Below, piece by piece: positions 1-64,000 of a DNA stretch of 64,000 nt. The notes beneath the pieces are model-generated. The model had not been told where the DNA came from and searched no databases. It saw only the letters and a list, made by a program, of their open reading frames with translations. This DNA comes from Aliirhizobium smilacinae. Its GTDB lineage: Bacteria; Pseudomonadota; Alphaproteobacteria; Rhizobiales; Rhizobiaceae. The stretch is taken from assembly GCF_006335145.1 (NCBI RefSeq), contig NZ_VDMN01000005.1:62001-126000 (forward strand), read 5' to 3'. The first letter of the stretch is position 1. Each line of letters begins with the position of its first letter. Position numbers and translations under genes: made by a program.

Positions 1-89
1 TTTGTTGCGGTCCTATCGCGTCAGCAGGCCTTAGTGGTCTTCTTGCTGGTAACGCTATGGAAGCAGACAATTTGAGATACGTCAAGAAA

Positions 90-99
90 GTGTCGACAC
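90..99. promoter_or_regulatory. Putative GntR operator GTGTCGACAC, site 1
   Basis: A perfect 10-bp palindrome with flanking A89/T100 also paired. It lies downstream of the GntR gene end and so probably serves a gene to the left of the window. The same core occurs in three other intergenic gaps of this cluster. Bases 1-127 otherwise show no gene. Confidence 0.5.
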
Positions 100-127
100 T
101 ATTGCGTTCAATTTTGCCACGTTTTAT

Positions 128-904
128 TCATGTGTTGGATGCGGCTCGGCCGCGGCGCTGGCGCGGGCTCTGATCGGCGGAGGAATAGACCTTGAGCAAG
201 GCATCTTTGAGAGCTTCCTGCGTGGCAGAAACTGTGAGTTCGATATGTTTGCGCAACAACTCCGTCCCGCCTTCCGCATCGCGCTTTATCGCAGCATCGA
301 CGATTGCCGAATGCGCAGCGACCAGATCCTTGTCGTGGCTGCGATGCTCGATCTGAATGCGGCGGATGAAACGAATGCGTGCGTTGATCGCCTGCAGTTG
401 GTTGACGATTTCGGGGTTTCCGGACAGTTCGGCGATGAGAACGTGAAACCGTTCGTCTTCCGCCAGGATATCGTCCGGTGGTTGATCCCGGTAACCCTCG
501 ACGAGGCCGGCCCAGTACGACCGCAAACTGTCGATTTCATCGTCGGAGGCTCGCTCGCACATCAGACGGAAAGCTGCGCACTCAATGATCGAGCGCAATT
601 CGTAAAGGTCGATAAGACCTTCCGTGCTGAGGCTTCGGACAAAGAAACCGCGATTGGGCGTGAGCGATACGAAGCCCTCCGATGCAAGACGGTTCAGAGC
701 TTCCCTGATCGGCGTGCGGGAGATGGAAAGGCTCTTTGCCAGCCGCATTTCATTGATGCGCTCCTCCGGCTTCAATTGGAACTCCACCAGAAGCTTCCGG
801 ATGGCATTGTACGCGCGCTCGCTGCTGTCTGCAGATCTGCGGGTTTCCGGCTCCGCGGTCTCGGCAAGAGCGATGTGGTCGGTCGTTTCTGGGGAATTCT
901 TCAT
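128..904 (-). CDS. GntR family regulator, FCD (FadR C-terminal) type
   Basis: A 258-residue transcription factor. A winged helix-turn-helix spans about residues 29-93 and contains the typical RTPIREALNRLASEGF segment. It is followed by an all-helical FCD ligand-binding domain, which in this family usually senses a carboxylate through a metal site. I chose the ATG at 904 because the upstream extension to 997 crosses the operator and has unnatural composition. It is divergent from the P5C-reductase-like gene. The TGTCGACA palindrome at 933-940, just upstream of its start, suggests autoregulation. Three more copies of that palindrome lie before the catabolic operons to the right and beside position 90, so it is the likely regulon master. 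The effector is unknown. Confidence 0.9.
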   Translation of the reverse strand: MKNSPETTDHIALAETAEPETRRSADSSERAYNAIRKLLVEFQLKPEERINEMRLAKSLSISRTPIREALNRLASEGFVSLTPNRGFFVRSLSTEGLIDLYELRSIIECAAFRLMCERASDDEIDSLRSYWAGLVEGYRDQPPDDILAEDERFHVLIAELSGNPEIVNQLQAINARIRFIRRIQIEHRSHDKDLVAAHSAIVDAAIKRDAEGGTELLRKHIELTVSATQEALKDALLKVYSSADQSPRQRRGRAASNT

Positions 905-930
905 CAGTAAATGGTCCGTCGTCGAGCGAT

Positions 931-942
931 ATTGTCGACAGT
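931..942. promoter_or_regulatory. Putative GntR operator, site 2 (core TGTCGACA)
   Basis: A 12-bp sequence ATTGTCGACAGT in the gap between the divergent GntR and P5C-reductase-like genes. It is a slightly degenerate version of the GTGTCGACAC element at 90, 8008 and 14466. Its position fits autorepression plus control of the rightward gene. Confidence 0.5.
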
Positions 943-1011
943 TATATATGCAGTTCTGATCGTTTCTAATGTGTGATCGATGCAACCTCAAGATCATGGA
1001 GATCGGATAAT

Positions 1012-1803
1012 ATGATAATCGGAGTTCTGGGTGTAGGACATCTTGCCGCCGCCATGATCGCGGGCCTCATGAAGTCCGGCGACCGCCAGACAATATTGCT
1101 TTCGCCGCGAGGAAAGTCGAAAGAGCTTGCCGCCCGATATGGGCTGGAGATCTGTGTTGACAACCGTGAATTGGTGGAGCGGGCAGAAATAGTCATCCTC
1201 GCGGTTCGCCCTGCAGATGCAACCGCGGCGCTGGAAGGCCTGCCTTGGAGAGCCGGACAGATCGTGGTTTCCGTTTGTGCCGGCGTTGCATTGTCGCAAT
1301 TTCCAGCGATTGCAGCCCGGATCGTGCGCGCCATGCCGCTGACGGCGGCTGAAATCAACGCCAGCCCGACCGTATTTTATCCGGAAATCGCCGAAGCACG
1401 CCAATTGATCGCGCGCTTCGGCCTGGCGATCGCGCTTCGCAACGAGGACGAATTCGAGGTGGCAACGGTGAATGCCGCAATCTACGGCTGGGCACAGGAC
1501 ATCGTGCGGCAGAGCGTCCACTGGGGGCACGATCATGGTGCGGATCAGCAGACGATGCGCCAACTCGTGGCCCAGACCTTCGTCGCCGCTGGCCGCATGA
1601 TTGCCGAAACTGCCGAGCCGATGGAAACGATCCTCAAGGATCTCGTAACGCCCGGCGGCATTACCGAACTCGGCCTTGAGGTTCTGGAAGAGCGGGGACA
1701 GCCTGCTGCCTGGCAGGCCGCTTGCGACGCGGTTTTCGCACGGCTCACATCCGTACCGAAAGATCGCAGTGGTTACGTCGATGAGGTGGAGGGAGCGGGA
1801 TAG
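1012..1803 (+). CDS. Pyrroline-5-carboxylate reductase-like NADP oxidoreductase
   Basis: A 263-residue protein of the P5C reductase/F420-dependent NADP oxidoreductase superfamily. An N-terminal Rossmann motif GVLGVGHLAAAMIAGL (residues 3-18) binds NAD(P). The C-terminal segment VTPGGITELGLEVLEERG resembles the conserved dimerisation helix of ProC. The ATG at 1012 is chosen over the in-frame start at 973 because it places the Rossmann strand at the N-terminus. ProC reduces a cyclic imine. Here the gene sits in a catabolic regulon with an aspartate-dehydrogenase-like enzyme, so it may act on another imine or simply be a paralogue. Its 3' end overlaps the convergent SDR gene by about 30 bases. 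Confidence 0.8.
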   Translation: MIIGVLGVGHLAAAMIAGLMKSGDRQTILLSPRGKSKELAARYGLEICVDNRELVERAEIVILAVRPADATAALEGLPWRAGQIVVSVCAGVALSQFPAIAARIVRAMPLTAAEINASPTVFYPEIAEARQLIARFGLAIALRNEDEFEVATVNAAIYGWAQDIVRQSVHWGHDHGADQQTMRQLVAQTFVAAGRMIAETAEPMETILKDLVTPGGITELGLEVLEERGQPAAWQAACDAVFARLTSVPKDRSGYVDEVEGAG

Positions 1804-2528
1804 ATGTGGCCGCCGATCGCCTGATCTGTCGGAGAAACGATCAGTTCCGCCACGTCCACATGCGAAGGAAGGTTCAGGGCGCCGACAAGCACCGCGGCGA
1901 TATCCTCCGGGCGTAGCGGGCGCTGTTTCGCATACATCCGTTCCTGCAAGTCGGCCGCATCGCCATCGAAGGCCTGAAGGTAGAACTGCGTTTCCACTCT
2001 GCCCGGCGCGATCTCGGTGAGCCTCACACCTGTTCCGGCAAGGTCGTAGCGGAGAATCCGGCCTGCCTGCGACAGTCCGGCCTTGGCGGCGCCGTAGCCT
2101 GTCGTGCCGGGGAATGCGCCGGAGGCCGCGGTGCTGGTCAGGTTGAAGATATGCCCTTTCTGCCTGGCGATCATGCCCGGAAGCATCATGCGTATGAGCT
2201 GCAGCGGCGCGGTCAAATTAAGGGCAACAACCTCTTCCGTCTCCTCGGCCGTCTGTTGGTGAAGTGGCCGGACTGTCGAGATGCCGCCCGCGTTGTTGAC
2301 CAGCACGTCGATCTCGACGCCGGCCAGCTTTTCGGCGATCCGCGAATGATCACGCACGTCGGCTGCCACCGGTTTCAACCTTTCACCCAGTCGCGAGGCG
2401 AGCTCGGACAGCGGAGCTTCGTTGCGTCCGAGCGCATAGACGACGAGACCTTCGGCCACGAGCGCCGAAGCGATGGCGGCACCGATGCCTTTAGAGGCGC
2501 CCGTCACCAGCGCGCAGCGATAGTTCAT
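1773..2528 (-). CDS. Short-chain dehydrogenase/reductase (SDR)
   Basis: A 251-residue classical SDR. The cofactor motif TGASKGIG is at 9-16, NNAG at 78-81, and the catalytic Tyr145 and Lys149 are in YGAAK, with a Ser just before. It oxidises or reduces an alcohol/ketone with NAD(P). A strong GAAGGAG site precedes the ATG at 2528. It is the last gene of the leftward operon that begins at 7969, immediately after the 3-hydroxyacyl-CoA-dehydrogenase-like gene. The substrate cannot be read from sequence. Confidence 0.9.
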   Translation of the reverse strand: MNYRCALVTGASKGIGAAIASALVAEGLVVYALGRNEAPLSELASRLGERLKPVAADVRDHSRIAEKLAGVEIDVLVNNAGGISTVRPLHQQTAEETEEVVALNLTAPLQLIRMMLPGMIARQKGHIFNLTSTAASGAFPGTTGYGAAKAGLSQAGRILRYDLAGTGVRLTEIAPGRVETQFYLQAFDGDAADLQERMYAKQRPLRPEDIAAVLVGALNLPSHVDVAELIVSPTDQAIGGHIYPAPSTSST

Positions 2529-2549
2529 CGCGGTTCTCCTTCAAGATGT

Positions 2550-3476
2550 TTACAATGCGCCGTGTTCGGCGACGCTCTTCAGGATCGAGACCAGCCCGGC
2601 TTCGCGTTCGGTTTTCAGCTGCGCCTGACTGCGCCCGCCAACGGCCATGCTGGTCGACTGTGTCACGGCAGCGATGGTTTGCTCGTCAAGCTTCGCGTCC
2701 AGCAGCGTGTCCCAGATCGCCTGATAGGTGGGGCCGTATTTGCGCAGAAAATCGTCCATGTTTTCCGCATTGAGCTGATTGGAGATGAAGGATCCCTGCA
2801 GCGTCCATTTGGGGCCAGGTCCATAGACGAAGGCCCGGTCGATATCCTCGACCGAGGCGACGCCATCGCGGACGAGCGCGATCGCCTCGCGCCACATCGC
2901 CCCCATCAGGCGCAGCGCCAGATGGCCGGTGATTTCCCGGTTCATCACCACGGGCTTTTTGCCGATTTCCTCATAGATCGCCCTTGCCACCTCAACCGAC
3001 GACGGATCGGTCAGGGATCCGCCAACGATTTCGACAAGCGGCATGAGATGGGCCGGATTGAACGGATGGCCCAGCACGATCCGTCCGGGAAGCCGGCATT
3101 CACTCTGCATGTCCGAGACAAGCAGCGCGGAGGACGACGAGGCGATGACGATATGATCCGACACGCAGCTTTCGATTTCCGATAACAGCTTGCGCTTGAT
3201 CTCCAGAGTCTCCGGCCCGCTTTCCTGAACGAAATCGACGCCGTCCATGGCCTCGGTCATGGACGTAAAAAGCCTGATCTCACCAGGCTCGGCTACGCCC
3301 CGCGGGCGGACCGCCTCAAGGTCACCCAGCAGGCTGGGAAGCAGCAGCCGAAAATCCGCTTCCTGATTGTCTGCCCGATCATAGACGCGGACATCGTAAC
3401 CGGCGTGCAGAAAGGCAGCCGACCATCGCTGACCAATGACCCCGAAGCCGACAATCCCGATTGTTTTCTTCACCAT
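2550..3476 (-). CDS. 3-hydroxyacyl-CoA dehydrogenase family protein
   Basis: A 308-residue single-domain-pair enzyme of the 3HCDH family. The NAD motif GxGxxG is at residues 10-15, GHPFNP with the catalytic-type His137 follows, and a C-terminal helical domain is present. Its length matches stand-alone relatives such as L-carnitine dehydrogenase and L-gulonate 3-dehydrogenase (lambda-crystallin group) rather than FadB fusions. It is therefore more likely to oxidise a free hydroxy acid than an acyl-CoA. An ATG with a GAGGA site starts it at 3476. It sits between the cyclophilin-like protein and an SDR in the same operon. Confidence 0.85.
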   Translation of the reverse strand: MVKKTIGIVGFGVIGQRWSAAFLHAGYDVRVYDRADNQEADFRLLLPSLLGDLEAVRPRGVAEPGEIRLFTSMTEAMDGVDFVQESGPETLEIKRKLLSEIESCVSDHIVIASSSSALLVSDMQSECRLPGRIVLGHPFNPAHLMPLVEIVGGSLTDPSSVEVARAIYEEIGKKPVVMNREITGHLALRLMGAMWREAIALVRDGVASVEDIDRAFVYGPGPKWTLQGSFISNQLNAENMDDFLRKYGPTYQAIWDTLLDAKLDEQTIAAVTQSTSMAVGGRSQAQLKTEREAGLVSILKSVAEHGAL

Positions 3477-3487
3477 CTGCTTCCTCG

Positions 3488-4342
3488 TCAGTCTAGCGCT
3501 TTGCGGAAAGACTCATTGAGGTCGTTCCATGGAATGAGGAGGTCGATCCAGGCACCGATGCGACCGGCGACGGTGATCGCCTCATCGATCAACGCATTGA
3601 AGTGCAGCGGGCCGTTCATGGCGGATTCCAGCGTAAACAGAAGCGCCGGCGTTTCGTCCATGTGGCAGAAGTCGCGCAGCCGCGTCGCCGCCTTGTTGAG
3701 TGCGAGTTCGGCAGTCTGGCGCAACACGCGTTCATCTCGCTTGCCGATTTCGGCACGCGTCCACCATAAAAGCTCGTGCAATACGCGCGCTTCGCCTTCG
3801 GCAGCAAATACCGGGCCAGCCGGATGCATGATGGCGCGCGACGCAGTCACCTGAGCGATGTCGGCAGGCATTTCCTTCCAGAGCCGCTGGTGCGCCGAAA
3901 GCATGTCGGCGGGTAGGGGAGACGGGGAGGTCGATGGCGGTATTTCGCCATCGTCCGGCGTCAAGCTGCCCGAGATGATGCGCCGGCCCTGATCACGCTT
4001 CAGCGTCGCGGCAAGCGAAGCGATACTCTCGATCGGCGCATCCAGCACGCCAAGCAATGTCACCTGCGCCGTTTCGGCCTGGAGCGGTGCGAAGGTGATC
4101 TCGAGAAACTGGCGAACGGGCCAGTAGAGGAAGGCGCCGGCCGGCGCATCCAGGACATGGGTCGCGCCCTCGACGTCTTCGACAAAAGGGGCGTGCCAAT
4201 AGATATGGCTGCCGGCGATCTTCGGCGTATGCAGTTGGAGGGGCATCGGAAGGGTGCGCAACATTGCGTTGCGCGTCCTCTCGGCATTGCCGGTCAGCTT
4301 GATCGGCCAGCTCTGGCCCTCGGCCGAGAAATGAAGATGCAT
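3488..4342 (-). CDS. Cyclophilin-like-fold (DUF3830-like) protein with C-terminal extension
   Basis: A 284-residue protein. The first about 120 residues resemble the DUF3830/cyclophilin-like group. They have a beta-rich start, a segment ending LRTLPMPLQLHTPKIAGSHI, and a GAFLYWPVRQFLEITF stretch like the conserved WP-x-Q element of those proteins. The remaining about 160 residues are helical (HELLWWTRAEIGKRDERV and after) and I do not recognise them. DUF3830 proteins often sit in catabolic or decarboxylase operons without a proven reaction. It lies between NIPSNAP and the 3HCDH-like gene, with a 1-base gap to NIPSNAP. The family call is from memory of the pattern and is moderate. Confidence 0.6.
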   Translation of the reverse strand: MHLHFSAEGQSWPIKLTGNAERTRNAMLRTLPMPLQLHTPKIAGSHIYWHAPFVEDVEGATHVLDAPAGAFLYWPVRQFLEITFAPLQAETAQVTLLGVLDAPIESIASLAATLKRDQGRRIISGSLTPDDGEIPPSTSPSPLPADMLSAHQRLWKEMPADIAQVTASRAIMHPAGPVFAAEGEARVLHELLWWTRAEIGKRDERVLRQTAELALNKAATRLRDFCHMDETPALLFTLESAMNGPLHFNALIDEAITVAGRIGAWIDLLIPWNDLNESFRKALD

Positions 4343-4343
4343 G

Positions 4344-4667
4344 TTACTTTCCAGGAATGAAGAAGGATACCGGCTTGAGAATCTGGTTGCGCATATCGGC
4401 CAGATAGTCGGTGTCGATCACCTTGCGGCGGTAGGCTTGCCATTCAGGGTCGGCCTCCATCTGGTCGCGACGGGCTTCACGATCGGCAAGGCTGTCGTAT
4501 TTCCACAGATGCACGGTGCGCGACAGATCGCCGATATGGGTCTGGAAGAAACCGAAAGGTTCTCCGAGATATTGGCGCTGCATCGGCAGGCCCACGTCCT
4601 CATAGAGCTTGAGAAAGCTCGGCAACATGTTGGGCTTGGCAGTGTAGGTGCGATGGTCGAAGATCAT
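4344..4667 (-). CDS. NIPSNAP family protein
   Basis: A 107-residue ferredoxin-like alpha/beta-barrel protein. It opens with the family's MIFDHRTYTAKPNMLPSFLK pattern. It also has the characteristic GDLSRTVHLWKYDSLADRE block and the closing ILKPVSFFIP. NIPSNAP proteins are small dimeric proteins often encoded in catabolic operons of alphaproteobacteria, and their biochemical role is unclear. A clear AAGGAG site precedes the ATG at 4667. It follows acoC in the operon. Confidence 0.88.
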   Translation of the reverse strand: MIFDHRTYTAKPNMLPSFLKLYEDVGLPMQRQYLGEPFGFFQTHIGDLSRTVHLWKYDSLADREARRDQMEADPEWQAYRRKVIDTDYLADMRNQILKPVSFFIPGK

Positions 4668-4727
4668 TCTGTGCTCCTTGATGTCTGCTTGTTGTGGCCG
4701 ACCACGGGTCTGGCCGGTACGCCGGGG

Positions 4728-6011
4728 TCATGTTTTCGCGCTTCTCACTGTCTCCATGATCAGTCGGGCCGTCAGGGCCGGGGTTTCCATTTGCGGCACG
4801 TGCCCGACACCCGACAAAAGATGAACCGCTGCAAAATCCGGTGCCCGCAAGGCATGGCTACAGGGAATGACGCGGTCGGACCTTCCCCATATGATCCGCG
4901 TCGGTACGTCGAGCCGGGAAAGGGCCGGCACGCCGTCGAAGATCTGGGTGTCGCCGGAGAACAGATGGCCGGCGAGGGTTTGCAGAGCAGCCCTGTTGCC
5001 GAGCTTTTCCATCTGCCGCAGGATTGCGCTGGCGTATCCTTGAGGAAGGGTTGTCGCCTCGGCGAGCATGAATGTCAGCCAGCGATCGAGGGCGTCCGCG
5101 GACGTCGATCGGGTGAGCCCGGCAATGAAGCTGCCGGCAATTTCCGGACCGAGGCCGCCCGGCGCAAGCAGGGTCAATGAGCGGACGGCGACCCGGCCGA
5201 CGGAGGTCAGGCTGAGCGCCGTTGCCCCGCCGAGGGAATGTCCGACGACATGTGCCTGTTCGATGCCTGCGTCTTCGAGCGTGTCGGATACGAAAGCGGC
5301 CAGGTCCTCGATGCTTTCGGCACCTTGATCGGCATTCGATCCGTGCCCGGGAAGGTCGATCGCGACCGTGTGGATATTGCTGCCAAGCAGCGGAATCACC
5401 TGTCGCCAGGCGGACCGGTCGGCGCCGAAACCGTGCAGCAGCACGATCGGAAGACTGTCCTGAGGCGCGTTGACAAGCGGTGCTGCCAGCGAGGCGGCAG
5501 TTGCTGGTTTGGGTGACTTCCGCTGATCGATCGCCTTGACGATGTCCCGCTGCTTGATCCGGCCGTTGGGACCGGATCCTGCGATACCGGAAAGGTCGAT
5601 ACCCGCCTGCAATGCGAGGCGACGCGCCAAAGGACTGGCGACAATCCGAGCGCCCGCGACGGACGAGATTGGCACAGCCGTTTCAGCGGTTTCTGTGGCT
5701 GACGCTGCTTTCTCGACAGCCGCGGGCGCGCTTTGCGTCTTGCTCGTGTCAGCGAATGGCTGCGGCTCGGTTTCCGATATCGCACCCAGTATCGCACCGA
5801 CCGGCGCTTCCTGCCCTTCCTGGTAATGAATTTCCGCCAGCCAGCCGTCGCGGTCCGCTTCGATTTCCGTGGCAGCCTTCGCCGTTTCGACCGTGACCAG
5901 CAGGTCGCCAGCCTTTACCCGGTCGCCAGCCTTGGCCGACCAGGCAATGACAAGCACGGACTCCATGTATTCGCCGCCGGCAGTTTCAATGCTGATGGGA
6001 TGGGTTGTCAT
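4728..6011 (-). CDS. acoC: Acetoin-dehydrogenase-type E2: lipoyl domain, E3-binding domain, alpha/beta hydrolase
   Basis: A 427-residue three-part protein. A lipoyl domain (about 1-77) carries the lipoylation site Lys45 in VETAKAATEIEAD. A peripheral-subunit-binding domain lies at about 123-160 (ASPLARRLALQAGIDLSGI...GSGPNGRI). An alpha/beta hydrolase domain runs from about 186 to the end, with nucleophile Ser259 in GHSLGG and a late His in GVGHVPQ. The classical acyltransferase core of E2 is absent. Hydrolase-type E2 is the hallmark of AcoC in acetoin dehydrogenase complexes. I use the ATG at 6011, with GAGGG seven bases upstream; a GTG at 6017 is possible. The real substrate of this complex may not be acetoin. 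Confidence 0.85.
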   Translation of the reverse strand: MTTHPISIETAGGEYMESVLVIAWSAKAGDRVKAGDLLVTVETAKAATEIEADRDGWLAEIHYQEGQEAPVGAILGAISETEPQPFADTSKTQSAPAAVEKAASATETAETAVPISSVAGARIVASPLARRLALQAGIDLSGIAGSGPNGRIKQRDIVKAIDQRKSPKPATAASLAAPLVNAPQDSLPIVLLHGFGADRSAWRQVIPLLGSNIHTVAIDLPGHGSNADQGAESIEDLAAFVSDTLEDAGIEQAHVVGHSLGGATALSLTSVGRVAVRSLTLLAPGGLGPEIAGSFIAGLTRSTSADALDRWLTFMLAEATTLPQGYASAILRQMEKLGNRAALQTLAGHLFSGDTQIFDGVPALSRLDVPTRIIWGRSDRVIPCSHALRAPDFAAVHLLSGVGHVPQMETPALTARLIMETVRSAKT

Positions 6012-6021
6012 CGTCACACCC

Positions 6022-6996
6022 TCATTTCAGCGTTGCGAGAGCGGCAGCGCGGATTTTTTCAGCATTGGGCAGCATCGCCGTTTCCAGTGGCTCGGAATAG
6101 GGGATCGGCATGTCCGGCAGGGTGACGCGTGCGACGGGAGCGTCGAGCTCGTCGAAGGCGTGATCCATGATCGTGGCAGAAAGTTCTGCCGCATAACCAC
6201 AGAAACGCCACCCCTCGTTGACGACCACGGCATGATGGGTCTTGGCGATCGAGCGTGTGATGGCGTTGACGTCGAGCGGGCGCAGCGAGCGCAGGTCGAT
6301 CACCTCGGCCGAAATGCCGTCACCCGCCAGAAGATCTGCGGCCTTGACCGCTTCGACGACCATTTTCGATGTGGCGAAAATGGAAACATCCGTTCCCTCG
6401 CGCAGTGTTGCCGCCTTGCCGAGCGGCACGATGATGTCGCCGTCCGGCACTTCGCCGCGGATGTTGTAGAGCAGCTTGTGCTCCAAAAAAACGACAGGCT
6501 GGTCGTCACGGATCGCCGCCTTCAGCATGCCCTTCGCGTCTGCGGGGGTCGACGGGGCAACGACCTTGATGCCGGGGATATGCGCCAGCATCGAGTCGAG
6601 TGCCTTGGAATGCTGGGCGCCCGCGCCTGCGCCGCCGCCGCCCTGGGTTCTCAGGACAAAGGGCATCTTGACCTGGCCATTCCAGATGTAATTGTAGATC
6701 GAGGCCTGATTGACGAGCGCATCGAGCGATAGCGGAATGAAGTCCGCGTACATGATTTCCAGCACCGGGCGAGTGCCGGTCATGGCGGCCGTGACGGCCA
6801 TCGCGGTCATCGCCTGTTCGGAAATCGGCGTGTCGCGAACGCGGCTTTCGCCGAACTCCTCCATCAAGCCCTTCGTGACCTTGAAGACGCCACCGTAGCG
6901 GCCAATATCCTCACCGAAGAGAAACACCGAGGGGTCGCCGGCCATTTCTTCGCGCAGCGCTGCATTCAAGGCTTCGGCATATCGCATCAGTGCCAT
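6022..6996 (-). CDS. acoB: TPP-dependent dehydrogenase E1 beta subunit (acetoin dehydrogenase-like)
   Basis: A 324-residue transketolase-like E1beta. The N-terminal pyrimidine-binding part contains FLFGEDIGRYGGVFKVTKGL and the RVRDTPISEQA block. The C-terminal transketolase domain contains EVIDLRSLRPLD and VNEGWR. With E1alpha it forms the heterotetramer that decarboxylates or cleaves a 2-oxo acid or acetoin-type substrate and transfers the acyl group to the E2 lipoyl arm. The ATG at 6996 begins one base after the stop of E1alpha, which indicates translational coupling. An upstream in-frame extension to 7143 only overlaps E1alpha and is discarded. Confidence 0.93.
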   Translation of the reverse strand: MALMRYAEALNAALREEMAGDPSVFLFGEDIGRYGGVFKVTKGLMEEFGESRVRDTPISEQAMTAMAVTAAMTGTRPVLEIMYADFIPLSLDALVNQASIYNYIWNGQVKMPFVLRTQGGGGAGAGAQHSKALDSMLAHIPGIKVVAPSTPADAKGMLKAAIRDDQPVVFLEHKLLYNIRGEVPDGDIIVPLGKAATLREGTDVSIFATSKMVVEAVKAADLLAGDGISAEVIDLRSLRPLDVNAITRSIAKTHHAVVVNEGWRFCGYAAELSATIMDHAFDELDAPVARVTLPDMPIPYSEPLETAMLPNAEKIRAAALATLK

Positions 6997-6997
6997 G

Positions 6998-7969
6998 TCA
7001 GTGCGCCTCGCTATAGGGGTTGCATGCTTCATCGATTGCAAATTGCGGCATCGGGTCGGACAATGCGGCTTCGAAGGCTGCATCCACCTCTGCCTTCGCC
7101 TGGGCCTCGACTTCGGCGAGCTTTGCCTCGCCAACGTCGGCAAGAAGCACGTTTCTGGATACGATCAACGGATCGCGTGCTTTCCAGGCTGCGATGTCGT
7201 CAGGCGCCTGATAACCGCCCATGTCGGATGTCGAAAATCCTTCCAGACGATAGGTCTTGCATTCGATCATGCCCGGACCTTCGCCGCGCCGGGCGCGCTC
7301 CACCATGCCGGAGACGGCGCGGTAGACTGCAATCGCATCATTGCCGTCGACGATCTCCGAAGGCATGCCATAGCCGGCGGCGCGCACCGAAATGTCGTCG
7401 ACGGATGACTGCACATCCGAAGGCACGGTCAGTCCAAACTGATTGTGTTCCAGCACGAAAACGACCGGCAGTTTCCAAAGCGCGGCCATGTTCATCGATT
7501 CGTGACAGATGCCGGTCTGCGCCGCTCCATCGCCGAAAACGCACATCGCGACATTTTTTTTGCCCATGATCTGCATCGAAAGCGCCATGCCCGTTGCCGC
7601 CGGAATCCCGGCACCGACAATCGCATTGCCGCCGACGACGCCCTTTGCAGCATCAGCCACCAGCATGTGACCGGCCCGGCCGCCGCAGGCACCGGTCGTC
7701 CGGCCGAAGATCTCGGCGATGACCGGCCGCATGGCCATGCCCTTGCCGATATAGACGGCATGGCCGCGATGGGTTGTCGCCACCTTGTCTTCCGTTTCCA
7801 GCATGGCCGTGGCCGCGATGCCGACAGCCTCCTGGCCGTCGCAGCGGTGAATGGGGCCGCGGGTCCGGCCTTCCTTGTGAAGGGCGCCAAGCCCGACTTC
7901 CAGATGCCGCACCATCAGCATCTTCCGGTAGATTTCGAGATGGTCTTCCGTCGAGGGTGTGTTCTTCAC
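6998..7969 (-). CDS. acoA: TPP-dependent dehydrogenase E1 alpha subunit (acetoin dehydrogenase-like)
   Basis: A 323-residue E1alpha. The TPP-binding motif begins GDGAAQTG and ends about 30 residues later at the Asn of EHNQFGLTVP. The family blocks GQEAVGIA and GGRAGHM are also present. It starts at a GTG (7969) with a strong GGAGG site. It is the first gene of the leftward operon. The GTGTCGACAC palindrome with A/T arms lies about 35 bases upstream, between it and the divergent SDR. No E3 (dihydrolipoamide dehydrogenase) gene follows, so the complex probably borrows E3 from elsewhere in the genome. Confidence 0.93.
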   Translation of the reverse strand: MKNTPSTEDHLEIYRKMLMVRHLEVGLGALHKEGRTRGPIHRCDGQEAVGIAATAMLETEDKVATTHRGHAVYIGKGMAMRPVIAEIFGRTTGACGGRAGHMLVADAAKGVVGGNAIVGAGIPAATGMALSMQIMGKKNVAMCVFGDGAAQTGICHESMNMAALWKLPVVFVLEHNQFGLTVPSDVQSSVDDISVRAAGYGMPSEIVDGNDAIAVYRAVSGMVERARRGEGPGMIECKTYRLEGFSTSDMGGYQAPDDIAAWKARDPLIVSRNVLLADVGEAKLAEVEAQAKAEVDAAFEAALSDPMPQFAIDEACNPYSEAH

Positions 7970-8004
7970 AAGAGGCCTCCAAATGCGTTATGAAATTTAA
8001 TACA

Positions 8005-8020
8005 AAAGTGTCGACACTTT
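8005..8020. promoter_or_regulatory. Putative GntR operator, site 3 (16-bp perfect palindrome)
   Basis: AAAGTGTCGACACTTT is a perfect 16-bp inverted repeat between the divergent acoA-like operon and the SDR at 8073. It is the best copy of the element seen at 90, 931 and 14466. It is placed to control both directions. Confidence 0.65.
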
Positions 8021-8072
8021 GCAAGCATTTCTGCAGAATAGATTTCAGACAGTTGGAAAAGGAGCGTGGATA

Positions 8073-8813
8073 ATGCGTTTGAAGGGCAAGACAGCCATCG
8101 TGACGGGCGCCGGCGCCGGTATCGGCGCGGCGACGGCCGAGTTGTTCGGGCGCGAAGGTGCCCGGGTTCTTGTCGTGGATCGGGACGCGTCCGCGGCCGA
8201 GCGAGTCGCCCTGGCGGTCGGTGGTACGGCGATTGCGACGGACGTGTCGGACGAGGCCGCGGTGATGGCGATGGCGAAACGCGCGGCCGAGCTGTTCGGT
8301 GCCGTCGACATCCTCGTCAACAATGCCGGTTATGGTTTTCGTGGTTCGGTGTTGACGACAGAGGCGGCGGATTGGGATGCCCTGATGGCGGTCAACGTCA
8401 AAGGCGTCTTTCTTTGCTCCAAACACGTGATCCCGCTGATGGCCGGGGGCGGGGCGATCGTCAACACCGCATCCAACGTCGCCAATGTCGGGCTTGCCGA
8501 CAGGGCGGCCTATGTCGCGTCGAAGGGGGCGGTCGCAGCCTTGACGCGATCGATGGCTCTCGACCATGCGGGCCAGAAAGTCCGGGTCAACGCCGTCGCG
8601 CCCGGCACGACATGGTCGAGCTATTTCGACAAGATCCTCGAAACCCATCCCGATCCGGACGGTTTCGTCGCGGCCCTCAACGCACGGGCACCGATGAACC
8701 GGGTGGCGCAGCCCCACGAGATTGCCCAGGCGATCCTGTGGCTGGCCAGTGACGAATCCTCTTACGCAACAGGCTCCATCCTCACCGTCGATGGTGGAAT
8801 GACGGCCTGGTAG
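8073..8813 (+). CDS. Short-chain dehydrogenase/reductase (SDR)
   Basis: A 246-residue classical SDR. TGAGAGIG is at 11-18 and NNAG at 83-86. The catalytic residues are Ser134, Tyr147 and Lys151, and the C-terminal GSILTVDGGMTAW is typical of FabG-like members. The ATG at 8073 has AAAGGAG upstream; the longer frame from 8019 would run through the operator. It is transcribed divergently from the acoA-like operon and ends four bases before the convergent B12-protein gene. It differs clearly from the SDR at 1773, so the regulon carries two different alcohol/ketone redox enzymes. Confidence 0.93.
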   Translation: MRLKGKTAIVTGAGAGIGAATAELFGREGARVLVVDRDASAAERVALAVGGTAIATDVSDEAAVMAMAKRAAELFGAVDILVNNAGYGFRGSVLTTEAADWDALMAVNVKGVFLCSKHVIPLMAGGGAIVNTASNVANVGLADRAAYVASKGAVAALTRSMALDHAGQKVRVNAVAPGTTWSSYFDKILETHPDPDGFVAALNARAPMNRVAQPHEIAQAILWLASDESSYATGSILTVDGGMTAW

Positions 8814-8817
8814 ATCT

Positions 8818-10557
8818 TCAAGCAGACGGGATGGTGGTGCGCAGGGCGGCCAGCATCTCGTCGAGATCCGAACAAGGAAAACATCCGGCGGCCGCGAGAT
8901 CGGATCGTACGTCGACCGGCAGGCCGGAATTGGAATCCTTCGGTATCTCGTTCAGGCGGCCGCCCACAAGCAGCGGCAAATCGAGCCCGTGAGAGGCCAT
9001 GACTGCCTTCACGGCTTTCGCATAGGATAGCGCAACGCCATTATACGTGCTGATGGCAATGACGTTTGCGCCGGCATCCTTTGCGCGCCTCACAAGGGTC
9101 TCCGGATCAACCGCGACCCCGGCATCGACGATGTCAGCGCCCAGTCCTTCCAGTGCCTGCTCCACCAGGTATTTGCCGTGCTCGTGCACGTCCGTCGTAC
9201 CGATGCAGACCAGCGGCGTCTTCGGGACCTCCAGCGGAGATTGTCGCCCCACCCACTCGGTGGCCTTGTGATTGAGTTCACGTGCCCATTCGGCATGGAT
9301 GAGCGGCTGCCTTCCGCGCGGCGTCTCGGCGCCCGGCCCGAACAGAAGCTCCAGCCGCTTCGGCCCCATGCGGCGGATGGCGAGCATCAGCGCCGCCGGA
9401 TCCTTCGTATCGACGTCGCGGTCAGCCAGCCCTGCGATGACCGCTGCGGCAAAACGGCGGCCGCCTTCGACGAGCGTCGCTGCCATCGCCTCGATCGTCG
9501 GCCAGTCCAGGATCGGCGCGTAGAAGGGAGCATGGTAGGCAAGGCGATGGGCAAAGGTCTGCGCGTCGATGATCTCGTCGATATCGGGGATGCGCTGGTT
9601 TTCGGTCACCGGCACGGGATTGACGGCATGGCCGGAAGGCCAGCGTCCGAGCGCCAGGATATCGGCCGTCAGGTAGCTGGAAAGGCTGGCGTAATTTCCC
9701 GCCGATGTCGACTGGTAAGCCACCGTGTTGCCGAAGATCATCGTGCCGGGCGCATCATTGATCTGAACAAGGGCGGCATGGAAGGCCACGCGTGACAGCG
9801 GGTCACTGAAATGGTGCCCGTAACAATGCGAGACGCGGGCGCCGATCAGGTCCTCGACGATGTATTTCTCGATCACGACCATGCCGAGCGCGCAGGCCAT
9901 GTCGATGAACAGGCCGGCAAATCCGTCGTCCAGGTTTGAATGTACCAGTATCGTTTCATCCTGCGCCGCGATCAGGCCAAGCGCGGTAACGGTCGCTTCG
10001 GTCGTTGCGACGTCGTCGTCCCAGTAGGGAAGCCGGAAGGTGAAATACTGGCCCAGATTGCCGATCGCCGTCGCGCCTGCGGCAATCGCGGAGCGGGTGT
10101 TTTCGACCGCGCCGGGAAGCCCGAGCATGAAATCGCCGAAATGCGCCGCGGCCGGCGCGGCATTGGTGATCCGGGCGAAATCCTCCGGTCCGCCCAGCAC
10201 GATGCCGGTTCCGCGTGAAGCCTTGGCCCGCATGGCTTCCGGATAACCCATCGACCAGTCCAGCGTGATGCCGAACCGATCGACCGTCACACCCGATCTT
10301 GCGCAGGTTGCATGAACGGTGCGGATGGCATCGATCGTGCGGTTGACGTCTCGAAACCCGATATGCGCATGCTGCATCACCCGCCCTTCGGCGGCGCAGC
10401 GCGTCTTCCACGCAGCTTCCGAACCAACGCCTTTCTCCGACAGAAACAGGCATGTCCCGAGCCGCCATTGGCGCGCCATGTCGCGACCTGCCTGCAGCAG
10501 GTCGCGAGCGGCAGAGAGGCGAGGATCGGTCAGTTCGGGTGTTGGGGCTTCTGTCAT
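8818..10557 (-). CDS. Cobalamin-binding mutase-like protein (glutamate-mutase-like catalytic part fused to B12 domain)
   Basis: A 579-residue protein. The C-terminal about 130 residues are a B12-binding Rossmann domain with the DxHxxG motif at Asp456-x-His458-x-x-Gly461 (the His that replaces the lower axial ligand). They also contain ISTYNG and the GG pair at 532-533. The first about 430 residues look like a catalytic barrel resembling glutamate/methylaspartate mutase epsilon chains (GHAVNPVPVTENQRIP and nearby). Those enzymes normally keep catalytic and B12 chains separate. The family would predict adenosylcobalamin radical rearrangement of an amino or carboxylic acid. It is the last gene of the operon from 14404 and overlaps the hydrolase gene by four bases. 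The exact reaction is unknown. Confidence 0.75.
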   Translation of the reverse strand: MTEAPTPELTDPRLSAARDLLQAGRDMARQWRLGTCLFLSEKGVGSEAAWKTRCAAEGRVMQHAHIGFRDVNRTIDAIRTVHATCARSGVTVDRFGITLDWSMGYPEAMRAKASRGTGIVLGGPEDFARITNAAPAAAHFGDFMLGLPGAVENTRSAIAAGATAIGNLGQYFTFRLPYWDDDVATTEATVTALGLIAAQDETILVHSNLDDGFAGLFIDMACALGMVVIEKYIVEDLIGARVSHCYGHHFSDPLSRVAFHAALVQINDAPGTMIFGNTVAYQSTSAGNYASLSSYLTADILALGRWPSGHAVNPVPVTENQRIPDIDEIIDAQTFAHRLAYHAPFYAPILDWPTIEAMAATLVEGGRRFAAAVIAGLADRDVDTKDPAALMLAIRRMGPKRLELLFGPGAETPRGRQPLIHAEWARELNHKATEWVGRQSPLEVPKTPLVCIGTTDVHEHGKYLVEQALEGLGADIVDAGVAVDPETLVRRAKDAGANVIAISTYNGVALSYAKAVKAVMASHGLDLPLLVGGRLNEIPKDSNSGLPVDVRSDLAAAGCFPCSDLDEMLAALRTTIPSA

Positions 10558-11351
10558 GTCGAGACTTTTTCGATGAAAAGGCGAATGGATTCGGTGAATT
10601 GCCGCGGTCGGTCTTTCGGATGGAAATGTGCACCGGTGAGCTTGGTCATGTGCGAACCAGGGATCGCGTCCGCGATCGCCTGCGACAGCGCCGGTGGCGT
10701 CAGGATATCGGCATCGGCGGTGATGACGTGAACCGGACGGTCGATCCGCCGAAGATCGTCCAGCCGGTCATGGTCGAGCAGCATGCGCACCCGGTCGGCA
10801 GTGACGTTGAGTGGCGCCAGGGCGGTCGTCGCCGCCCTTACCGCAGCTTCGAATCGGTCCTTGTGGTCGTCGAGATAGGATGCTTCGTGGCCGAAGATAT
10901 GGGTCAGCCGTTGGTAGGCCTCCGGCAGGCCACCTTCCAGAAGTTCTGCGCGCGCGATGAAGAGACTGCGGAAGCGTTCGTCTGCCCGTGCCCATGAACT
11001 GCTGATCGTGAAGCTTGAGCCGATACCCGGATGGTCGAGCGCCAGCGTCTGCGCGATCGCGCCGCCGGTCGAATGACCAACGATGTGAACGGCCTCCCCC
11101 TGTAATGCGGCGATGGCAGCGCAATCGGCCGATATCCGGGCGATCGAATAACCTCCTTCCGGCCTGTCGCTTCGACCCGCGCCGCGGTGATCGACAACCG
11201 TCAGACGGAAAGTTCCCAGAAGTTCGTCGACCACTCCGCCCCAGAAACGGCCATCGCCGCCGAGGCCGGGAATAAGCATCACCCGCGGCCCCTGGTCACC
11301 GAAGGTCTCGTAGTGGATACGGCAGCCATCAGGCGCGACGAAAAAAGCCAC
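10554..11351 (-). CDS. Alpha/beta hydrolase
   Basis: A 265-residue alpha/beta-hydrolase-fold enzyme. The oxyanion segment LIPGLGGDGRFWGG is followed by the nucleophile Ser94 in GHSTGG. A late Asp lies in VITADADILTP and the catalytic His in LTGAHFHP. It would hydrolyse an ester, lactone, thioester or C-C bond (3-oxoadipate-lactonase-like layout). It begins at a GTG that overlaps the stop of the aspartate-dehydrogenase-like gene, and its own end overlaps the B12 protein start (ATGA). The three genes are therefore tightly coupled. Confidence 0.88.
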   Translation of the reverse strand: MAFFVAPDGCRIHYETFGDQGPRVMLIPGLGGDGRFWGGVVDELLGTFRLTVVDHRGAGRSDRPEGGYSIARISADCAAIAALQGEAVHIVGHSTGGAIAQTLALDHPGIGSSFTISSSWARADERFRSLFIARAELLEGGLPEAYQRLTHIFGHEASYLDDHKDRFEAAVRAATTALAPLNVTADRVRMLLDHDRLDDLRRIDRPVHVITADADILTPPALSQAIADAIPGSHMTKLTGAHFHPKDRPRQFTESIRLFIEKVST

Positions 11352-12142
11352 TAGAGTTTCCTTCCGATGTCGAGAATATCGCGTGCAGCCGCTGCCAGAC
11401 TGAGACCGGTGACGGCGGATGTCTTGGGATTGTCGGGCGACGGCGCATTGTTGAAGCGGAACTGTGCGTTGCCGGCGGCGCTATCGATTTCGATCTCGTG
11501 AATGTTGCCATCAATGTCCGGATCGGCAATGACCGTGACCGAAATCTCGGCGGGATGAGCGATAAGGGCTGCGGTGAAGGCGGCATTCGTATTTTTGGGA
11601 TAAAGCCTTGCCGCTTCCGCAGGGCTGCCCGTAAACAGCACGACCTGCTCGGTGATGTTCGAACGGCCAAGCGCTTCCAGTTCAGTGCGCCAGGCCGCTA
11701 CCGGCTTTCTCAGCCGGTAGCGGATCTTCGCGTCGGGAAGGCTAGATACCGCTGCAAGATAATCGAGACCGCCGATCGCACCCGAGGGAATGACAAGCCG
11801 TGCGCCGGATGCCTGTCGGGCGTCCGCGATCGCGCGGGCGGTATCCTCGTCTGCAAGCGCTCCGACTGAGGCGACCACAACCGGGATGCCGGCAAGCAGA
11901 ATGTCCGGCACATAGGCCGTGACGCTCGGCTGGCCGGCTGCCTCGATGACGGCCTGCGGGTGTTCCGCAATCAGCTGGTCGAGGCGCCGTACTATCTTTA
12001 CGGACGTCGGCGGCCTTGCGGTCGACCCATCGCGAAGCAGCACGACCCATCGGATCGTCTGCGCCTCGAATGCTGCAACGACCTGCCTGGCCAGCGCACC
12101 GAAGCCGATCAATCCAATGGTAACGGGCTCGACCGATGCCAT
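11351..12142 (-). CDS. Aspartate dehydrogenase family protein
   Basis: A 263-residue NAD(P)-dependent amino-acid dehydrogenase. The N-terminal Rossmann motif is IGFGALARQV. The AspDH-family blocks IPSGAIGGLDYL, YPKNTNAAF and NPKTSAVTGLSLAAA are present. Known members convert L-aspartate to iminoaspartate/oxaloacetate or feed NAD synthesis. Here the partners are a B12 mutase-like protein and a flavin dehydrogenase, not nadA/nadC. A catabolic role on aspartate or a substituted aspartate is therefore likely, though inferred. It starts five bases after the cupin stop. Confidence 0.85.
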   Translation of the reverse strand: MASVEPVTIGLIGFGALARQVVAAFEAQTIRWVVLLRDGSTARPPTSVKIVRRLDQLIAEHPQAVIEAAGQPSVTAYVPDILLAGIPVVVASVGALADEDTARAIADARQASGARLVIPSGAIGGLDYLAAVSSLPDAKIRYRLRKPVAAWRTELEALGRSNITEQVVLFTGSPAEAARLYPKNTNAAFTAALIAHPAEISVTVIADPDIDGNIHEIEIDSAAGNAQFRFNNAPSPDNPKTSAVTGLSLAAAARDILDIGRKL

Positions 12143-12147
12143 GGCGA

Positions 12148-12681
12148 TCAGCTCTGCTTCAGGGGGTCGAACTTGTCTTTCAGGTCCGTGCCGAAAACCG
12201 TATGTCGCTCGATTTCCAGCACGTTTTCCGGACGTGGGAAATTCGAGGGGACACGGTCGCCGGGTTTGCGCGGCTTGCCGATCTGGCGGAAGAAGTCCTC
12301 AAGGCCGTTCGGCACGATGAGCCAGACCCAGCGCAGCCGGGTGTCGCCGTCATTGATGAACATGTGCCGGACATTTTTGGGAAGGAAAATCGCGGTGTCC
12401 GGCGCCAGCGGGAATTCCTTCCCGTCGATCACGGCGCGGCCATGGCCTTCGATCACGTAGACCGCTTCTTCGTTGCGATCATGCGTGTGTTCGCGGACGT
12501 AACCGCCCGGTGCCACAGACTGCGTTCCCATCCCGAACGGAGATTCCATCGGAACGATGTGCGGCGCCAGCGCCACGTCGACATGGCCGTTGGCAGGCAC
12601 GGGTTGCCAATAGCTCTCCCGTTCATCCGGGCCGGATACGTGAACACCGGCGGGCGTGTCGGATTTTGCAACGTCTTCCAT
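12148..12681 (-). CDS. Cupin domain protein
   Basis: A 177-residue single-domain cupin. Motif 1 gives metal ligands His65, His67 and Glu71 or Glu72 (PGGYVREHTHDRNEEAV). Motif 2 gives His106 and Asn110 in PKNVRHMFIN. Such proteins may be isomerases, dioxygenases or decarboxylases, or metal-binding accessory proteins; sequence alone does not decide. A GAGGGAACGAG ribosome site precedes the ATG. It lies between the FAD enzyme and the aspartate-dehydrogenase-like gene in the operon controlled from the operator at 14466. About 120 non-coding bases separate it from the FAD gene. Confidence 0.85.
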   Translation of the reverse strand: MEDVAKSDTPAGVHVSGPDERESYWQPVPANGHVDVALAPHIVPMESPFGMGTQSVAPGGYVREHTHDRNEEAVYVIEGHGRAVIDGKEFPLAPDTAIFLPKNVRHMFINDGDTRLRWVWLIVPNGLEDFFRQIGKPRKPGDRVPSNFPRPENVLEIERHTVFGTDLKDKFDPLKQS

Positions 12682-12802
12682 TCTCGTTCCCTCTCGTTAT
12701 GGCGTGGCAGGAAGCCTGCGACGCTTCAAGATTCTCGTTTCATGCACTGGCATATCAGGCCAGGAAAGGCGCAAGGCCGGCCCTGACATCGAAATACGCG
12801 AC

Positions 12803-14404
12803 CTACTGGTTCTGCTTCAGGATCGTTTCGGCCGAGATGAACCCCCATGTCAGGTTCGGGCCGAGCGTCGTGCCGGCACCGACGGCCCTGGTGCCGATCG
12901 GATTGGCCATCGCCAGACCCGCGGCATAGAGCCCCGGAATGATCGAGCCGTCCTGCCGCAGAACCTGGGCGAATTCATTGGTGCGCGCGCCGCCTTTGGT
13001 GCCGATGATCGAGCGGTTGACCGAAAGGCCGACATAAGGCGCCTCGTCGATCGGGTAGAGCCGAACCTTGCCGCCATCCTTCTTGCGCTCCCAGGCCGGT
13101 TCGCCCCGATGGAAATCGTCATCGGCGCCTTTGGCGCAGAAGGAGTTCCAGCGGTCGATCGATGCTTTAAGCTCCGCTGCCGGCAAGCCGAGCTTGGCAG
13201 CGAGCTCTTCAATCGTATTGGCTTTTTTTACCCAGTCGCGCTCGTAAGAGGCATACCAGCGGAAGGGGAAGGAGGATTCCAGGAAACGATGATCGCCGAC
13301 CAGATAGCAGGGCAGATTCACCGGCGCGCCATCGGCATCGCGGGCATCGAGCGCCTCGCCGATGTTGAAATGCGCCTCGCTAACGAACCGCTTGGCATTG
13401 CGGTTGACGACGATGGAATGCGGCTCGTAGAGAAAGTTGATCGGCAATCCGTAGCGCTTTCCCTCATAACGCGTTGGCAGGCAGACATAGACATTCGCCT
13501 GGTCCATGTTGTCGAGATGCGCGCCGACGGCTTCCGCCATTTTCTGGCCGTCGCCTTCGTTGCTCATCGGCGTTCCGATGCGGTCGAGCGGGCCGGGGAA
13601 ATGACGCTCCCGCATTTCCTTGTTCCACTCGAAACCGCCGGAAGCGATTACCACGCCGCGACGTGCGGAAATGGTTTCGCGCCGCCCCGAGCTCTCGATC
13701 TCGACGCCGGTGATGCGACCACTGTCGTCCTGCACCAGTCCGACGGCCCGAGTCTCGAGCCGGAATGTCACGCCGGCATCGAGGCAGCCCTTGATCAGGC
13801 CGGTCATCAGCGCTGTGCCCTGGGCGCCTGCATTGTTCAGCCAGCGCCAGAAGAGCTTCGGCCACATCTTGAAAATGGCGTAAAACGGACGATGGTAGAG
13901 GTCCAGATCGACATTTTCCTGATAGGTGAAGACATGCGGCAGGGTGGATCGCCGTATCTTGCCGGCATATTTGCCGACCAGTCGCCTGCTTAAGGGCATG
14001 GGCGACAACATGCGCCCGTATTTCTTTCCGCCGGATGCTTCAACATAGGGGTCGGGCTCGTCGATCAGCCGAAAATCGATCGGCGTATTGTCGGAGAGAA
14101 ACTTCAACATGGTCGGTGCGTTTTCGACAAAGGCACGATGGCGGGTGCCTTCCCTGTCTGCCCAATCCGCCGGCTGCACGGCACGCAGATAATCGAGTGC
14201 TTCCTGCTTGCTGTCGGATACGCCTTCCGCTGCCGCGATGTGGTTTGCCGGGATCCAGACGCCGGATCCGGACATTGCCGAGGTTCCGCCGAGCTTTGCA
14301 CTCTTCTCTATCGCGAGGACACGAAGCCCACCCTTTGCAGAACGTAGCGCTGCCGAGCATGCCGCTGATCCTGTTCCGATGACGATGACGTCAAACCCGT
14401 CCAT
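12803..14404 (-). CDS. FAD-dependent dehydrogenase (fumarate reductase / ketosteroid dehydrogenase superfamily)
   Basis: A 533-residue flavoprotein. The N-terminal dinucleotide motif is DVIVIGTGSAACSAALRSAK, followed by KLGGTSAMSGSGVWIP. The C-terminal FAD-closing segment is GLYAAGLAMANPIGTRAVGAG. The layout matches 3-ketosteroid-delta1-dehydrogenase/fumarate-reductase-like enzymes, which introduce or reduce an alpha,beta double bond. I use the ATG at 14404 with AGGGGA just upstream; the in-frame ATG at 14428 lacks such a site. It leads the second leftward operon, with the TGTCGACA operator about 60 bases upstream. Confidence 0.9.
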   Translation of the reverse strand: MDGFDVIVIGTGSAACSAALRSAKGGLRVLAIEKSAKLGGTSAMSGSGVWIPANHIAAAEGVSDSKQEALDYLRAVQPADWADREGTRHRAFVENAPTMLKFLSDNTPIDFRLIDEPDPYVEASGGKKYGRMLSPMPLSRRLVGKYAGKIRRSTLPHVFTYQENVDLDLYHRPFYAIFKMWPKLFWRWLNNAGAQGTALMTGLIKGCLDAGVTFRLETRAVGLVQDDSGRITGVEIESSGRRETISARRGVVIASGGFEWNKEMRERHFPGPLDRIGTPMSNEGDGQKMAEAVGAHLDNMDQANVYVCLPTRYEGKRYGLPINFLYEPHSIVVNRNAKRFVSEAHFNIGEALDARDADGAPVNLPCYLVGDHRFLESSFPFRWYASYERDWVKKANTIEELAAKLGLPAAELKASIDRWNSFCAKGADDDFHRGEPAWERKKDGGKVRLYPIDEAPYVGLSVNRSIIGTKGGARTNEFAQVLRQDGSIIPGLYAAGLAMANPIGTRAVGAGTTLGPNLTWGFISAETILKQNQ

Positions 14405-14463
14405 TCTGTTCCCCTGATCTGATTGCATTCAATATAGATCAGCAAAATCGTATCTGTCTACCA

Positions 14464-14478
14464 ATGTGTCGACACTTT
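14464..14478. promoter_or_regulatory. Putative GntR operator, site 4
   Basis: The GTGTCGACAC core is at 14466-14475, in a 15-bp partial palindrome upstream of the FAD-dehydrogenase operon. It is identical in its 10-bp core to the sites at 90 and 8008. Confidence 0.6.
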
Positions 14479-14712
14479 GTGAGAAGATATCTGTCGTGCT
14501 GCCGCGGGTCCTTTCGTGGGAGGACGTGTCCGATAAGCATGAGAAAATGCGAGTTGATAGCCGCTCATTTGGACGTTCTGCGGTTTAACTCATTGATCAA
14601 AGATCCGAGTTTGGACGAGCCGAACATAGTGGCAGTAAAATCTCGACTTTAGTCCTACAAATGTGGAGATCATAGGCTCTCCATGTGGGTATGCTCCTAC
14701 ATGGAGACTCGT

Positions 14713-14966
14713 ATGGGCACTATCAGCTTAACCAGCTGCAAAATGAACCACGATGTCAGCACAGCGAAAAGGCCTCCGAGGCGGGGCCTGTCGTTATTAC
14801 AGATCGAGGCAGACCGCCGCATGTCCTTATGACATACGGCGATTTTGAGCGCCTGATCGGCAAACATCACAATCTTGTCGACGCGCTCTCCATGCCTGGT
14901 TTATCGAATATCGATTTTGATCCACCTCGGCTGGTAATCACCAGCCGCGAGATCGATTCTTCTTGA
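14713..14966 (+). pseudogene. Phd/VapB-type antitoxin, frameshifted
   Basis: The frame from ATG 14713 gives MGTISLTSCKMNHDVSTAK, a typical Phd/YefM N-terminus. It then loses frame at the AAAA run 14767-14770, where one further A would be needed. The next frame continues perfectly as KASEAGPVVITDRGRPPHVL...RLVITSREIDSS to the stop at 14966. A start at 14685 could still make the C-terminal part, with an unrelated leader. The gene overlaps the toxin remnant that follows, as expected for a VapBC-type operon. Confidence 0.75.
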
Positions 14967-15217
14967 AATATTTGCTCGACACAAACGTCGTCTCCAAGCT
15001 GCGTAAAGCTGATCCGAATGTTACTAACTGGATAAGCGCTCAAGACTCCCGCGACCTGTTTATTTCCGCCATAGCATTTTAGAGCTTGAGCGCTGGATAC
15101 TCAGCATCCATCGACGGCGACGTAGCGGCACTGGTTCACGGGCTACTAGTTGTCACACGCAATACTCACGACTTCCTGGGAACCGGCGTTATCTTTCTAG
15201 ACCCGTGGCAAGATTGA
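14963..15217 (+). pseudogene. VapC-type PIN-domain toxin, truncated and frameshifted
   Basis: The frame from TTG 14963 reads LKYLLDTNVVSKLRK, the PIN-domain start with its first acidic residue, and continues to ISAIAF before a stop at 15080. Shifting one base restores LLELERWIL, the usual following segment. The middle of the domain is then missing. The C-terminal end VVTRNTHDFLGTGVIFLDPW is clear up to 15217. Roughly half the PIN domain is deleted, so no active nuclease is expected. Confidence 0.75.
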
Positions 15218-15509
15218 GGACTTTCAAAACCGTTTGCGAGGCAGTTGTCCGCGAAAATCCAATATCAAAGTACATTGAGCTCTTTCGAAAGGTAAGGATC
15301 GGCGGTTCACATCCCACTCAAAAGCGTAAGAAATCACGGGCTCGCAATGACGCTGAGCCAGCTCCTCGCGTAGTTCGCTTAACGGGCTCAGGCTTAAGCC
15401 AAAAGGTCCGGAGGTGTTTTTTCCTCACTAGAGAAGCTTACCCAAAGCGCCAACGAAGTACGCGTTAGTCTCGATCCGGCGTGCCTTCGAAGTGGGATCG
15501 CCCAGGACA
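15218..15509. other. Intergenic, no gene recognised
   Basis: About 290 bases between the toxin remnant and the end of the ABC-F gene. Short open frames here have no family features, and I see no convincing gene or terminator. Confidence 0.4.
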
Positions 15510-17096
15510 TCATTTTTTCTTTTTCTTTTTCCCAGATGAAACGATGAGATCGCGATACTCGTCCATGTCACCTTCGAATGTGGTGACAGTGCCGTTGTTG
15601 ACGAGCCACAGGCGGTCGACGGTCGCTTCAATCAGATGACGATCATGCGAAATCAGAATCACTGCGCCATCATAATCGTTGAGCGCCTCGATCAGCGCAT
15701 GACGGCTGTCGATGTCCAGATGGTTGGTCGGTTCGTCAAGGATCAACAGGTTCGGCGCATGGAATGCCGCCAGACCCATCAGTAGGCGAGCCTTTTCACC
15801 ACCCGAGAGATCCTTGGCAGCAGTCGCCATCTTTTCGGTTGCAAGACCCATCTGTGCCACCCGGGCACGGACCTTGGCTTCCGGTGCCTGCGGCATCAAT
15901 TTGCGCACATGCTCGACAGCTGATTCTTCAGGCACCAGATCATCCAGTTGGTGTTGGGCAAAAAAGCCGATTTTCAGCGAAGGGGCTGTGCGCAGATCGC
16001 CGGTTTCGGGCGCCAGACGGCCGGAGATGAACTTGGCGAACGTCGATTTGCCGTTGCCATTGGAACCCAGCAGCGCAATTCGGTCATCATTGTCGATACG
16101 GAGATTGATGTCCTTGAGAATCGGATTGCCTGGTTCGTAACCGACCGAGCCACCATCGATGGCGATAATCGGCGAGGCGGGCTGCTTCGCCGGTTCCGGA
16201 AAGGTTATGGGCTGAACGTGATCTTCGATGACCGAAGATACCGTACCCATGCGCTCCAGTGCCTTGACGCGTGATTGTGCCTGTTTGGCCTTGGAAGCCT
16301 TGGCTTTGAAGCGGTCGATAAAGCTCTGCAGATGCTTGCGCGCTGCATCGTTCTTGACCTTGGCCTTGGTCTGCAATTCGTCGTTCTCGGCCTTCTGGCG
16401 CACAAACTGGTCGTAACCGCCGCGATACAAGGTCAGCTTCTTCTGGTCGAGATGGACAATGGCATTGACGGCGTTGTTCAACAGGTCGCGGTCATGGCTG
16501 ATGACGATGACCGTGTAAGGATACCGGCGGATGTAATCCTCAAGCCAGAGCGTGCCTTCAAGGTCGAGATAGTTGGTCGGTTCGTCGAGCAGCAGCAGGT
16601 CAGGTTCGGCAAACAGCACGGATGCCAGTGCCACGCGCATGCGCCAGCCACCTGAGAAGGACGATGCCGGGCGAAGCTGGGCTTCCTGGTTGAAACCGAG
16701 ACCGGCCAGAATGCTGGATGCACGCGCTTCGGCCGAATGCGCGTCAATATCGACCAGCCGCATCTGAATATCGGCGATGCGTTCCGGGTCGGTTGCTGTT
16801 TCCGATTCCAACATCAGCGCGGCGCGTTCCTTGTCGGCCGCCATGACAATCTCGATGAGACTGTCTTCCGTACCGGGAGCTTCCTGCGCCACCTGTCCGA
16901 TCCTGGCATTCTTGGGGATCGATACGGAGCCGCTTTCGGCGCCGTGGTCCCCGGTGATGACTTTGAACAGAGTGGATTTCCCCGCGCCATTTCGGCCAAC
17001 AAGGCCAGCCTTGGTGCCGCTTGGAAGTGTCACATTGGCCTTATCAAGGAGGAGACGGCCGGCGATGCGGGTGGAAAGATCGGAAATTGAAATCAT
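15510..17096 (-). CDS. ABC-F family ATP-binding protein
   Basis: A 528-residue soluble protein with two ABC ATPase domains and no membrane segments. Domain 1 has Walker A GRNGAGKST, signature SFSGGWRMR and Walker B LLLLDEPTNYLDL. The inter-domain linker is charged and helical (about 240-310). Domain 2 has GSNGNGKST, DLSGGEKARLLM and LLILDEPTNHLD. The protein ends in a run of six lysines. ABC-F proteins act on the ribosome (translation factors or antibiotic protection). It resembles the housekeeping Uup/YheS/EttA group more than dedicated resistance factors. It starts at the ATG at 17096. Confidence 0.92.
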   Translation of the reverse strand: MISISDLSTRIAGRLLLDKANVTLPSGTKAGLVGRNGAGKSTLFKVITGDHGAESGSVSIPKNARIGQVAQEAPGTEDSLIEIVMAADKERAALMLESETATDPERIADIQMRLVDIDAHSAEARASSILAGLGFNQEAQLRPASSFSGGWRMRVALASVLFAEPDLLLLDEPTNYLDLEGTLWLEDYIRRYPYTVIVISHDRDLLNNAVNAIVHLDQKKLTLYRGGYDQFVRQKAENDELQTKAKVKNDAARKHLQSFIDRFKAKASKAKQAQSRVKALERMGTVSSVIEDHVQPITFPEPAKQPASPIIAIDGGSVGYEPGNPILKDINLRIDNDDRIALLGSNGNGKSTFAKFISGRLAPETGDLRTAPSLKIGFFAQHQLDDLVPEESAVEHVRKLMPQAPEAKVRARVAQMGLATEKMATAAKDLSGGEKARLLMGLAAFHAPNLLILDEPTNHLDIDSRHALIEALNDYDGAVILISHDRHLIEATVDRLWLVNNGTVTTFEGDMDEYRDLIVSSGKKKKKK

Positions 17097-17214
17097 GGCG
17101 CGGTTGTGGCTAAAGTCTTATCTGATAGCAAGCGCGGTGGATGGATCGCCGATGCCCATCGGGAAAAGCGATGGCGGTGGATGCTGCGCTGCAACACAGG
17201 CTTGGTTGCCAAGC

Positions 17215-17502
17215 TCAATCAAGTCGCTGCTGCAGGTTTGCAATATCATTGGCAAGTGGTGCCATAAGACTATCATAATCCGGCAGTTCGCGTTCGCGGA
17301 ACGTTTTGCGCCAGATTTTGCGATATATGTTTGATAGACGCCGACTAGTCTGCCGAACTGATCTCATTGATTGGCACATTGCGTCCCACAAGTTGCTGTA
17401 AGTGCCGCCGATCGTTGATGCCGCGAACAGCAATGAGACATTCCAAATTGCCGGATATAATCCTCTGTAATCAATGATACGGCGCGCTTGGAAATGGAAC
17501 AT
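17215..17502 (-). CDS. Possible small protein of unknown function
   Basis: A 95-residue reading frame in an otherwise empty gap. It has an aromatic/hydrophobic N-terminal half and a basic then acidic C-terminal half (IYRKIWRKTFRERELPDYDS), a composition more natural than most shadow frames. No strong ribosome site precedes 17502. I do not recognise a family. It may be a remnant or a real small protein. Confidence 0.3.
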   Translation of the reverse strand: MFHFQARRIIDYRGLYPAIWNVSLLFAASTIGGTYSNLWDAMCQSMRSVRQTSRRLSNIYRKIWRKTFRERELPDYDSLMAPLANDIANLQQRLD

Positions 17503-17520
17503 GCTAGGTTCAGATCCATC

Positions 17521-17552
17521 CAGGACATCCAGGACATCCAGGACATCCAGGA
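17521..17552. repeat. 9-bp tandem repeat, about 3.5 copies
   Basis: Three exact copies of CAGGACATC (17521-17547) followed by a partial CAGGA, just downstream of the end of the lyase gene (minus strand). The repeat is in frame-preserving 9-bp units but lies outside any confident gene. Confidence 0.8.
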
Positions 17553-17580
17553 TGTCCTTGGGTCGCTGGGGTCTGGCTCT

Positions 17581-18912
17581 CTACGGATTCGTGTTCTTCG
17601 CGAGCGTGTCGACAATCGTTTCGGAGCAACCCGTATATCCCGCAGTATCAAGCGTCACCATGTCATGGCCAGCCATTTCCGGATGCTCGGAGATCGCCTG
17701 GGTGAATGGTACGCCCTCCATGACAGAGCGCTGTGCCGCCTCGTAGAGCATGTGATGGGCCTTGTGCCGTCCCAGTCTATCGGAAAGCTGCATCATGGCT
17801 GCTTCCGACACGATCAACCCGTTGGTGATCTCGACGTTACGCTTCATCGCATCGACGTGAACGACGAGGCCGGTGACGAGACGCGTCAGGGTGGCGGCGA
17901 CCGAAGCGCCGAGTATGGCAATTTCCGGGACGGCGACGTCAGCAACGTTGGTGGCCGAGGAATCGCCTTCATCCATACGCACCATTGAGCCCAGCATCAG
18001 CGGCAGGCGAGCGGACAGCAGCCTGCAGAGGCTGATGAGCAACAATGCGGTGGACGGATTGCGCTTCTGGGCCATGGTCGAGCTACCGACCTTGCCCATA
18101 TGGAAAGCCTCCTCGACCTCACCGATCTCCGTACGCTGCATGAAGACGACGTCTTGGGCGATCTTCTCAGCCGTCCCGGCAAGCAAGGCGAGAGCGGAAA
18201 AATAATCGGTTGCACGGTCGAAGGACGAGCGCATCGGCAGCACCGCGGGCTCAAGCCCAAGAATTCTTGCCATTTCAGCCTCGACCGCTGGCCCCTTTTC
18301 GCCCATCGCCGCAAAGGTTCCGATCGCGCCGCCGAGGCACGCGACGAAGGACGGCGAAACGCGATCCCGCAGTCTCACACGATCGCGGCGCACCTCTTCA
18401 AGCCAGCCCGTTACCTTAAAGCCGAAGGTCATCGGTAGCGCATGTTGGCCATGGGTGCGGCCAGCCTGCAGCGTGTCGCGATGAGCGAGTGCCAGTTCCG
18501 ACAACGAGATTTCCGCAGTGGCCAGGCTGGTGTCGATCAGTGCCTGCGTGCGACGCATCTGTAGCGCCACGCCGGTATCGAAAATGTTCTGGGTCGTTGC
18601 ACCCCAATGGATGTATCCGGCGGCCGGTTCGCCGGCGAATTCTTCCATCTGCCTAAGAACGGGCACGAAGGGATGCTGCGCATGGGCGATATCGCGACTG
18701 AGGCGCTCGGTATCGAAACGCTCGTGACGACTTGCTTCAGTGATCGCCGGTACGGCGTCTGCCGGAATGACGCCGAGACGACCCTGAGCCTGCGCAAGCG
18801 CGGCCTCGACATCCAGCCATGCCTGCAGAGTCTGCAAGTCGCTCCAGATCTCCTTCGCCTCTTCGCTGAACCAATGGCGGGTGATGAAGGAGTCGAACAT
18901 TCCTGCAGTCAT
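17581..18912 (-). CDS. Fumarate lyase / adenylosuccinate lyase superfamily enzyme
   Basis: A 443-residue member of the class-II fumarase/adenylosuccinate lyase/3-carboxymuconate cycloisomerase superfamily. The signature GSSTMAQKRNPS begins at residue 276, on the mobile catalytic loop. The other conserved blocks are GRTHGQHALP (about 151-160) and IHWGATTQNIFDT (101-113). The enzymes catalyse beta-elimination or lactonisation giving fumarate-like products. Its position directly after tctC on the same strand, not near pur genes, suggests a catabolic lyase acting on the imported carboxylate. The distinction between PurB-like and PcaB-like cannot be settled by eye. Confidence 0.88.
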   Translation of the reverse strand: MTAGMFDSFITRHWFSEEAKEIWSDLQTLQAWLDVEAALAQAQGRLGVIPADAVPAITEASRHERFDTERLSRDIAHAQHPFVPVLRQMEEFAGEPAAGYIHWGATTQNIFDTGVALQMRRTQALIDTSLATAEISLSELALAHRDTLQAGRTHGQHALPMTFGFKVTGWLEEVRRDRVRLRDRVSPSFVACLGGAIGTFAAMGEKGPAVEAEMARILGLEPAVLPMRSSFDRATDYFSALALLAGTAEKIAQDVVFMQRTEIGEVEEAFHMGKVGSSTMAQKRNPSTALLLISLCRLLSARLPLMLGSMVRMDEGDSSATNVADVAVPEIAILGASVAATLTRLVTGLVVHVDAMKRNVEITNGLIVSEAAMMQLSDRLGRHKAHHMLYEAAQRSVMEGVPFTQAISEHPEMAGHDMVTLDTAGYTGCSETIVDTLAKNTNP

Positions 18913-18941
18913 GACAATTCCGGATCTGTATCAATCAATGA

Positions 18942-18971
18942 AAGAAAAAAACGCTCCGGCGAACCGGAGCG
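18942..18971 (-). terminator. Rho-independent terminator after tctC
   Basis: Read on the minus strand, the stem CGCTCCGG/CCGGAGCG (18952-18959 with 18964-18971, 4-base loop) is followed by a T run (plus-strand A run 18945-18951). It lies between the end of tctC at 18981 and the lyase start at 18912. It should end or attenuate tctC transcription before the lyase gene. Confidence 0.75.
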
Positions 18972-18980
18972 CCGGGATCA

Positions 18981-19952
18981 CTACTCTACGGAAATCGACG
19001 ATTCTTCGACGATCTTCTTGTAGGTATTCGCCTGCTCCTCGACGAAGCCGGTAAACTCGCCAACCGGCATTGGGGCCGCAGCAAAGCCTGCATCGGCCAA
19101 ACGTTTCTTGACGTCATCCTGGGCCAGTGATTCTGCAATTGCATCGCTGATCATCTTGGCAACGGCCTCGTCGGTGCCTGCCTTGACGAACAGTCCTTGC
19201 CACAGCGGCAGCGCCAGGCCGTTGAAACCCTCAATCTCGCCGAGAGCGGGGACGTCCGGCAATGCAGCGGCGCGTTCAGCGCTGGTGACGGCCAGAATCC
19301 TGATCTTGCCGTCCTTTGCGAAGGGAAGTGCAGTCGAGGTGGTCAGCACGGCAGAATCGAGAATGCCTGCCAGCAGATCGTTTGAAACCTGCGTGCCGCC
19401 ACGATAGGGGGCATGCAGAAGCTTTACGCCGGCGCGATGGCCGATCATCTCGCCAACGAAATGCTGGGCGGAACCGATGCCCGGAGAGCCGTAGGTTACC
19501 GTTTCGGGCTGTTCCTTGGCGGCCGAGACGAGTTCGGCCAGGGTCTTGTAGGGTGATTCAGCCGGTACGGCGATTGCCATCGAGGTCAGCGCGGTGCGAC
19601 CGACCGGTAAGGTAGATACCTTCCAGTCTATATCCACCGACTTGTTGACCATAGGGACCGCAACCGTGTCGAAGCCGCCGTAATAGAGCGTCGCACCATC
19701 GGCCTTGCCGTTGATCAGCTTCTGCAGTGCGATCATACCGCTGGCGCCGGTGGCGTTCTCCACCACGACAGAGCGACCGAGGCGCTTGGTAAGTTCCGGC
19801 GCCATGACGCGTGCCGCATAATCGGCACTGCCGCCAGCCGAATAACCGACCAGCAATGTCATGGGACCGCTGTCCTGGGCGAAAGCCGCAATCGGAGATG
19901 CGGCCAGCGTGAGCGAAGTCACGGCTGCGGCGATGAAATGACGTCTAAACAT
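18981..19952 (-). CDS. tctC: Tripartite tricarboxylate transporter substrate-binding protein
   Basis: A 323-residue periplasmic Bug-family receptor. It has a Sec signal peptide (MFRRHFIAAAVTSLTLAASP, with likely cleavage after AFA near residue 25). The family block LLVGYSAGGSADYAAR follows, with VENATGASGMIAL and YGSPGIGSAQHF. It binds a carboxylate and delivers it to TctAB. It is divergent from the regulator and tctBA, with a perfect 20-bp palindrome just upstream of its start. The partner lyase gene is immediately downstream. Confidence 0.93.
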   Translation of the reverse strand: MFRRHFIAAAVTSLTLAASPIAAFAQDSGPMTLLVGYSAGGSADYAARVMAPELTKRLGRSVVVENATGASGMIALQKLINGKADGATLYYGGFDTVAVPMVNKSVDIDWKVSTLPVGRTALTSMAIAVPAESPYKTLAELVSAAKEQPETVTYGSPGIGSAQHFVGEMIGHRAGVKLLHAPYRGGTQVSNDLLAGILDSAVLTTSTALPFAKDGKIRILAVTSAERAAALPDVPALGEIEGFNGLALPLWQGLFVKAGTDEAVAKMISDAIAESLAQDDVKKRLADAGFAAAPMPVGEFTGFVEEQANTYKKIVEESSISVE

Positions 19953-19967
19953 TTTTCCTCCCGACTG

Positions 19968-19987
19968 GATACAATATATATTGTATC
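19968..19987. promoter_or_regulatory. Operator palindrome for the tct locus
   Basis: GATACAATATATATTGTATC is a perfect 20-bp palindrome, 15 bases upstream of the tctC start. A second related element follows at 20070. It fits a dimeric GntR/LacI-type regulator, most simply the one encoded at 20102. Confidence 0.7.
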
Positions 19988-20069
19988 GTTAGATATAATC
20001 ACTTATAGCGTTACTATAGCCGAAAATTCCGCACATCAAGCCAAAATTCAAAATCAATTTTAGCTTGAA

Positions 20070-20088
20070 GATACATATTGTATTGTAT
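20070..20088. promoter_or_regulatory. Second, imperfect copy of the tct operator
   Basis: GATACATATTGTATTGTAT shares the ATACA...TGTAT arms of the palindrome at 19968. It overlaps the region just before the ribosome site of the regulator gene, as expected for autorepression. Confidence 0.5.
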
Positions 20089-20101
20089 TAAGGAGACGCT
20101 C

Positions 20102-21208
20102 ATGTCCGAGACTAGCAAACTCCAATCCTATTTGCGGTCGGTCGCATTGACGGCCCCCCCCGGAGAGCGTCTGCCGACCGTACGGCAGTTGATGCGCGAC
20201 TTTTCGCTGAGTCAGCAGAACGTCGAGCGCGCACTGAAGGCTTTGAAGCATGAGGGGCTCGTGGCGGCTCATGTCGGTCGAGGCACCTTTTTCACCGGAG
20301 AAAATTCCCAACCGCTTGCCGTGTCGCGCAACCTTGCTGGCCAGGACAAAGCTCAGCGCAGTGTCATTTTGCTTCGCCGCTCGTCCAACAATCTTCGCGG
20401 ACGCTTCGTGCTGGAAGAGTTGCAGCGGCGCCTTTCCGATGCCGGACATGTGACGCTCGAAGTCGGTTACTCCGATCCGGAACATGCCAAGCAGGTTCTT
20501 CAAACCCTGCCACGTTTCGATGCCTGCATCGTCCAGAACTCCTTCGATACGATGCCGGTGGACATGATCGCCGCGATCCGACGCAAGACGGAAACGATCG
20601 TCGTTGACGGCGCATGGTTGGTTGGTACCGATATCGATGCGGTCGGTTTCGAATGGGGCCAATCGATCGAAACTGCGGTTCAACGCCTGACCGCAACCGG
20701 GCATGATTGCATCCATCTTCTCACGACGACGAGTTTCTTTCTCGCCAACGAGATGGGTCTTCACCGTTGGCGGAACCTGCGCGAACGACCGGATCTGGCG
20801 CAGATCCTGCAGCCCGAAATCCGCGTCGCGAAACTGCCGCCCAAGGACTACGAGGATGTTGCTGTCGATGCATTTATCAATGCAATCAACGGAGATCAGG
20901 CCGCCAGCCGACGCGCGCTGATTATCTGGGGCATTGATGACGGCGCCAAATTCAAGGCCCTGGTTGAGCGGGCAGGGTTGGCCATCCCCCGCGACCTTTC
21001 CGTCATCCTTCTCGGCCGCACCGATCTTGCGCCGGAAGCCGGCGGCTTCTTTCACGTGATCGGTTACAGCGCCGCCGATCAGGTCGACGGTGTCTATCGC
21101 CGTCTCATCGAGCGCTGGCAGAAGCCGGAGGAGCCCTTCGGGCTCAGGCTACTGCCCATGACAGAACACTCCGGCCCCTCTCTCGGCGGGCAGGCCTCTA
21201 CAAAATAA
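20102..21208 (+). CDS. Transcriptional regulator: GntR-type wHTH with LacI/periplasmic-binding-like sensor domain
   Basis: A 368-residue hybrid regulator. Residues about 5-65 form a GntR-type winged helix (LPTVRQLMRDFSLSQQNVERALKALKHEGL...GRGTFF). The remainder resembles the two-lobed LacI/ribose-binding-protein sugar sensor (NSFDTMPVDMIAAIRR, LIIWGIDDGAKFKALVERAG, IPRDLSVILLG). This is the AraR-like architecture. The ATG at 20102 has AAGGAG upstream. It lies upstream of tctB on the same strand and divergent from tctC. The repeated palindromes in the gap make it the probable local regulator. Confidence 0.85.
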   Translation: MSETSKLQSYLRSVALTAPPGERLPTVRQLMRDFSLSQQNVERALKALKHEGLVAAHVGRGTFFTGENSQPLAVSRNLAGQDKAQRSVILLRRSSNNLRGRFVLEELQRRLSDAGHVTLEVGYSDPEHAKQVLQTLPRFDACIVQNSFDTMPVDMIAAIRRKTETIVVDGAWLVGTDIDAVGFEWGQSIETAVQRLTATGHDCIHLLTTTSFFLANEMGLHRWRNLRERPDLAQILQPEIRVAKLPPKDYEDVAVDAFINAINGDQAASRRALIIWGIDDGAKFKALVERAGLAIPRDLSVILLGRTDLAPEAGGFFHVIGYSAADQVDGVYRRLIERWQKPEEPFGLRLLPMTEHSGPSLGGQASTK

Positions 21209-21234
21209 CCTTCATACCAGGGAGGAAGGTAAGA

Positions 21235-21693
21235 ATGACGCAAATACGCGGACAAAAGGATCTCGGCATCGGGGTGATCTATCTCGCCCTCGGTCTCGCC
21301 GGCTTCATCATCGCCAGAGACTATTCCTTCGGCACATCGGGGCGCATGGGGCCGGGTTATTTTCCGACCATCATTTCCGGCCTGCTGATCCTTTTCGGCA
21401 TCATCGCCATGCTGCGTGGTCTTATGCGTGAAGGTCAGCCGATTGGCAGTCTAAATTGGAAGGGCATGGCGCTGATCACTTTGTCGGTCTGCGCCTTCGG
21501 CTATCTCCTGGAAACGGCGGGCGTCATCGTCGCACTCCTGGCGTTGATCCTTATCTCGGCTGCAGCCAGTGAACGGTTCCGCTTCGAATTGCGCGCTGCA
21601 CTCGGTCTTGTTGCCTTCATCATCGTGTGCGCCGTCGTTTTCATCAAGGGACTCGGCGTCCCCATGCCGCTCATCGGCGAATGGTTCAAGTGA
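21235..21693 (+). CDS. tctB: Tripartite tricarboxylate transporter small membrane subunit
   Basis: A 152-residue protein with four predicted hydrophobic segments and the DUF1468/TctB opening LGIGVIYLALGLAGFIIARD...GRMGPGYFPTIISGLLILFG. It is the small integral partner of TctA in the inner membrane. A GGGAGGAAGGT ribosome site precedes it. It is followed 10 bases later by tctA. Confidence 0.93.
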   Translation: MTQIRGQKDLGIGVIYLALGLAGFIIARDYSFGTSGRMGPGYFPTIISGLLILFGIIAMLRGLMREGQPIGSLNWKGMALITLSVCAFGYLLETAGVIVALLALILISAAASERFRFELRAALGLVAFIIVCAVVFIKGLGVPMPLIGEWFK

Positions 21694-21703
21694 GGCCGAA
21701 GTG

Positions 21704-23206
21704 ATGGATATTTTCGCAAATCTCTGGCTCGGTTTCACCGTTGCCGGCACATTCTACAACCTGTTCTATTGCCTTGTCGGCGTTTTCCTCGGCACCGCCA
21801 TCGGCGTTCTCCCGGGCCTTGGTCCGGTGGCGACGATCGCCATGCTTTTGCCGATTACTTTCGGACTGCCGCCGGAATCTGCTCTGATCATGCTGGCCGG
21901 CATCTATTACGGTGCTCAGTACGGTGGATCGACGACTGCTATTCTGGTCAATTTGCCGGGTGAACCATCGTCGGTCGTGACCGCGCTCGACGGTTACCAG
22001 ATGGCACGTCAGGGGCATGCCGGCCGTGCGCTTTCGACAGCCGCTATCGGATCGTTCATTGCCGGAACGATTTCAACCATCCTGATTGCAGTTTTTGCGC
22101 CGGCGCTTGCCGCTGTCGCGCTGCAATTCGGTCCGGCCGAATATTTCTCGCTGATGGCCCTCGGCCTGATCGCCTCGATCGTCATGGCCTCTGGTCCGTT
22201 GCTTCATGCCCTCGGCATGATTCTCGTCGGGCTGTTGCTTGGCATGGCGGGTACCGACGTGAACTCGGCCGTGCCTCGCTACACGTTCGGCATGCCGCTT
22301 CTCTCTGACGGGCTTGATTTCGTCGTCATCGCCATGGGCGTCTTCGGTCTCGGCGAAATCATTGCCAACCTCGAAGACGAAGCGGATCGCTCGGTCATGA
22401 CCAAGCGCGTTACCGGTCTGATGCCGTCGAAGGAAGACTGGAAACGCATCATTGCGCCTATCTTGCGCGGCACCGCGCTTGGCTCGTTGCTTGGCATTCT
22501 GCCCGGTGGCGGCGCGGCACTCGCCTCGTTTGGCTCCTATTCGTTGGAGAAGAAATTAGCCAAGCATCCGGAAGAGTTCGGCAAGGGCGCAATCGAAGGT
22601 GTTGCCGGTCCGGAATCGGCCAACAATGCCGGTGCCCAGACGTCGTTTATCCCGATGCTGACGCTTGGATTGCCATCGAATTCCGTCATGGCCTTGATGA
22701 TCGGCGCGATGATCATCCAGGGCATCCAACCGGGTCCTTCAGTCATGACCGAGCAGCCCACGCTGTTTTGGGGACTGATCGCATCCATGTGGATCGGTAA
22801 TGCGATGCTGCTCGTCCTGAACCTGCCGTTGATCGGGCTGTGGGTACGGATGATCGCCATTCCCTACAATTTCCTCTTCCCGATCATCATTGTGTTTTGC
22901 GCGATCGGCGTGTTCAGCGTCAACAACAACGCCTTCGACGTGTATATGATGGCGATTTTCGGCGTGGTCGGTTACGTTTTCCGCAAACTTGATGCGGAGC
23001 CGGCGCCTATGCTTCTCGCCTTCATCCTCGGCCCGATGATGGAGGAGTTCCTGCGCCGCGCACTGCTTTTCTCGAAGGGCGACCCGAGTGTACTCGTCAC
23101 CCGTCCGGTCAGCGCCGGTCTTCTGATCGTCGCGGCTGTCCTGCTCGTTGCCGTGCTGTTGCCGTCGGTACGCAAGGGTCGCGAGAAAGCATTTCAGGAA
23201 GAGTAG
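21704..23206 (+). CDS. tctA: Tripartite tricarboxylate transporter large membrane subunit
   Basis: A 500-residue polytopic protein of the TctA family. The diagnostic N-terminal segment is GVLPGLGPVATIAMLLPITF...MLAGIYYGAQYGG, followed by AILVNLPGEPSSVVTALDGY. About 11-12 hydrophobic segments are present. The second family block LGILPGGGAALASFGSY...KGAIEGVAGPESANNAG is intact. It forms the secondary-transport channel fed by TctC. The ATG at 21704 follows tctB by 10 bases; the longer frame upstream only overlaps tctB. Confidence 0.95.
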   Translation: MDIFANLWLGFTVAGTFYNLFYCLVGVFLGTAIGVLPGLGPVATIAMLLPITFGLPPESALIMLAGIYYGAQYGGSTTAILVNLPGEPSSVVTALDGYQMARQGHAGRALSTAAIGSFIAGTISTILIAVFAPALAAVALQFGPAEYFSLMALGLIASIVMASGPLLHALGMILVGLLLGMAGTDVNSAVPRYTFGMPLLSDGLDFVVIAMGVFGLGEIIANLEDEADRSVMTKRVTGLMPSKEDWKRIIAPILRGTALGSLLGILPGGGAALASFGSYSLEKKLAKHPEEFGKGAIEGVAGPESANNAGAQTSFIPMLTLGLPSNSVMALMIGAMIIQGIQPGPSVMTEQPTLFWGLIASMWIGNAMLLVLNLPLIGLWVRMIAIPYNFLFPIIIVFCAIGVFSVNNNAFDVYMMAIFGVVGYVFRKLDAEPAPMLLAFILGPMMEEFLRRALLFSKGDPSVLVTRPVSAGLLIVAAVLLVAVLLPSVRKGREKAFQEE

Positions 23207-23217
23207 CTGATTTTTCA

Positions 23218-23246
23218 CCCGGACAGATGCGTGCCATTTGTCCGGG
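23218..23246 (+). terminator. Hairpin after tctA, possible terminator
   Basis: An 8-bp stem CCCGGACA/TGTCCGGG with a 13-base loop begins 12 bases after the tctA stop. There is no clear T run after it, so it may instead be a 3'-end protecting hairpin. Confidence 0.4.
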
Positions 23247-23291
23247 CAGCCGCTTCAAACATGCGCGACATTATCTATTTGATTGGCGCAC

Positions 23292-23553
23292 ATGCTGGAC
23301 CTTAACGATCTTCGCCTTTTTTGCCCTCTTTGCCGATCACGGCGGCATAGCGAGGCCTAGCCGGGCATTGGACCTGCCCAAGTCGACGTTGAGCCGCAGA
23401 CCTCGAGGCTCCTACCTCAAATCGATGCTCGTGGAGCGGAACAGCGATGTCTTTACTTTAACGCGATTAGGGCATCGCTTCCTGCAGCACTGCAGGGATG
23501 CCGCCTCCGCAGGTTGTGCGGCTGAGATGGTTCTCCTCGGTGGCGAGCGCTAA
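23292..23553 (+). pseudogene. LysR-type regulator remnant (N-terminal DNA-binding part)
   Basis: The ATG at 23292 reads MLDLNDLRLF, the classic LysR start. A frameshift around the T run near 23318 then moves the reading to ALFADHGGIARPSRALDLPKSTLSRR, which is the LysR helix-turn-helix. The frame ends at 23553 after only about 85 codons, and the effector-binding domain is missing. Confidence 0.65.
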
Positions 23554-23572
23554 ATTGCCGGCGATGCCCGTA

Positions 23573-23713
23573 TCAGCCTGTCCTCGGCTCTTCGTGGTGC
23601 TGCTTGTGCATGAAGCTCCGGTCGTGGGACACTAGCAGGTAGAAGTTCGGCTCCAGGAACCGCAGCATTGGCAAACCCAGCCGAGCTTTCTGTCCACCGC
23701 CGGCGTAACCTTT
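23573..23713 (-). pseudogene. ABC-F ATPase fragment with internal deletion
   Basis: The minus-strand frame contains GYAGGGQKARLGLPMLRFLE followed by PNFYLL and directly by VSHDRSF. In intact ABC-F proteins the signature (SGGQKARL) and the H-loop (SHDR) are separated by Walker B and a D-loop. Those are deleted here, and the N-terminal part is also absent. Confidence 0.6.
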
Positions 23714-23806
23714 CTTAACGTGACGACACACTGGCCAAGCGCGTGATCGATACGGTTCCTTTCGGATCATTCGCAGTACCTGCGGATCAAACGGAAGGGT
23801 CGATTC

Positions 23807-25036
23807 ATGCAAGGGATATCCCGATCAGTGCTGCCGCAACTGCGTCTTGTCGTGTCGGCATTGGTGGTCTGGCTTGTCTTTCTCTCCGCATCACAAGCTG
23901 AAAACCAGACGCCGGTCACGGTCGTCGTCGCCCGGCAGGGGGAGGTGACGGAGAAAATCCCCGTTGTCGGCTCGCTCATCGCCAGGGAGGAGGTAGAGGT
24001 TCAACCGTTTATCGAAGGGCGCGTCATCGAGCATATCCTTGCCGAAGTGGGGCAGCGGGTCGAGCGAGGGCAGCCGCTTGCCCTGATCGATACGACCGAA
24101 GCGCGAATGCTGCTCGACAAGAATTCCGTGAGCATGCTGCGGGCGAGAGCCGCCGCCGAGGTGGAAGGCAGCAGGCTCGATGTTGCTGCGGTCGGCGAGG
24201 CGGAGGCGCGCAAGGCGCTGGAGCGTAGTCGGGCGTTGCAGCCCAAGGGCGCAGTATCGCAACAGCTTCTGGATGAGCACGAAAACGCCCATGCCCGCGC
24301 CGTTGCGGAACTAAGACTCGCGCGCCAGTCCCTCGCTCTGGCGGAAGCCGATGCCGAACTGATCGCCCGCGAGCGAAAGGAAATCGCGCTGACGGTCGAG
24401 CGCAGCACGGTGAGGGCGCCTGATGCCGGGCTGGTGCTCAAGCGGGCTGCTCGGATCGGCGCGATGACCTCGGCATCCGCAAGCCCTTTGTTTGTCATCG
24501 CCAAGGATGCCGCGATCGAATTTGTCACGCAGGTGACCGAAACAAGCTTCATGCGGCTCGACGAGGGCATGCGCGCGCAGATCAGCCTGCCGGGATACGA
24601 AGGCCTGCTCGGCGGCAGGTTGCGACTGACCGCAGCGCAGATCGATCCGGTTACCCGCAGCGGTGAGGTACGCATCGAACTTGATGAAACGGATGGACTG
24701 AAGCCGGGCGTCTTCGCTCGCGGCAGCATCAACGCCTCGCCACGGCGCAACATTCTCCTGCCTGGAAGCGCGGTCAATACAGCAAGCGGCGCGAGCAATG
24801 TCTTCGTGGTCAAAGATGGCGTCGTGGATCGTCGCAACGTGACCGTGGGTGTGCGGCAAGAGGGCCTTGTCGAGATTGTCGATGGGCTCAGCGATGGCGA
24901 GATCGTGGTGCTGAAATCCGGTGGGTTTCTCAAAACCCAGGAAAAGGTTCGGCCTGTTCTTGCCGTGTCCGATCGACCGACTGCAAATCATGTCGCTTCG
25001 GCTTTTGCCGTCGAACACAGGGAGATGGCGCGATGA
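23807..25036 (+). CDS. RND efflux periplasmic adaptor (membrane fusion protein)
   Basis: A 409-residue HlyD/AcrA-type adaptor. The signal or anchor segment LRLVVSALVVWLVFLSASQA is at about 12-31. The split lipoyl/barrel-sandwich halves are EVQPFIEGRVIEHILAEVGQ and STVRAPDAGLVLKRAARIGA, with an alpha-helical hairpin between (about 100-190). The C-terminal part has beta-barrel and membrane-proximal domains. No lipobox Cys is visible. It overlaps the transporter gene by four bases (ATGA). No outer-membrane factor gene is adjacent. Confidence 0.92.
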   Translation: MQGISRSVLPQLRLVVSALVVWLVFLSASQAENQTPVTVVVARQGEVTEKIPVVGSLIAREEVEVQPFIEGRVIEHILAEVGQRVERGQPLALIDTTEARMLLDKNSVSMLRARAAAEVEGSRLDVAAVGEAEARKALERSRALQPKGAVSQQLLDEHENAHARAVAELRLARQSLALAEADAELIARERKEIALTVERSTVRAPDAGLVLKRAARIGAMTSASASPLFVIAKDAAIEFVTQVTETSFMRLDEGMRAQISLPGYEGLLGGRLRLTAAQIDPVTRSGEVRIELDETDGLKPGVFARGSINASPRRNILLPGSAVNTASGASNVFVVKDGVVDRRNVTVGVRQEGLVEIVDGLSDGEIVVLKSGGFLKTQEKVRPVLAVSDRPTANHVASAFAVEHREMAR

Positions 25037-28000
25037 ACGGCAATATCTCCGCCTGGGCGATCCGCAATCCTCTTCCATCCATCCTTTTTTTCGTGATCCT
25101 GGCGGTGGTCGGTCTCTACAGTTTCACCCGCCTGCCGGTCACGCATTTCCCTACGATCATCACGCCTGCAGTCAAGGTAACTGTTGAGCAATCGGGTGCA
25201 ACGCCGATCGAACTGGAAACCGAAGTTACGCGGCTTGTCGAAAATGCGATCGCGTCGCTTCCGGGCATCAAGGAACTATCCTCCACGATCGGCGAGGGAC
25301 GTTCGGTCACAACGGTGGAATTCGAACTCGGCCTTGTTTCGCCAGATCGTGCGATGAACGATGTGCGTGACGTGATCGCGCGGATCAGGGGCGATCTGCC
25401 AGGAACCATCGACGAACCGATTATCGAGCGCATTGAGGAGGAAGCGCAGTCCATCGTTACCTATGCGGTTGCCAGTCAGGAGATGACGGTAGCCGAACTC
25501 TCCTGGTTCATCGACGACACCGTGATGCGAGATCTGCAGGGCCTTTCCGGTGTGGGGCGTATCGATCGGATCGGTGGTGCCGACCGCGAGATCCATGTCG
25601 AACTCGATGCGGACCGGCTACAGGCACTCTCGCTTTCCGTGAACTCGGTGAACGAAACGATCATGGAAACCCAGTTCGACCGATCCGGCGGGCGCAGTGA
25701 TATGGAAGGCCGCGAGCAGGTGCTGACGACCGCCGCCGCTGCCGGTACCGTTGAGGGGATTGCAGAAACGCGTCTGTCGCTTGGTGGTGAAAACTCCGTC
25801 CGGTTGGCGGATGTCGCGACTGTGAGCGATATGTTTGCCGAACCTCGTTCATTCGCGACGCTGAACGGCGCCGATGTTGTCGGTTTCTCCGTTTATCGCT
25901 CGCAGGGGGCAAGCGATGTGACCGTTGCCAAAGAGGTGGCGGGTGCCGTCGAAAAATTAGGTGTCGGCCATCCCGATCTTCGTTTCGAAATCGTCGATGA
26001 CACTGTTTCTTATACCTCCGGAAATTATCGGTCGGCGATGCACACGCTGCTCGAAGGAGCGGCACTCTCGATCGTGATAGTTTTCCTGTTCCTGCGTGAT
26101 TGGCGCGCGACGCTGGTTGCGGCCGTCGCTCTGCCGTTATCGATCATCCCGACATTCTTTGCGATCGATCTGCTTGGCTTCTCGCTCAACATTCTCAGTC
26201 TGTTGGCAATCACGCTGGTGACAGGCATCCTGATCGATGATGCCATCGTCGAGATCGAGAACGTTGTCCGTCATCGCAATATGGGCAAATCAGCTTACAG
26301 AGCGGCACTCGATGCGTCTGGCGAAATCGGTCTTGCGGTGATTGCGATTTCGGCGACGATCATCGCTGTCTTTGCGCCCGTTGGCCTGATGAGCGGTGTC
26401 GTCGGGCTCTACTTCCGGGAATTTGGACTGACGGTGGCAATTGCGGTGTTCTTCTCGCTGTTGGTGGCCCGGATGATCACCCCCGTCATGGCGGCCTATA
26501 TGATGAGCGCCGCTCACCCGATCGAAGCAAAGCAGGGGAGATTGTTGCTCGGCTACCAGAGTTTTTTGCGACAGACTCTTCGCTGGAAATGGGTGACGGT
26601 CATATCCGCCTTCGGGTTATTCATTCTTGCGATGATCGCGCTCATGTCGGTACCGACCACGTTCCTACCGGCAGAAGATTCCGGGCGCCTGACGCTGACT
26701 GTCGAATTGCCGCCAGGCTCAAGCCTTGCCGACACCCGTGAGGTAACTGATAGGATCGCGGCCACGATCGGTCAGGTCGATGAGGTCGAAGGTGTGCTGG
26801 TTCGGGCCGGATCGAGCATGAGCGGCCAGCAGGACGTGCGTTACGCCGTCGTCTCGATCGATCTCCTGCACAAGGTCGAGCGTAGCCGGTCCTCCTTTGC
26901 GATCGAAGCCGAACTTGAAAAGACGTTGATCGACATTCCGGACGTTCGCCTGCGCTTTCTCAACGATCGCGGTGGTCGCGACATATCATTCTCTGTGCTG
27001 GGCAGTAACGGTGCCGTCGTTCAGAACGCGACCGACCAAATCCTTCGGGAGATGGCCGCGGACGGTAGCTTCGTCGGACCGACAAGCGATAACGTCGCGA
27101 TGCGGCCAGAGCTTCGCATGACGGTCGATACCGAGAAAGCGACAACGCTCGGCGTCTCGACCGCAGCCATTGCCAGCACGATGCGGATTTCGACGATTGG
27201 CGATGTGGATTCGCGCCTGGCGAATTTCGTCGAAGGCTCGCGCCAAATCCCGATCCGCGTTGTTCTTGATCGAGCCGCGCGAGGCCGATTACCGGTGTTT
27301 GAAACGCTGAGTGTGCCGACCGCAAACGGGGGGCAATTGCCGCTGTCCGCTATCGCCGCGATCAGCTTCGACGAGACCGTCGCCGCGATCGATCGCTTCG
27401 ACCGTCAGCGCCGGATCGAAATCGGCGCTGATATGGCCGCTGGTTTGACTTCAGGGCAAGGGCTTGAGCGCCTGATGCAGCTCGATAGCGTCAAAAAACT
27501 GCCTGACGGCGTGCGTGTCCAGGCAACCGGCGATTCGGATACGGAGGGCGATGTCTTCGAAAGCTTTGCGGTCGCGATGGGAGGGGGCATCATGCTGGTG
27601 CTTATCGTTCTCATCCTGCTCTTCAAGAGCATAGTGTCGCCCTGGACCATTCTTGCATCTTTGCCGCTTTCCATAGGTGGCGTCGTGGCTGGCCTTCTCA
27701 TAAGCGGATACCCGATATCCCTGCCCGTCGTGATCGGCATCCTGATGCTGATGGGCATCGTGACCAAAAATGCGATCATGCTGGTTGATTTTGCCATCGA
27801 GCGGGAGGCGCATGGGCTTTCCCGTGGTGAGGCGATCGTCGAGGCATGCCGGGAGCGCGTGCGCCCGATCATCATGACGACGCTTGCGATGGTCGGCGGC
27901 ATGCTGCCGTCGGCTTTCGGGATCGGAGAAGGCGGCGAGTTTCGGGCTCCGATGGCAATCTCCGTGATCGGCGGATTGCTTGTCTCCACCGTCCTATCGC

Positions 28001-28116
28001 TGATCGTGATCCCATCGCTGCACCTGATCGTCTCGGATATCGGCGATCGCGTCAGTCACGTCTTCCGGCCTTTCCTCCAGTCGGCCGAAGCGGGCTCGAA
28101 AGAGATCCGACAATAA
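25033..28116 (+). CDS. RND family multidrug/solute efflux transporter (AcrB/MdtB-like)
   Basis: A 1027-residue inner-membrane proton antiporter with the RND two-fold repeat: a TM1 start SAWAIRNPLPSILFFVILAV, two large periplasmic loops and about 12 TM segments. TM4 carries the proton-relay acidic pair in GILIDDAIVEIENV. The TM10-11 region KNAIMLVDFA also matches the family. It works with the adaptor encoded just upstream and an unlinked TolC-type channel. The substrate is unknown; the sequence resembles alphaproteobacterial multidrug pumps. Confidence 0.95.
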   Translation: MNGNISAWAIRNPLPSILFFVILAVVGLYSFTRLPVTHFPTIITPAVKVTVEQSGATPIELETEVTRLVENAIASLPGIKELSSTIGEGRSVTTVEFELGLVSPDRAMNDVRDVIARIRGDLPGTIDEPIIERIEEEAQSIVTYAVASQEMTVAELSWFIDDTVMRDLQGLSGVGRIDRIGGADREIHVELDADRLQALSLSVNSVNETIMETQFDRSGGRSDMEGREQVLTTAAAAGTVEGIAETRLSLGGENSVRLADVATVSDMFAEPRSFATLNGADVVGFSVYRSQGASDVTVAKEVAGAVEKLGVGHPDLRFEIVDDTVSYTSGNYRSAMHTLLEGAALSIVIVFLFLRDWRATLVAAVALPLSIIPTFFAIDLLGFSLNILSLLAITLVTGILIDDAIVEIENVVRHRNMGKSAYRAALDASGEIGLAVIAISATIIAVFAPVGLMSGVVGLYFREFGLTVAIAVFFSLLVARMITPVMAAYMMSAAHPIEAKQGRLLLGYQSFLRQTLRWKWVTVISAFGLFILAMIALMSVPTTFLPAEDSGRLTLTVELPPGSSLADTREVTDRIAATIGQVDEVEGVLVRAGSSMSGQQDVRYAVVSIDLLHKVERSRSSFAIEAELEKTLIDIPDVRLRFLNDRGGRDISFSVLGSNGAVVQNATDQILREMAADGSFVGPTSDNVAMRPELRMTVDTEKATTLGVSTAAIASTMRISTIGDVDSRLANFVEGSRQIPIRVVLDRAARGRLPVFETLSVPTANGGQLPLSAIAAISFDETVAAIDRFDRQRRIEIGADMAAGLTSGQGLERLMQLDSVKKLPDGVRVQATGDSDTEGDVFESFAVAMGGGIMLVLIVLILLFKSIVSPWTILASLPLSIGGVVAGLLISGYPISLPVVIGILMLMGIVTKNAIMLVDFAIEREAHGLSRGEAIVEACRERVRPIIMTTLAMVGGMLPSAFGIGEGGEFRAPMAISVIGGLLVSTVLSLIVIPSLHLIVSDIGDRVSHVFRPFLQSAEAGSKEIRQ

Positions 28117-28165
28117 GCGCGCCATCACCGCACGGCTTCCCCAGGCCGATCCCTGGCGCGCTTTT

Positions 28166-28207
28166 GACGGGGCCAGCTTCCGCAGGCTGGCCCCGTCATC
28201 TTTTTCT
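28166..28207 (+). terminator. Rho-independent terminator after the RND operon
   Basis: A 12-bp perfect stem GACGGGGCCAGC/GCTGGCCCCGTC (28166-28177 with 28186-28197) is followed by ATCTTTTTCT. It begins 50 bases after the RND stop codon. Confidence 0.85.
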
Positions 28208-28472
28208 AGGGATTTGACTGAAGCCAATATTGCCCAAGGCAAAATGGCAGCGTTCGTGGAGGGGAGTGAATTGCGATGAGGCAAAAATATCGGGTGGCTG
28301 ACTGCACGATGCCGCTATGCCTTATGTCAGCGGAAACAATGCTTTTTCGCTAGTGTTTTTCGATTGGCTTCTCAGTTTTCGGGCCGCCGCATTCAGAAGC
28401 ATGGGGCATTGCGGTTCGGTAGGAAACCTTCCGATGGTGGTCACCTTCCATCAGTCAGGATGCGGCTGACCT

Positions 28473-28589
28473 TTAATAGCTGCCATCCACCAAAAGCATC
28501 AGAATGATGGGGCCGCCTAAAAGAGCTCCGATCACGACGGCCGACACCAGTACCTGGAAGATAAGGCGCGATAGCGTTCTCCGGGCCAT
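28473..28589 (-). CDS. Possible 38-residue single-pass membrane peptide
   Basis: The minus-strand ATG at 28589 opens a 38-codon frame reading MARRTLSRLIFQVLVSAV and continuing through a strongly hydrophobic GALLGGPIILMLLV to a stop at 28473. A positively charged N-terminus followed by one transmembrane helix is typical of genuine small membrane proteins. The ribosome site is weak. The rest of the gap 28208-28729 shows nothing recognisable. Confidence 0.35.
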   Translation of the reverse strand: MARRTLSRLIFQVLVSAVVIGALLGGPIILMLLVDGSY

Positions 28590-28729
28590 TCAGGGCGATC
28601 CGTACCTGTTGGATAGCGAATTCCTGCGTGGGTGTTTTGAGCGCGGAGCGCTGCGAAACAAACCTGATCCTGGAACGCACGATAGGCTGTGGTTTTTCCC
28701 GGCACTCGTGTGCGTGACACTGTTCAATT

Positions 28730-29008
28730 TCAAACGCCTGCAAGGCTCTGCAGATGTCTGACAATGTCGCCAACCGTCAGAAATCGGTCAGCCGCATCGT
28801 CGCCGATCTTGCAGCCAAATTCTTCCTCGAAGACCATCACCAACTCAGTGATCTCCAGCGAGTCTGCGCAGAGGTCGTGCGACAGGCTAGCCTCTTCAAC
28901 GACAAGCTCCCTGGGAAGGTCGAGATAGGTCGCAATGATGCCTTTGACTCTGTCATTCAGGTCTTCGTTGGTCGGCCGGCGAAAACCGGCATCGGGTTTA
29001 GTTTGCAT
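28730..29008 (-). CDS. Acyl carrier protein
   Basis: A 92-residue ACP. The phosphopantetheine attachment Ser50 is in the DSLE motif (LCADSLEITELVMVFEEEFG), within an acidic four-helix domain. It is not AcpP-like in context because no fab genes are nearby. It lies downstream of a PAP2 phosphatase on the same strand, so it may serve a specialised acyl modification such as lipid A or membrane lipid tailoring (inference). The ATG at 29008 is chosen; a GTG at 29050 is an alternative start. Confidence 0.88.
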   Translation of the reverse strand: MQTKPDAGFRRPTNEDLNDRVKGIIATYLDLPRELVVEEASLSHDLCADSLEITELVMVFEEEFGCKIGDDAADRFLTVGDIVRHLQSLAGV

Positions 29009-29158
29009 GTTGGTCAGCTCTTTCGAGATTGCGATGGGAGATGTCTTCACTTGATAATTCGAGATACGTGCCGACAGTCGCCGAGGCGCAAAGTGCGCCC
29101 TTCGTCTGCCATCGTTCGGAAGGGCTGGAAACCGTGCGTGATGCCCAAACGCCCGGCC

Positions 29159-29929
29159 TCATTGAGTGCGCGGATAAGCGATATCAGTCGCGTTCCCACG
29201 TCGAGAAGATCCTCGTCGACCTCTATTCGGGTCGAGTTTTTCCCATCGTATTTGGCGCAATAGCCATTCGGCAGCGAACATCACAGCGGTGACGATGAGC
29301 ATGGAAAGCACGACGTCGGACAGATAGTGGCCTCCAAACAGTATGCGGTTGAAGGACAATGAGATTGCAAGCGACGCGAGCAGGATCTGTACAACCCTGC
29401 GCGTCACGTTCCAACCGATCGGGATGAGGTAAACCAGAGACATCATCGCCATTGCACCGGCCGCCTCTCCGGACGTGAATGAACAATTCGACGGGCAGGC
29501 CTGGGACATTTCCCAGGCAGCGGTTAGTGGTTGATCGCCCCCCAGGCCAATTGTGTCCCGTGGCCGGGCTCTTCCAAAAGTGTCTTTCAGGAACATATTC
29601 ACGATGAGCCCAACACCCATTCCATATGTGACCAGGGGAATAACCGCGCGCCCGAAATTGATGCCAGCCGCATCTCTCAAACGGCGCGACGCGATCAAAG
29701 CCATCGAAACGCCTATGACAACGACGCCGGCCCAGAAATTCGCCTGCCTGAGCGCCTGGAGAAACCCGTTGTGCCTGAGGGGGAATTGCTCGCCGTCAAA
29801 GAAATACCGTGAGACAGCCATATCGATCGACGGATTGAGATAAAACGCCGCGCTCGTCACCATCGTCGTCATTAGTACGAGCGAAAGGTGCAAACCTGCT
29901 TGCTTGCTGCGCGGGATCGATGACGTCAT
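29159..29929 (-). CDS. PAP2 family membrane phosphatase
   Basis: A 256-residue integral membrane phosphatase with about six hydrophobic segments. Motif 1 is KDTFGRARP. Motif 2 is SFTSGEAAG, where the usual SGH His is replaced by Glu. Motif 3 is NRILFGGHYLSDV, with the catalytic-type His preceding YLSD and Asn in place of the usual Ser. Relatives include LpxE-like lipid A phosphatases and undecaprenyl-diphosphate phosphatases. The SGE variant occurs in some membrane phosphatases, but loss of activity is possible. It precedes the ACP gene. The ATG at 29929 is used. Confidence 0.85.
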   Translation of the reverse strand: MTSSIPRSKQAGLHLSLVLMTTMVTSAAFYLNPSIDMAVSRYFFDGEQFPLRHNGFLQALRQANFWAGVVVIGVSMALIASRRLRDAAGINFGRAVIPLVTYGMGVGLIVNMFLKDTFGRARPRDTIGLGGDQPLTAAWEMSQACPSNCSFTSGEAAGAMAMMSLVYLIPIGWNVTRRVVQILLASLAISLSFNRILFGGHYLSDVVLSMLIVTAVMFAAEWLLRQIRWEKLDPNRGRRGSSRRGNATDIAYPRTQ

Positions 29930-30219
29930 AGGTTTGCTCCGAGTTTTCCGGGCAAGCCTAGTATCGGTCACAGGATCAGTTCATTTCGTCTTATTTCCTA
30001 ATGTTTCGCGCCTCTTTAGCGACGCCTGCCATAGGCTTGTTGAGCGTGTATTGATCGATCAACACGCTGTCCTATCGGTCTTGGAGTGCATTTGGCCTGC
30101 GTCCCGTTCGTTGGCTACCGTGACAGCTTCCCAATCCTCGCAACAAAACTTAATAAAGCGAAACATATGCTGTCCTGCCGACATGCGAAACGCGTGCAGT
30201 CAGGCGAGTGAGGGCAACA

Positions 30220-30945
30220 GTGGTGCAAGCAAATTCCGCCAATGCAAAGGTTCTGATTGTCGAGGACGATCCCGAAATCGGCAAGCTGCTTGCGCTGGCC
30301 ATTCAGGAAAACGGCATGATGGCGACCGTTGCGGAAAACGCGCATGTCATGAATGCCCTGCTGCGCAACAATGAATTCGATCTCATTATCTTGGATGTCA
30401 TGCTGCCCGGCGAGGATGGCCTGAGCATCTGCCGGCGTATCCGCTCGGAAAAAACGACGCCGATCATACTTTTGACCGCGCTCGGTGAAGAAGTCGATCG
30501 TATCGTCGGGCTGGAGGTCGGAGCCGATGACTATGTCACCAAGCCGTTCAGCCCCCGCGAAGTCGTCGCCCGTATCCGCAGCCTGCTTCGGCGCGCCTCC
30601 TATGGCTTGGTGACTACCGCGGTTCAGCGAAAACTGCGCTTCGAGGGCTGGCAGATCGACCCGCTGCGCCGCCAGTTGCACGATCCGAGCAATGCCCGGG
30701 TTGCGGTGACGACGACGGAATTCGACCTGCTGCTTGCCTTCTGCCGCAATCCGGGCCGGGTGATTACCCGCGAAGAGCTTCTTTCGCTCACCCATACCGG
30801 TCTTGCAGGGCCGATCGAGCGTAGCGTCGATGTTCATATCAGCCGTCTTCGGCAGAAGATCGAGGCGGATCCGAAGACCCCCGTCCTGCTGCAGACGGTG
30901 CGACTTGGCGGTTACATGTTTACCGCGAATGTTGAGCAGTCCTAA
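30220..30945 (+). CDS. OmpR-family response regulator
   Basis: A 241-residue two-domain regulator. The receiver (about 8-120) has acidic pocket VEDD, phospho-acceptor Asp59 in ILDVMLPG, Thr in LLTA and Lys in VTKPFSP. The C-terminal OmpR winged helix follows (TTTEFDLLLAF...RSVDVHISRLRQKIE). GTG codons at 30208, 30220 and 30223 are possible starts. GAGGG at 30210-30214 favours 30220 or 30223. Its likely partner kinase is at 32070, on the same strand but separated by the oppositely oriented MipA/OmpV gene. Confidence 0.92.
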   Translation: MVQANSANAKVLIVEDDPEIGKLLALAIQENGMMATVAENAHVMNALLRNNEFDLIILDVMLPGEDGLSICRRIRSEKTTPIILLTALGEEVDRIVGLEVGADDYVTKPFSPREVVARIRSLLRRASYGLVTTAVQRKLRFEGWQIDPLRRQLHDPSNARVAVTTTEFDLLLAFCRNPGRVITREELLSLTHTGLAGPIERSVDVHISRLRQKIEADPKTPVLLQTVRLGGYMFTANVEQS

Positions 30946-30962
30946 CGACTGGAAACAAAGAG

Positions 30963-30981
30963 GCCGGGCAGGACGCCCGGC
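30963..30981. terminator. Hairpin between convergent response regulator and MipA genes
   Basis: GCCGGGC/GCCCGGC with a 5-base loop lies between two convergent genes. T runs are poor on both sides (TTCGG to the right; TCTTTGTT read on the minus strand), so it is a weak bidirectional terminator candidate. Confidence 0.45.
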
Positions 30982-31008
30982 TTCGGTCATCTGACGTGTC
31001 TGTCCTTG

Positions 31009-31857
31009 TCAGAACTTGTAGCCGACAAAAAGGGAGGCGGAAGGCTGTGTTTTTTCTTCCACGATCGGGCTGTCCGCAGCGTCGCCGGTGAGGAAGCCTA
31101 CGCCTGCCTCACCGCGGACAAGCCAGTTTTCGCTCAACATGTAGATTGCCGATGCCGAAACGTTGACGCGCTTCAGGCCGGCTTCTGCCTTATATTCGGA
31201 TAGACCGGATCTTGCCGATTGGGCGGCAGTCACACCGAAATAGGATTCCATGTGCTTGTCGTTGGCAACCACCGCCTCGACACCCGCACCGAGGATGAGC
31301 CGTTCCGTTACCGGCGCCTGATACTCGGCACCAAACGTGCCGATCAGGCTCTCGCTGCCATTGATCGTCTGGTCGACGCTGGCATATATTTCAAAGCCGT
31401 TCCAGTTGTAGGACGCCTTGGCGCCGACGGTGGCCGCGAAGTCAATGTCGCCCAGCCCTTCCAGGCGGTCCGCGTCGTCATCGTCGCGTCCGCCCTCGTA
31501 GCCAACCTTGGCCGCGAGTGCGAAGCCGTCGTGACGGAGCGCGGTTATCGTCACGCCTCTCGGATCAATTTCCAGCCATTCGCCGTAGCTGAAAACCACG
31601 AATGGTACAGGTTGTATCTGGAAGTCTTTGCCGCCTTCATATTCAGGTTCGTAGATAGCCCCGGCGCCAACAATAAGGCTCCAGCTGCGTTCCGGTTTCT
31701 CCTTGTTGAACCGTTCCTCATCGAATGGCGGTTCAGGGGGCTGTCCTGACAGGCTCGCATCGGCGGCAAGCGTGATCGAAGCCGTGCCGACGATCGCAAG
31801 CGTGGCGTATAAGGCGCTTGCGAGAAGTCGCCGATCGGTCCGTTGGATAAAAGACAT
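31009..31857 (-). CDS. MipA/OmpV family outer membrane protein
   Basis: A 282-residue beta-barrel protein. It has a signal peptide of about 31 residues (ALYATLAIVGTASITLAADA). The family opening WSLIVGAGAIYEPEYEGGKD and many alternating amphipathic strands follow, and it ends in YKF with the C-terminal Phe needed for barrel assembly. MipA/OmpV proteins are scaffolds or porin-like proteins, often linked to envelope-stress two-component systems. It is embedded between the response regulator and kinase genes in opposite orientation, so it is the obvious candidate target of that system. Confidence 0.9.
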   Translation of the reverse strand: MSFIQRTDRRLLASALYATLAIVGTASITLAADASLSGQPPEPPFDEERFNKEKPERSWSLIVGAGAIYEPEYEGGKDFQIQPVPFVVFSYGEWLEIDPRGVTITALRHDGFALAAKVGYEGGRDDDDADRLEGLGDIDFAATVGAKASYNWNGFEIYASVDQTINGSESLIGTFGAEYQAPVTERLILGAGVEAVVANDKHMESYFGVTAAQSARSGLSEYKAEAGLKRVNVSASAIYMLSENWLVRGEAGVGFLTGDAADSPIVEEKTQPSASLFVGYKF

Positions 31858-32069
31858 GGGTGCTCCAGTGATTTGACACGGGCGTCACCCCGAAAAGCGA
31901 GCCGTGTTTGCAACGCATCTGTCCTGTCACGGGCGGAGCCGACACGGCATGTCTTTGTGTTACGCTTTATTGCGGGCGGGCGTTGGAACCCGATCGACAT
32001 AAAACTTAATGTCGTTTTTCGAATGAAGGCTTTATCCTCGGTCCGACCAGCCCCGCGACATGGGGCATA

Positions 32070-33434
32070 TTGTTTTCTATATCGGGCTGTGTAGCCCCAG
32101 GGGGCACTTTGGGATTTCGGGTCTCCCGGTTGATCTCGACCATACAAGGCCAGATCACCGCAGTGATTTTCGCTTGCCTGATCATTGCTTTCGTAATTGG
32201 TTCGACATTGGAAACCTGGGTTCGGGAGGAATACAACGCTCCCGATATGGAAAGTATGTCGGCCCAAGTGTCGGCGATCGCCTCGGTCCTCGCATCGGCT
32301 ACTCCCGCGGAAAAAGGTTTGGTTCTTGCCGCGGCCAATCGAGAAGACGGGCGTCTGAGCTTGCAGCCCCTCTCGTATTCCGAACGGTTCACCACATCCT
32401 CGCCTGACGAGCCCTTCCTTCAGATTGCAGTCGATCGGCTCATTCCTCCGGAAAATCATCCCGTACCATTCGGAGGCTGGAGGACGTTCGTTGATGGTAA
32501 ACGTGTTCTTGCCGCCAGGGTCGATAATGACACGCTTCTCGTAAGGGAACTTCCCGAAAGCTTCCTTCGTAACGACGCACTGATATTCGGCGCGAATTAT
32601 CTGGTCGCGACCGTCACGCTTCTCATCCTGTTTTCGGTCTTCGCGGTTCGGGCGCTCACCAGCCCGCTTCGACGTATCGCTTCCGCTGCGATGAAGGCGG
32701 ATATATCGCTTGGGCCCGCAATTTTCGAAGAGCGCGGGAGTGTCGAGATCGTGACGCTCGCCCGCGCGCTAAATGGCATGCAGCGCCGTATTTCGACGAT
32801 GGTCGAGTCGCGGACAAGAATGCTACGCGGCATCAGCCATGACCTGAGGACGCCGTTGACGCGCCTGCGGCTGCGGGCTGAACGGGTGAATGAGGGAGAA
32901 GTAAGGGAAGCACTGCTGGGAGATATCGAGCGTATCGACAGGCTGTTGAAGGAGAGCCTTGGCTACCTTCGTGACAACCATCAACGGGAACTATCGCAAC
33001 GCGCCGATTTGGCCTCAGTATTGCAGACAACCTGCGATGAGTTCGCCGATATGGGACATGACGTGAATTACAATGGCCCGGCACGCATGGTCACCAGATT
33101 TAAACCTCTGGCGCTGACGCGCGCGATCACCAATCTTTGCGAAAACGCTGTAAAGTTCGGCACTCATGTGAATGTCGAACTATGCATAAGTGATGGTCAG
33201 GCGATGATCGACGTCATGGATGATGGGCCCGGCATTCCTGAGGAATATCGGAGCCGCGTTCTTGAACCATTCTTCAAGGTGGATACGGCTCGCCACGACA
33301 CCGAAACCGGGTTCGGCCTCGGTCTTTCCATCGTTGTTGAAATCATCCAAGCCCATAATGGAAAATTGGTGCTGCTCGATCGAGAACACGGTGGGCTCGT
33401 GGCGAGGCTCGTACTGCCATTGGAGCAGAAGTAG
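32070..33434 (+). CDS. Sensor histidine kinase
   Basis: A 454-residue membrane kinase. TM1 is at about 29-46, followed by a periplasmic sensor of about 125 residues, and TM2 is at about 170-192. A HAMP linker and HisKA with His257 in RGISHDLRTPLTRL follow. The HATPase domain carries N-box NLCENAVKF, DDGPGIPEE and GFGLGLSIV. The start is a TTG at 32070; another TTG at 32112 is possible, and no ATG lies near. It probably pairs with the response regulator at 30220. Confidence 0.9.
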   Translation: MFSISGCVAPGGTLGFRVSRLISTIQGQITAVIFACLIIAFVIGSTLETWVREEYNAPDMESMSAQVSAIASVLASATPAEKGLVLAAANREDGRLSLQPLSYSERFTTSSPDEPFLQIAVDRLIPPENHPVPFGGWRTFVDGKRVLAARVDNDTLLVRELPESFLRNDALIFGANYLVATVTLLILFSVFAVRALTSPLRRIASAAMKADISLGPAIFEERGSVEIVTLARALNGMQRRISTMVESRTRMLRGISHDLRTPLTRLRLRAERVNEGEVREALLGDIERIDRLLKESLGYLRDNHQRELSQRADLASVLQTTCDEFADMGHDVNYNGPARMVTRFKPLALTRAITNLCENAVKFGTHVNVELCISDGQAMIDVMDDGPGIPEEYRSRVLEPFFKVDTARHDTETGFGLGLSIVVEIIQAHNGKLVLLDREHGGLVARLVLPLEQK

Positions 33435-33467
33435 TACGGCGGCAGGCCCCAAAACTCCACCATAATA

Positions 33468-33690
33468 ATCGAATTCTTGGTAATCACTTCGAAGTCGATG
33501 TCAGGAAGAATGGCCTCCAGTTCTCTTGCTGAAAGCCAAGCCAACAAGGCTTTCCCCAAAACCGTCGCTGTAATGTCAGGCAGTGTCCGACCCAGCTGCG
33601 AATGATGATGGCCGTGGGGCTCTCAAGCTTGAGAACGTAAATCGCAGTTTGTCCCTCCATTGGCTCTATTAAGGCTGGTATGAGTTGTCG
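33468..33690 (-). pseudogene. IclR effector-domain fragment, frameshifted
   Basis: On the minus strand one frame gives PMEGQTAIYVLKLESPTAII and then IRSWVGHCLT. A shifted frame continues TATVLGKALLAWLSARELEA and then ILPDIDFE. This order matches the IclR ligand-binding domain (KVESP...VG...LGKALLA), with a frameshift in the middle. The DNA-binding part is missing. Confidence 0.6.
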
Positions 33691-33773
33691 TGTCCGACGC
33701 GTCGGTCGCCACCAGCACCGCCGCCTGTCATATTTAAAGCCCGCGGACTGACAACGCCGATGACTGGGTGTCG

Positions 33774-33965
33774 TTAGCGACGGACGGAACAGACGGCGAT
33801 CCGAGCGGCGAATGCGCTCTCTTCCAGACGTATCGTGATAGCTTCGATGATGATCTCGGGACGGCTGGCTTTCTTGATCGGCAGCTCGGAAACAGATGGG
33901 TCAACGATAACTGCTGCGAACTCCACTGCATCCTCGGGTGCAGGGAGAGCCAGCTTACCTTGCAA
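33774..33965 (-). pseudogene. Possible IS66-type OrfA (TnpA) C-terminal remnant
   Basis: The minus-strand frame ends RPEIIIEAITIRLEESAFAA, resembling the C-terminus of IS66 accessory OrfA proteins. No OrfB, transposase or terminal repeats are visible, so this is a weak call. Confidence 0.35.
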
Positions 33966-34927
33966 TCATCCGCCAGCTGGATAGGTGGTTCGGATTCGGG
34001 CCGTGTCGCTCGGCCACCTTAGTGACCATCGCGCCTTGCCGAAAGACTCTCCGAAGCTATCTGCGCCTCGACCGCACCCGGTGAATTGATGGCGGGTGCC
34101 CGCAACCAAGATCAAACAACGGAATCGAGGACGCCGCTCATCAAAAAGCTCCTCCGCGAATGCGTCGAGGAGCTTTTCTGAGTTAAGTCTCAGCAAGATC
34201 TAGTGAGGTCCTGGACGTCTTTACAAGGCAATCACGAAAGGTCGAAGCTCATCCTGTGCCTAGTGGGTGCGGCATAGAAGCGACCAGACCATGCAGAGTA
34301 CTCCAAGCGGCTTCATGACGCATGTCAACGCTTGGCTAGCCGAATATCCGGTCGAAATGCGCTCCCAAGTTGTCCCATGATCTTTTACAGAATGGCCTTC
34401 GATCGGATTTTAGGCGAAGTTACTTCGATGGTCATCACCATTTTGCAATAGAGACTGGAATACAGCAGCCTCTACCGCCAACTGACAAAACACGTCTTCG
34501 TCGATATAACTGGCTGGCTAATGTGATCGCGAGACGATAGACCAATCATCGATGCCGGGATCGTTTGCGAGATCGGCTACGCGATCGATGGAATGCACTA
34601 TGTCACGCCGGCAAATCACTGGCGCATCGACGACTATGTCCACTGGCACGTTCGTCGGCAAGTCGGATGCTGAAAGTCCAGCAGAAGGGCATTCCGGTGT
34701 GTTTTACTGTCACCCCATCTCGACGGCATTGTATTTTTCCGCGCCGTCTTCAATCACGACATCCAGTATCGCTCTGTTATAGTTTTTGGCGAAGCCGAGT
34801 TTTGCGCCAGTGATGTCGTTGAAAAAAGTGTGAGTGCCGCGGTCGTATCAAGTGTGAATTCGCCTGCAGTCCCTAACCGTGGCGGACACGGTCTAGATTT
34901 CTTTTGTATTTTTTGTGGAGCATCGGT
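33966..34927. other. Degraded intergenic DNA, no gene recognised
   Basis: Nearly 1 kb with only short, interrupted frames on both strands and no family signature I can name. It lies between an IS66-like remnant and an IS5-like remnant. Confidence 0.4.
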
Positions 34928-35170
34928 TCATGCGAGATGACTGCCTTGCGGTTCGCCCATGATGGGAGACATGCAAGCATAATTCATGCGGGCAGGGTGT
35001 ATCGGGACAAGTGGCCGACTGTGACCATGGCAAACGGCATGAAGTTCAATCCACCTTTGGTGCATCCAATATTCGGAGAAGCGCCCTCTTTTCTCTAGGC
35101 TGGCTGCTGCGCGATGGGGTTTCAAATGGGTGGCATCGATCATCAACTGCTGGGACTTGTCGTTGGAAGA
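34928..35170 (-). pseudogene. IS5-family transposase fragment
   Basis: The minus-strand frame from 35146 reads MMIDATHLKPHRAAASLEKR and then ELHAVCHGHSRPLV. This is the IS5/IS1031-type DDE core (IDATHLKAHRTAASL...LHAVCDGQGRPL) with substitutions. Upstream DKSQQL-like residues extend to about 35165. Ends, inverted repeats and most of the transposase are missing. Confidence 0.6.
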
Positions 35171-35291
35171 GTCCGGTAGCCGTTTCCTTATCCATCGCGG
35201 AACATAGCGGCCCCGAAGCGAATTTCATCCCGCCATGCTGCAATGCGGCATTTTTACCTTTGACCGTCGCCCACTGCAGGTATATCTAAAT

Positions 35292-35309
35292 ATGAGATGC
35301 TTATCTCAT
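35292..35309. promoter_or_regulatory. Palindrome upstream of the galactonate operon
   Basis: ATGAGAT-GCTT-ATCTCAT, with perfect 7-bp arms, lies about 105 bases before dgoK in an AT-rich stretch. It is a candidate operator for the local regulator, possibly the IclR protein encoded at 40705. Confidence 0.45.
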
Positions 35310-35415
35310 TATTTGAGACAAATGATGCATCGATTTAAAGCATCCTGGATGCGGCTCACTGCCTCCTTCCCGGAGCAATCATAATTTAACAGCCGAACCG
35401 CGGGAGGGGTTTTCG

Positions 35416-36408
35416 ATGCTGATTACCACTTTAGATACAGGTACCACCAACACCCGCGTAATCGCATGGCGCGACGGTTCTCCAGTCGCCGAAGCCGGGA
35501 GGCCAGTAGGTGTTCGCGATACAGCCATCACCGGCAGTACGGACAAGCTCAAGGCAGCTGTCGGTGAGGCATTGTCGGAAGCGCTCGCCGGTGCAAACAT
35601 ATCCCCGGACGAGAAATGCCTCTATCTCGCCTCGGGCATGATCACCTCTAACAACGGTCTTCGCGAAATCCCTCACCTGCCCGCACCTGCAGGTAAAACC
35701 GAACTTGCGGCAGGCATGCAGTCGGTCGAACTTCCCGGCGTGACCGACCAGCCGATCTGGCTTATCCCGGGTGTCAAGAACAGGGCCGGTGCCATTTCCA
35801 TCGATGACTGCGATGAAATGGACATCATGCGCGGCGAGGAAACCGAGGCAATCGGCGTGCTGCATGCGCTCGGCATCAGCGGGCCTGCGGTGCTGATCCT
35901 GCCGGGCTCGCATGCGAAATTCGTCGGCATTGATGAAGCCGGCCGGATCTCCGGATCGATCACCACCATTTCCGGAGAACTGCTTGATGTCATCAGCCGC
36001 CATACACTGATTGCCGGATCGGTCGATCATGGTTTCGCCGAGAAGGTCAATTCCGAAGCCTTGCTTAAGGGAGCCGGCGTCGGCGCCCGACTCGGAATAG
36101 GACGGTCCGCTTTTCTCGTGCGCCTCCTTGATCTCTTCGGTGATCTCGACCGCGATGGCCGAGCCAGTTTTCTGCTCGGCGCAGTTCTCGCCAGCGACCT
36201 TATCGCGCTCAAGAGCAGCAACTCGCTTAACGTTCTGCCCGACAGTCGGATCATTGTTGCCGGCAAGGCAGGACTGCGGGACGCGTTGATGGAGCTGATT
36301 GCCGCCGACCCATATTTCACCGGCCCGATCGAGACGGTGCCGGACGGCATACATTCTATTTCTGCCTTGGGCGCCATGGAAATTGCGCGCGTCCGCGGAC
36401 TGATTTGA
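35416..36408 (+). CDS. dgoK: 2-dehydro-3-deoxygalactonokinase
   Basis: A 330-residue DgoK-family kinase (ASKHA fold). The N-terminal phosphate motif TLDTGTTNTRVIAWRDG is followed by YLASGMITSNNGLREIPHLP and by ILPGSHAKFVGIDEAGRISG. The late block is AGKAGLRDALMELI. It phosphorylates 2-keto-3-deoxy-D-galactonate to the 6-phosphate in the De Ley-Doudoroff pathway. It is the first gene of a five-gene operon with an MFS carrier, dgoA and dgoD, and GGGAGGGG precedes its start. Its length matches the family. Confidence 0.94.
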   Translation: MLITTLDTGTTNTRVIAWRDGSPVAEAGRPVGVRDTAITGSTDKLKAAVGEALSEALAGANISPDEKCLYLASGMITSNNGLREIPHLPAPAGKTELAAGMQSVELPGVTDQPIWLIPGVKNRAGAISIDDCDEMDIMRGEETEAIGVLHALGISGPAVLILPGSHAKFVGIDEAGRISGSITTISGELLDVISRHTLIAGSVDHGFAEKVNSEALLKGAGVGARLGIGRSAFLVRLLDLFGDLDRDGRASFLLGAVLASDLIALKSSNSLNVLPDSRIIVAGKAGLRDALMELIAADPYFTGPIETVPDGIHSISALGAMEIARVRGLI

Positions 36409-36436
36409 GGACTTCAGAAGTAAAGGGAAGAGAGAA

Positions 36437-37738
36437 ATGTCTATTCAACACGCTGCGGCGCCAGCCAAGAGTGCCGGTAGCCGCAGATGGATCATCGTGG
36501 CTATCCTTCTAGTTGGCGGAATGGTCAATTTCGTTGACCGCACGGCTTTGTCTGTCGCTGCGCCGGAGATGATGAAGGAACTCCAGCTCAGCAATTCCGA
36601 TATCGGACTGCTCGGCACGATTTTTTCGCTGATATACGCTATATTTCAGCTGCCGGCCGGCTGGCTGATCGATAAGTTCGGTGCCAAGCGCGTTTATACG
36701 GGAGCGATAATCCTGTGGAGCGGCGCCACAGCGCTGACCGGTGTCTGCTCGTCCAAATTTGGCCTGATTGCCGCTCGCGCGGTTCTCGGTGTCACCGAGG
36801 CCCCATGCTGGCCGAGTGCAGCCAAGATCACCGCCGCCTGGTTCCCGAAGAAGGAGAGGGCGCTTGCGACCGGCATCTGGGACGCCGCTTCGAAATGGGG
36901 CCCGGCACTTGCACCGCCGCTGCTGGTGTATCTGATGGTCAGCTTCGGCTGGCGCGAACTGTTCTACATTGCCGGCGGTTTCGGCATCCTGTTCGGCCTG
37001 CTGCTGATCGTCGCCTATCACCAGCCGGAAAAGACAAGCTGGCTGTCCAAGGAAGAGCTTGATTACATCAAGGCCGATGGCGGCGGCACCCCAACGGAAC
37101 TGGGCAAGGGTGAAAACCCCATCCGCTGGCGCGATCTTTTCGGTTATCGCGTTGTCTGGGGAATGATCCTCGGCTGGTTCTGCTACATCTGGATGTTCAA
37201 CATCCTCACTTATTTCGTGCCGCTCTATCTGCTGAAAACCCAGAACCTCGACATGAAGACGATGGGCTTTCTCGCCTCGGTACCGTTCTTCGGCGGCATC
37301 GTCGGTGCCTTCCTTGGCGGCTACGTCTCCAAATGGCTGGTCGACAAGAACATCGCTTCGCCACTCAACGCAAAGCGTGCCGTCATCTCCGTCTCGGCTC
37401 TGCTCGGCGGCTTTGCATTGATGCTTGCCCCCTTCTTCACCAGCCTCGGTGGAACGCTCGCCTTGTTGACCATCGGCATGGCCATGCTGTCGTCGCTGTC
37501 GGCCAATGGCTGGGCCCTGCCTGGCGACGTCGCACCCAGCTCGATGGTCGGTTCGGTCGGCAGCATCCAGAATTTCGGCGGTTATTTCGCCGGTTCGCTG
37601 TCGCCACTGGTCACCGGCATGATCGTCGATGCCACGGGTTCTTATGCACTCGCTTTCATCAGCGGTGGCTTCATCGCTGCCTGCTCGGCCATTTGCTACT
37701 GGTTCATCGTCCGCACGCCGATCGAAGCAAAGGTATAA
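36437..37738 (+). CDS. MFS transporter, D-galactonate/hexonate type
   Basis: A 433-residue major facilitator of the anion:cation symporter (ACS) group with 12 predicted TM helices. The opening GGMVNFVDRTALSVAAPEM and the loop 2-3 motif GWLIDKFGAKRVYTGA are typical of DgoT/GudP/ExuT carriers. It lies between dgoK and dgoA with short gaps, so D-galactonate uptake is the natural inference. It is shorter and distinct from the hexuronate-type carrier at 57372. Confidence 0.88.
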   Translation: MSIQHAAAPAKSAGSRRWIIVAILLVGGMVNFVDRTALSVAAPEMMKELQLSNSDIGLLGTIFSLIYAIFQLPAGWLIDKFGAKRVYTGAIILWSGATALTGVCSSKFGLIAARAVLGVTEAPCWPSAAKITAAWFPKKERALATGIWDAASKWGPALAPPLLVYLMVSFGWRELFYIAGGFGILFGLLLIVAYHQPEKTSWLSKEELDYIKADGGGTPTELGKGENPIRWRDLFGYRVVWGMILGWFCYIWMFNILTYFVPLYLLKTQNLDMKTMGFLASVPFFGGIVGAFLGGYVSKWLVDKNIASPLNAKRAVISVSALLGGFALMLAPFFTSLGGTLALLTIGMAMLSSLSANGWALPGDVAPSSMVGSVGSIQNFGGYFAGSLSPLVTGMIVDATGSYALAFISGGFIAACSAICYWFIVRTPIEAKV

Positions 37739-37765
37739 ATACCACCATCCAGAAAGGTTGATCCA

Positions 37766-38416
37766 ATGCTGAAACAAGAGGTTATCGCCACCATCCGGGA
37801 AAGCGGCATCATTGCCATCGCCCGCGGGCTTTCGCCCGCCGACGTGGTGCCAACAGCCCAGGCGCTGCTCGAAGGCGGCGTCAAGGTGTTCGAGATCACC
37901 TGCAACAGCCCTTCCGTCTATGAGGGCATCCGGGCGCTGAAGGCGGCGCTCGGAGACCGGATGCGGATCGGGGCTGGAACGGTGGTCAATCCGGTTTCTG
38001 CGACACTGGCGCTCGATGCCGGCGCCGATTTCGTTCTCGCTCCCAATTTCGAGCCGGACGTGATCGCAGCCGTCCACGAGCGGCAGCGGCTGATGATCCC
38101 CTCGGTCACAACGCCAACCGAAGTGGTGAAAGCCTATCGGCTCGGCTGCGACCTGCTAAAACTGTTTCCGGCCGGCAGCCTCGGTCCCGGTTACATCAAG
38201 GATATCAGGGGACCGTTCGCCGAGGCGGCTCTCATTCCGGTTGGCGGTGTCGGCCTGGATAATCTGGAAGCCTTCGCTTGCGCCGGTGCCTTTGCCGCCG
38301 GCGTCGGCAGCAATCTCGTCCGTCGCGACCTGATCGCGGCCGGAAACTGGCAGGAATTGACCGCCGAGGCACGCCGCTTCGTCGCCGCCTTTGCAGCCGG
38401 ACGCGTCGGCGCCTGA
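37766..38416 (+). CDS. dgoA: 2-dehydro-3-deoxy-6-phosphogalactonate aldolase
   Basis: A 216-residue class-I aldolase of the KDPG/KDPGal family. The catalytic Glu43 is in FEITCNSP, and the Schiff-base Lys132 is in LLKLFPAG. The phosphate-binding end is PVGGVGLDNLEAF. It cleaves KDPGal to pyruvate and glyceraldehyde-3-phosphate. Operon context with dgoK and dgoD supports KDPGal rather than KDPG as substrate. AGAAAGGTTG precedes the ATG. Confidence 0.92.
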   Translation: MLKQEVIATIRESGIIAIARGLSPADVVPTAQALLEGGVKVFEITCNSPSVYEGIRALKAALGDRMRIGAGTVVNPVSATLALDAGADFVLAPNFEPDVIAAVHERQRLMIPSVTTPTEVVKAYRLGCDLLKLFPAGSLGPGYIKDIRGPFAEAALIPVGGVGLDNLEAFACAGAFAAGVGSNLVRRDLIAAGNWQELTAEARRFVAAFAAGRVGA

Positions 38417-38452
38417 TCGTGCCGGCCATTTTCCAATCTGGAGTTATTTTCA

Positions 38453-39601
38453 ATGAAGATCACCAAACTCACTACCTATCGCCTGCCGCCGCGTTGGATG
38501 TTCCTGAAGATCGAGACGGATGAAGGCGTCACCGGCTGGGGCGAGCCTGTCATCGAAGGCCGTGCCCGCAGCGTCGAAGCCGCCGTGCACGAACTCAGCG
38601 AATATCTGATCGGCAAGGATCCCGCCCGCATCAATGATCTCTGGCAGGTTCTCTATCGCGCCGGTTTCTATCGCGGTGGCCCGATCCTGATGAGCGCCAT
38701 CGCCGGCATCGACCAGGCATTGTGGGATATCAAGGGCAAGGTGCTCGATGCGCCGGTCTACGAGCTGCTGGGTGGTCTCGTTCGCGATCGCATCAAGGCT
38801 TATTCCTGGGTCGGCGGCGACCGTCCAGCTGATGTCATCGCCAATATCCGCACGCTGCAGGAAATCGGCTTCGACACGTTCAAGCTGAACGGCTGCGAGG
38901 AAATGGGCATTATCGACAGCTCGGCCAAGATCGATGCCGCCGTTGCCGTCGTTGCCGAAATCCGAAGCGCTTTCGGCAATACGATCGAATTCGGTCTCGA
39001 CTTCCATGGCCGCGTCGCAGCGCCCATGGCAAAAGTGCTCATTCACGAGCTGGAACCGTTCCGCCCCTTGTTCATCGAGGAACCGGTACTGGCCGAACAG
39101 GCCGAATATTATCCGCGCCTTGCAGCCCAGACTCATATTCCGATTGCCGCCGGCGAGCGGATGTTCTCCCGCTTCGACTTCAAGCGCGTGCTCGAAGGCG
39201 GCGGCATCTCCATCCTCCAGCCGGACCTTAGCCATGCCGGCGGCATTTCGGAATGCTTCCGCATCGCCGCCATGGCCGAAGCCTATGACGTGGCGCTCGC
39301 CCCCCATTGCCCGCTCGGACCGTTGGCGCTAGCATCGTGCCTTGCCGTCGATTTCGTCTCGCACAATGCTGTGTTCCAGGAACAGAGCATGGGCATCCAT
39401 TACAACAAGGGTGCCGAACTGTTCGACTATGTCGCCAACAAGGACGATTTCCGCATCGAGGATGGCTGGTTTTATCCCAACAAGCGCCCCGGTCTCGGTG
39501 TCGAGGTCGACGAAGAACTGGTCATCGAACGGTCCAAGACGGCGCCCGACTGGCGCAATCCGGTATGGCGCCTTGCCGACGGCTCCGTGGCGGAATGGTA
39601 G
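38453..39601 (+). CDS. dgoD: D-galactonate dehydratase
   Basis: A 382-residue enolase-superfamily dehydratase of the mandelate racemase branch. The N-terminal capping domain opens [20 protein letters not shown]. The barrel carries the metal ligands in EFGLDFHGR and [10 protein letters not shown], then Glu in [12 protein letters not shown] and the acid/base His in [12 protein letters not shown]. It converts D-galactonate to 2-keto-3-deoxygalactonate. It is preceded by a GGAG site and followed 13 bases later by a 2-hydroxyacid dehydrogenase. Confidence 0.95.
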
Positions 39602-39614
39602 GAACAGGAAGCAG

Positions 39615-40571
39615 ATGACGATGTTCGACAAGACCGAAGCGAGAGTGGTCAAGGCCGCCTTTCTGCCCCCGGCGCTGGCAAAGCGTCTCGACGAAACCTG
39701 CACGCTCGCCGACTGGGAACTTTTGGATGAGGCCGAGCGGCAGACGGCCGCCGAAAATGCCCGCGTTTTGGCCGTCAACGGCGAATCCGTGATCACGGCC
39801 GAGTTCATCGCCCAGTTTCCCAAGCTGGAACTGATTGCCGATTTCGGCGTCGGTTACGACGGCATCGACGTGGCCGCCGCCCATGCACGTGGCATTGCAG
39901 TGACCAATACGCCCGGCGTACTGACTGACGATGTCGCCGACATGGCGATGGGTCTGCTGCTTGCCACCTCACGCCAGATCGTCGAAGCACAGCGCTTCGT
40001 CGAGCGTGGGGAATGGGCAAAGGGCGGTTTCACCTGGACAAAGAAAGTCTCCGGCGGCAAGCTTGGCATAGCCGGCATGGGCCGCATTGGTCAGGCAATC
40101 GCCCGCCGCGCGTCAGGCTTCGACATGGTGATCAGCTATACCGACCGACAGCCGATTGCTGGCTTGCCTTATGCTTTCGCTGCCGATCTGAAAACCCTGG
40201 CGAGTGAAGTGGATTTCCTCATCATCTGCGTCAATGGCGGTGAGAAGACCCGCGCCCTCGTCGATGCCGAGATTTTGACGGCGCTCGGTGCGGACGGAAT
40301 CCTTATCAACATTGCACGCGGAACGGTGGTCGACGAGACGGCGCTGATTGCGGCACTTGACGCTGGAACGATTGCAGGTGCCGGGCTCGACGTATTCGAA
40401 CGCGAGCCGGAAGTCCCGGCGGCGTTGTATGGTCGCCCGAACGTTGTCGTCACGCCCCATATGGCAAGCGCCACGCATGCAACGCGAAAAGCCATGGGAG
40501 ATTTGGTTTTCGACAATGTTGCTGCCCATTTTTCTGGCGAGGCACTGATAACGCCGGTCACCCCTTATTGA
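39615..40571 (+). CDS. D-isomer-specific 2-hydroxyacid dehydrogenase (GhrB-like)
   Basis: A 318-residue NAD(P)-dependent dehydrogenase. The Rossmann motif is GIAGMGRIGQAIARR. The catalytic Arg is in INIARGTVVDE, the Glu in FEREPEVP and the His in TPHMAS. Relatives reduce glyoxylate, hydroxypyruvate or 2-ketogluconate. As the last gene of the dgo operon it may handle a keto-acid by-product or a related sugar acid, but it is not a standard De Ley-Doudoroff step. The ATG at 39615 (GGAACAGGAAG upstream) removes a spurious 91-codon extension over dgoD. Confidence 0.9.
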   Translation: MTMFDKTEARVVKAAFLPPALAKRLDETCTLADWELLDEAERQTAAENARVLAVNGESVITAEFIAQFPKLELIADFGVGYDGIDVAAAHARGIAVTNTPGVLTDDVADMAMGLLLATSRQIVEAQRFVERGEWAKGGFTWTKKVSGGKLGIAGMGRIGQAIARRASGFDMVISYTDRQPIAGLPYAFAADLKTLASEVDFLIICVNGGEKTRALVDAEILTALGADGILINIARGTVVDETALIAALDAGTIAGAGLDVFEREPEVPAALYGRPNVVVTPHMASATHATRKAMGDLVFDNVAAHFSGEALITPVTPY

Positions 40572-40578
40572 GGCGAAG

Positions 40579-40614
40579 CAGCGCCGGGCAAGGCAGCTTG
40601 GCCGGCGCTGTTTT
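40579..40614 (+). terminator. Rho-independent terminator after the dgo operon
   Basis: A 9-bp perfect stem CAGCGCCGG/CCGGCGCTG (40579-40587 with 40602-40610) followed by TTTT, eight bases after the dehydrogenase stop. Confidence 0.8.
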
Positions 40615-40704
40615 ACAACATTAATCGATGTGCGAGACTTTGATGGGTGCTCGGCGTCTGCGCCGCACCGCGACCTTCGAGCAAAAGTCTCTTCGTCATG
40701 AGCA

Positions 40705-41556
40705 CTACGCTTGCGCCGCTTCGGCCGGCACGTTTCCAAGTGCAGCGGAGATCGACTTTGCGGTCTCCGCAACGACTGGGCCTAGTTCGAGCATACGCTC
40801 CTTCGACATATGAAAGCTGGCGCTCGCTATGCTGACTGCCGCAACAACTTCGCCGTTTATGTCGAAGATCGGGGCGCCAACGCAGCGGATACCGACTTCG
40901 TTCTCCTCGAATTCCATCACCCAGCCGCGTTCGCGATAATCAAGCATGGCCGCACGATAATCGGACCACTCGGGTAGGGGAGGACGCTCGCTATTGATCC
41001 GCTCGCGCAGCAATACCGCCTCGTCATAGACTTCACGCCACCGTTCTTCCGACATGCCGAGCATCAGTGCCCGTCCGACACCGGTAGAGGCAAGCGGCAT
41101 GCGCTGGCCGATGCGGGAACGCATTTCAAGGCCACGCTGACCGGACAGCTTGTCGAGATAGAGGACGTGCGGTCCCTCGATCTGTCCGAGATGGATGGTA
41201 TCGCCGCAGAAATCGGCAAGCTTTTCGAGAAAGGGGCGAGCCAGTTGTGTGAGGGGCCGCTGTTCGCGCGCCCGAGTTCCGAGATAGATGAGCTTATAGC
41301 CCAGGGTGTAGCCCTGATAAGGGACGTGATGAAGGTAGCCCTCCGCCACCAGATTGCTCAGCACCCTATGGGTTGTGCTGCGCGGCATGCCCAGACGCTC
41401 TGACAAGCCCTTCACATCACGAATACCGTGGGCGACATGCTCAAGCAGATTGAGGCCGCGTAGCAAGGTCTGGGTTCCGCTCGGTGATTTGCCGCGGGAG
41501 GAAAGCTCAGTCTCTTCAATGTGGGCATGTCCATGCTTGACGGGCTGACGTGCCAA
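40705..41556 (-). CDS. IclR family transcriptional regulator
   Basis: A 283-residue regulator. The N-terminal winged helix (about 28-90) contains GLSERLGMPRSTTHRVLSNLVAEGYL. The C-terminal IclR effector domain has YLDKLSGQRGLEMRSRIGQR and then MPLASTGVGRALML, plus a late VGAPIFDINGEVVAAVSIA. It is convergent with the dgo operon and about 130 bases from its end. It is the only intact regulator close to it, so control of galactonate catabolism is plausible though inferred; in enterobacteria DgoR is a GntR protein. The start at 41556 is the first ATG. Confidence 0.9.
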   Translation of the reverse strand: MARQPVKHGHAHIEETELSSRGKSPSGTQTLLRGLNLLEHVAHGIRDVKGLSERLGMPRSTTHRVLSNLVAEGYLHHVPYQGYTLGYKLIYLGTRAREQRPLTQLARPFLEKLADFCGDTIHLGQIEGPHVLYLDKLSGQRGLEMRSRIGQRMPLASTGVGRALMLGMSEERWREVYDEAVLLRERINSERPPLPEWSDYRAAMLDYRERGWVMEFEENEVGIRCVGAPIFDINGEVVAAVSIASASFHMSKERMLELGPVVAETAKSISAALGNVPAEAAQA

Positions 41557-41734
41557 AAACGATTCTCCATTTAAAAAGTGGCCACAGGCAGCCTCTTACC
41601 CCCTCTTACTGCAAGAGCGGAGCGCCGACCATAAGTAGGGCAGCAATTAGGGGTAGAGGGTCACATTATTGGCAGCAGAGTGAAATGGGGCTTATTGTCC
41701 TTCAGGTCCAAAGTGGCGCAAGCGTGCCGATCTC

Positions 41735-41995
41735 TCAGGACGTGTCCATGGCATCGATTTCGACGCGAGAGATCAGCACGCCTTCCATGTCGGAGGCCTG
41801 TCATCTTGAGAACGGCTTCGGGAAACCGTTCGCGGGCCACCTCGAATGCGCAGAGATCGCGTCAACCTCAGCGATGTCGTTAAAGCTCAACGCAAGATCG
41901 ATGCGGAACATCCAGGGTTCTGCACTAGTGGCCAGGCGTATCTGATCGAAAGTATCGATGATTGTCGTGCAAATGGTGTTGGAAATTCTGTCCAC
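41735..41995 (-). pseudogene. Probable RidA/YjgF-family remnant
   Basis: The minus-strand frame 41995-41801 reads TIIDTFDQIRLATSAEPWMF and then RIDLALSFNDIAEVDAI, resembling the helix-strand core of RidA-like proteins. After a frame change the end VLISRVEIDAMDTS (stop at 41735) matches the usual VEIE-x-VA terminus. The N-terminal half is not recognisable. This is a moderate-to-weak call. Confidence 0.35.
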
Positions 41996-42237
41996 CGCCT
42001 CGGCGCTATCTGCTTGTTAAATGTCTCGCGGTGGTGATCCCAATGTTCTCTCTGTTGTGTGAACTCCGTTTCCAAATATCCTTTGACCAAGTCTCGACCT
42101 CACAGGAGAGATTAAGAGCCAAGGCGTGAAATTAGGCATTGTCCGTTCGAGCGATGCAAAACTGCATGGCTGCGCTGCAATTAACCGTCTTACTGCGGCC
42201 TGCAAATCCGCGTATCCATATGTCAACGAAGCAATGC

Positions 42238-42378
42238 ATCTCCTCCCGCAGAGCTTCGGGTTTCAGGCGACCCTATCCTCCTCCCAAGGGAAGCCTGGCA
42301 GAACGCGGCACTCCTCCTCCCAGCCGTTGTTCTATTATTTTAAAAGCCTGCCGCACCTCCTCCCGCGGCAGGCTTTTT
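42238..42378 (+). ncRNA. Alpha-r14-like trans-acting small RNA with anti-Shine-Dalgarno loops
   Basis: Three perfect CCUCCUCCC motifs (42277-42285, 42313-42321, 42356-42364) each sit in a predicted loop. The stems are CCCT/AGGG, GCGGC/GCCGT and a 10-bp terminator stem AGCCTGCCGC/GCGGCAGGCT, the last followed by TTTTT at 42374-42378. A fourth, imperfect motif is at 42239-42247. Multiple anti-SD loops with the last in the terminator hairpin are the hallmark of the rhizobial alpha-r14 (NfeR1-like) sRNAs and of the related CCUCCUCCC RNAs. They are thought to pair with ribosome sites of transporter mRNAs. The 5' end is uncertain. Confidence 0.75.
42345..42378 (+). terminator. Terminator of the anti-SD small RNA
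   Basis: A 10-bp stem (42345-42354 with 42365-42374) closes a 10-base loop ACCTCCTCCC and is followed by a T run. The loop itself carries the third perfect anti-SD motif. Confidence 0.85.
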
Positions 42379-42424
42379 CATTTCTCCGAAAAGTTGAAAG
42401 CAAGCTGCGGCCGTCTTCTTTGTT

Positions 42425-42450
42425 CTGATCGCTGATCGCTGATCGCTGAT
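42425..42450. repeat. 7-bp tandem repeat
   Basis: CTGATCG is repeated three times and followed by CTGAT, starting about 50 bases after the small-RNA terminator. No gene overlaps it. Confidence 0.8.
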
Positions 42451-42622
42451 TGGTGATGGCAGTCTCGTTGCTGGCTTGAAGAGAAGGTCGGCTTGCGGGC
42501 TTTGATGCCGTCGTGTTTGCCTATCCGTGGATGAGATCTTTGATATCCGCGGACCTGCACTTGGCTTGCCGCTTCTCGATGTTGTTCATAGCGCCAACCT
42601 CACTTATCGGCGGCCAAAGCCG

Positions 42623-43378
42623 CTAATCCTCGCGTGCTACGTTACTCAGCGGAGAATGGGTTCCATCTGAAAATCCACGATAACGCAGGTGGCTGCGGTT
42701 GAGATGTGCCCGCATTGCCTCGCGTGCTTGTTCCGCGCTGCCCGAACTGATCGCTTCGCAGATAGCCCGGTGCTCGACTACGGTGTTTTGAATATAGTCT
42801 TGGGTGATCAGGGCGGGGTTGAGCTGCTTCGAAAATGCCGGCTGTGGCAATATCTGCAGGCTCATCAGACTGAAGAACTCGATGAACGCACCGTTATTCG
42901 TCGCTTCTGCAATCGAGCGATGAAAAACGAAATCGAGATGATCGAGCGCAGTTTCGTCTTCCAGCGAGGCCTCGAATTGGCGGGCGGCATTCCATATGTT
43001 GGATTCCTGCGCCCAGGAGCGGCGGACCGCTGCGAGACCAGCGGCATGAACCTCGAAAGCCATCCGCAACTCGATAAGGTCCATGAAAGACGTTTTCAGG
43101 CGAGACAGCGGAGCCAAGGCGGCATCTGCATCAAACATGTCGGCGGCAGCTTCGCCCGTTGAGCGAGGAAGATTGCTGACGAACACACCAACACCGTGAC
43201 GCGCTTCAACGACGCCTTCCGACCTCAGAGCGGAAACGACCTCCCGGATGATCGTTCTGCTGACGCCGAATTGCTGAGACAATTCGCCGAGAGAGCCGAT
43301 CTTGTCACCCTTCGAAAGCTGACTCTCGCCGATATGGCTTTTTAGAGCCTTGATGGTTCGGTCCGTCAATGTTTCCAA
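42623..43378 (-). CDS. GntR family regulator, FCD type
   Basis: A 251-residue FadR-subfamily regulator. A winged helix (about 8-68) contains LGELSQQFGVSRTIIREVVS and then ALRSEGVVEARHGVGVFV. The FCD domain has the acidic/His pattern (ELRMAFEVHAAGLAA, LDFVFHRSIAEATNN, VVEHRAICEAI) that usually forms a metal site for a carboxylate ligand. It begins at a TTG (43378) preceded by GGATGG. It is divergent from the RidA-ABC-hydantoinase operon, and a GGTAA-N2-TTACC palindrome lies between them. Confidence 0.9.
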   Translation of the reverse strand: METLTDRTIKALKSHIGESQLSKGDKIGSLGELSQQFGVSRTIIREVVSALRSEGVVEARHGVGVFVSNLPRSTGEAAADMFDADAALAPLSRLKTSFMDLIELRMAFEVHAAGLAAVRRSWAQESNIWNAARQFEASLEDETALDHLDFVFHRSIAEATNNGAFIEFFSLMSLQILPQPAFSKQLNPALITQDYIQNTVVEHRAICEAISSGSAEQAREAMRAHLNRSHLRYRGFSDGTHSPLSNVARED

Positions 43379-43432
43379 GTTTTAGCCATCCAAATCGCAT
43401 TGTTGCTGCGCTTTATGCGCGTTTTATAGATA

Positions 43433-43446
43433 AGGTAACATTACCT
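43433..43446. promoter_or_regulatory. Palindromic operator candidate AGGTAA-CA-TTACCT
   Basis: A 14-bp element with perfect 6-bp arms, 55 bases upstream of the GntR start and upstream of the divergent operon. FadR/FCD proteins commonly bind short GGTA/TACC-type palindromes. Confidence 0.5.
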
Positions 43447-43837
43447 GGCGCAGTGATGCTACCACCTCTTCACAAAAATTGTCGTATAGAGTGCGCACAC
43501 TCGGCCGAATGGCACCTCCTCCAAATACCTTTCGGCAGCAATCAGCCAAAAATTTTGTAAAATAAAAATTCTCTATTTTGGTTTTCGAGGAAAAATTAGA
43601 TAAAATATTACCACTGTAAAATATTGATATAATTAGATTTTTTACAAATAAATAAACGATTGCTTTTAGCGAGATAGTACCTCTTGTTTGGATATTGACA
43701 AGAGGTGTTATTTCAATAATCCTTATCCACACAAAAAGCGGAACGGCGCCGACGATATTGAAAATCGATCGGTGACATGTTCCCGGGAACAGGTCCGCGC
43801 AATTCTGCGCGTTCTTAAAATTAAATGGAAAATTGCT
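43447..43837. other. AT-rich promoter region of the RidA-hydantoinase operon
   Basis: About 390 bases without a gene. Positions 43550-43680 are strikingly AT-rich compared with the surrounding GC-rich DNA, with several A/T tracts, suggesting an intrinsically bent or H-NS/nucleoid-protein-type region. I see no small gene in it. Confidence 0.45.
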
Positions 43838-44311
43838 ATGGGTGTCGTCTCCGCACGTCTCTCCGAGCTGGGCATCGTATTGCCTTCGCTAGCGCCGGCT
43901 TCAGGTAATTATATCCCCCACCGACTGGTGGGGAGCCTGCTGTTCATTTCGGGTCAAATTCCACGGATCGATGGCGTGGAGCACTTCGTTGGCGTCGTCG
44001 GCGAAAGTATTTCGCCGGAAGACGGTTACAAGGCGGCGCGGCTGTGTGCGCTCAATATCGTCGCAAGAGTGAATACGGCGTTGGACGGTGATCTTGACCG
44101 GGTCGTCGCCTGCGCGCAGTTGCGTGGTTTCGTCAATGCACCGCCAGAATTCAAGGCGCATCCGGCCGTCATCGATGGCGCCTCGGATCTGCTTGTCGAG
44201 ATTTTCGGAGAGAAAGGCCGGCATGTCCGCACCGCGCTCGGTGCGGGATCGCTGCCGCGCGGATCATCGGTCGAGGTCGATGCCGTATTTGAAGTCGCAT
44301 TGAAAGCCTGA
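43838..44311 (+). CDS. RidA (YjgF/TdcF) family protein
   Basis: A 157-residue member of the reactive imine deaminase/endoribonuclease L-PSP family, of the longer YjgH-like type. [11 protein letters not shown] marks the N-terminal sheet. The [20 protein letters not shown] block and [20 protein letters not shown] complete the trimer-interface pocket. RidA proteins hydrolyse enamine/imine intermediates. Being first in an operon with an aminotransferase and hydantoinase makes detoxification of an imine product a sensible inference. The ATG at 43838 has GGAAAATT upstream; the frame from 43688 is a false extension. Confidence 0.9.
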
Positions 44312-44333
44312 CAACAAAAAAGGGGAACTGGCC

Positions 44334-45089
44334 ATGACCGGGACCAGCGCATCGGAACAAGCCATCGCCATGAGCGGCGTCAATAAGTGGTACGGCCATA
44401 TGCAGGTGCTGAAGGGGATCGATCTCGAGGTCGGCCGAGGCGAACACATCGTTCTGTGCGGTCCATCGGGCTCTGGCAAGTCCACTCTTATTCGGTGCAT
44501 CAATCACTTGGAGGAAATTCAGCAGGGCACAGTCACCGTCAATGGGACGACGCTCAGCCAGAAGGGGAGCAATGCCGACCATATCCGCCGTGATGTCGGC
44601 ATGGTGTTCCAGCAGTTCAACCTGTTTCCGCATTTGACAGTTCTCGAAAACTGCATGCTGGCGCAGCGCCGGGTGCGCAAGGCATCGGTTGCCGATGCCA
44701 AGGAAAAGGCGATGCGCCATCTTGAGCGCGTCCACATTGCCGAGCAGGCGCTGAAATATCCGGCGCAGCTTTCCGGCGGCCAGCAGCAGCGCGTGGCGAT
44801 TGCCCGTGCACTCTGCATGGATCCCAAGATCATGCTGTTCGATGAGCCGACCTCGGCACTCGACCCAGAGATGGTGAAGGAGGTTCTCGATACGATGATC
44901 TCGCTCGCCGACGATGGCATCACGATGATCTGCGTCACGCACGAGATGGGATTTGCCCGCGCCGTCGCCCACCGCGTCATCTTCATGGACCGCGGCGAGA
45001 TCATCGAAAGCGCCAAGCCGGATGTGTTCTTCAGCAATCCGAGCCATGAACGCACCAAGGCGTTTCTCAGCCAGATTCTCAACCACTGA
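44334..45089 (+). CDS. Polar amino acid ABC transporter ATP-binding protein (GlnQ-type)
   Basis: A 251-residue ABC ATPase. Walker [11 protein letters not shown]-loop [12 protein letters not shown], signature LSGGQQQR, Walker [15 protein letters not shown] and the H-loop in [11 protein letters not shown] are all intact. The N-terminal ISxxxKxYG-like [20 protein letters not shown] is typical of the polar amino acid uptake family. It powers the two permeases and the binding protein encoded next. AAGGGGAA precedes the ATG. Confidence 0.95.
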
Positions 45090-45099
45090 GGGGTGGCAG

Positions 45100-45768
45100 G
45101 TGAACTATTCATTCGATTTTAGTCCCGTTTTTGCTGCATGGCCGATGCTTCTCGATGGCATTTTGGGAACATTGAGAATGTCGTCGCTGTCCATGGTCTT
45201 CGGCCTGGCCCTCGGTCTAGTGTTCATGCTGATGCGGATGAGCAAGCTTCCCATGCTGCGTTCGATCGCCATCGGTTACATCGAGCTGATCCGCAACACG
45301 CCGATCCTGGTACAGGTGTTTTTCGTCTTCTTCGGCATGCCGGCACTCGGCATCCGGTTGAGCGGCGAGCAGGCGGCGATCCTGGCGATGACGCTGAACT
45401 GTGCGGCTTACGCAGCGGAGATCGTGCGCGGCGGTGTCCAGTCCATCCGTCCTGGCCAGATCGAGGCGGGCAGGGCGCTCGGCATGCACTCTGTCGATAT
45501 CTACCGCTTCATTGTGTTCCGGCCGGCGATCAGGGCGGTTTACCCGGCTCTCTGCAGCCAATTCATCCTGATGATGCTGAATTCCAGCCTGATGTCGTCG
45601 GTGTCGGCCGAAGAGCTGACCTATTTCGCCCAGACTCTGGATTCCCAGACGTTCCGCAGCTTCGAGATCTATTTCACCCTCGGCGTCATCTATCTGGCGA
45701 TGTCGCAGTTCTTCTCCATCGCTCTCGGCTTGATCGGCCGGGTCTATTTCTCCTACCCGGCAAAGTGA
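45100..45768 (+). CDS. Amino acid ABC transporter permease (HisM/GlnP family)
   Basis: A 222-residue membrane protein with about five TM helices. The family EAA-like loop is GGVQSIRPGQIEAGRALGMH, and YIELIRNTPILVQVFFVFFG is characteristic of polar amino acid permeases. It starts at a GTG (45100), eleven bases after the ATPase gene, with a GAGGGGTGG ribosome site. It pairs with the second permease at 45778. Confidence 0.94.
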   Translation: MNYSFDFSPVFAAWPMLLDGILGTLRMSSLSMVFGLALGLVFMLMRMSKLPMLRSIAIGYIELIRNTPILVQVFFVFFGMPALGIRLSGEQAAILAMTLNCAAYAAEIVRGGVQSIRPGQIEAGRALGMHSVDIYRFIVFRPAIRAVYPALCSQFILMMLNSSLMSSVSAEELTYFAQTLDSQTFRSFEIYFTLGVIYLAMSQFFSIALGLIGRVYFSYPAK

Positions 45769-45777
45769 GGCACTGCG

Positions 45778-46428
45778 ATGATCCGTCAGTTTGGTTGGGG
45801 AGAATTCCTCTTTCTGCTCGAAGGCGCGCGCTGGACCATCGTTCTGTCGCTTCTCGCCTTCACCTTCGGAGGCATTCTCGGTTTGGCCATAGCGCTTGGC
45901 CGTACCAGCAAATGGAAGTCGCTGCGCATCCTCACAGCGACCTACATCCAGATTTTCCAGGGCACGCCGCTGCTGGTGCAGCTGTTCTTCGTCTACTTCG
46001 GCCTGCCGCTTCTCGGCTTCAAGGTCGATGTCTGGGTAGCGCTGACCATCGGTCTGTCGCTCCACACCAGCGCGTTTCTGGGTGAAATCTGGCGCGGCAG
46101 CATCCAGGCCGTTCCCGATGGACAGGGCGAGGCGGCACGGGCGCTTGGCATCGGTTACATGCATCGCATGGTGGATGTCGTGCTGCCGCAGGCCTTTCGC
46201 ATCGGCCTGCCGGCCACCATCAGTTTCCTCGTCAACCTGATCAAGGGCACGGCACTCGCTGCGCTGCTGGGTCTCACGGAGCTTACCCGCTCCGGCCAGT
46301 TGATGGCCAACATCACGTTTCAGCCGCTGCAGGTCTATGGGGCGGTGGCAGTGATCTACTTCTTCATCTGCCTGCCCCTGACCTACTGCAGTTCACGCAT
46401 CGAACGACGTCTCAACGCCGCGCGGTAA
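45778..46428 (+). CDS. Amino acid ABC transporter permease (HisQ/GlnP family)
   Basis: A 216-residue second permease of the same system. It has about five TM helices and the blocks YIQIFQGTPLLVQLFFVYFG and GSIQAVPDGQGEAARALGIG (EAA loop contacting the ATPase). It lies nine bases after the first permease and 41 bases before the binding-protein gene, so the transporter genes form one transcript. Confidence 0.94.
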   Translation: MIRQFGWGEFLFLLEGARWTIVLSLLAFTFGGILGLAIALGRTSKWKSLRILTATYIQIFQGTPLLVQLFFVYFGLPLLGFKVDVWVALTIGLSLHTSAFLGEIWRGSIQAVPDGQGEAARALGIGYMHRMVDVVLPQAFRIGLPATISFLVNLIKGTALAALLGLTELTRSGQLMANITFQPLQVYGAVAVIYFFICLPLTYCSSRIERRLNAAR

Positions 46429-46469
46429 AACAAGAACGAATGTCAAAAAAACCAACCAGAGGTAACTAC

Positions 46470-47315
46470 ATGTTCAATACAGCATTGACCTTTTCGCGTT
46501 CGAAAGTCCTGGGCGGTCTTGCCGCCGCACTGTTCGCCGCGACCTCTTTTGTAACGACGGCGCTTGCCGTGACGCCCGAGGAAATCAAGGCTAAGGGTAC
46601 CGCGACCATCGGCGTGCAGATGGATCAGTTTCCGTGGGGCTTCATCGACGCCAAGGGCGGCAATGACGGTTTCGACATCGAGATCGCCAAGCTGATCGGC
46701 AAGGAACTCGGCGTCGAGGTGAAGTTCGAGCGCATTACCGGCCAGAACCGCATTCCGCTGCTGGTCAACGGCAATGTCGACTTCCTGGTGCCGTCGATGA
46801 CAATCACCGAAGAGCGCGCCAAGGTCATCCAGTATGTCATTCCCTATTCGTCGAACGACATTACCGTCTGGGGCAAGACGGATGCTGCAATCAAAAGCGG
46901 CGAGGATCTCGGTAAATATGTGATCGGGGTCAACCGCGGCAGCGCCTTCGATACGTTGCTCGTCAAGACGGCTCCGGCAAACACCGAGATCAAGCGCTTC
47001 GACGACGATGCGACAACCGTTCAGTCGCTTCTTTCCGGTCAGGTCGATGCCATCCTCGGGAGCGTGACCTACGGTCTTGTCATCAAGCAGACCGGTTACG
47101 ACAAGCAGTTCGAGCGCAAGTTCAAAGTTGCGGACAATTTCCAGGGCATGGCCGTCCGCAAGGGCGATACCGAAATGCTGGCCTTCCTCACCGATTTCGT
47201 GACCCGTCATACTGCCGATGGTTCGCTGGACGCGATCTACAAGAAGTGGATCGGCGTCGACCGCGCAAAACTGCCGACAACGCTGCCGGGCGTCGACTTC
47301 ACCGGCAAGCAGTAA
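46470..47315 (+). CDS. Amino acid ABC transporter periplasmic binding protein
   Basis: A 281-residue SBP family 3 protein. The signal peptide ends near the ALA-VTP junction (about residue 33). The family pattern GTATIGVQMDQFPWGFIDAK and then GFDIEIAKLIGKELGV is clear, and the two-lobe cleft residues follow the LAO/glutamine-binding type. The ATG at 46470 with AGAGG upstream is preferred to an ATG at 46440. The neighbouring hydantoinase and aminotransferase suggest that the ligand is a cyclic or N-substituted amino acid derivative. Confidence 0.93.
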   Translation: MFNTALTFSRSKVLGGLAAALFAATSFVTTALAVTPEEIKAKGTATIGVQMDQFPWGFIDAKGGNDGFDIEIAKLIGKELGVEVKFERITGQNRIPLLVNGNVDFLVPSMTITEERAKVIQYVIPYSSNDITVWGKTDAAIKSGEDLGKYVIGVNRGSAFDTLLVKTAPANTEIKRFDDDATTVQSLLSGQVDAILGSVTYGLVIKQTGYDKQFERKFKVADNFQGMAVRKGDTEMLAFLTDFVTRHTADGSLDAIYKKWIGVDRAKLPTTLPGVDFTGKQ

Positions 47316-47322
47316 CGCTGAA

Positions 47323-47358
47323 GCCCTGCGCGACCGCCGAAGAGCCGCCGCGCAGGGC
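47323..47358 (+). terminator. Intergenic hairpin between transporter and hydantoinase genes
   Basis: A 10-bp stem GCCCTGCGCG/CGCGCAGGGC with a 16-base loop lies eight bases after the binding-protein stop. It has no T run. It probably adjusts expression or protects the upstream mRNA, as often seen after SBP genes. Confidence 0.5.
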
Positions 47359-47490
47359 ACCAGAAACATCAACCACTGAAGAGCTTTTGACCCCCGCCTG
47401 TTTGCGCGGGCGGGGACAGGCCGCTGCACGCCGAAATTTGAGCCTTCCCGGCGCGGCAAGACAGCTCACACATGGAGCATGAGTTAGAAA

Positions 47491-49581
47491 ATGGCGAAAG
47501 ATGGCATGCAGATCAGGGTCGGTGTCGATATCGGCGGCACCTTCACCGACGTTGCGATGGAGGTCGGCATCACGCTCCATTCGATCAAAGTCCTCACCGA
47601 CTATTCCTTCCCCGAAAACGCGATCGTCAAGGGCATCCGCCAGGTGGCCGAGGTTGCCGGTGTCGAGCTTTCGCAGATCGACACGATCATTCACGGCACC
47701 ACGCTGGCCACCAACGCGCTGATCGAGCGCCGTGGTGCCCGCACCGCCTTCATCACCACCAAGGGTTTTCGCGACGTCATCGAGATGCGCACCGAAAGCC
47801 GTTTCGAGCAGTATGACCTCGACATCGTGCTGCCGGCGCCGCTGGTGCCACGCAACGAACGTTTCGTCATCGACGAGCGCATCGGTGCCGATGGTTCGGT
47901 GCTGAAAGCTCTCGATCTCGCCGAGGTCGACGCGCTGTGCGACGAGATCATAGCCGCCGATTATAACAGCGTCGCCATCGGCTTCATCCATTCCTATCTC
48001 AACGGCGCGCATGAAAAGGTCGTCCGCGACCATCTTCTGGCCAAGAAAGCCGATATTTCGGTGTCGATCTCGTCGGAAGTGTCGCCGCAGATGCGCGAGT
48101 TCCAGCGTTTCAACACCGTCTGCGCCAATGCCTTCGTCAAGCCGCTGATGGCATCCTATCTCAACCGGCTCGTCGGCCGTCTGACCGAAGAGGGCACGCG
48201 TTGCCCGGTCTTCATGATCCATTCGGGCGGCGGTATCATCAGCGTCGAAAGCGCCATCGAATTTCCGGTGCGCCTGCTCGAATCCGGGCCTGCCGGCGGG
48301 GCGATCTTCGCGGCGCATATCGCCAGCAGCTACGGTCTCGACCAGGTTCTGTCCTACGACATGGGCGGCACGACCGCAAAGATCTGCCTGATCGAGAACC
48401 AGACGCCAAAAACCTCGAAAACCTTCGAAGTGGCCCGTACCTGGCGCTTCAAGAAGGGTAGCGGCATGCCGATCTCCATTCCGGTCATCGAGATGGTCGA
48501 AATCGGCGCCGGCGGCGGCTCGATCGCCACCATCGACAGCATGCGCCAGATCCGTGTCGGTCCGCACAGCGCCGGCTCCGAGCCGGGTCCTGCCTGCTAC
48601 GGCCGCGGCGGCGCCAACCCGACCGTTACCGATGCTGACCTGATCCTCGGCCGCCTCGATCCTGACGAGTTTGCCGGTGGCACGATGAAGCTCGACCGTC
48701 CGGCTTCCGACAAGGCGATGGATGCGGATCTCGCATCGAAGCTCGACACCGACATCGCTACGGCCGCCTATGGTCTGAGCGAAGTGGTCGACGAGAACAT
48801 GAGCAACGCCGCCCGCATGCATGCGGTGGAAAACGGTAAGGAGCTTTCCGAGTTCACAATGATCGCCTTTGGTGGTGCCGCCCCCATCCATGCTGCCCGC
48901 CTGTGCGAAAAGCTCGGCATGTCGGACCTGCTGATCCCGCCGGGTGCGGGTGTCGGTTCGGCCATCGGTTTTCTGCGCGCGCCCTTCGGATTCGAAAGTG
49001 TGCGCAGCGCCTATAGCCGCCTCAGCCGTTTCGAGGCAGGAGGGATCAACCAGACGATCATGGACCTCAGCGCCGAGGCAATCTCCTTCGTGCGCTCGGG
49101 TTCGCCCGAGGCTGACCCGGATCTCGAATGCACGGCCTACATGCGTTATGTTGGCCAGGGCTGGGAAGTGCCGGTCACAATTGACGTGCGCGATTATGCC
49201 GATGCGGATGGCGATCTGTTCAAGACACTGTTCGACGAACAGTACGAGCATTTCTTCGGTCGCGTCATCGATGGTCTCGATGTCGAGATCGTCAGCTGGT
49301 CGCTGCGTGCCACCTCCAAGGTCGCACCGCCTGAACGGGTCGGCAGAACGGCAAAGGCCGGCGCCGCCAAGGTTCGTGGCACCCGCGAGATTTTCGATGT
49401 GCAGGAAGAAACCTTCCAGCAGGCATCGGTCGTGTCGCGCACCGACATGAAGCCGGGTGACTGGGTTGCCGGCCCCGCGGTCATCACCGAACGGGAAACC
49501 TCGACCATCATTACCGCCAGCCGCGAAGTCATCATGCAGGCCGATGGCTGCCTGCTCATTCGCGTCAAGCAGAGCGCCTGA
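47491..49581 (+). CDS. hyuA: Hydantoinase/oxoprolinase A subunit
   Basis: A 696-residue HyuA-type ATP-dependent amidohydrolase subunit with an ASKHA fold. The phosphate loop RVGVDIGGTFTDV is at the N-terminus. HGTTLATNALIERRGARTAF and the second nucleotide block LSYDMGGTTAKICLIE follow. With HyuB it opens cyclic amides such as 5-oxoproline, hydantoins or N-methylhydantoins at the cost of ATP; acetone-carboxylase-like use is a remoter option. It follows the ABC transporter, so the imported ligand is the likely substrate. Its length matches the family. Confidence 0.93.
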   Translation: MAKDGMQIRVGVDIGGTFTDVAMEVGITLHSIKVLTDYSFPENAIVKGIRQVAEVAGVELSQIDTIIHGTTLATNALIERRGARTAFITTKGFRDVIEMRTESRFEQYDLDIVLPAPLVPRNERFVIDERIGADGSVLKALDLAEVDALCDEIIAADYNSVAIGFIHSYLNGAHEKVVRDHLLAKKADISVSISSEVSPQMREFQRFNTVCANAFVKPLMASYLNRLVGRLTEEGTRCPVFMIHSGGGIISVESAIEFPVRLLESGPAGGAIFAAHIASSYGLDQVLSYDMGGTTAKICLIENQTPKTSKTFEVARTWRFKKGSGMPISIPVIEMVEIGAGGGSIATIDSMRQIRVGPHSAGSEPGPACYGRGGANPTVTDADLILGRLDPDEFAGGTMKLDRPASDKAMDADLASKLDTDIATAAYGLSEVVDENMSNAARMHAVENGKELSEFTMIAFGGAAPIHAARLCEKLGMSDLLIPPGAGVGSAIGFLRAPFGFESVRSAYSRLSRFEAGGINQTIMDLSAEAISFVRSGSPEADPDLECTAYMRYVGQGWEVPVTIDVRDYADADGDLFKTLFDEQYEHFFGRVIDGLDVEIVSWSLRATSKVAPPERVGRTAKAGAAKVRGTREIFDVQEETFQQASVVSRTDMKPGDWVAGPAVITERETSTIITASREVIMQADGCLLIRVKQSA

Positions 49582-49595
49582 ACGGAGGATTTGAC

Positions 49596-51233
49596 ATGAA
49601 ACCCAACGCACTTTCCGAAGTCCACATGCAGATCATGTGGAACCGTCTGATCTCCGTTGTCGAAGAACAGGCCGTCACCCTCATCCGCACTGCCTTCTCG
49701 ACCAGCGTGCGTGAATCCGGCGACCTGTCCGCCGGTGTCTTCAACCGCGGCGGCAAGATGATCGCCCAGGCGGTCACCGGCACGCCCGGCCACGTCAACG
49801 CCATGGCCGAAGCTGTCGGCCATTTCATCCGCGATATAGGCCCTGAAAACATTTTCGAGGGCGATGTCTACATCACCAACGACCCGTGGAAGGGAACCGG
49901 CCACCTGCACGACTTTACCGTCGTCTCGCCCAGCTTCCGCAGGGGCGCGCTGGTCGGTTATTTCGCCTGCACGGCGCATGTGGTCGATGTCGGCGGCCGT
50001 GGTTTTGGCCCGGATGCGAACGAGGTCTACGAAGAAGGCATCTTCATCCCGATCATGAAGTTTGCCGAGCGTGGCAAGGTCAACAAGGATCTCGTCAACA
50101 TCCTGCACAACAACGTGCGCGAAAGCCAGCAGGTGGTCGGCGACGTCTATTCGCTGGCGGCCTGCAACGAGATCGGCCATCGCCGCCTGATGGACATGAT
50201 GGAAGAGTTCGAACTTGCCGATCTGGAGGCGCTCGGCGAATTCATCTTCAAGCGCAGTTATGATGCCACGATCGAGCGAATTGCCGCCCTGCCGAAGGGC
50301 TCCTATTCCAACACCATGCGCGTCGACGGTTACGGTTCGCCGATCGACATCGCCGTGCGTCTCGATGTGGCGGACGACTATATCCTTGCGGATTTTGACG
50401 GCACCTCGCCCCCGAGTCCGAAGGGCATTAATTGCCCGATCATCTATTCGGCGGCCTATGCCTGCTACGGCATGAAGTGCTCGATCGCGCCCGAAATCCC
50501 CAACAACCACGCCTCGCTTCTGCCGTTCCGCGTAACTGCGCCGCAGAATTGCATCCTCAATGCCCAGCATCCGGCACCTGTTTCTGTCCGCCACGTGCTT
50601 GGCCATCTGGTGCCTGATGCCGTTCTCGGGGCCGTGCACAAGATGCTGCCGGGCAAAGTGCCTGCGGAAGGGGCAGGCGCGTTGTGGAACCTGCATGTCA
50701 GCGTTCGCCCGCTGCAGGGCGACAAGGCGCCGGCCGATGGTGGCCAGCGCGCCGAAGTGCTGCTGTTCAACAGTGGCGGCGCCGGTGCACGCTCGACCCT
50801 CGACGGGCTCAGCGCCACAGCCTTCCCGAGCGGTGTGCATTCCATGTCGATCGAGGCGACCGAGCATGTCGGCCCGGTGATCTTCTGGCGCAAGGAATTG
50901 CGTGACGGTTCCGGTGGCGCCGGCCAGTTTCGCGGCGGTCTCGGGCAGGTGGTGGAAATCTCGACGACCGAAGGTCACGAGATGCATTTCAACGCCATGT
51001 TCGACCGTGTCGACAATCCGCCGCGCGGCCGTGAGGGTGGCGAGAACGGTGCGGCCGGTGCTGTCCTGCTCGACGACGGAACCCGCCTTCAGACCAAAGG
51101 GCGTCAATATGTGCCGGTTGGCCGCAGGTTGATCCTGCAGCTTCCCGGCGGCGGCGGCTACGGTGCGCCGGACAAGCGCGATCCGGCCGCGGCACAGCGC
51201 GACAAGGATTTCGACTACGCGTCGAAGGGCTGA
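49596..51233 (+). CDS. hyuB: Hydantoinase/oxoprolinase B subunit
   Basis: A 545-residue HyuB-family protein and partner of the gene 14 bases upstream. The diagnostic segments are IRTAFSTSVRESGDLSAGVF and GDVYITNDPWKGTGHLHDFT, plus a C-terminal glycine-rich LPGGGGYGAP. GGAGG precedes the ATG. The A/B pair forms the complete ATP-dependent hydrolase. Confidence 0.94.
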   Translation: MKPNALSEVHMQIMWNRLISVVEEQAVTLIRTAFSTSVRESGDLSAGVFNRGGKMIAQAVTGTPGHVNAMAEAVGHFIRDIGPENIFEGDVYITNDPWKGTGHLHDFTVVSPSFRRGALVGYFACTAHVVDVGGRGFGPDANEVYEEGIFIPIMKFAERGKVNKDLVNILHNNVRESQQVVGDVYSLAACNEIGHRRLMDMMEEFELADLEALGEFIFKRSYDATIERIAALPKGSYSNTMRVDGYGSPIDIAVRLDVADDYILADFDGTSPPSPKGINCPIIYSAAYACYGMKCSIAPEIPNNHASLLPFRVTAPQNCILNAQHPAPVSVRHVLGHLVPDAVLGAVHKMLPGKVPAEGAGALWNLHVSVRPLQGDKAPADGGQRAEVLLFNSGGAGARSTLDGLSATAFPSGVHSMSIEATEHVGPVIFWRKELRDGSGGAGQFRGGLGQVVEISTTEGHEMHFNAMFDRVDNPPRGREGGENGAAGAVLLDDGTRLQTKGRQYVPVGRRLILQLPGGGGYGAPDKRDPAAAQRDKDFDYASKG

Positions 51234-51299
51234 TCAGAGAGGTTGTCGGCGGGAAAAGCCCCGCCGGTTCCGACCAACTGCTTTCCGGGAAATTTGGAT

Positions 51300-53485
<2,186 letters not shown>

Positions 53486-53540
53486 GTGCACCGACCGGGA
53501 GAAAAGGTGGGCTTTAAAGAAAACGCCATGTGCTGACATG

Positions 53541-53572
53541 TTTGGTCCGGGGTGCTGCGTCCCCGGACCAAA
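53541..53572. terminator. Long perfect hairpin between convergent genes
   Basis: A 12-bp perfect stem TTTGGTCCGGGG/CCCCGGACCAAA with an 8-base loop lies 55 bases after kdgD and before the end of the convergent GntR gene. It is a good intrinsic terminator fold that could act in either direction, although the T tracts are short. Confidence 0.65.
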
Positions 53573-53723
53573 TCGTGTTTGGGAGACAGTGCGATACGGT
53601 CGCCACCGCATGCAGAATTCGCGGCAATCCCGAATACTGATTTTGCATTGTAGCCAACTTCAGAGGCGACCGTGCTCCAACAGATAACCAAGCCGGAGGT
53701 CCTGTTGGCACGCTTACATCAAG

Positions 53724-54422
53724 CTATTGGTCGCGCTGCGTGTTGCGCTTCTTGCGCAACGCTGGCGTTTCTTTTTTGTCCTGCAGACCGAGCTTGTCGA
53801 TATTGGCGAAAACAGTCCGCAGGTGACTGCGAACACTATTCGTCGCAGTTTCCGCATCTCCGCTGATGATGGCATCAACAATGAGATTGTGCTCGGCGAG
53901 AATTTCCTTAACCCGGCTTTTGTCTTGCACCGTCAAATACCGCACTCGGTCAAACTGCGTTTTGGCGCGCAGGATCGCATTCCAGGCTCCGGCGTAACCG
54001 CCCAGCTCGGCGATAAGAGCGTGGAATACGTTATCGAGACGATAGAACTCGTCGGGGTTTTTCGCGGCGGCGACCTGTTCGCGGATATTTTCACGCAGGC
54101 GCTTGCGCCCGTCGTCATCGATACGCCGAGCCGCATCGGCGACCAGCGCGCATTCGAGATGTTCGCGAATATATTGACCGACCCTGACGGCCTCCAGAGA
54201 GATCGGAGCGACAAACGTGCCGACGTGAGGATAGATGACGACCAGCTCTTCCTCGCTAAGCTTGATGAGCGCCTCGCGGACGGGCGTCCGGCTGACCTCC
54301 AATTGTTCGCATAGATCTGCTTCCGAAAGCGGGGACTCAGGCGCCAGACGGCCGCTCACGATATCGTCCCTGATTTTGTCGAACACCTGGTTCGTCAAAC
54401 GGTATCGACTGCGGTTCATCAT
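53724..54422 (-). CDS. GntR family regulator, FCD type (hexuronate locus)
   Basis: A 232-residue FadR-subfamily regulator. Its winged helix includes LSEADLCEQLEVSRTPVREA and then LIKLSEEELVVIYPHVGTFV. Its FCD domain has IREHLECALVADAARRID and FHALIAELGGYAGAWNAIL. The tail is basic (KKETPALRKKRNTQRDQ). The ATG at 54422 (GAAGAGACC upstream) is used in place of the longer frame to 54506. It is last in the row behind the hexuronate carrier, uxuB and uxuA, and most likely senses a hexuronate intermediate as UxuR/ExuR-type proteins do. Confidence 0.9.
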   Translation of the reverse strand: MMNRSRYRLTNQVFDKIRDDIVSGRLAPESPLSEADLCEQLEVSRTPVREALIKLSEEELVVIYPHVGTFVAPISLEAVRVGQYIREHLECALVADAARRIDDDGRKRLRENIREQVAAAKNPDEFYRLDNVFHALIAELGGYAGAWNAILRAKTQFDRVRYLTVQDKSRVKEILAEHNLIVDAIISGDAETATNSVRSHLRTVFANIDKLGLQDKKETPALRKKRNTQRDQ

Positions 54423-54543
54423 GGTCTCTTCGCTTCTCTTTTGCCCTATGTCAAAATCGCCATTCACGAGGAAGATGCTACTGTGATCAAGGCATCGGCG
54501 CGTCACAGCGCCAATGCTCGTGTTTGCGCAAAATAGCGCAGTT

Positions 54544-55734
54544 TCAGGCTATTCTTCCATCTCTGAATGCGCTGACCGTATGCATCACACCCCGGAGTTC
54601 GGCAAGTCCCTTGAGGCGACCGACGAAGGAATAGCCGGGGTTCATCGTCTGGCCAATATCGTCACCGAGAAGATGGCCGTGGTCGGGTCGCATCGGTATC
54701 TGCGGCGCCGGGTGGCCGATCAACGCCCGCCGCGTTTCCTCCGCCATCATCGCGGCTGTCACCGCGACAAGATCGGTGTCGCCAGACAAGTGGTCCGCTT
54801 CGTAGAATGAGCCGTCCGGTTCATGTGTTGTGTTGCGCAGATGGACAAAATGAATGCGCGGCGCAAATTCCTTCGCCATTGCCGGAAGATCGTTTTTCGG
54901 GTTGGAGCCGAAAGATCCCGTGCACAGGGTCAGGCCGCAAGCCTCCTGAGGCACGCCCGTAAACAGCGCCCTCACATCGTCGGCGCTCGACATCACGCGT
55001 GGCAGGCCGAAGATCGGGAAGGACGGGTCATCCGGGTGGATGCACAGACGTGCACCCTCCTCTTCGGCGACCGGCGTGATCTCACGCAGAAACTCGATCA
55101 GATTGGCGCGCAGATCTTCGGTGCCAATCTGCTGGTAGATTTCCAGCATGTCCTTGAACGTCGAGCGGGTATAGGCGAAGTCTCGGGCTGGCAGCCAATC
55201 GATCAGTGTCCGTTCCAGCTCAGCGACCGTCTCCGGACTCATCGCTTTGAAACGCTCTTCCGCTCTGTCGACATGCTCGCTTGAATACGAACTTTGAGCA
55301 TTCGTGCGCTTCAACACGAATAGGTCGTAAGCGGCGAAATCGACACTGTCATAGCGCAGCGCAAAACCACCATTCGGCAGCTGGTACATCAGATTGGTGC
55401 GGCTCCAGTCGGTGATGACCATGAAATTGTAGCAGATCACCTTCACGCCTGATCGCGCGACATTGCGGATCGACTGCTTGTAATTGTCGATCTTCTCGCG
55501 AAAATTGCCGGTGCGTGTCTTGATCTCTTCACCTACGCCGATGCTCTCGACCACCGACCAATTAAGTCCAGCCGCCTCGATGACGGATTTGCGCTTTGCA
55601 ATTTCATCGATCGGCCAGATGCCGCCTTGGTTCATATGGTGCAGGGCAGAAACGATGCCGGTGGCGCCTGCCTGCCGGGCTTTCTGCAAACTGACGGGAT
55701 CTTCCGGGCCAAACCAGCGCCATGTCTGTTCCAT
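54544..55734 (-). CDS. uxuA: Mannonate dehydratase
   Basis: A 396-residue UxuA-family enzyme. It opens EQTWRWFGPEDPVSLQKARQ and continues AGATGIVSALHH. It holds the metal-binding and catalytic blocks RLCIHPDDPSFPIFGLPRV, LTLCTGSFGSNPKND and HLRNT. The length matches the roughly 395-residue family. It dehydrates D-mannonate to 2-keto-3-deoxygluconate. Its gene follows uxuB by 11 bases. No kdgK is present in the window. Confidence 0.95.
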   Translation of the reverse strand: MEQTWRWFGPEDPVSLQKARQAGATGIVSALHHMNQGGIWPIDEIAKRKSVIEAAGLNWSVVESIGVGEEIKTRTGNFREKIDNYKQSIRNVARSGVKVICYNFMVITDWSRTNLMYQLPNGGFALRYDSVDFAAYDLFVLKRTNAQSSYSSEHVDRAEERFKAMSPETVAELERTLIDWLPARDFAYTRSTFKDMLEIYQQIGTEDLRANLIEFLREITPVAEEEGARLCIHPDDPSFPIFGLPRVMSSADDVRALFTGVPQEACGLTLCTGSFGSNPKNDLPAMAKEFAPRIHFVHLRNTTHEPDGSFYEADHLSGDTDLVAVTAAMMAEETRRALIGHPAPQIPMRPDHGHLLGDDIGQTMNPGYSFVGRLKGLAELRGVMHTVSAFRDGRIA

Positions 55735-55745
55735 CGATATTCTCC

Positions 55746-57290
55746 TTATCTGATATTCGTATTGGTAGACGCAGGGCCTTTGTTGCCGGCAAGAAAGGTC
55801 TTGAGAGTTTTTGCGGTGCCCTGTGCCATGAGGCTGGACAGATGGCCGATCACGGCAGTGCGGAAATGCTGATTGGCCGGAAGATCCTCGCCAAAGATGT
55901 CTCGGACGGCAAAGAGGCTATCGGCGAGCAGTTCGGGGTCGTCGCCGGCATTGGCGGCAAGGGTCGCCAACCGTTCGGCATAAGGATCGGCAATCTTGTA
56001 GTCCTGCCCCCGCTCGTTCCTGCCGGACAGAAAACGCATCCAAGCCGCAATTGTCAGCGGTATGACCTTGGGCTCCGTACCGGCCGCATAAAGTTCGCGG
56101 GCCGCCTCCAGAAGACGGGGCGGAAGTTTTTGGGATCCATCGGAGGAAATCTGCAGCGTCAGGTGGCGAACGCCCTTGTTCTGGAAGCGCGTTTCAAGCT
56201 CCCGCGTATAGGCTTCGACATTCGTGCCGGGGACGACCGGCAGGCTGGGGATTAGATCCTCGTCCCACAGCAGGCGGATGATTTTCGGGAGATCGGCATC
56301 TGCCATCGCATCTGAGATCGCTTCGATGCCGGCGACGACCGAGAGATAGGCAAGCATCGAATGAGCCCCATTCAGGCAGCGTAGCTTCATCATCTCGAAG
56401 GGATGCACGTCATCCACCATGATGGCGCCGACTTTTTCCCAATCTGGTCGACCAAGCGGAAAACGGTCTTCGATCACCCATTGGCGGAACGGCTCGGTCA
56501 CGACCGGCCAGGCATCCTCGACGCCGAGATCGGCGGCGACGATCGCGCGGTCGGCGTCCTGGGTTGCCGGTGTGATCCGGTCTACCATCGTGCAGGGAAA
56601 GGACACGTTGTCCAGGATGAACCGGCCCAATTCCGCATCGCGAAGGGTTGCGAAGCGGGCAACGATGTCGCGAACCTTGGTGCCGTTCTGGGCAAGGTTA
56701 TCGCAGACCAGCACGGTAAAGGCCGGTTGCCCCGCTTGCCGCCGCAGCCGAATTGCTTCCGTCAGAAAGCCTGGAATGCTGTTCGGCGTGGTCGGGTTGG
56801 CAAGATCGGCGATGATTGCGAGATGCTTTTCGTCAAGAGAGCCGGTTGCTGCGTCCTGGCAATAGCCTTTCTCCGTAACGGTCAGCGTGACGATGCGGAT
56901 TTTCGGATCGATCAGAAGATCGAAAATCTCGCGTCTCTGGTCACTGGTGATCATGACGTCGAGCATCGATCCGATGACGCGCAGCTTGTCCTCGCCATCG
57001 TCGCGAGCGAGCAGGGTGTAGAAGCAATCCTGTGGCTTCAGTGCATTACGGATCGCGGGTGACATGGTGTCGACACCGACGATACCCCAGTCCTTTGCGC
57101 CGTTTTCGAGAACATCGTCCGTGTAGACGGCCAGATGAGCCCGGCAGAAGGCGCCAAGACCAATATGCACGATGCCTGGAGACACGGCATCGCGATCATA
57201 AGACGGGCGCTGAACGGCGGGAGGCAATTTGGAAATCTGTGCACTGTCGAGACGCTTCGCCAAAACACTATTTTTCAAATGAGTTTCCAT
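55746..57290 (-). CDS. uxuB: Fructuronate reductase / mannitol dehydrogenase family
   Basis: A 514-residue long-chain polyol dehydrogenase. IVHIGLGAFCRAHLAVYTDD is the N-terminal NAD-binding segment. The catalytic KX5NXXH motif appears as KLRCLNGAHSML. The family also includes mannitol and altronate dehydrogenases. Pairing with uxuA and a hexuronate-type MFS carrier makes fructuronate to mannonate reduction the best assignment. The length is as usual for the family. Confidence 0.9.
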   Translation of the reverse strand: METHLKNSVLAKRLDSAQISKLPPAVQRPSYDRDAVSPGIVHIGLGAFCRAHLAVYTDDVLENGAKDWGIVGVDTMSPAIRNALKPQDCFYTLLARDDGEDKLRVIGSMLDVMITSDQRREIFDLLIDPKIRIVTLTVTEKGYCQDAATGSLDEKHLAIIADLANPTTPNSIPGFLTEAIRLRRQAGQPAFTVLVCDNLAQNGTKVRDIVARFATLRDAELGRFILDNVSFPCTMVDRITPATQDADRAIVAADLGVEDAWPVVTEPFRQWVIEDRFPLGRPDWEKVGAIMVDDVHPFEMMKLRCLNGAHSMLAYLSVVAGIEAISDAMADADLPKIIRLLWDEDLIPSLPVVPGTNVEAYTRELETRFQNKGVRHLTLQISSDGSQKLPPRLLEAARELYAAGTEPKVIPLTIAAWMRFLSGRNERGQDYKIADPYAERLATLAANAGDDPELLADSLFAVRDIFGEDLPANQHFRTAVIGHLSSLMAQGTAKTLKTFLAGNKGPASTNTNIR

Positions 57291-57371
57291 AAAACATCAA
57301 TCCGATTTGAGGCGGCCTGCAGATAGTGGAGATCCCCCTTTGCCGGGGAGTCTCCTTGATGGACGAAAGGC

Positions 57372-58688
57372 TTACGTTTCGATGCCGGCAGGGGTCATGC
57401 CCGAACCCGTCTTCGGCAGGATGAAATGCATCAGAACGAGACCGATAAGGTAAAGCGAGGAAGCGATGATGAAGAGGATGTGGTAATTGCCCCCCGTAGC
57501 ATCGAGCAGGCGGCCGACGCCCATTGAGACGAACATGCCGACAATATAGGCGCAGAACCCACCGATACCGACGACCGAACCCACCGTGTTCCGCGGCATC
57601 GTATCGGTTACGATCGTGTAGACGTTGGCTGAATATCCCTGGTGAGCGGACGCTGCGACACCGATCAGAAGCACGGCGATCCACATGTTGGAAACCTGCG
57701 AGGCCATGAAAACCGGAACGACGCAGAGACCGCAGACCAGGAAGGCAATCTTGCGAGCCCGCAGCGTCTTGACGCCTTTTTTGATCAGGTAAGAAGACAG
57801 CCAGCCGCCACCGATACTGCCGACGTCTGCCATGCAGTAAATGATGATCAGCGGCAACATCGCAGCCATCAGGTTTAGGCCATATTGCTGATGCAGAAAG
57901 CCGGGAACCCAGTTCAAGTAGAACCACCAGACCGGTGCACTGAAGCAGGTGCCGACTATATTGGCCCAGGTGCCGCGGTATTTCAGCAACTGCAGCCAGG
58001 GAACATGGACCTGCGGAGGAATGGCGTCGCTCTGGATGTAAGCCAGTTCGCCTGCAGAAAGCCGCCGGTTCTTCTCCGGCTTCTCGTAGATGAGATACCA
58101 GGCGACAACCCACACGAAGCCGATCGCGCCGGTGATGAGGAAGCAGGCGCGCCAGCCCCAAGTCATAAGGATCAGCGGAACCATGATCGGAGCCACGACC
58201 GCTCCGACATTACTGCCGGCATTGAATATCCCGGTTGCAAGTGCACGTTCCTTGGCCGGAAACCATTCTGTCACCGTTTTGATCGAAGCCGGAAAGTTGC
58301 CACCTTCCGTCAGGCCAAGACCGGCGCGTGCGATCTTGAAGCCCCATACGCTGCTCATAAAGGCATGGATCATGCCGAAGAGGCTCCACGCGGCAACTGC
58401 ACCAGGCAGGCCGGTTTTAACGCCGATCTTGTCCATCAAGCGGCCAACGCCGATATAACCAAATGCGTAAAAGAGCGAAAAAGCCGCGACGATGTCGCCG
58501 TAGTCGGATTCCGTCCATCCCAGATCGCCCATCAAGGTCGGTTTGAGAAGGCCCAGGACCTGACGATCCATATAGTTGATCGTCGTTGAAAAAAACAGCA
58601 ATCCGACGATTGTCCATCGATATCGGCCCACCGTCTTTAATGCCTTTGCAGGCAGTGATGGCTGGTCGCCTATAAGCTCGCTTGTCAT
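57372..58688 (-). CDS. MFS transporter, hexuronate (ExuT) type
   Basis: A 438-residue ACS-family major facilitator with 12 TM helices. TTINYMDRQVLGLLKPTLMG and the TM4-5 region GLTEGGNFPASIKTVTEWFP and then AKERALATGIFNAGSNVGAV match hexuronate/sialate carriers. The ATG at 58688 has GGGAGATAG upstream; the in-frame extension to 58835 runs through the promoter and operator. It is the first gene of the uxu operon, so glucuronate/galacturonate uptake is the natural inference. Confidence 0.9.
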   Translation of the reverse strand: MTSELIGDQPSLPAKALKTVGRYRWTIVGLLFFSTTINYMDRQVLGLLKPTLMGDLGWTESDYGDIVAAFSLFYAFGYIGVGRLMDKIGVKTGLPGAVAAWSLFGMIHAFMSSVWGFKIARAGLGLTEGGNFPASIKTVTEWFPAKERALATGIFNAGSNVGAVVAPIMVPLILMTWGWRACFLITGAIGFVWVVAWYLIYEKPEKNRRLSAGELAYIQSDAIPPQVHVPWLQLLKYRGTWANIVGTCFSAPVWWFYLNWVPGFLHQQYGLNLMAAMLPLIIIYCMADVGSIGGGWLSSYLIKKGVKTLRARKIAFLVCGLCVVPVFMASQVSNMWIAVLLIGVAASAHQGYSANVYTIVTDTMPRNTVGSVVGIGGFCAYIVGMFVSMGVGRLLDATGGNYHILFIIASSLYLIGLVLMHFILPKTGSGMTPAGIET

Positions 58689-58789
58689 CTCTATCTCCCA
58701 AACGTTGACTGACCACCAAGAGACACTGCCGTAATCATCCTCGCGGCGCGTCGCTTCCAACATGGTCATGGGAAGAGCTGTAATATACC

Positions 58790-58803
58790 ACCATATTAAT
58801 GGT
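58790..58803. promoter_or_regulatory. Operator candidate ACCAT-ATTA-ATGGT before the uxu operon
   Basis: A 14-bp inverted repeat with perfect 5-bp arms about 100 bases upstream of the hexuronate carrier. FCD-GntR regulators of hexuronate operons bind TGGT/ACCA-type half-sites, so this may be the site for the regulator encoded at 53724. Confidence 0.5.
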
Positions 58804-59442
58804 CGTTGCGGTTCATCAATCGCTGCGTGCGTCATTTCGTCTAGCGAAGGAGCGCTGCCGCGTATGGCGAAGCGCCCCCAAGAACTGTGAGGCGTAGTGA
58901 TCCGCGTAAAAGGGCTGAACTTCGGAAGCAGGAGAATGGTTAGCCACGACTGCGGAAAATAACCGGAAGCAATATTGGGAAGTCAGGCTGCAAGGCAGGT
59001 GTCACAGCAACCAATAGCGCGGAGGCTGTTGTCAGGTTAACCGGCATGAAGCTGTTGGCGGACAAGATGTGGTCATCGTCCAAGCTAGGGCGAGATACAG
59101 GCGCCATGATTTCGCGCTCGCGGTGATCACCCACATAGTCTGGGGTTTCCCGATCCAAGTTGTGTATTCGCGAGATTTTGCACCGCTTCGACAAATGGCC
59201 TTAGGCTCGTATGGTTCCGAGCTTAGCTGCGTCAGCGAACCCCGACATCTCAAGCTCAGCCGCAGTGCTGGCGGTTGCCAGCACGAACGACACGCCAAGC
59301 GACTTCAGACAAACAGCAAATCGTGAGCCCTGGGATTCACGTCCGGGATTGCCGCATCGGCTCGTTCGTCATCAAGGATGACAACGCTTCCGCGGCCGAT
59401 CCTGCAGGACCAATCCGTACCACCAAAAAAGGGGCTTTGACT
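58804..59442. other. Intergenic, no gene recognised
   Basis: About 640 bases upstream of the uxu promoter and behind the Crp/Fnr gene end. Short frames on both strands (for example 59032-59298) show no family motif and have mutually overlapping shadows. It may hold decayed sequence. Confidence 0.4.
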
Positions 59443-60207
59443 TTAATCCAGGGAGGAGAAGGCGAGTAGTTCAGAGGTCTTGATTTCAAGCTTCCAAGGG
59501 GTCTCGCGCCGAATAAGGCCTTTTTTCTCCAATGTATTTATTGCCCGCGTCACCGTTTCCGCCGACGTGCCTATATGGTCGGCAATATCGTGCCTCGAAA
59601 TAGGGATTGTGAGATGCTGAGTCCCCGTATCGAAATATTCGCGGTGACCACAGCAATCGACCAGGAAAACGGCCAGTCTTCGCGCGACGTCCAGCGCCCC
59701 CATGATGATCAGCTGGCGCTGTGTCTTGCGAATGTCGTGCACAGCTTTCATAAGAAATTTATGTTGAATGCGGGGGCGGCTGATCAGGAACTTCTCAAGC
59801 TTCCTGATTGGATATCGATAAAGCGTGCAGTCGATAACTGCCTCGGCGGAATTAAAAAACATCCCGTCGCGCGCCAGTCCAAAAAAGTCTCCGGGCCAGT
59901 AGAGCGCTACGCTTTGCCGGACGCCGCTGCGGATTGTATGGCGCCCCTGGACGATGCCTTCATTAACATAGAAAACATGATCGGCGTGTTGACCTTGCGT
60001 AAAAATCGGCGGGCCCTTCGCCCCAACACTTATGACGTCGCAAAAGTGTGAAAGCTCGGTTTTCTCGTCAAGCGTCAGATCAAGACCGGATGCTTCCTCG
60101 TCATCTTCCAAAGGCCAGGGATGCTGCGCTCGAACGCTCATGTTCGACCCGTCCAGCTGAGCTGCAGTCAATTTCATATCAAACCAAATGTGCATCGAAA
60201 CCGGCAA
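59443..60207 (-). CDS. Crp/Fnr family transcriptional regulator
   Basis: A protein of up to 254 residues. The cyclic-nucleotide-binding-like barrel spans about 45-150 (PPIFTQGQHADHVFYVNEGI, VALYWPGDFFGLARDGM). The dimerisation helix is followed by a Crp-type helix-turn-helix (LTIPISRHDIADHIGTSAET and then VTRAINTLEKKGLIRRE). There is no N-terminal Cys cluster, so it is not an oxygen-sensing Fnr; it is closest in layout to FixK-like or cluster-less members. The start is uncertain: TTG 60207 with GGAG, or ATGs at 60195, 60177 or 60141. Confidence 0.88.
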   Translation of the reverse strand: MPVSMHIWFDMKLTAAQLDGSNMSVRAQHPWPLEDDEEASGLDLTLDEKTELSHFCDVISVGAKGPPIFTQGQHADHVFYVNEGIVQGRHTIRSGVRQSVALYWPGDFFGLARDGMFFNSAEAVIDCTLYRYPIRKLEKFLISRPRIQHKFLMKAVHDIRKTQRQLIIMGALDVARRLAVFLVDCCGHREYFDTGTQHLTIPISRHDIADHIGTSAETVTRAINTLEKKGLIRRETPWKLEIKTSELLAFSSLD

Positions 60208-60218
60208 AATCTCCGCAA

Positions 60219-60234
60219 ACTGACTTTTGTCAGT
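60219..60234. promoter_or_regulatory. Crp/Fnr-like box ACTGAC-TTTT-GTCAGT
   Basis: A perfect 6-bp inverted repeat spaced by four bases, directly upstream of the Crp/Fnr gene. The TGAC-N4-GTCA spacing equals that of Fnr/FixK boxes, so autoregulation is likely. Confidence 0.55.
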
Positions 60235-60343
60235 GCGGCCTGTCGGGATCGTTGCAACTTATGGCCCGGTTCGACCGGTTTCGTTGATTAGAAACATGTG
60301 ATCAACTTTTACCGCCGCGACATCTGGAAGCAGGGAGCTGTGA

Positions 60344-60502
60344 TTGGAGGAGTACATCGCGCGCCTGAACATGGAGCGTTTCAGAAAGCTTCTAGGCGAA
60401 AAAGAGTGGAGCGATTCTGAACGGCAGACGCTCTTGAAACTTCTTGAGGAAGAAGAAGAAAAGATTTTGAAGTTACGTTTGGCGCGTGACCGTGGGCGCT
60501 GA
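60344..60502 (+). CDS. Small helical conserved-type hypothetical protein
   Basis: A 52-residue frame from TTG 60344, with CAGGGAGC seven bases upstream, reading LEEYIARLNMERFRKLLGEK and then EWSDSERQTLLKLLEEEEEK. It is a highly charged, fully helical peptide with heptad-like leucines. Similar small YIARLN-type proteins are common in rhizobia, to my recollection, without known function. It is divergent from the Crp/Fnr gene, whose box lies in the shared gap. Confidence 0.6.
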   Translation: MEEYIARLNMERFRKLLGEKEWSDSERQTLLKLLEEEEEKILKLRLARDRGR

Positions 60503-60967
60503 GCTGTTTCGTTCATGCCGAACATGTCCGTGTGGATCTTGTTCACACCGGCCGGAGTGAGATCCGACCCAAAACCCTTGCGAGAGATTTCAGTCGGAGT
60601 TCGTATTGGTCATCATCGATCAACATCCCACGCCTGGAGGCTGTGTCGTTTTCGCATCACTTTCTGTGAGGTTGTAAAAGCCCGGTTGGCAATTGCGAAC
60701 TGTTTCGCTACAAACACGCATCGCTTCAGATCAAACCAAGGGGAGGCATTGCATGGCACACACATTCATCGAGACCTTCCCATACGGCATGTCCCGACGC
60801 TAGGTCGTTGCCGATCGCGGCCCGCCACAGGCGCGCGCGATATGTGGTTTTGTTCTTCCTCATGGCCTGATTGATCCGACGGCATTATTTCGTCTCCCGT
60901 TCGGGCCGTGTCATCCAACTCTCGATTTTGAGGACCGGTTGCAAAAGCACGCGCCGGGCTGGTTAAA
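60503..60967. other. Intergenic, no gene recognised
   Basis: About 465 bases before the ABC exporter. One short ATG frame near 60753 stops after about 16 codons. No terminator, repeat or RNA signature is evident. Confidence 0.4.
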
Positions 60968-62758
60968 ATGTCTCGCAAGAAGCTCGATTTCCGCGCCGAT
61001 GCCTATCGCCATGTGCTCGGCTTTGTCTTTCATTACTGGCGCCACCGGCCACTATTAGTGGGCACAATCATTGGCCTGGTGATTGCCAGCACGCTCGCCG
61101 AAGTCATGGTGCCGGTATTTTCCGGCCGGATCGTCGACGCGATTGCTGGCGGCCGTGCGGCGAATGACGCTCTTCGCGCTTTCGTCGTCGTCGTGTTGCT
61201 TGGCCTGACCAGCGTCACTCTGCGCTGGTTCATCTTCAACGCTATCATCCGGCTGACGTTGCGCATTATGGCGGACGTCACCAATAACGGCTTTCACAGG
61301 GTTCAGCGGTTCTCGGCCGACTGGCACGCCAACAGCTTTGCCGGTTCGACTGTGCGCAAGGTAACCCGCGGCATGTGGGCGCTCGACTCACTCAATGACC
61401 TTCTGCTGATCGCGCTGCTGCCATCCATCGTCATGCTAGTAGGCGCCAGTGTCGTGCTCGGCAGCTACTGGCCGGTTATGGGCCTGATCGTGGCGGCAGG
61501 TTCATTGATCTATGTCGGCGTGACGGTGGCGCTTTCCATGGGTTTCGTATCGCCGGCAGCAAGGCTTGCGAATGCCTGGGATACCAGGCTTGGCGGCGCG
61601 CTGGCGGATGCCATCAGCTGCAATTCGGTGGTCAAGGCCTTCGGAGCGGAAAGCCGGGAGGAAACGCGCCTGGGTCATGTGCTGGCAAAGTGGGACAAGC
61701 GTACGCGAAGGACATGGAAACGCGGCACGCTGAGCGGCACGATCCAGGGCTTCATGATGGTTTCGATGCAGGCCGGTATTCTGGGCACGGGTCTGATCAT
61801 GTGGCAAAAAGGCCTGGCGACACCGGGTGACGTTACCTTCGTGCTGGCCATGTTCTTCGTTCTTCAGGGATATCTGCGCAATGTCGGCCAGGACATCCGC
61901 AATCTGCAGCGCGCTGTCAACGACATGGAAGAACTGGTTCTACTCGACAAGATGCCGCTGGGCATCGAGGATAAACCCGGTGCCAAGGACATCAGGATCA
62001 GCGAAGGTGCGATCGTATTCGATCGGGTCAGCTTCCAGTACGGTGCGCATCCCAGGCCGCTTTACGATGACTTTTCGGTCACCATTAAACCAGGCGAGCG
62101 TGTGGGCCTCGTCGGACATTCGGGCTCGGGTAAGACGACCTTCGTCAAGCTCATTCAACGCCTTCATGACGTCAATTCGGGCTCCATCCGAATCGACGGG
62201 CAGGATATAGCCGAGGTCAGGCAAGCGAACCTGCGCGGCCAAATTGCCATCGTGCAGCAGGAGCCCATCCTGTTTCACCGCACGCTGGCGGAAAACATCG
62301 CTTATGGTCAGCCAAACGCTTCGCGTCGCCAGATCGAACAGGCAGCCAGACAGGCAAGCGCGCACGACTTCATCATAAACCTGCCCAAAGGCTATGAAAC
62401 GATGGTGGGTGAACGCGGGGTCAAGCTGTCGGGTGGTGAACGGCAGCGTGTCGCCATCGCCCGGGCTTTTCTGGCCGATGCACCAGTGCTGATCCTGGAC
62501 GAGGCGACTTCGAGCTTGGACAGCGAAAGCGAGGTCCAGATCCAACAGGCAATGGAACGCCTGATGGTTGGCCGCACGACACTGGTCATCGCTCATCGAT
62601 TGTCCACGGTACGGTCGCTGGACCGCCTGCTGGTCTTCGACAAGGGCAAGATTGTCGAGGAAGGTGACCATCAGGCGCTGATCCGTCTTCAGGATGGCAT
62701 TTATCGCCGGTTGTTCGAGCGGCAGGCGCTGGAACTGACAAAGGGACTTGTCGCGTGA
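60968..62758 (+). CDS. ABC transporter, fused permease/ATPase (exporter type)
   Basis: A 596-residue half-transporter. Six TM helices lie in about residues 20-310. The nucleotide-binding domain has Walker A GHSGSGKTT, Q-loop VQQEPILFH, signature LSGGERQR, Walker B VLILDEATSSLD and H-loop IAHRLSTV. It works as a homodimer or with an unlinked partner to export lipids, drugs or peptides. The ribosome site before 60968 is weak. No substrate-specific neighbour is present. Confidence 0.93.
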   Translation: MSRKKLDFRADAYRHVLGFVFHYWRHRPLLVGTIIGLVIASTLAEVMVPVFSGRIVDAIAGGRAANDALRAFVVVVLLGLTSVTLRWFIFNAIIRLTLRIMADVTNNGFHRVQRFSADWHANSFAGSTVRKVTRGMWALDSLNDLLLIALLPSIVMLVGASVVLGSYWPVMGLIVAAGSLIYVGVTVALSMGFVSPAARLANAWDTRLGGALADAISCNSVVKAFGAESREETRLGHVLAKWDKRTRRTWKRGTLSGTIQGFMMVSMQAGILGTGLIMWQKGLATPGDVTFVLAMFFVLQGYLRNVGQDIRNLQRAVNDMEELVLLDKMPLGIEDKPGAKDIRISEGAIVFDRVSFQYGAHPRPLYDDFSVTIKPGERVGLVGHSGSGKTTFVKLIQRLHDVNSGSIRIDGQDIAEVRQANLRGQIAIVQQEPILFHRTLAENIAYGQPNASRRQIEQAARQASAHDFIINLPKGYETMVGERGVKLSGGERQRVAIARAFLADAPVLILDEATSSLDSESEVQIQQAMERLMVGRTTLVIAHRLSTVRSLDRLLVFDKGKIVEEGDHQALIRLQDGIYRRLFERQALELTKGLVA

Positions 62759-63234
62759 ATCGAAACGTCGGGGCTACAGCTCCGGTGTTCTGGTTCGGCT
62801 GAGTGCAGGTAGCCCTTTACTTTTAGGCCCTTGTTTTAGGTGTGAGGGAAGGCTGGCCCTTGCACTTGGGTGATTTCGTCTCAAGGTGGTTGTGCGGCTA
62901 CTTTGCTGACGAGTGGCAAATTGATGAGGTGGTCGTATCGATGGGTGGGAAGAGCTACTGACCGTGACACGCTGTCGATTTGGATTGTCAGGCTCCCACT
63001 ATCCCCAAATCCGCCTTTCTGATTGCTCTGACACTTCTGGCATTCGTCAACAGCTCTCTGACTTGAGTTGGAATTTCCTCCTTTCAGCCGAAGGTTGCAA
63101 CTTCGTTCCCGTGAATGCGCGGCAATAGTACATAATTTTTGTATACTACAGGAATCTGACGGCAGTAATCTCCTCTCGTCCGGTGGCCGGCACTTTGGCA
63201 GCAGCCGGTTATCGTCAAACAGGGGATGAAGCGT
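62759..63234. other. Intergenic region with a quasi-palindrome before the OsmC gene
   Basis: About 475 bases without a convincing gene. A minus-strand frame 62881-63519 is antisense to the OsmC gene and lacks family features. At 63126-63148 there is a TAGTA...TACTA quasi-palindrome around an AT core, a candidate operator or promoter element for the OsmC gene. Confidence 0.45.
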
Positions 63235-63786
63235 ATGTCGGCATTGAAGGAATATTTGGCTCAAAAACGGGCAGCACTTCTGCAAAGGCGGGTGCGCATC
63301 AAGTCGGGCGAACTCGGTGTCGCGACCTTGAAAGCAAGCGCCAGTGCGGAAGGGCGTAGCGGCGTCCGTCGTATACGGATTCGAGATTTCCAGGTTGTCT
63401 CCGATAGCCCGCCGGATTTCGCAGGTTACAATCTTGGCCCATCCTCTCCCGAACTTCTGGTTGGGGCGCTTTCGAGTTGCCTGACGCATACCTGGCTGAT
63501 CCAGGCGGCCGACCAGCAAATAGCGCTGGAAGAATTACATGCGGAAGTGTCGGCCAAGATCGACCCACGAGGCGGCTCGGATGGTCATGAGGACATCCCG
63601 ATCTATCCGCATGATTTCGACTACACAGTCTCGCTGATCTCGGACGCTAGCCCGGAAGAGATCGCCCGTGTCGCGGAAGCTGTCGAAAAAGCCTGCCCGA
63701 TCCTCAATCTTCTCAAGCGCGCAACGAACGTCACCGGTCGTGTCGACCATCAGCTGCCTGCTTCTAAAGCAGCGGATGCTGCTTAA
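63235..63786 (+). CDS. OsmC/Ohr family protein
   Basis: A 183-residue OsmC-type protein. The two redox cysteines are at Cys82 (LLVGALSSCLTHTW) and Cys154 (EKACPILNLLKRAT), the arrangement that reduces organic hydroperoxides. The ATG at 63235 with AGGGG nine bases upstream is preferred over 63226. It is followed 38 bases later by a Tat-exported protein gene on the same strand. OsmC genes are often paired with sulfonate/nitrate-type ABC systems, so this may be a sulfur-related operon (inference). Confidence 0.9.
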   Translation: MSALKEYLAQKRAALLQRRVRIKSGELGVATLKASASAEGRSGVRRIRIRDFQVVSDSPPDFAGYNLGPSSPELLVGALSSCLTHTWLIQAADQQIALEELHAEVSAKIDPRGGSDGHEDIPIYPHDFDYTVSLISDASPEEIARVAEAVEKACPILNLLKRATNVTGRVDHQLPASKAADAA

Positions 63787-63824
63787 CGCCTGTCATTCTG
63801 CAGGAATTTTACGAGAGGTATATA

Positions 63825-64000
63825 ATGTCTTCTAATTTCAGCGAATTTCCGTCCAGCCGCAGAAAGCTGCTGCAGATAACCGGTGCAGCAGTCGGTATCG
63901 GTGCGTTCGGAGCACTTGACCCGATCGGCATTCTCGGCAAGCCAGCCATTGGGCAGGTCAATGCGCTCAAGGAACATGCCGTCGTCAAGCTTGCCTGGGG
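63825..64000 (+). CDS. Tat-exported protein, N-terminal part (possible ABC substrate-binding protein)
   Basis: A partial gene, cut by the window end. The ATG at 63825 (ACGAGAGG upstream) opens a frame with the twin-arginine motif SSRRKLLQITGAAVGIGAFG, a hydrophobic region, and then VNALKEHAVVKLAWG. The mature start resembles a periplasmic binding protein of the nitrate/sulfonate/taurine type, but too little is visible for certainty. Confidence 0.7.
   Translation, partial: MSSNFSEFPSSRRKLLQITGAAVGIGAFGALDPIGILGKPAIGQVNALKEHAVVKLAW

Follow-up and report, generated by a model that had tools for sequence, protein, structure and literature searches.

The window, which is the entire 64-kb stretch of contig C5 analyzed here, contains a gene for a small RNA (sRNA) of the ar14 ("cuckoo") family in the four-hairpin form of the SmelA099 type, which should be transcribed from about position 42224 and act in trans at Shine-Dalgarno sites. 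The probability of this reading is roughly 0.8. Family, number of hairpins, promoter position, clade, and the replicon tendency of the four-hairpin form were demonstrated. The gene is named the window copy in the following. The gene and its parts are:

42224 to 42384, plus strand: sRNA gene with a predicted transcript of about 160 nt and four anti-Shine-Dalgarno (aSD) hairpins, delimited by alignment to SmelA099 and by the borders of homologues
42227 to 42258, plus strand: hairpin 1 (CGAAGC...GCTTCG), aSD motif CUCCUCCC at 42240-42247, from the fold and covariation, outside the Rfam model
42263 to 42298, plus strand: hairpin 2, CUCCUCCC at 42278-42285, from the fold and the Rfam alignment
42300 to 42333, plus strand: hairpin 3, CUCCUCCC at 42314-42321, from the fold and the Rfam alignment
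42342 to 42377, plus strand: hairpin 4, CUCCUCCC at 42357-42364, terminator-like with a U run, from the fold and the covariation set

The Rfam model RF02344 (ar14) matched positions 42258 to 42380 on the plus strand with 95 bits and an E value of 3.9e-16. This score exceeds the gathering cut-off of 58.8 bits and places the window copy in ar14, which was the sole Rfam family at gathering score in the 64-kb window. A preliminary description of this DNA had called an alpha-r14 RNA and had named a missing covariance-model hit as one outcome speaking against it; the search was run, a match was found, and the family call stands. The three hairpins with variable stems and the unpaired CCUCCUCCC typical of ar14 are hairpins 2 to 4 of the window copy, the only ones that the Rfam model covers, and the fourth is added at the 5' side. 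The fold of positions 42215 to 42385 had a free energy of -62.9 kcal/mol (z = -5.7), as good as none of 200 shuffled sequences, and contained four aSD-loop hairpins. Loop 1 reads UCUCCUCCC and loops 2 to 4 read CCUCCUCCC. Four consecutive aSD-loop hairpins, the trait of the RFMSmelA099 group, are present, with loop 1 one letter off the sequence stated for this group. In both strands of the whole window, the octamer CUCCUCCC occurs six times compared to 1.93 expected occurrences. The three motif-bearing loops noticed previously all exist, and the feature is real as judged from the ar14 match and the fold, but it contains four hairpins, and the interval of 42238 to 42378 assigned to it begins within the first of them.

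Since an aSD hairpin is located upstream of the Rfam model, the gene was extended to about 42224 to 42384, giving 160 nt, and its start was placed near 42224 because SmelA099 on pSymA begins 3 nt before the equivalent of hairpin 1. SmelA099 is described in the accessible part of the source as a 160-nt S. meliloti RNA from deep sequencing (PMC2873474). Among the non-self matches listed from 198 Rhizobiaceae genomes, 41 of 45 began between 42217 and 42230 and all 45 ended between 42377 and 42389. When a four-hairpin query was used to search PLSDB, 487 plasmid records matched, and 56 of 60 matches sampled at even steps spanned the complete unit from 42224 to 42384 in one alignment. Covariation was evaluated in 40 sequences, 39 four-hairpin copies from the genus plus SmelA099. 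In hairpin 1, 95.8% of the cells were paired and five of nine pairs had changed on both sides; the 14-bp helix of hairpin 4 was paired to 99.3%. Over the whole structure, both partners had changed in 19 pairs, compared to 9.7 in shuffles, and this number dropped to 5 to 9 when the pairing partners were slid against each other. A simple terminator scan, which considered loops of 3 to 8 only, reported none at the window sRNA. An additional aSD motif 17 to 22 nt before the Rfam start was present in 39 of 120 ar14 copies, while 75 were three-hairpin copies and 6 contained too few motifs to be classed; the copies came from the host genome and 23 further members of the genus, for which 121 matches had been listed, and the one left out, G012:C88:1-76, scored 36 bits and touches the end of a contig. 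The 5'-most, fourth hairpin belongs to the sRNA gene. This corrects the Rfam borders for the whole subclass, for which the model omits the first of the four aSD hairpins, and in case of the window copy puts the 5' end about 34 nt too late.

Three elements are located upstream of the predicted start:

42164 to 42178, plus strand: conserved promoter motif GCATGGCTGCGCTGC, 13 of 15 positions in agreement with the template used, from a best-match motif search
42154 to 42167, plus strand: LsrB-like inverted repeat ATGCA-N4-TGCAT, from the sequence
42213 to 42218, plus strand: -10-like hexamer TATCCA, three of six positions identical to TATAAT, from promoter comparison

In all 48 four-hairpin copies, the promoter motif was located between -98 and -90 relative to the Rfam start. 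Of 99 three-hairpin copies, 76 contained it, 66 of them between -58 and -56 and 10 elsewhere, and a motif with at least 10 of 15 matches was absent from the other 23. The motif is therewith 37 to 38 nt further upstream in four-hairpin than in three-hairpin copies, and this shift equals the size of the extra hairpin. As a control, a more distal upstream stretch reached the same score in 5 of the 48 four-hairpin and 8 of the 99 three-hairpin copies. With a start at about 42224, the LsrB-like repeat is positioned at -70 to -57, and the LsrB site of NfeR1 is at -72 to -57 of its start in the accessible part of the report (PMC10746234). In the window copy, TGCA-N5-GCAT, the two halves of the repeat are one base closer to each other than in the published TGCA-N6-GCAT of NfeR1. 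The -10 match was 4 or 5 of 6 in 34 of the 40 promoters listed and just 3 of 6 in the window copy, and a sigma-70 promoter scan found no site for it, an outcome that, like that of the terminator scan, carries no information here; the promoter of the window copy is below the class average.

A promoter of this kind could also indicate a silent or decaying paralogue, with an intact body but a promoter that no longer works well. The TATCCA hexamer, the N5 instead of N6 spacing, and the Rfam score, the lowest of the six ar14 copies in the host genome, are consistent with decay. So are a second four-hairpin copy of the host genome, L039 (G000:C9), in which the aSD motifs are already damaged in loops 2 and 3 and intact in loops 1 and 4, and the situation in S. 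meliloti, where just one of six ar14 copies was reliably detected on Northern blots according to the accessible part of the literature. In the window copy, however, the stems and each of the four CUCCUCCC motifs are intact, and the upstream motif has been kept at 13 of 15 positions, which makes decay rather improbable.

In case of an active sRNA of the SmelA099 type, a promoter that contains an LsrB-like site would drive transcription from about 42224 up to the fourth hairpin, where it would end. Each of the four loops would display CUCCUCCC, which resembles the 3' tail of the 16S rRNA. By pairing with an mRNA at its Shine-Dalgarno sequence, a loop would block the ribosome and thereby repress translation, with the four loops probably being redundant. 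The targets are probably many and scattered, namely, mRNAs for transport and catabolism that have sites of the GGGAGG type, and not the operon to the right of the gene. We infer transcription of the window copy, repression by it, and its targets, with trans-acting repression at Shine-Dalgarno sites as in the case of NfeR1, since the window copy carries the core letters of NfeR1 four times. The accessible parts of two reports describe for NfeR1 an aSD-dependent silencing of ntrB and also of two transporter mRNAs, and a redundancy of its three aSD motifs (PMC10746234, PMC7143759).

The genes in the neighborhood include the following:

35416 to 36408, plus strand: dgoK (2-keto-3-deoxygalactonokinase), the best nearby candidate target, with GCGGGAGGGG directly before the start, from identity and pairing rank
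40705 to 41556, minus strand: IclR regulator, divergent from the sRNA, an arrangement shared with pNCHU2750a, from Pfam and synteny
42623 to 43378, minus strand: GntR/FCD gene, the right neighbor of the sRNA, from Pfam

The interval between IclR and GntR given in the preliminary description agrees with Pfam. On the left side, this place is not an arbitrary one. The left flank with dgoK, an MFS gene, kdgA, dgoD, a dehydrogenase gene, and IclR recurs together with the sRNA on plasmid pNCHU2750a of Neorhizobium sp. NCHU2750. A tandem repeat of CTGATCG, three copies plus a part at 42425 to 42450, directly follows the sRNA terminator.

The sRNA could be a local regulator of the galactonate operon on the left, dgoK-MFS-kdgA-dgoD-dehydrogenase, by pairing with the leader of its first gene, dgoK, which was named from its 84.8% identical pNCHU2750a counterpart. 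With -24.4 kcal/mol in pairing with the sRNA loops, dgoK ranked second among the 341 starts called in a 400-kb part of the contig, in a rough scan that used approximate gene calls and left accessibility out of the score; this rank is no more than suggestive, given that the best of several neighbors was chosen. The synteny with pNCHU2750a comprises the operon, IclR, and the sRNA, and the dgoK leader is conserved on this plasmid. The leader GAACCGCGGGAGGGGTT was identical in all three homologues found in 57 genomes, also where no sRNA adjoins: a third dgo-IclR cluster, in genome G072, has a dgoK homologue with the same leader but contained no aSD array within the surrounding 16 kb that were read, and the ar14 copies of G072 are on other contigs. 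A local regulator of this operon is rather improbable, and dgoK is an unproven lead, albeit a better candidate than the operon on the right.

This right-hand operon, with its ABC transporter and hydantoinase genes, had initially been proposed to be among the possible targets. By Pfam, the right flank contains GntR, RidA, an ABC transporter, hydantoinases A and B, and an aminotransferase. Proximity speaks for regulation of this group, and the start of the first permease gene pairs fairly well (-17.4 kcal/mol, rank 38 of 341). Nevertheless, aSD pairing was no better than for other genes of the window (one-sided P = 0.40), with a median of -8.4 kcal/mol for 10 genes called at 42.4 to 53.5 kb versus -7.9 kcal/mol for the 40 others. 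Seven genes of the group were found in the list of 341 starts, the other six at ranks 122 to 311, with RidA (unmatched), the aminotransferase, and the last gene not included. The cassette of RidA, ABC transporter, hydantoinase, aminotransferase, and KdgD at 43670 to 53440 is present on many plasmids, and the 12 best of 434 records showed about 80 to 83% identity over 9.6 to 10.8 kb on rhizobial plasmids with other surroundings. One of four cassette plasmids inspected (CP087972) has a four-hairpin copy on the left; in the other three, the stretch read, about 5 to 6 kb upstream of the cassette, contained no aSD array. Repression of this operon is thus very unlikely.

Even less probable is a three-hairpin, NfeR1-type RNA that starts near 42258 with an accidental hairpin upstream; the Rfam model begins at this position, but the offset of the promoter motif in 48 of 48 copies, the covariation in hairpin 1, and the 5' end of SmelA099 argue for the longer gene. 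A coding gene is likewise very improbable: two overlapping plus-strand open reading frames do cross the hairpins (42126 to 42428, 100 aa; 42139 to 42435, 98 aa), but the relatives contain indels of 1 to 3 bases in loops and linkers, and base-pair covariation explains the conservation.

On the 123 nt that both forms have in common, the four-hairpin copies group in a single clade. In a maximum likelihood tree of 147 rows that was built from these 123 nt, which exclude the extra hairpin and the promoter, all 48 four-hairpin rows were on one side of a branch with a support of 96/89.7; 7 of 154 rows, including the four-hairpin copy L145, were omitted. The tree was enlarged by SmelA099, eight plasmid copies (that of pNCHU2750a was already included as L185), SmelA075, and one pSymB copy. 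Of the resulting 158 rows, 57 were four-hairpin rows, among them SmelA099 and the window copy, and these were again on one branch side (98/95). The window copy and SmelA099 belong to the same four-hairpin clade. The family had originally been given as alpha-r14/NfeR1, and NfeR1 has three hairpins; with four hairpins and a position outside the three-hairpin rows, the window copy is instead of the SmelA099 type, which is a clade of its own on these 123 nt. The tree distance of the window copy was 0.11 to 0.16 to plasmid copies in other surroundings versus 0.18 to the syntenic pNCHU2750a copy. This hints at gene conversion or replacement, which 123 nt are too short to settle.

In the genomes examined, the four-hairpin form tended to be located on plasmids or secondary replicons and the three-hairpin form on the chromosome. 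Nine genomes of the genus have a contig that reaches 3 Mb or more. Of their 29 three-hairpin copies, 28 were on this large contig, and of their 10 four-hairpin copies, 8 were elsewhere (Fisher P = 6e-6, relatedness ignored). These were 39 of 40 matches, with a match in G055 (53 bits, below the cut-off, on a 4.3-Mb contig) omitted, and 9 of 14 genomes with at most about 10 contigs and fetched copies; the 3-Mb limit was our own choice. Among the five genomes without such a contig, G049, G054, G058, and G059 were tabulated apart together with the host genome, and G002 was left out. G054 and G059 have the two forms on different contigs, and G049 and G058 contain the three-hairpin form alone, with one copy on a contig of 117 kb. 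The host genome contains three three-hairpin copies on its 2.2-Mb contig and four-hairpin copies on C5, C8, and C9. The two four-hairpin copies on a large contig, in G015 and G043, are identical over the 47 nt compared, and a further exception is on a 4.0-Mb contig of G265 from another genus. Due to these and other exceptions, the tendency is strong but not absolute. When PLSDB was searched with a three-hairpin query, 414 records matched, 4 of them over 80% of the query, and the best rows were Sinorhizobium megaplasmids. Together with the three motifs of the pSymB copy, this shows that three-hairpin copies exist on large plasmids. With a stringent cut-off of E <= 1e-20 and a small number of candidates scored in each genome, matches were obtained in 24 of 198 evenly drawn Rhizobiaceae genomes, host included (14 of 99 genera). 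Concerning contig C5 itself, repC was absent from it and found on C2, C10, and C11 of the host genome, and a type IV secretion coupling protein was likewise absent and found on C1, C9, and C11. The synteny of the left flank with pNCHU2750a is the sole hint that C5 may be a plasmid.

Among the known systems, SmelA099 (smrA6, RFMSmelA099) of S. meliloti pSymA is the counterpart of the window copy, with four aSD-loop hairpins, 160 nt, and the same clade. A secondary replicon is a further shared trait, although a putative one in case of C5. Hairpin 4 is the same, hairpin 1 differs at two positions, and hairpins 2 and 3 have different stems. The transcript of SmelA099 has been detected by RNA sequencing, and that of the window copy is predicted. 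NfeR1 (SmelC397), the ar14 RNA of the S. meliloti chromosome, shares the aSD loops in hairpins and, in the published text accessible, an equal distance of the LsrB site from the start, but has three hairpins; the window copy is set apart from it by the clade side of the three-hairpin relatives and not by the sequence of NfeR1 itself. SmelA075 of pSymA shares aSD loops and plasmid location but has three hairpins by its published borders and groups with the three-hairpin rows. The Rhodobacter RNAs RS0680a and CcsR, names that we take to belong together, contain similar aSD-loop modules but two loops per RNA instead of four, and the CcsR RNAs share their transcript with a gene for a DUF1127 protein, as far as the accessible descriptions go. 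AbcR1 and AbcR2 (ar15) are, in the available portions of the literature, sRNAs with aSD motifs, an LsrB site in the AbcR1 promoter, and predicted targets rich in ABC transporter mRNAs; they are a different family, and ar14 was the one family that reached its gathering score in the window.

Family, aSD mechanism, and four-hairpin form are already published. The abstract of the "cuckoo" paper reportedly describes two to four hairpins. Three- and four-hairpin groups with the CCUCCUCCC loop motif, genomes with multiple copies, and copies on each replicon are contained in the accessible part of Reinkensmeier et al. 2011 (PMC3927594). A replicon split or a single four-hairpin lineage was not found stated in the literature searched, which excluded most subscription papers. 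The window copy is therefore known in kind, and the distribution looks unreported. The four-hairpin subclass constitutes a single lineage, has a conserved promoter motif, and shows a strong tendency to be off the main chromosome. It is conceivable, albeit speculative, that the four-hairpin RNAs represent a single old plasmid-borne branch of ar14, and that Rhizobiaceae plasmids carry their own multi-loop masker of Shine-Dalgarno sequences with a host-sensing promoter of the LsrB type, which may retune transport and catabolism of the host, including cargo such as dgoK. In S. meliloti, nitrogen metabolism and nodulation are under the influence of the chromosomal relative, and it can now be asked, in a testable way, why plasmids of rhizobia maintain such an RNA themselves.

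Two further observations concern other contigs and plasmids. Among the matches listed, Paracoccaceae contigs contained runs of four to eight aSD motifs spaced 35 to 52 nt, similar to hairpin arrays (L231, L239, L247, L277, L278, L284, L289, and L297), in a pattern scan of genome contigs that also matched Streptomyces and Clostridia and is of descriptive use only. In 16 of 18 records common to the protein and sRNA listings, the four-hairpin sRNA of rhizobial plasmids is preceded, at a distance of about 105 nt, by a gene in the same orientation that codes for a conserved protein of about 108 aa with no Pfam match; no credible relative was found in the window (best E = 0.15). The loci include L157:3572-3898, L158:3572-3898, and L161:3582-3923. 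Genes for an SOS peptidase, LigD, and ImuA follow in two of four annotated loci and LigD in a third, and relatives of the protein with about 44 to 52% identity are present on plasmids of Acinetobacter, Pseudomonas, and enterobacteria.
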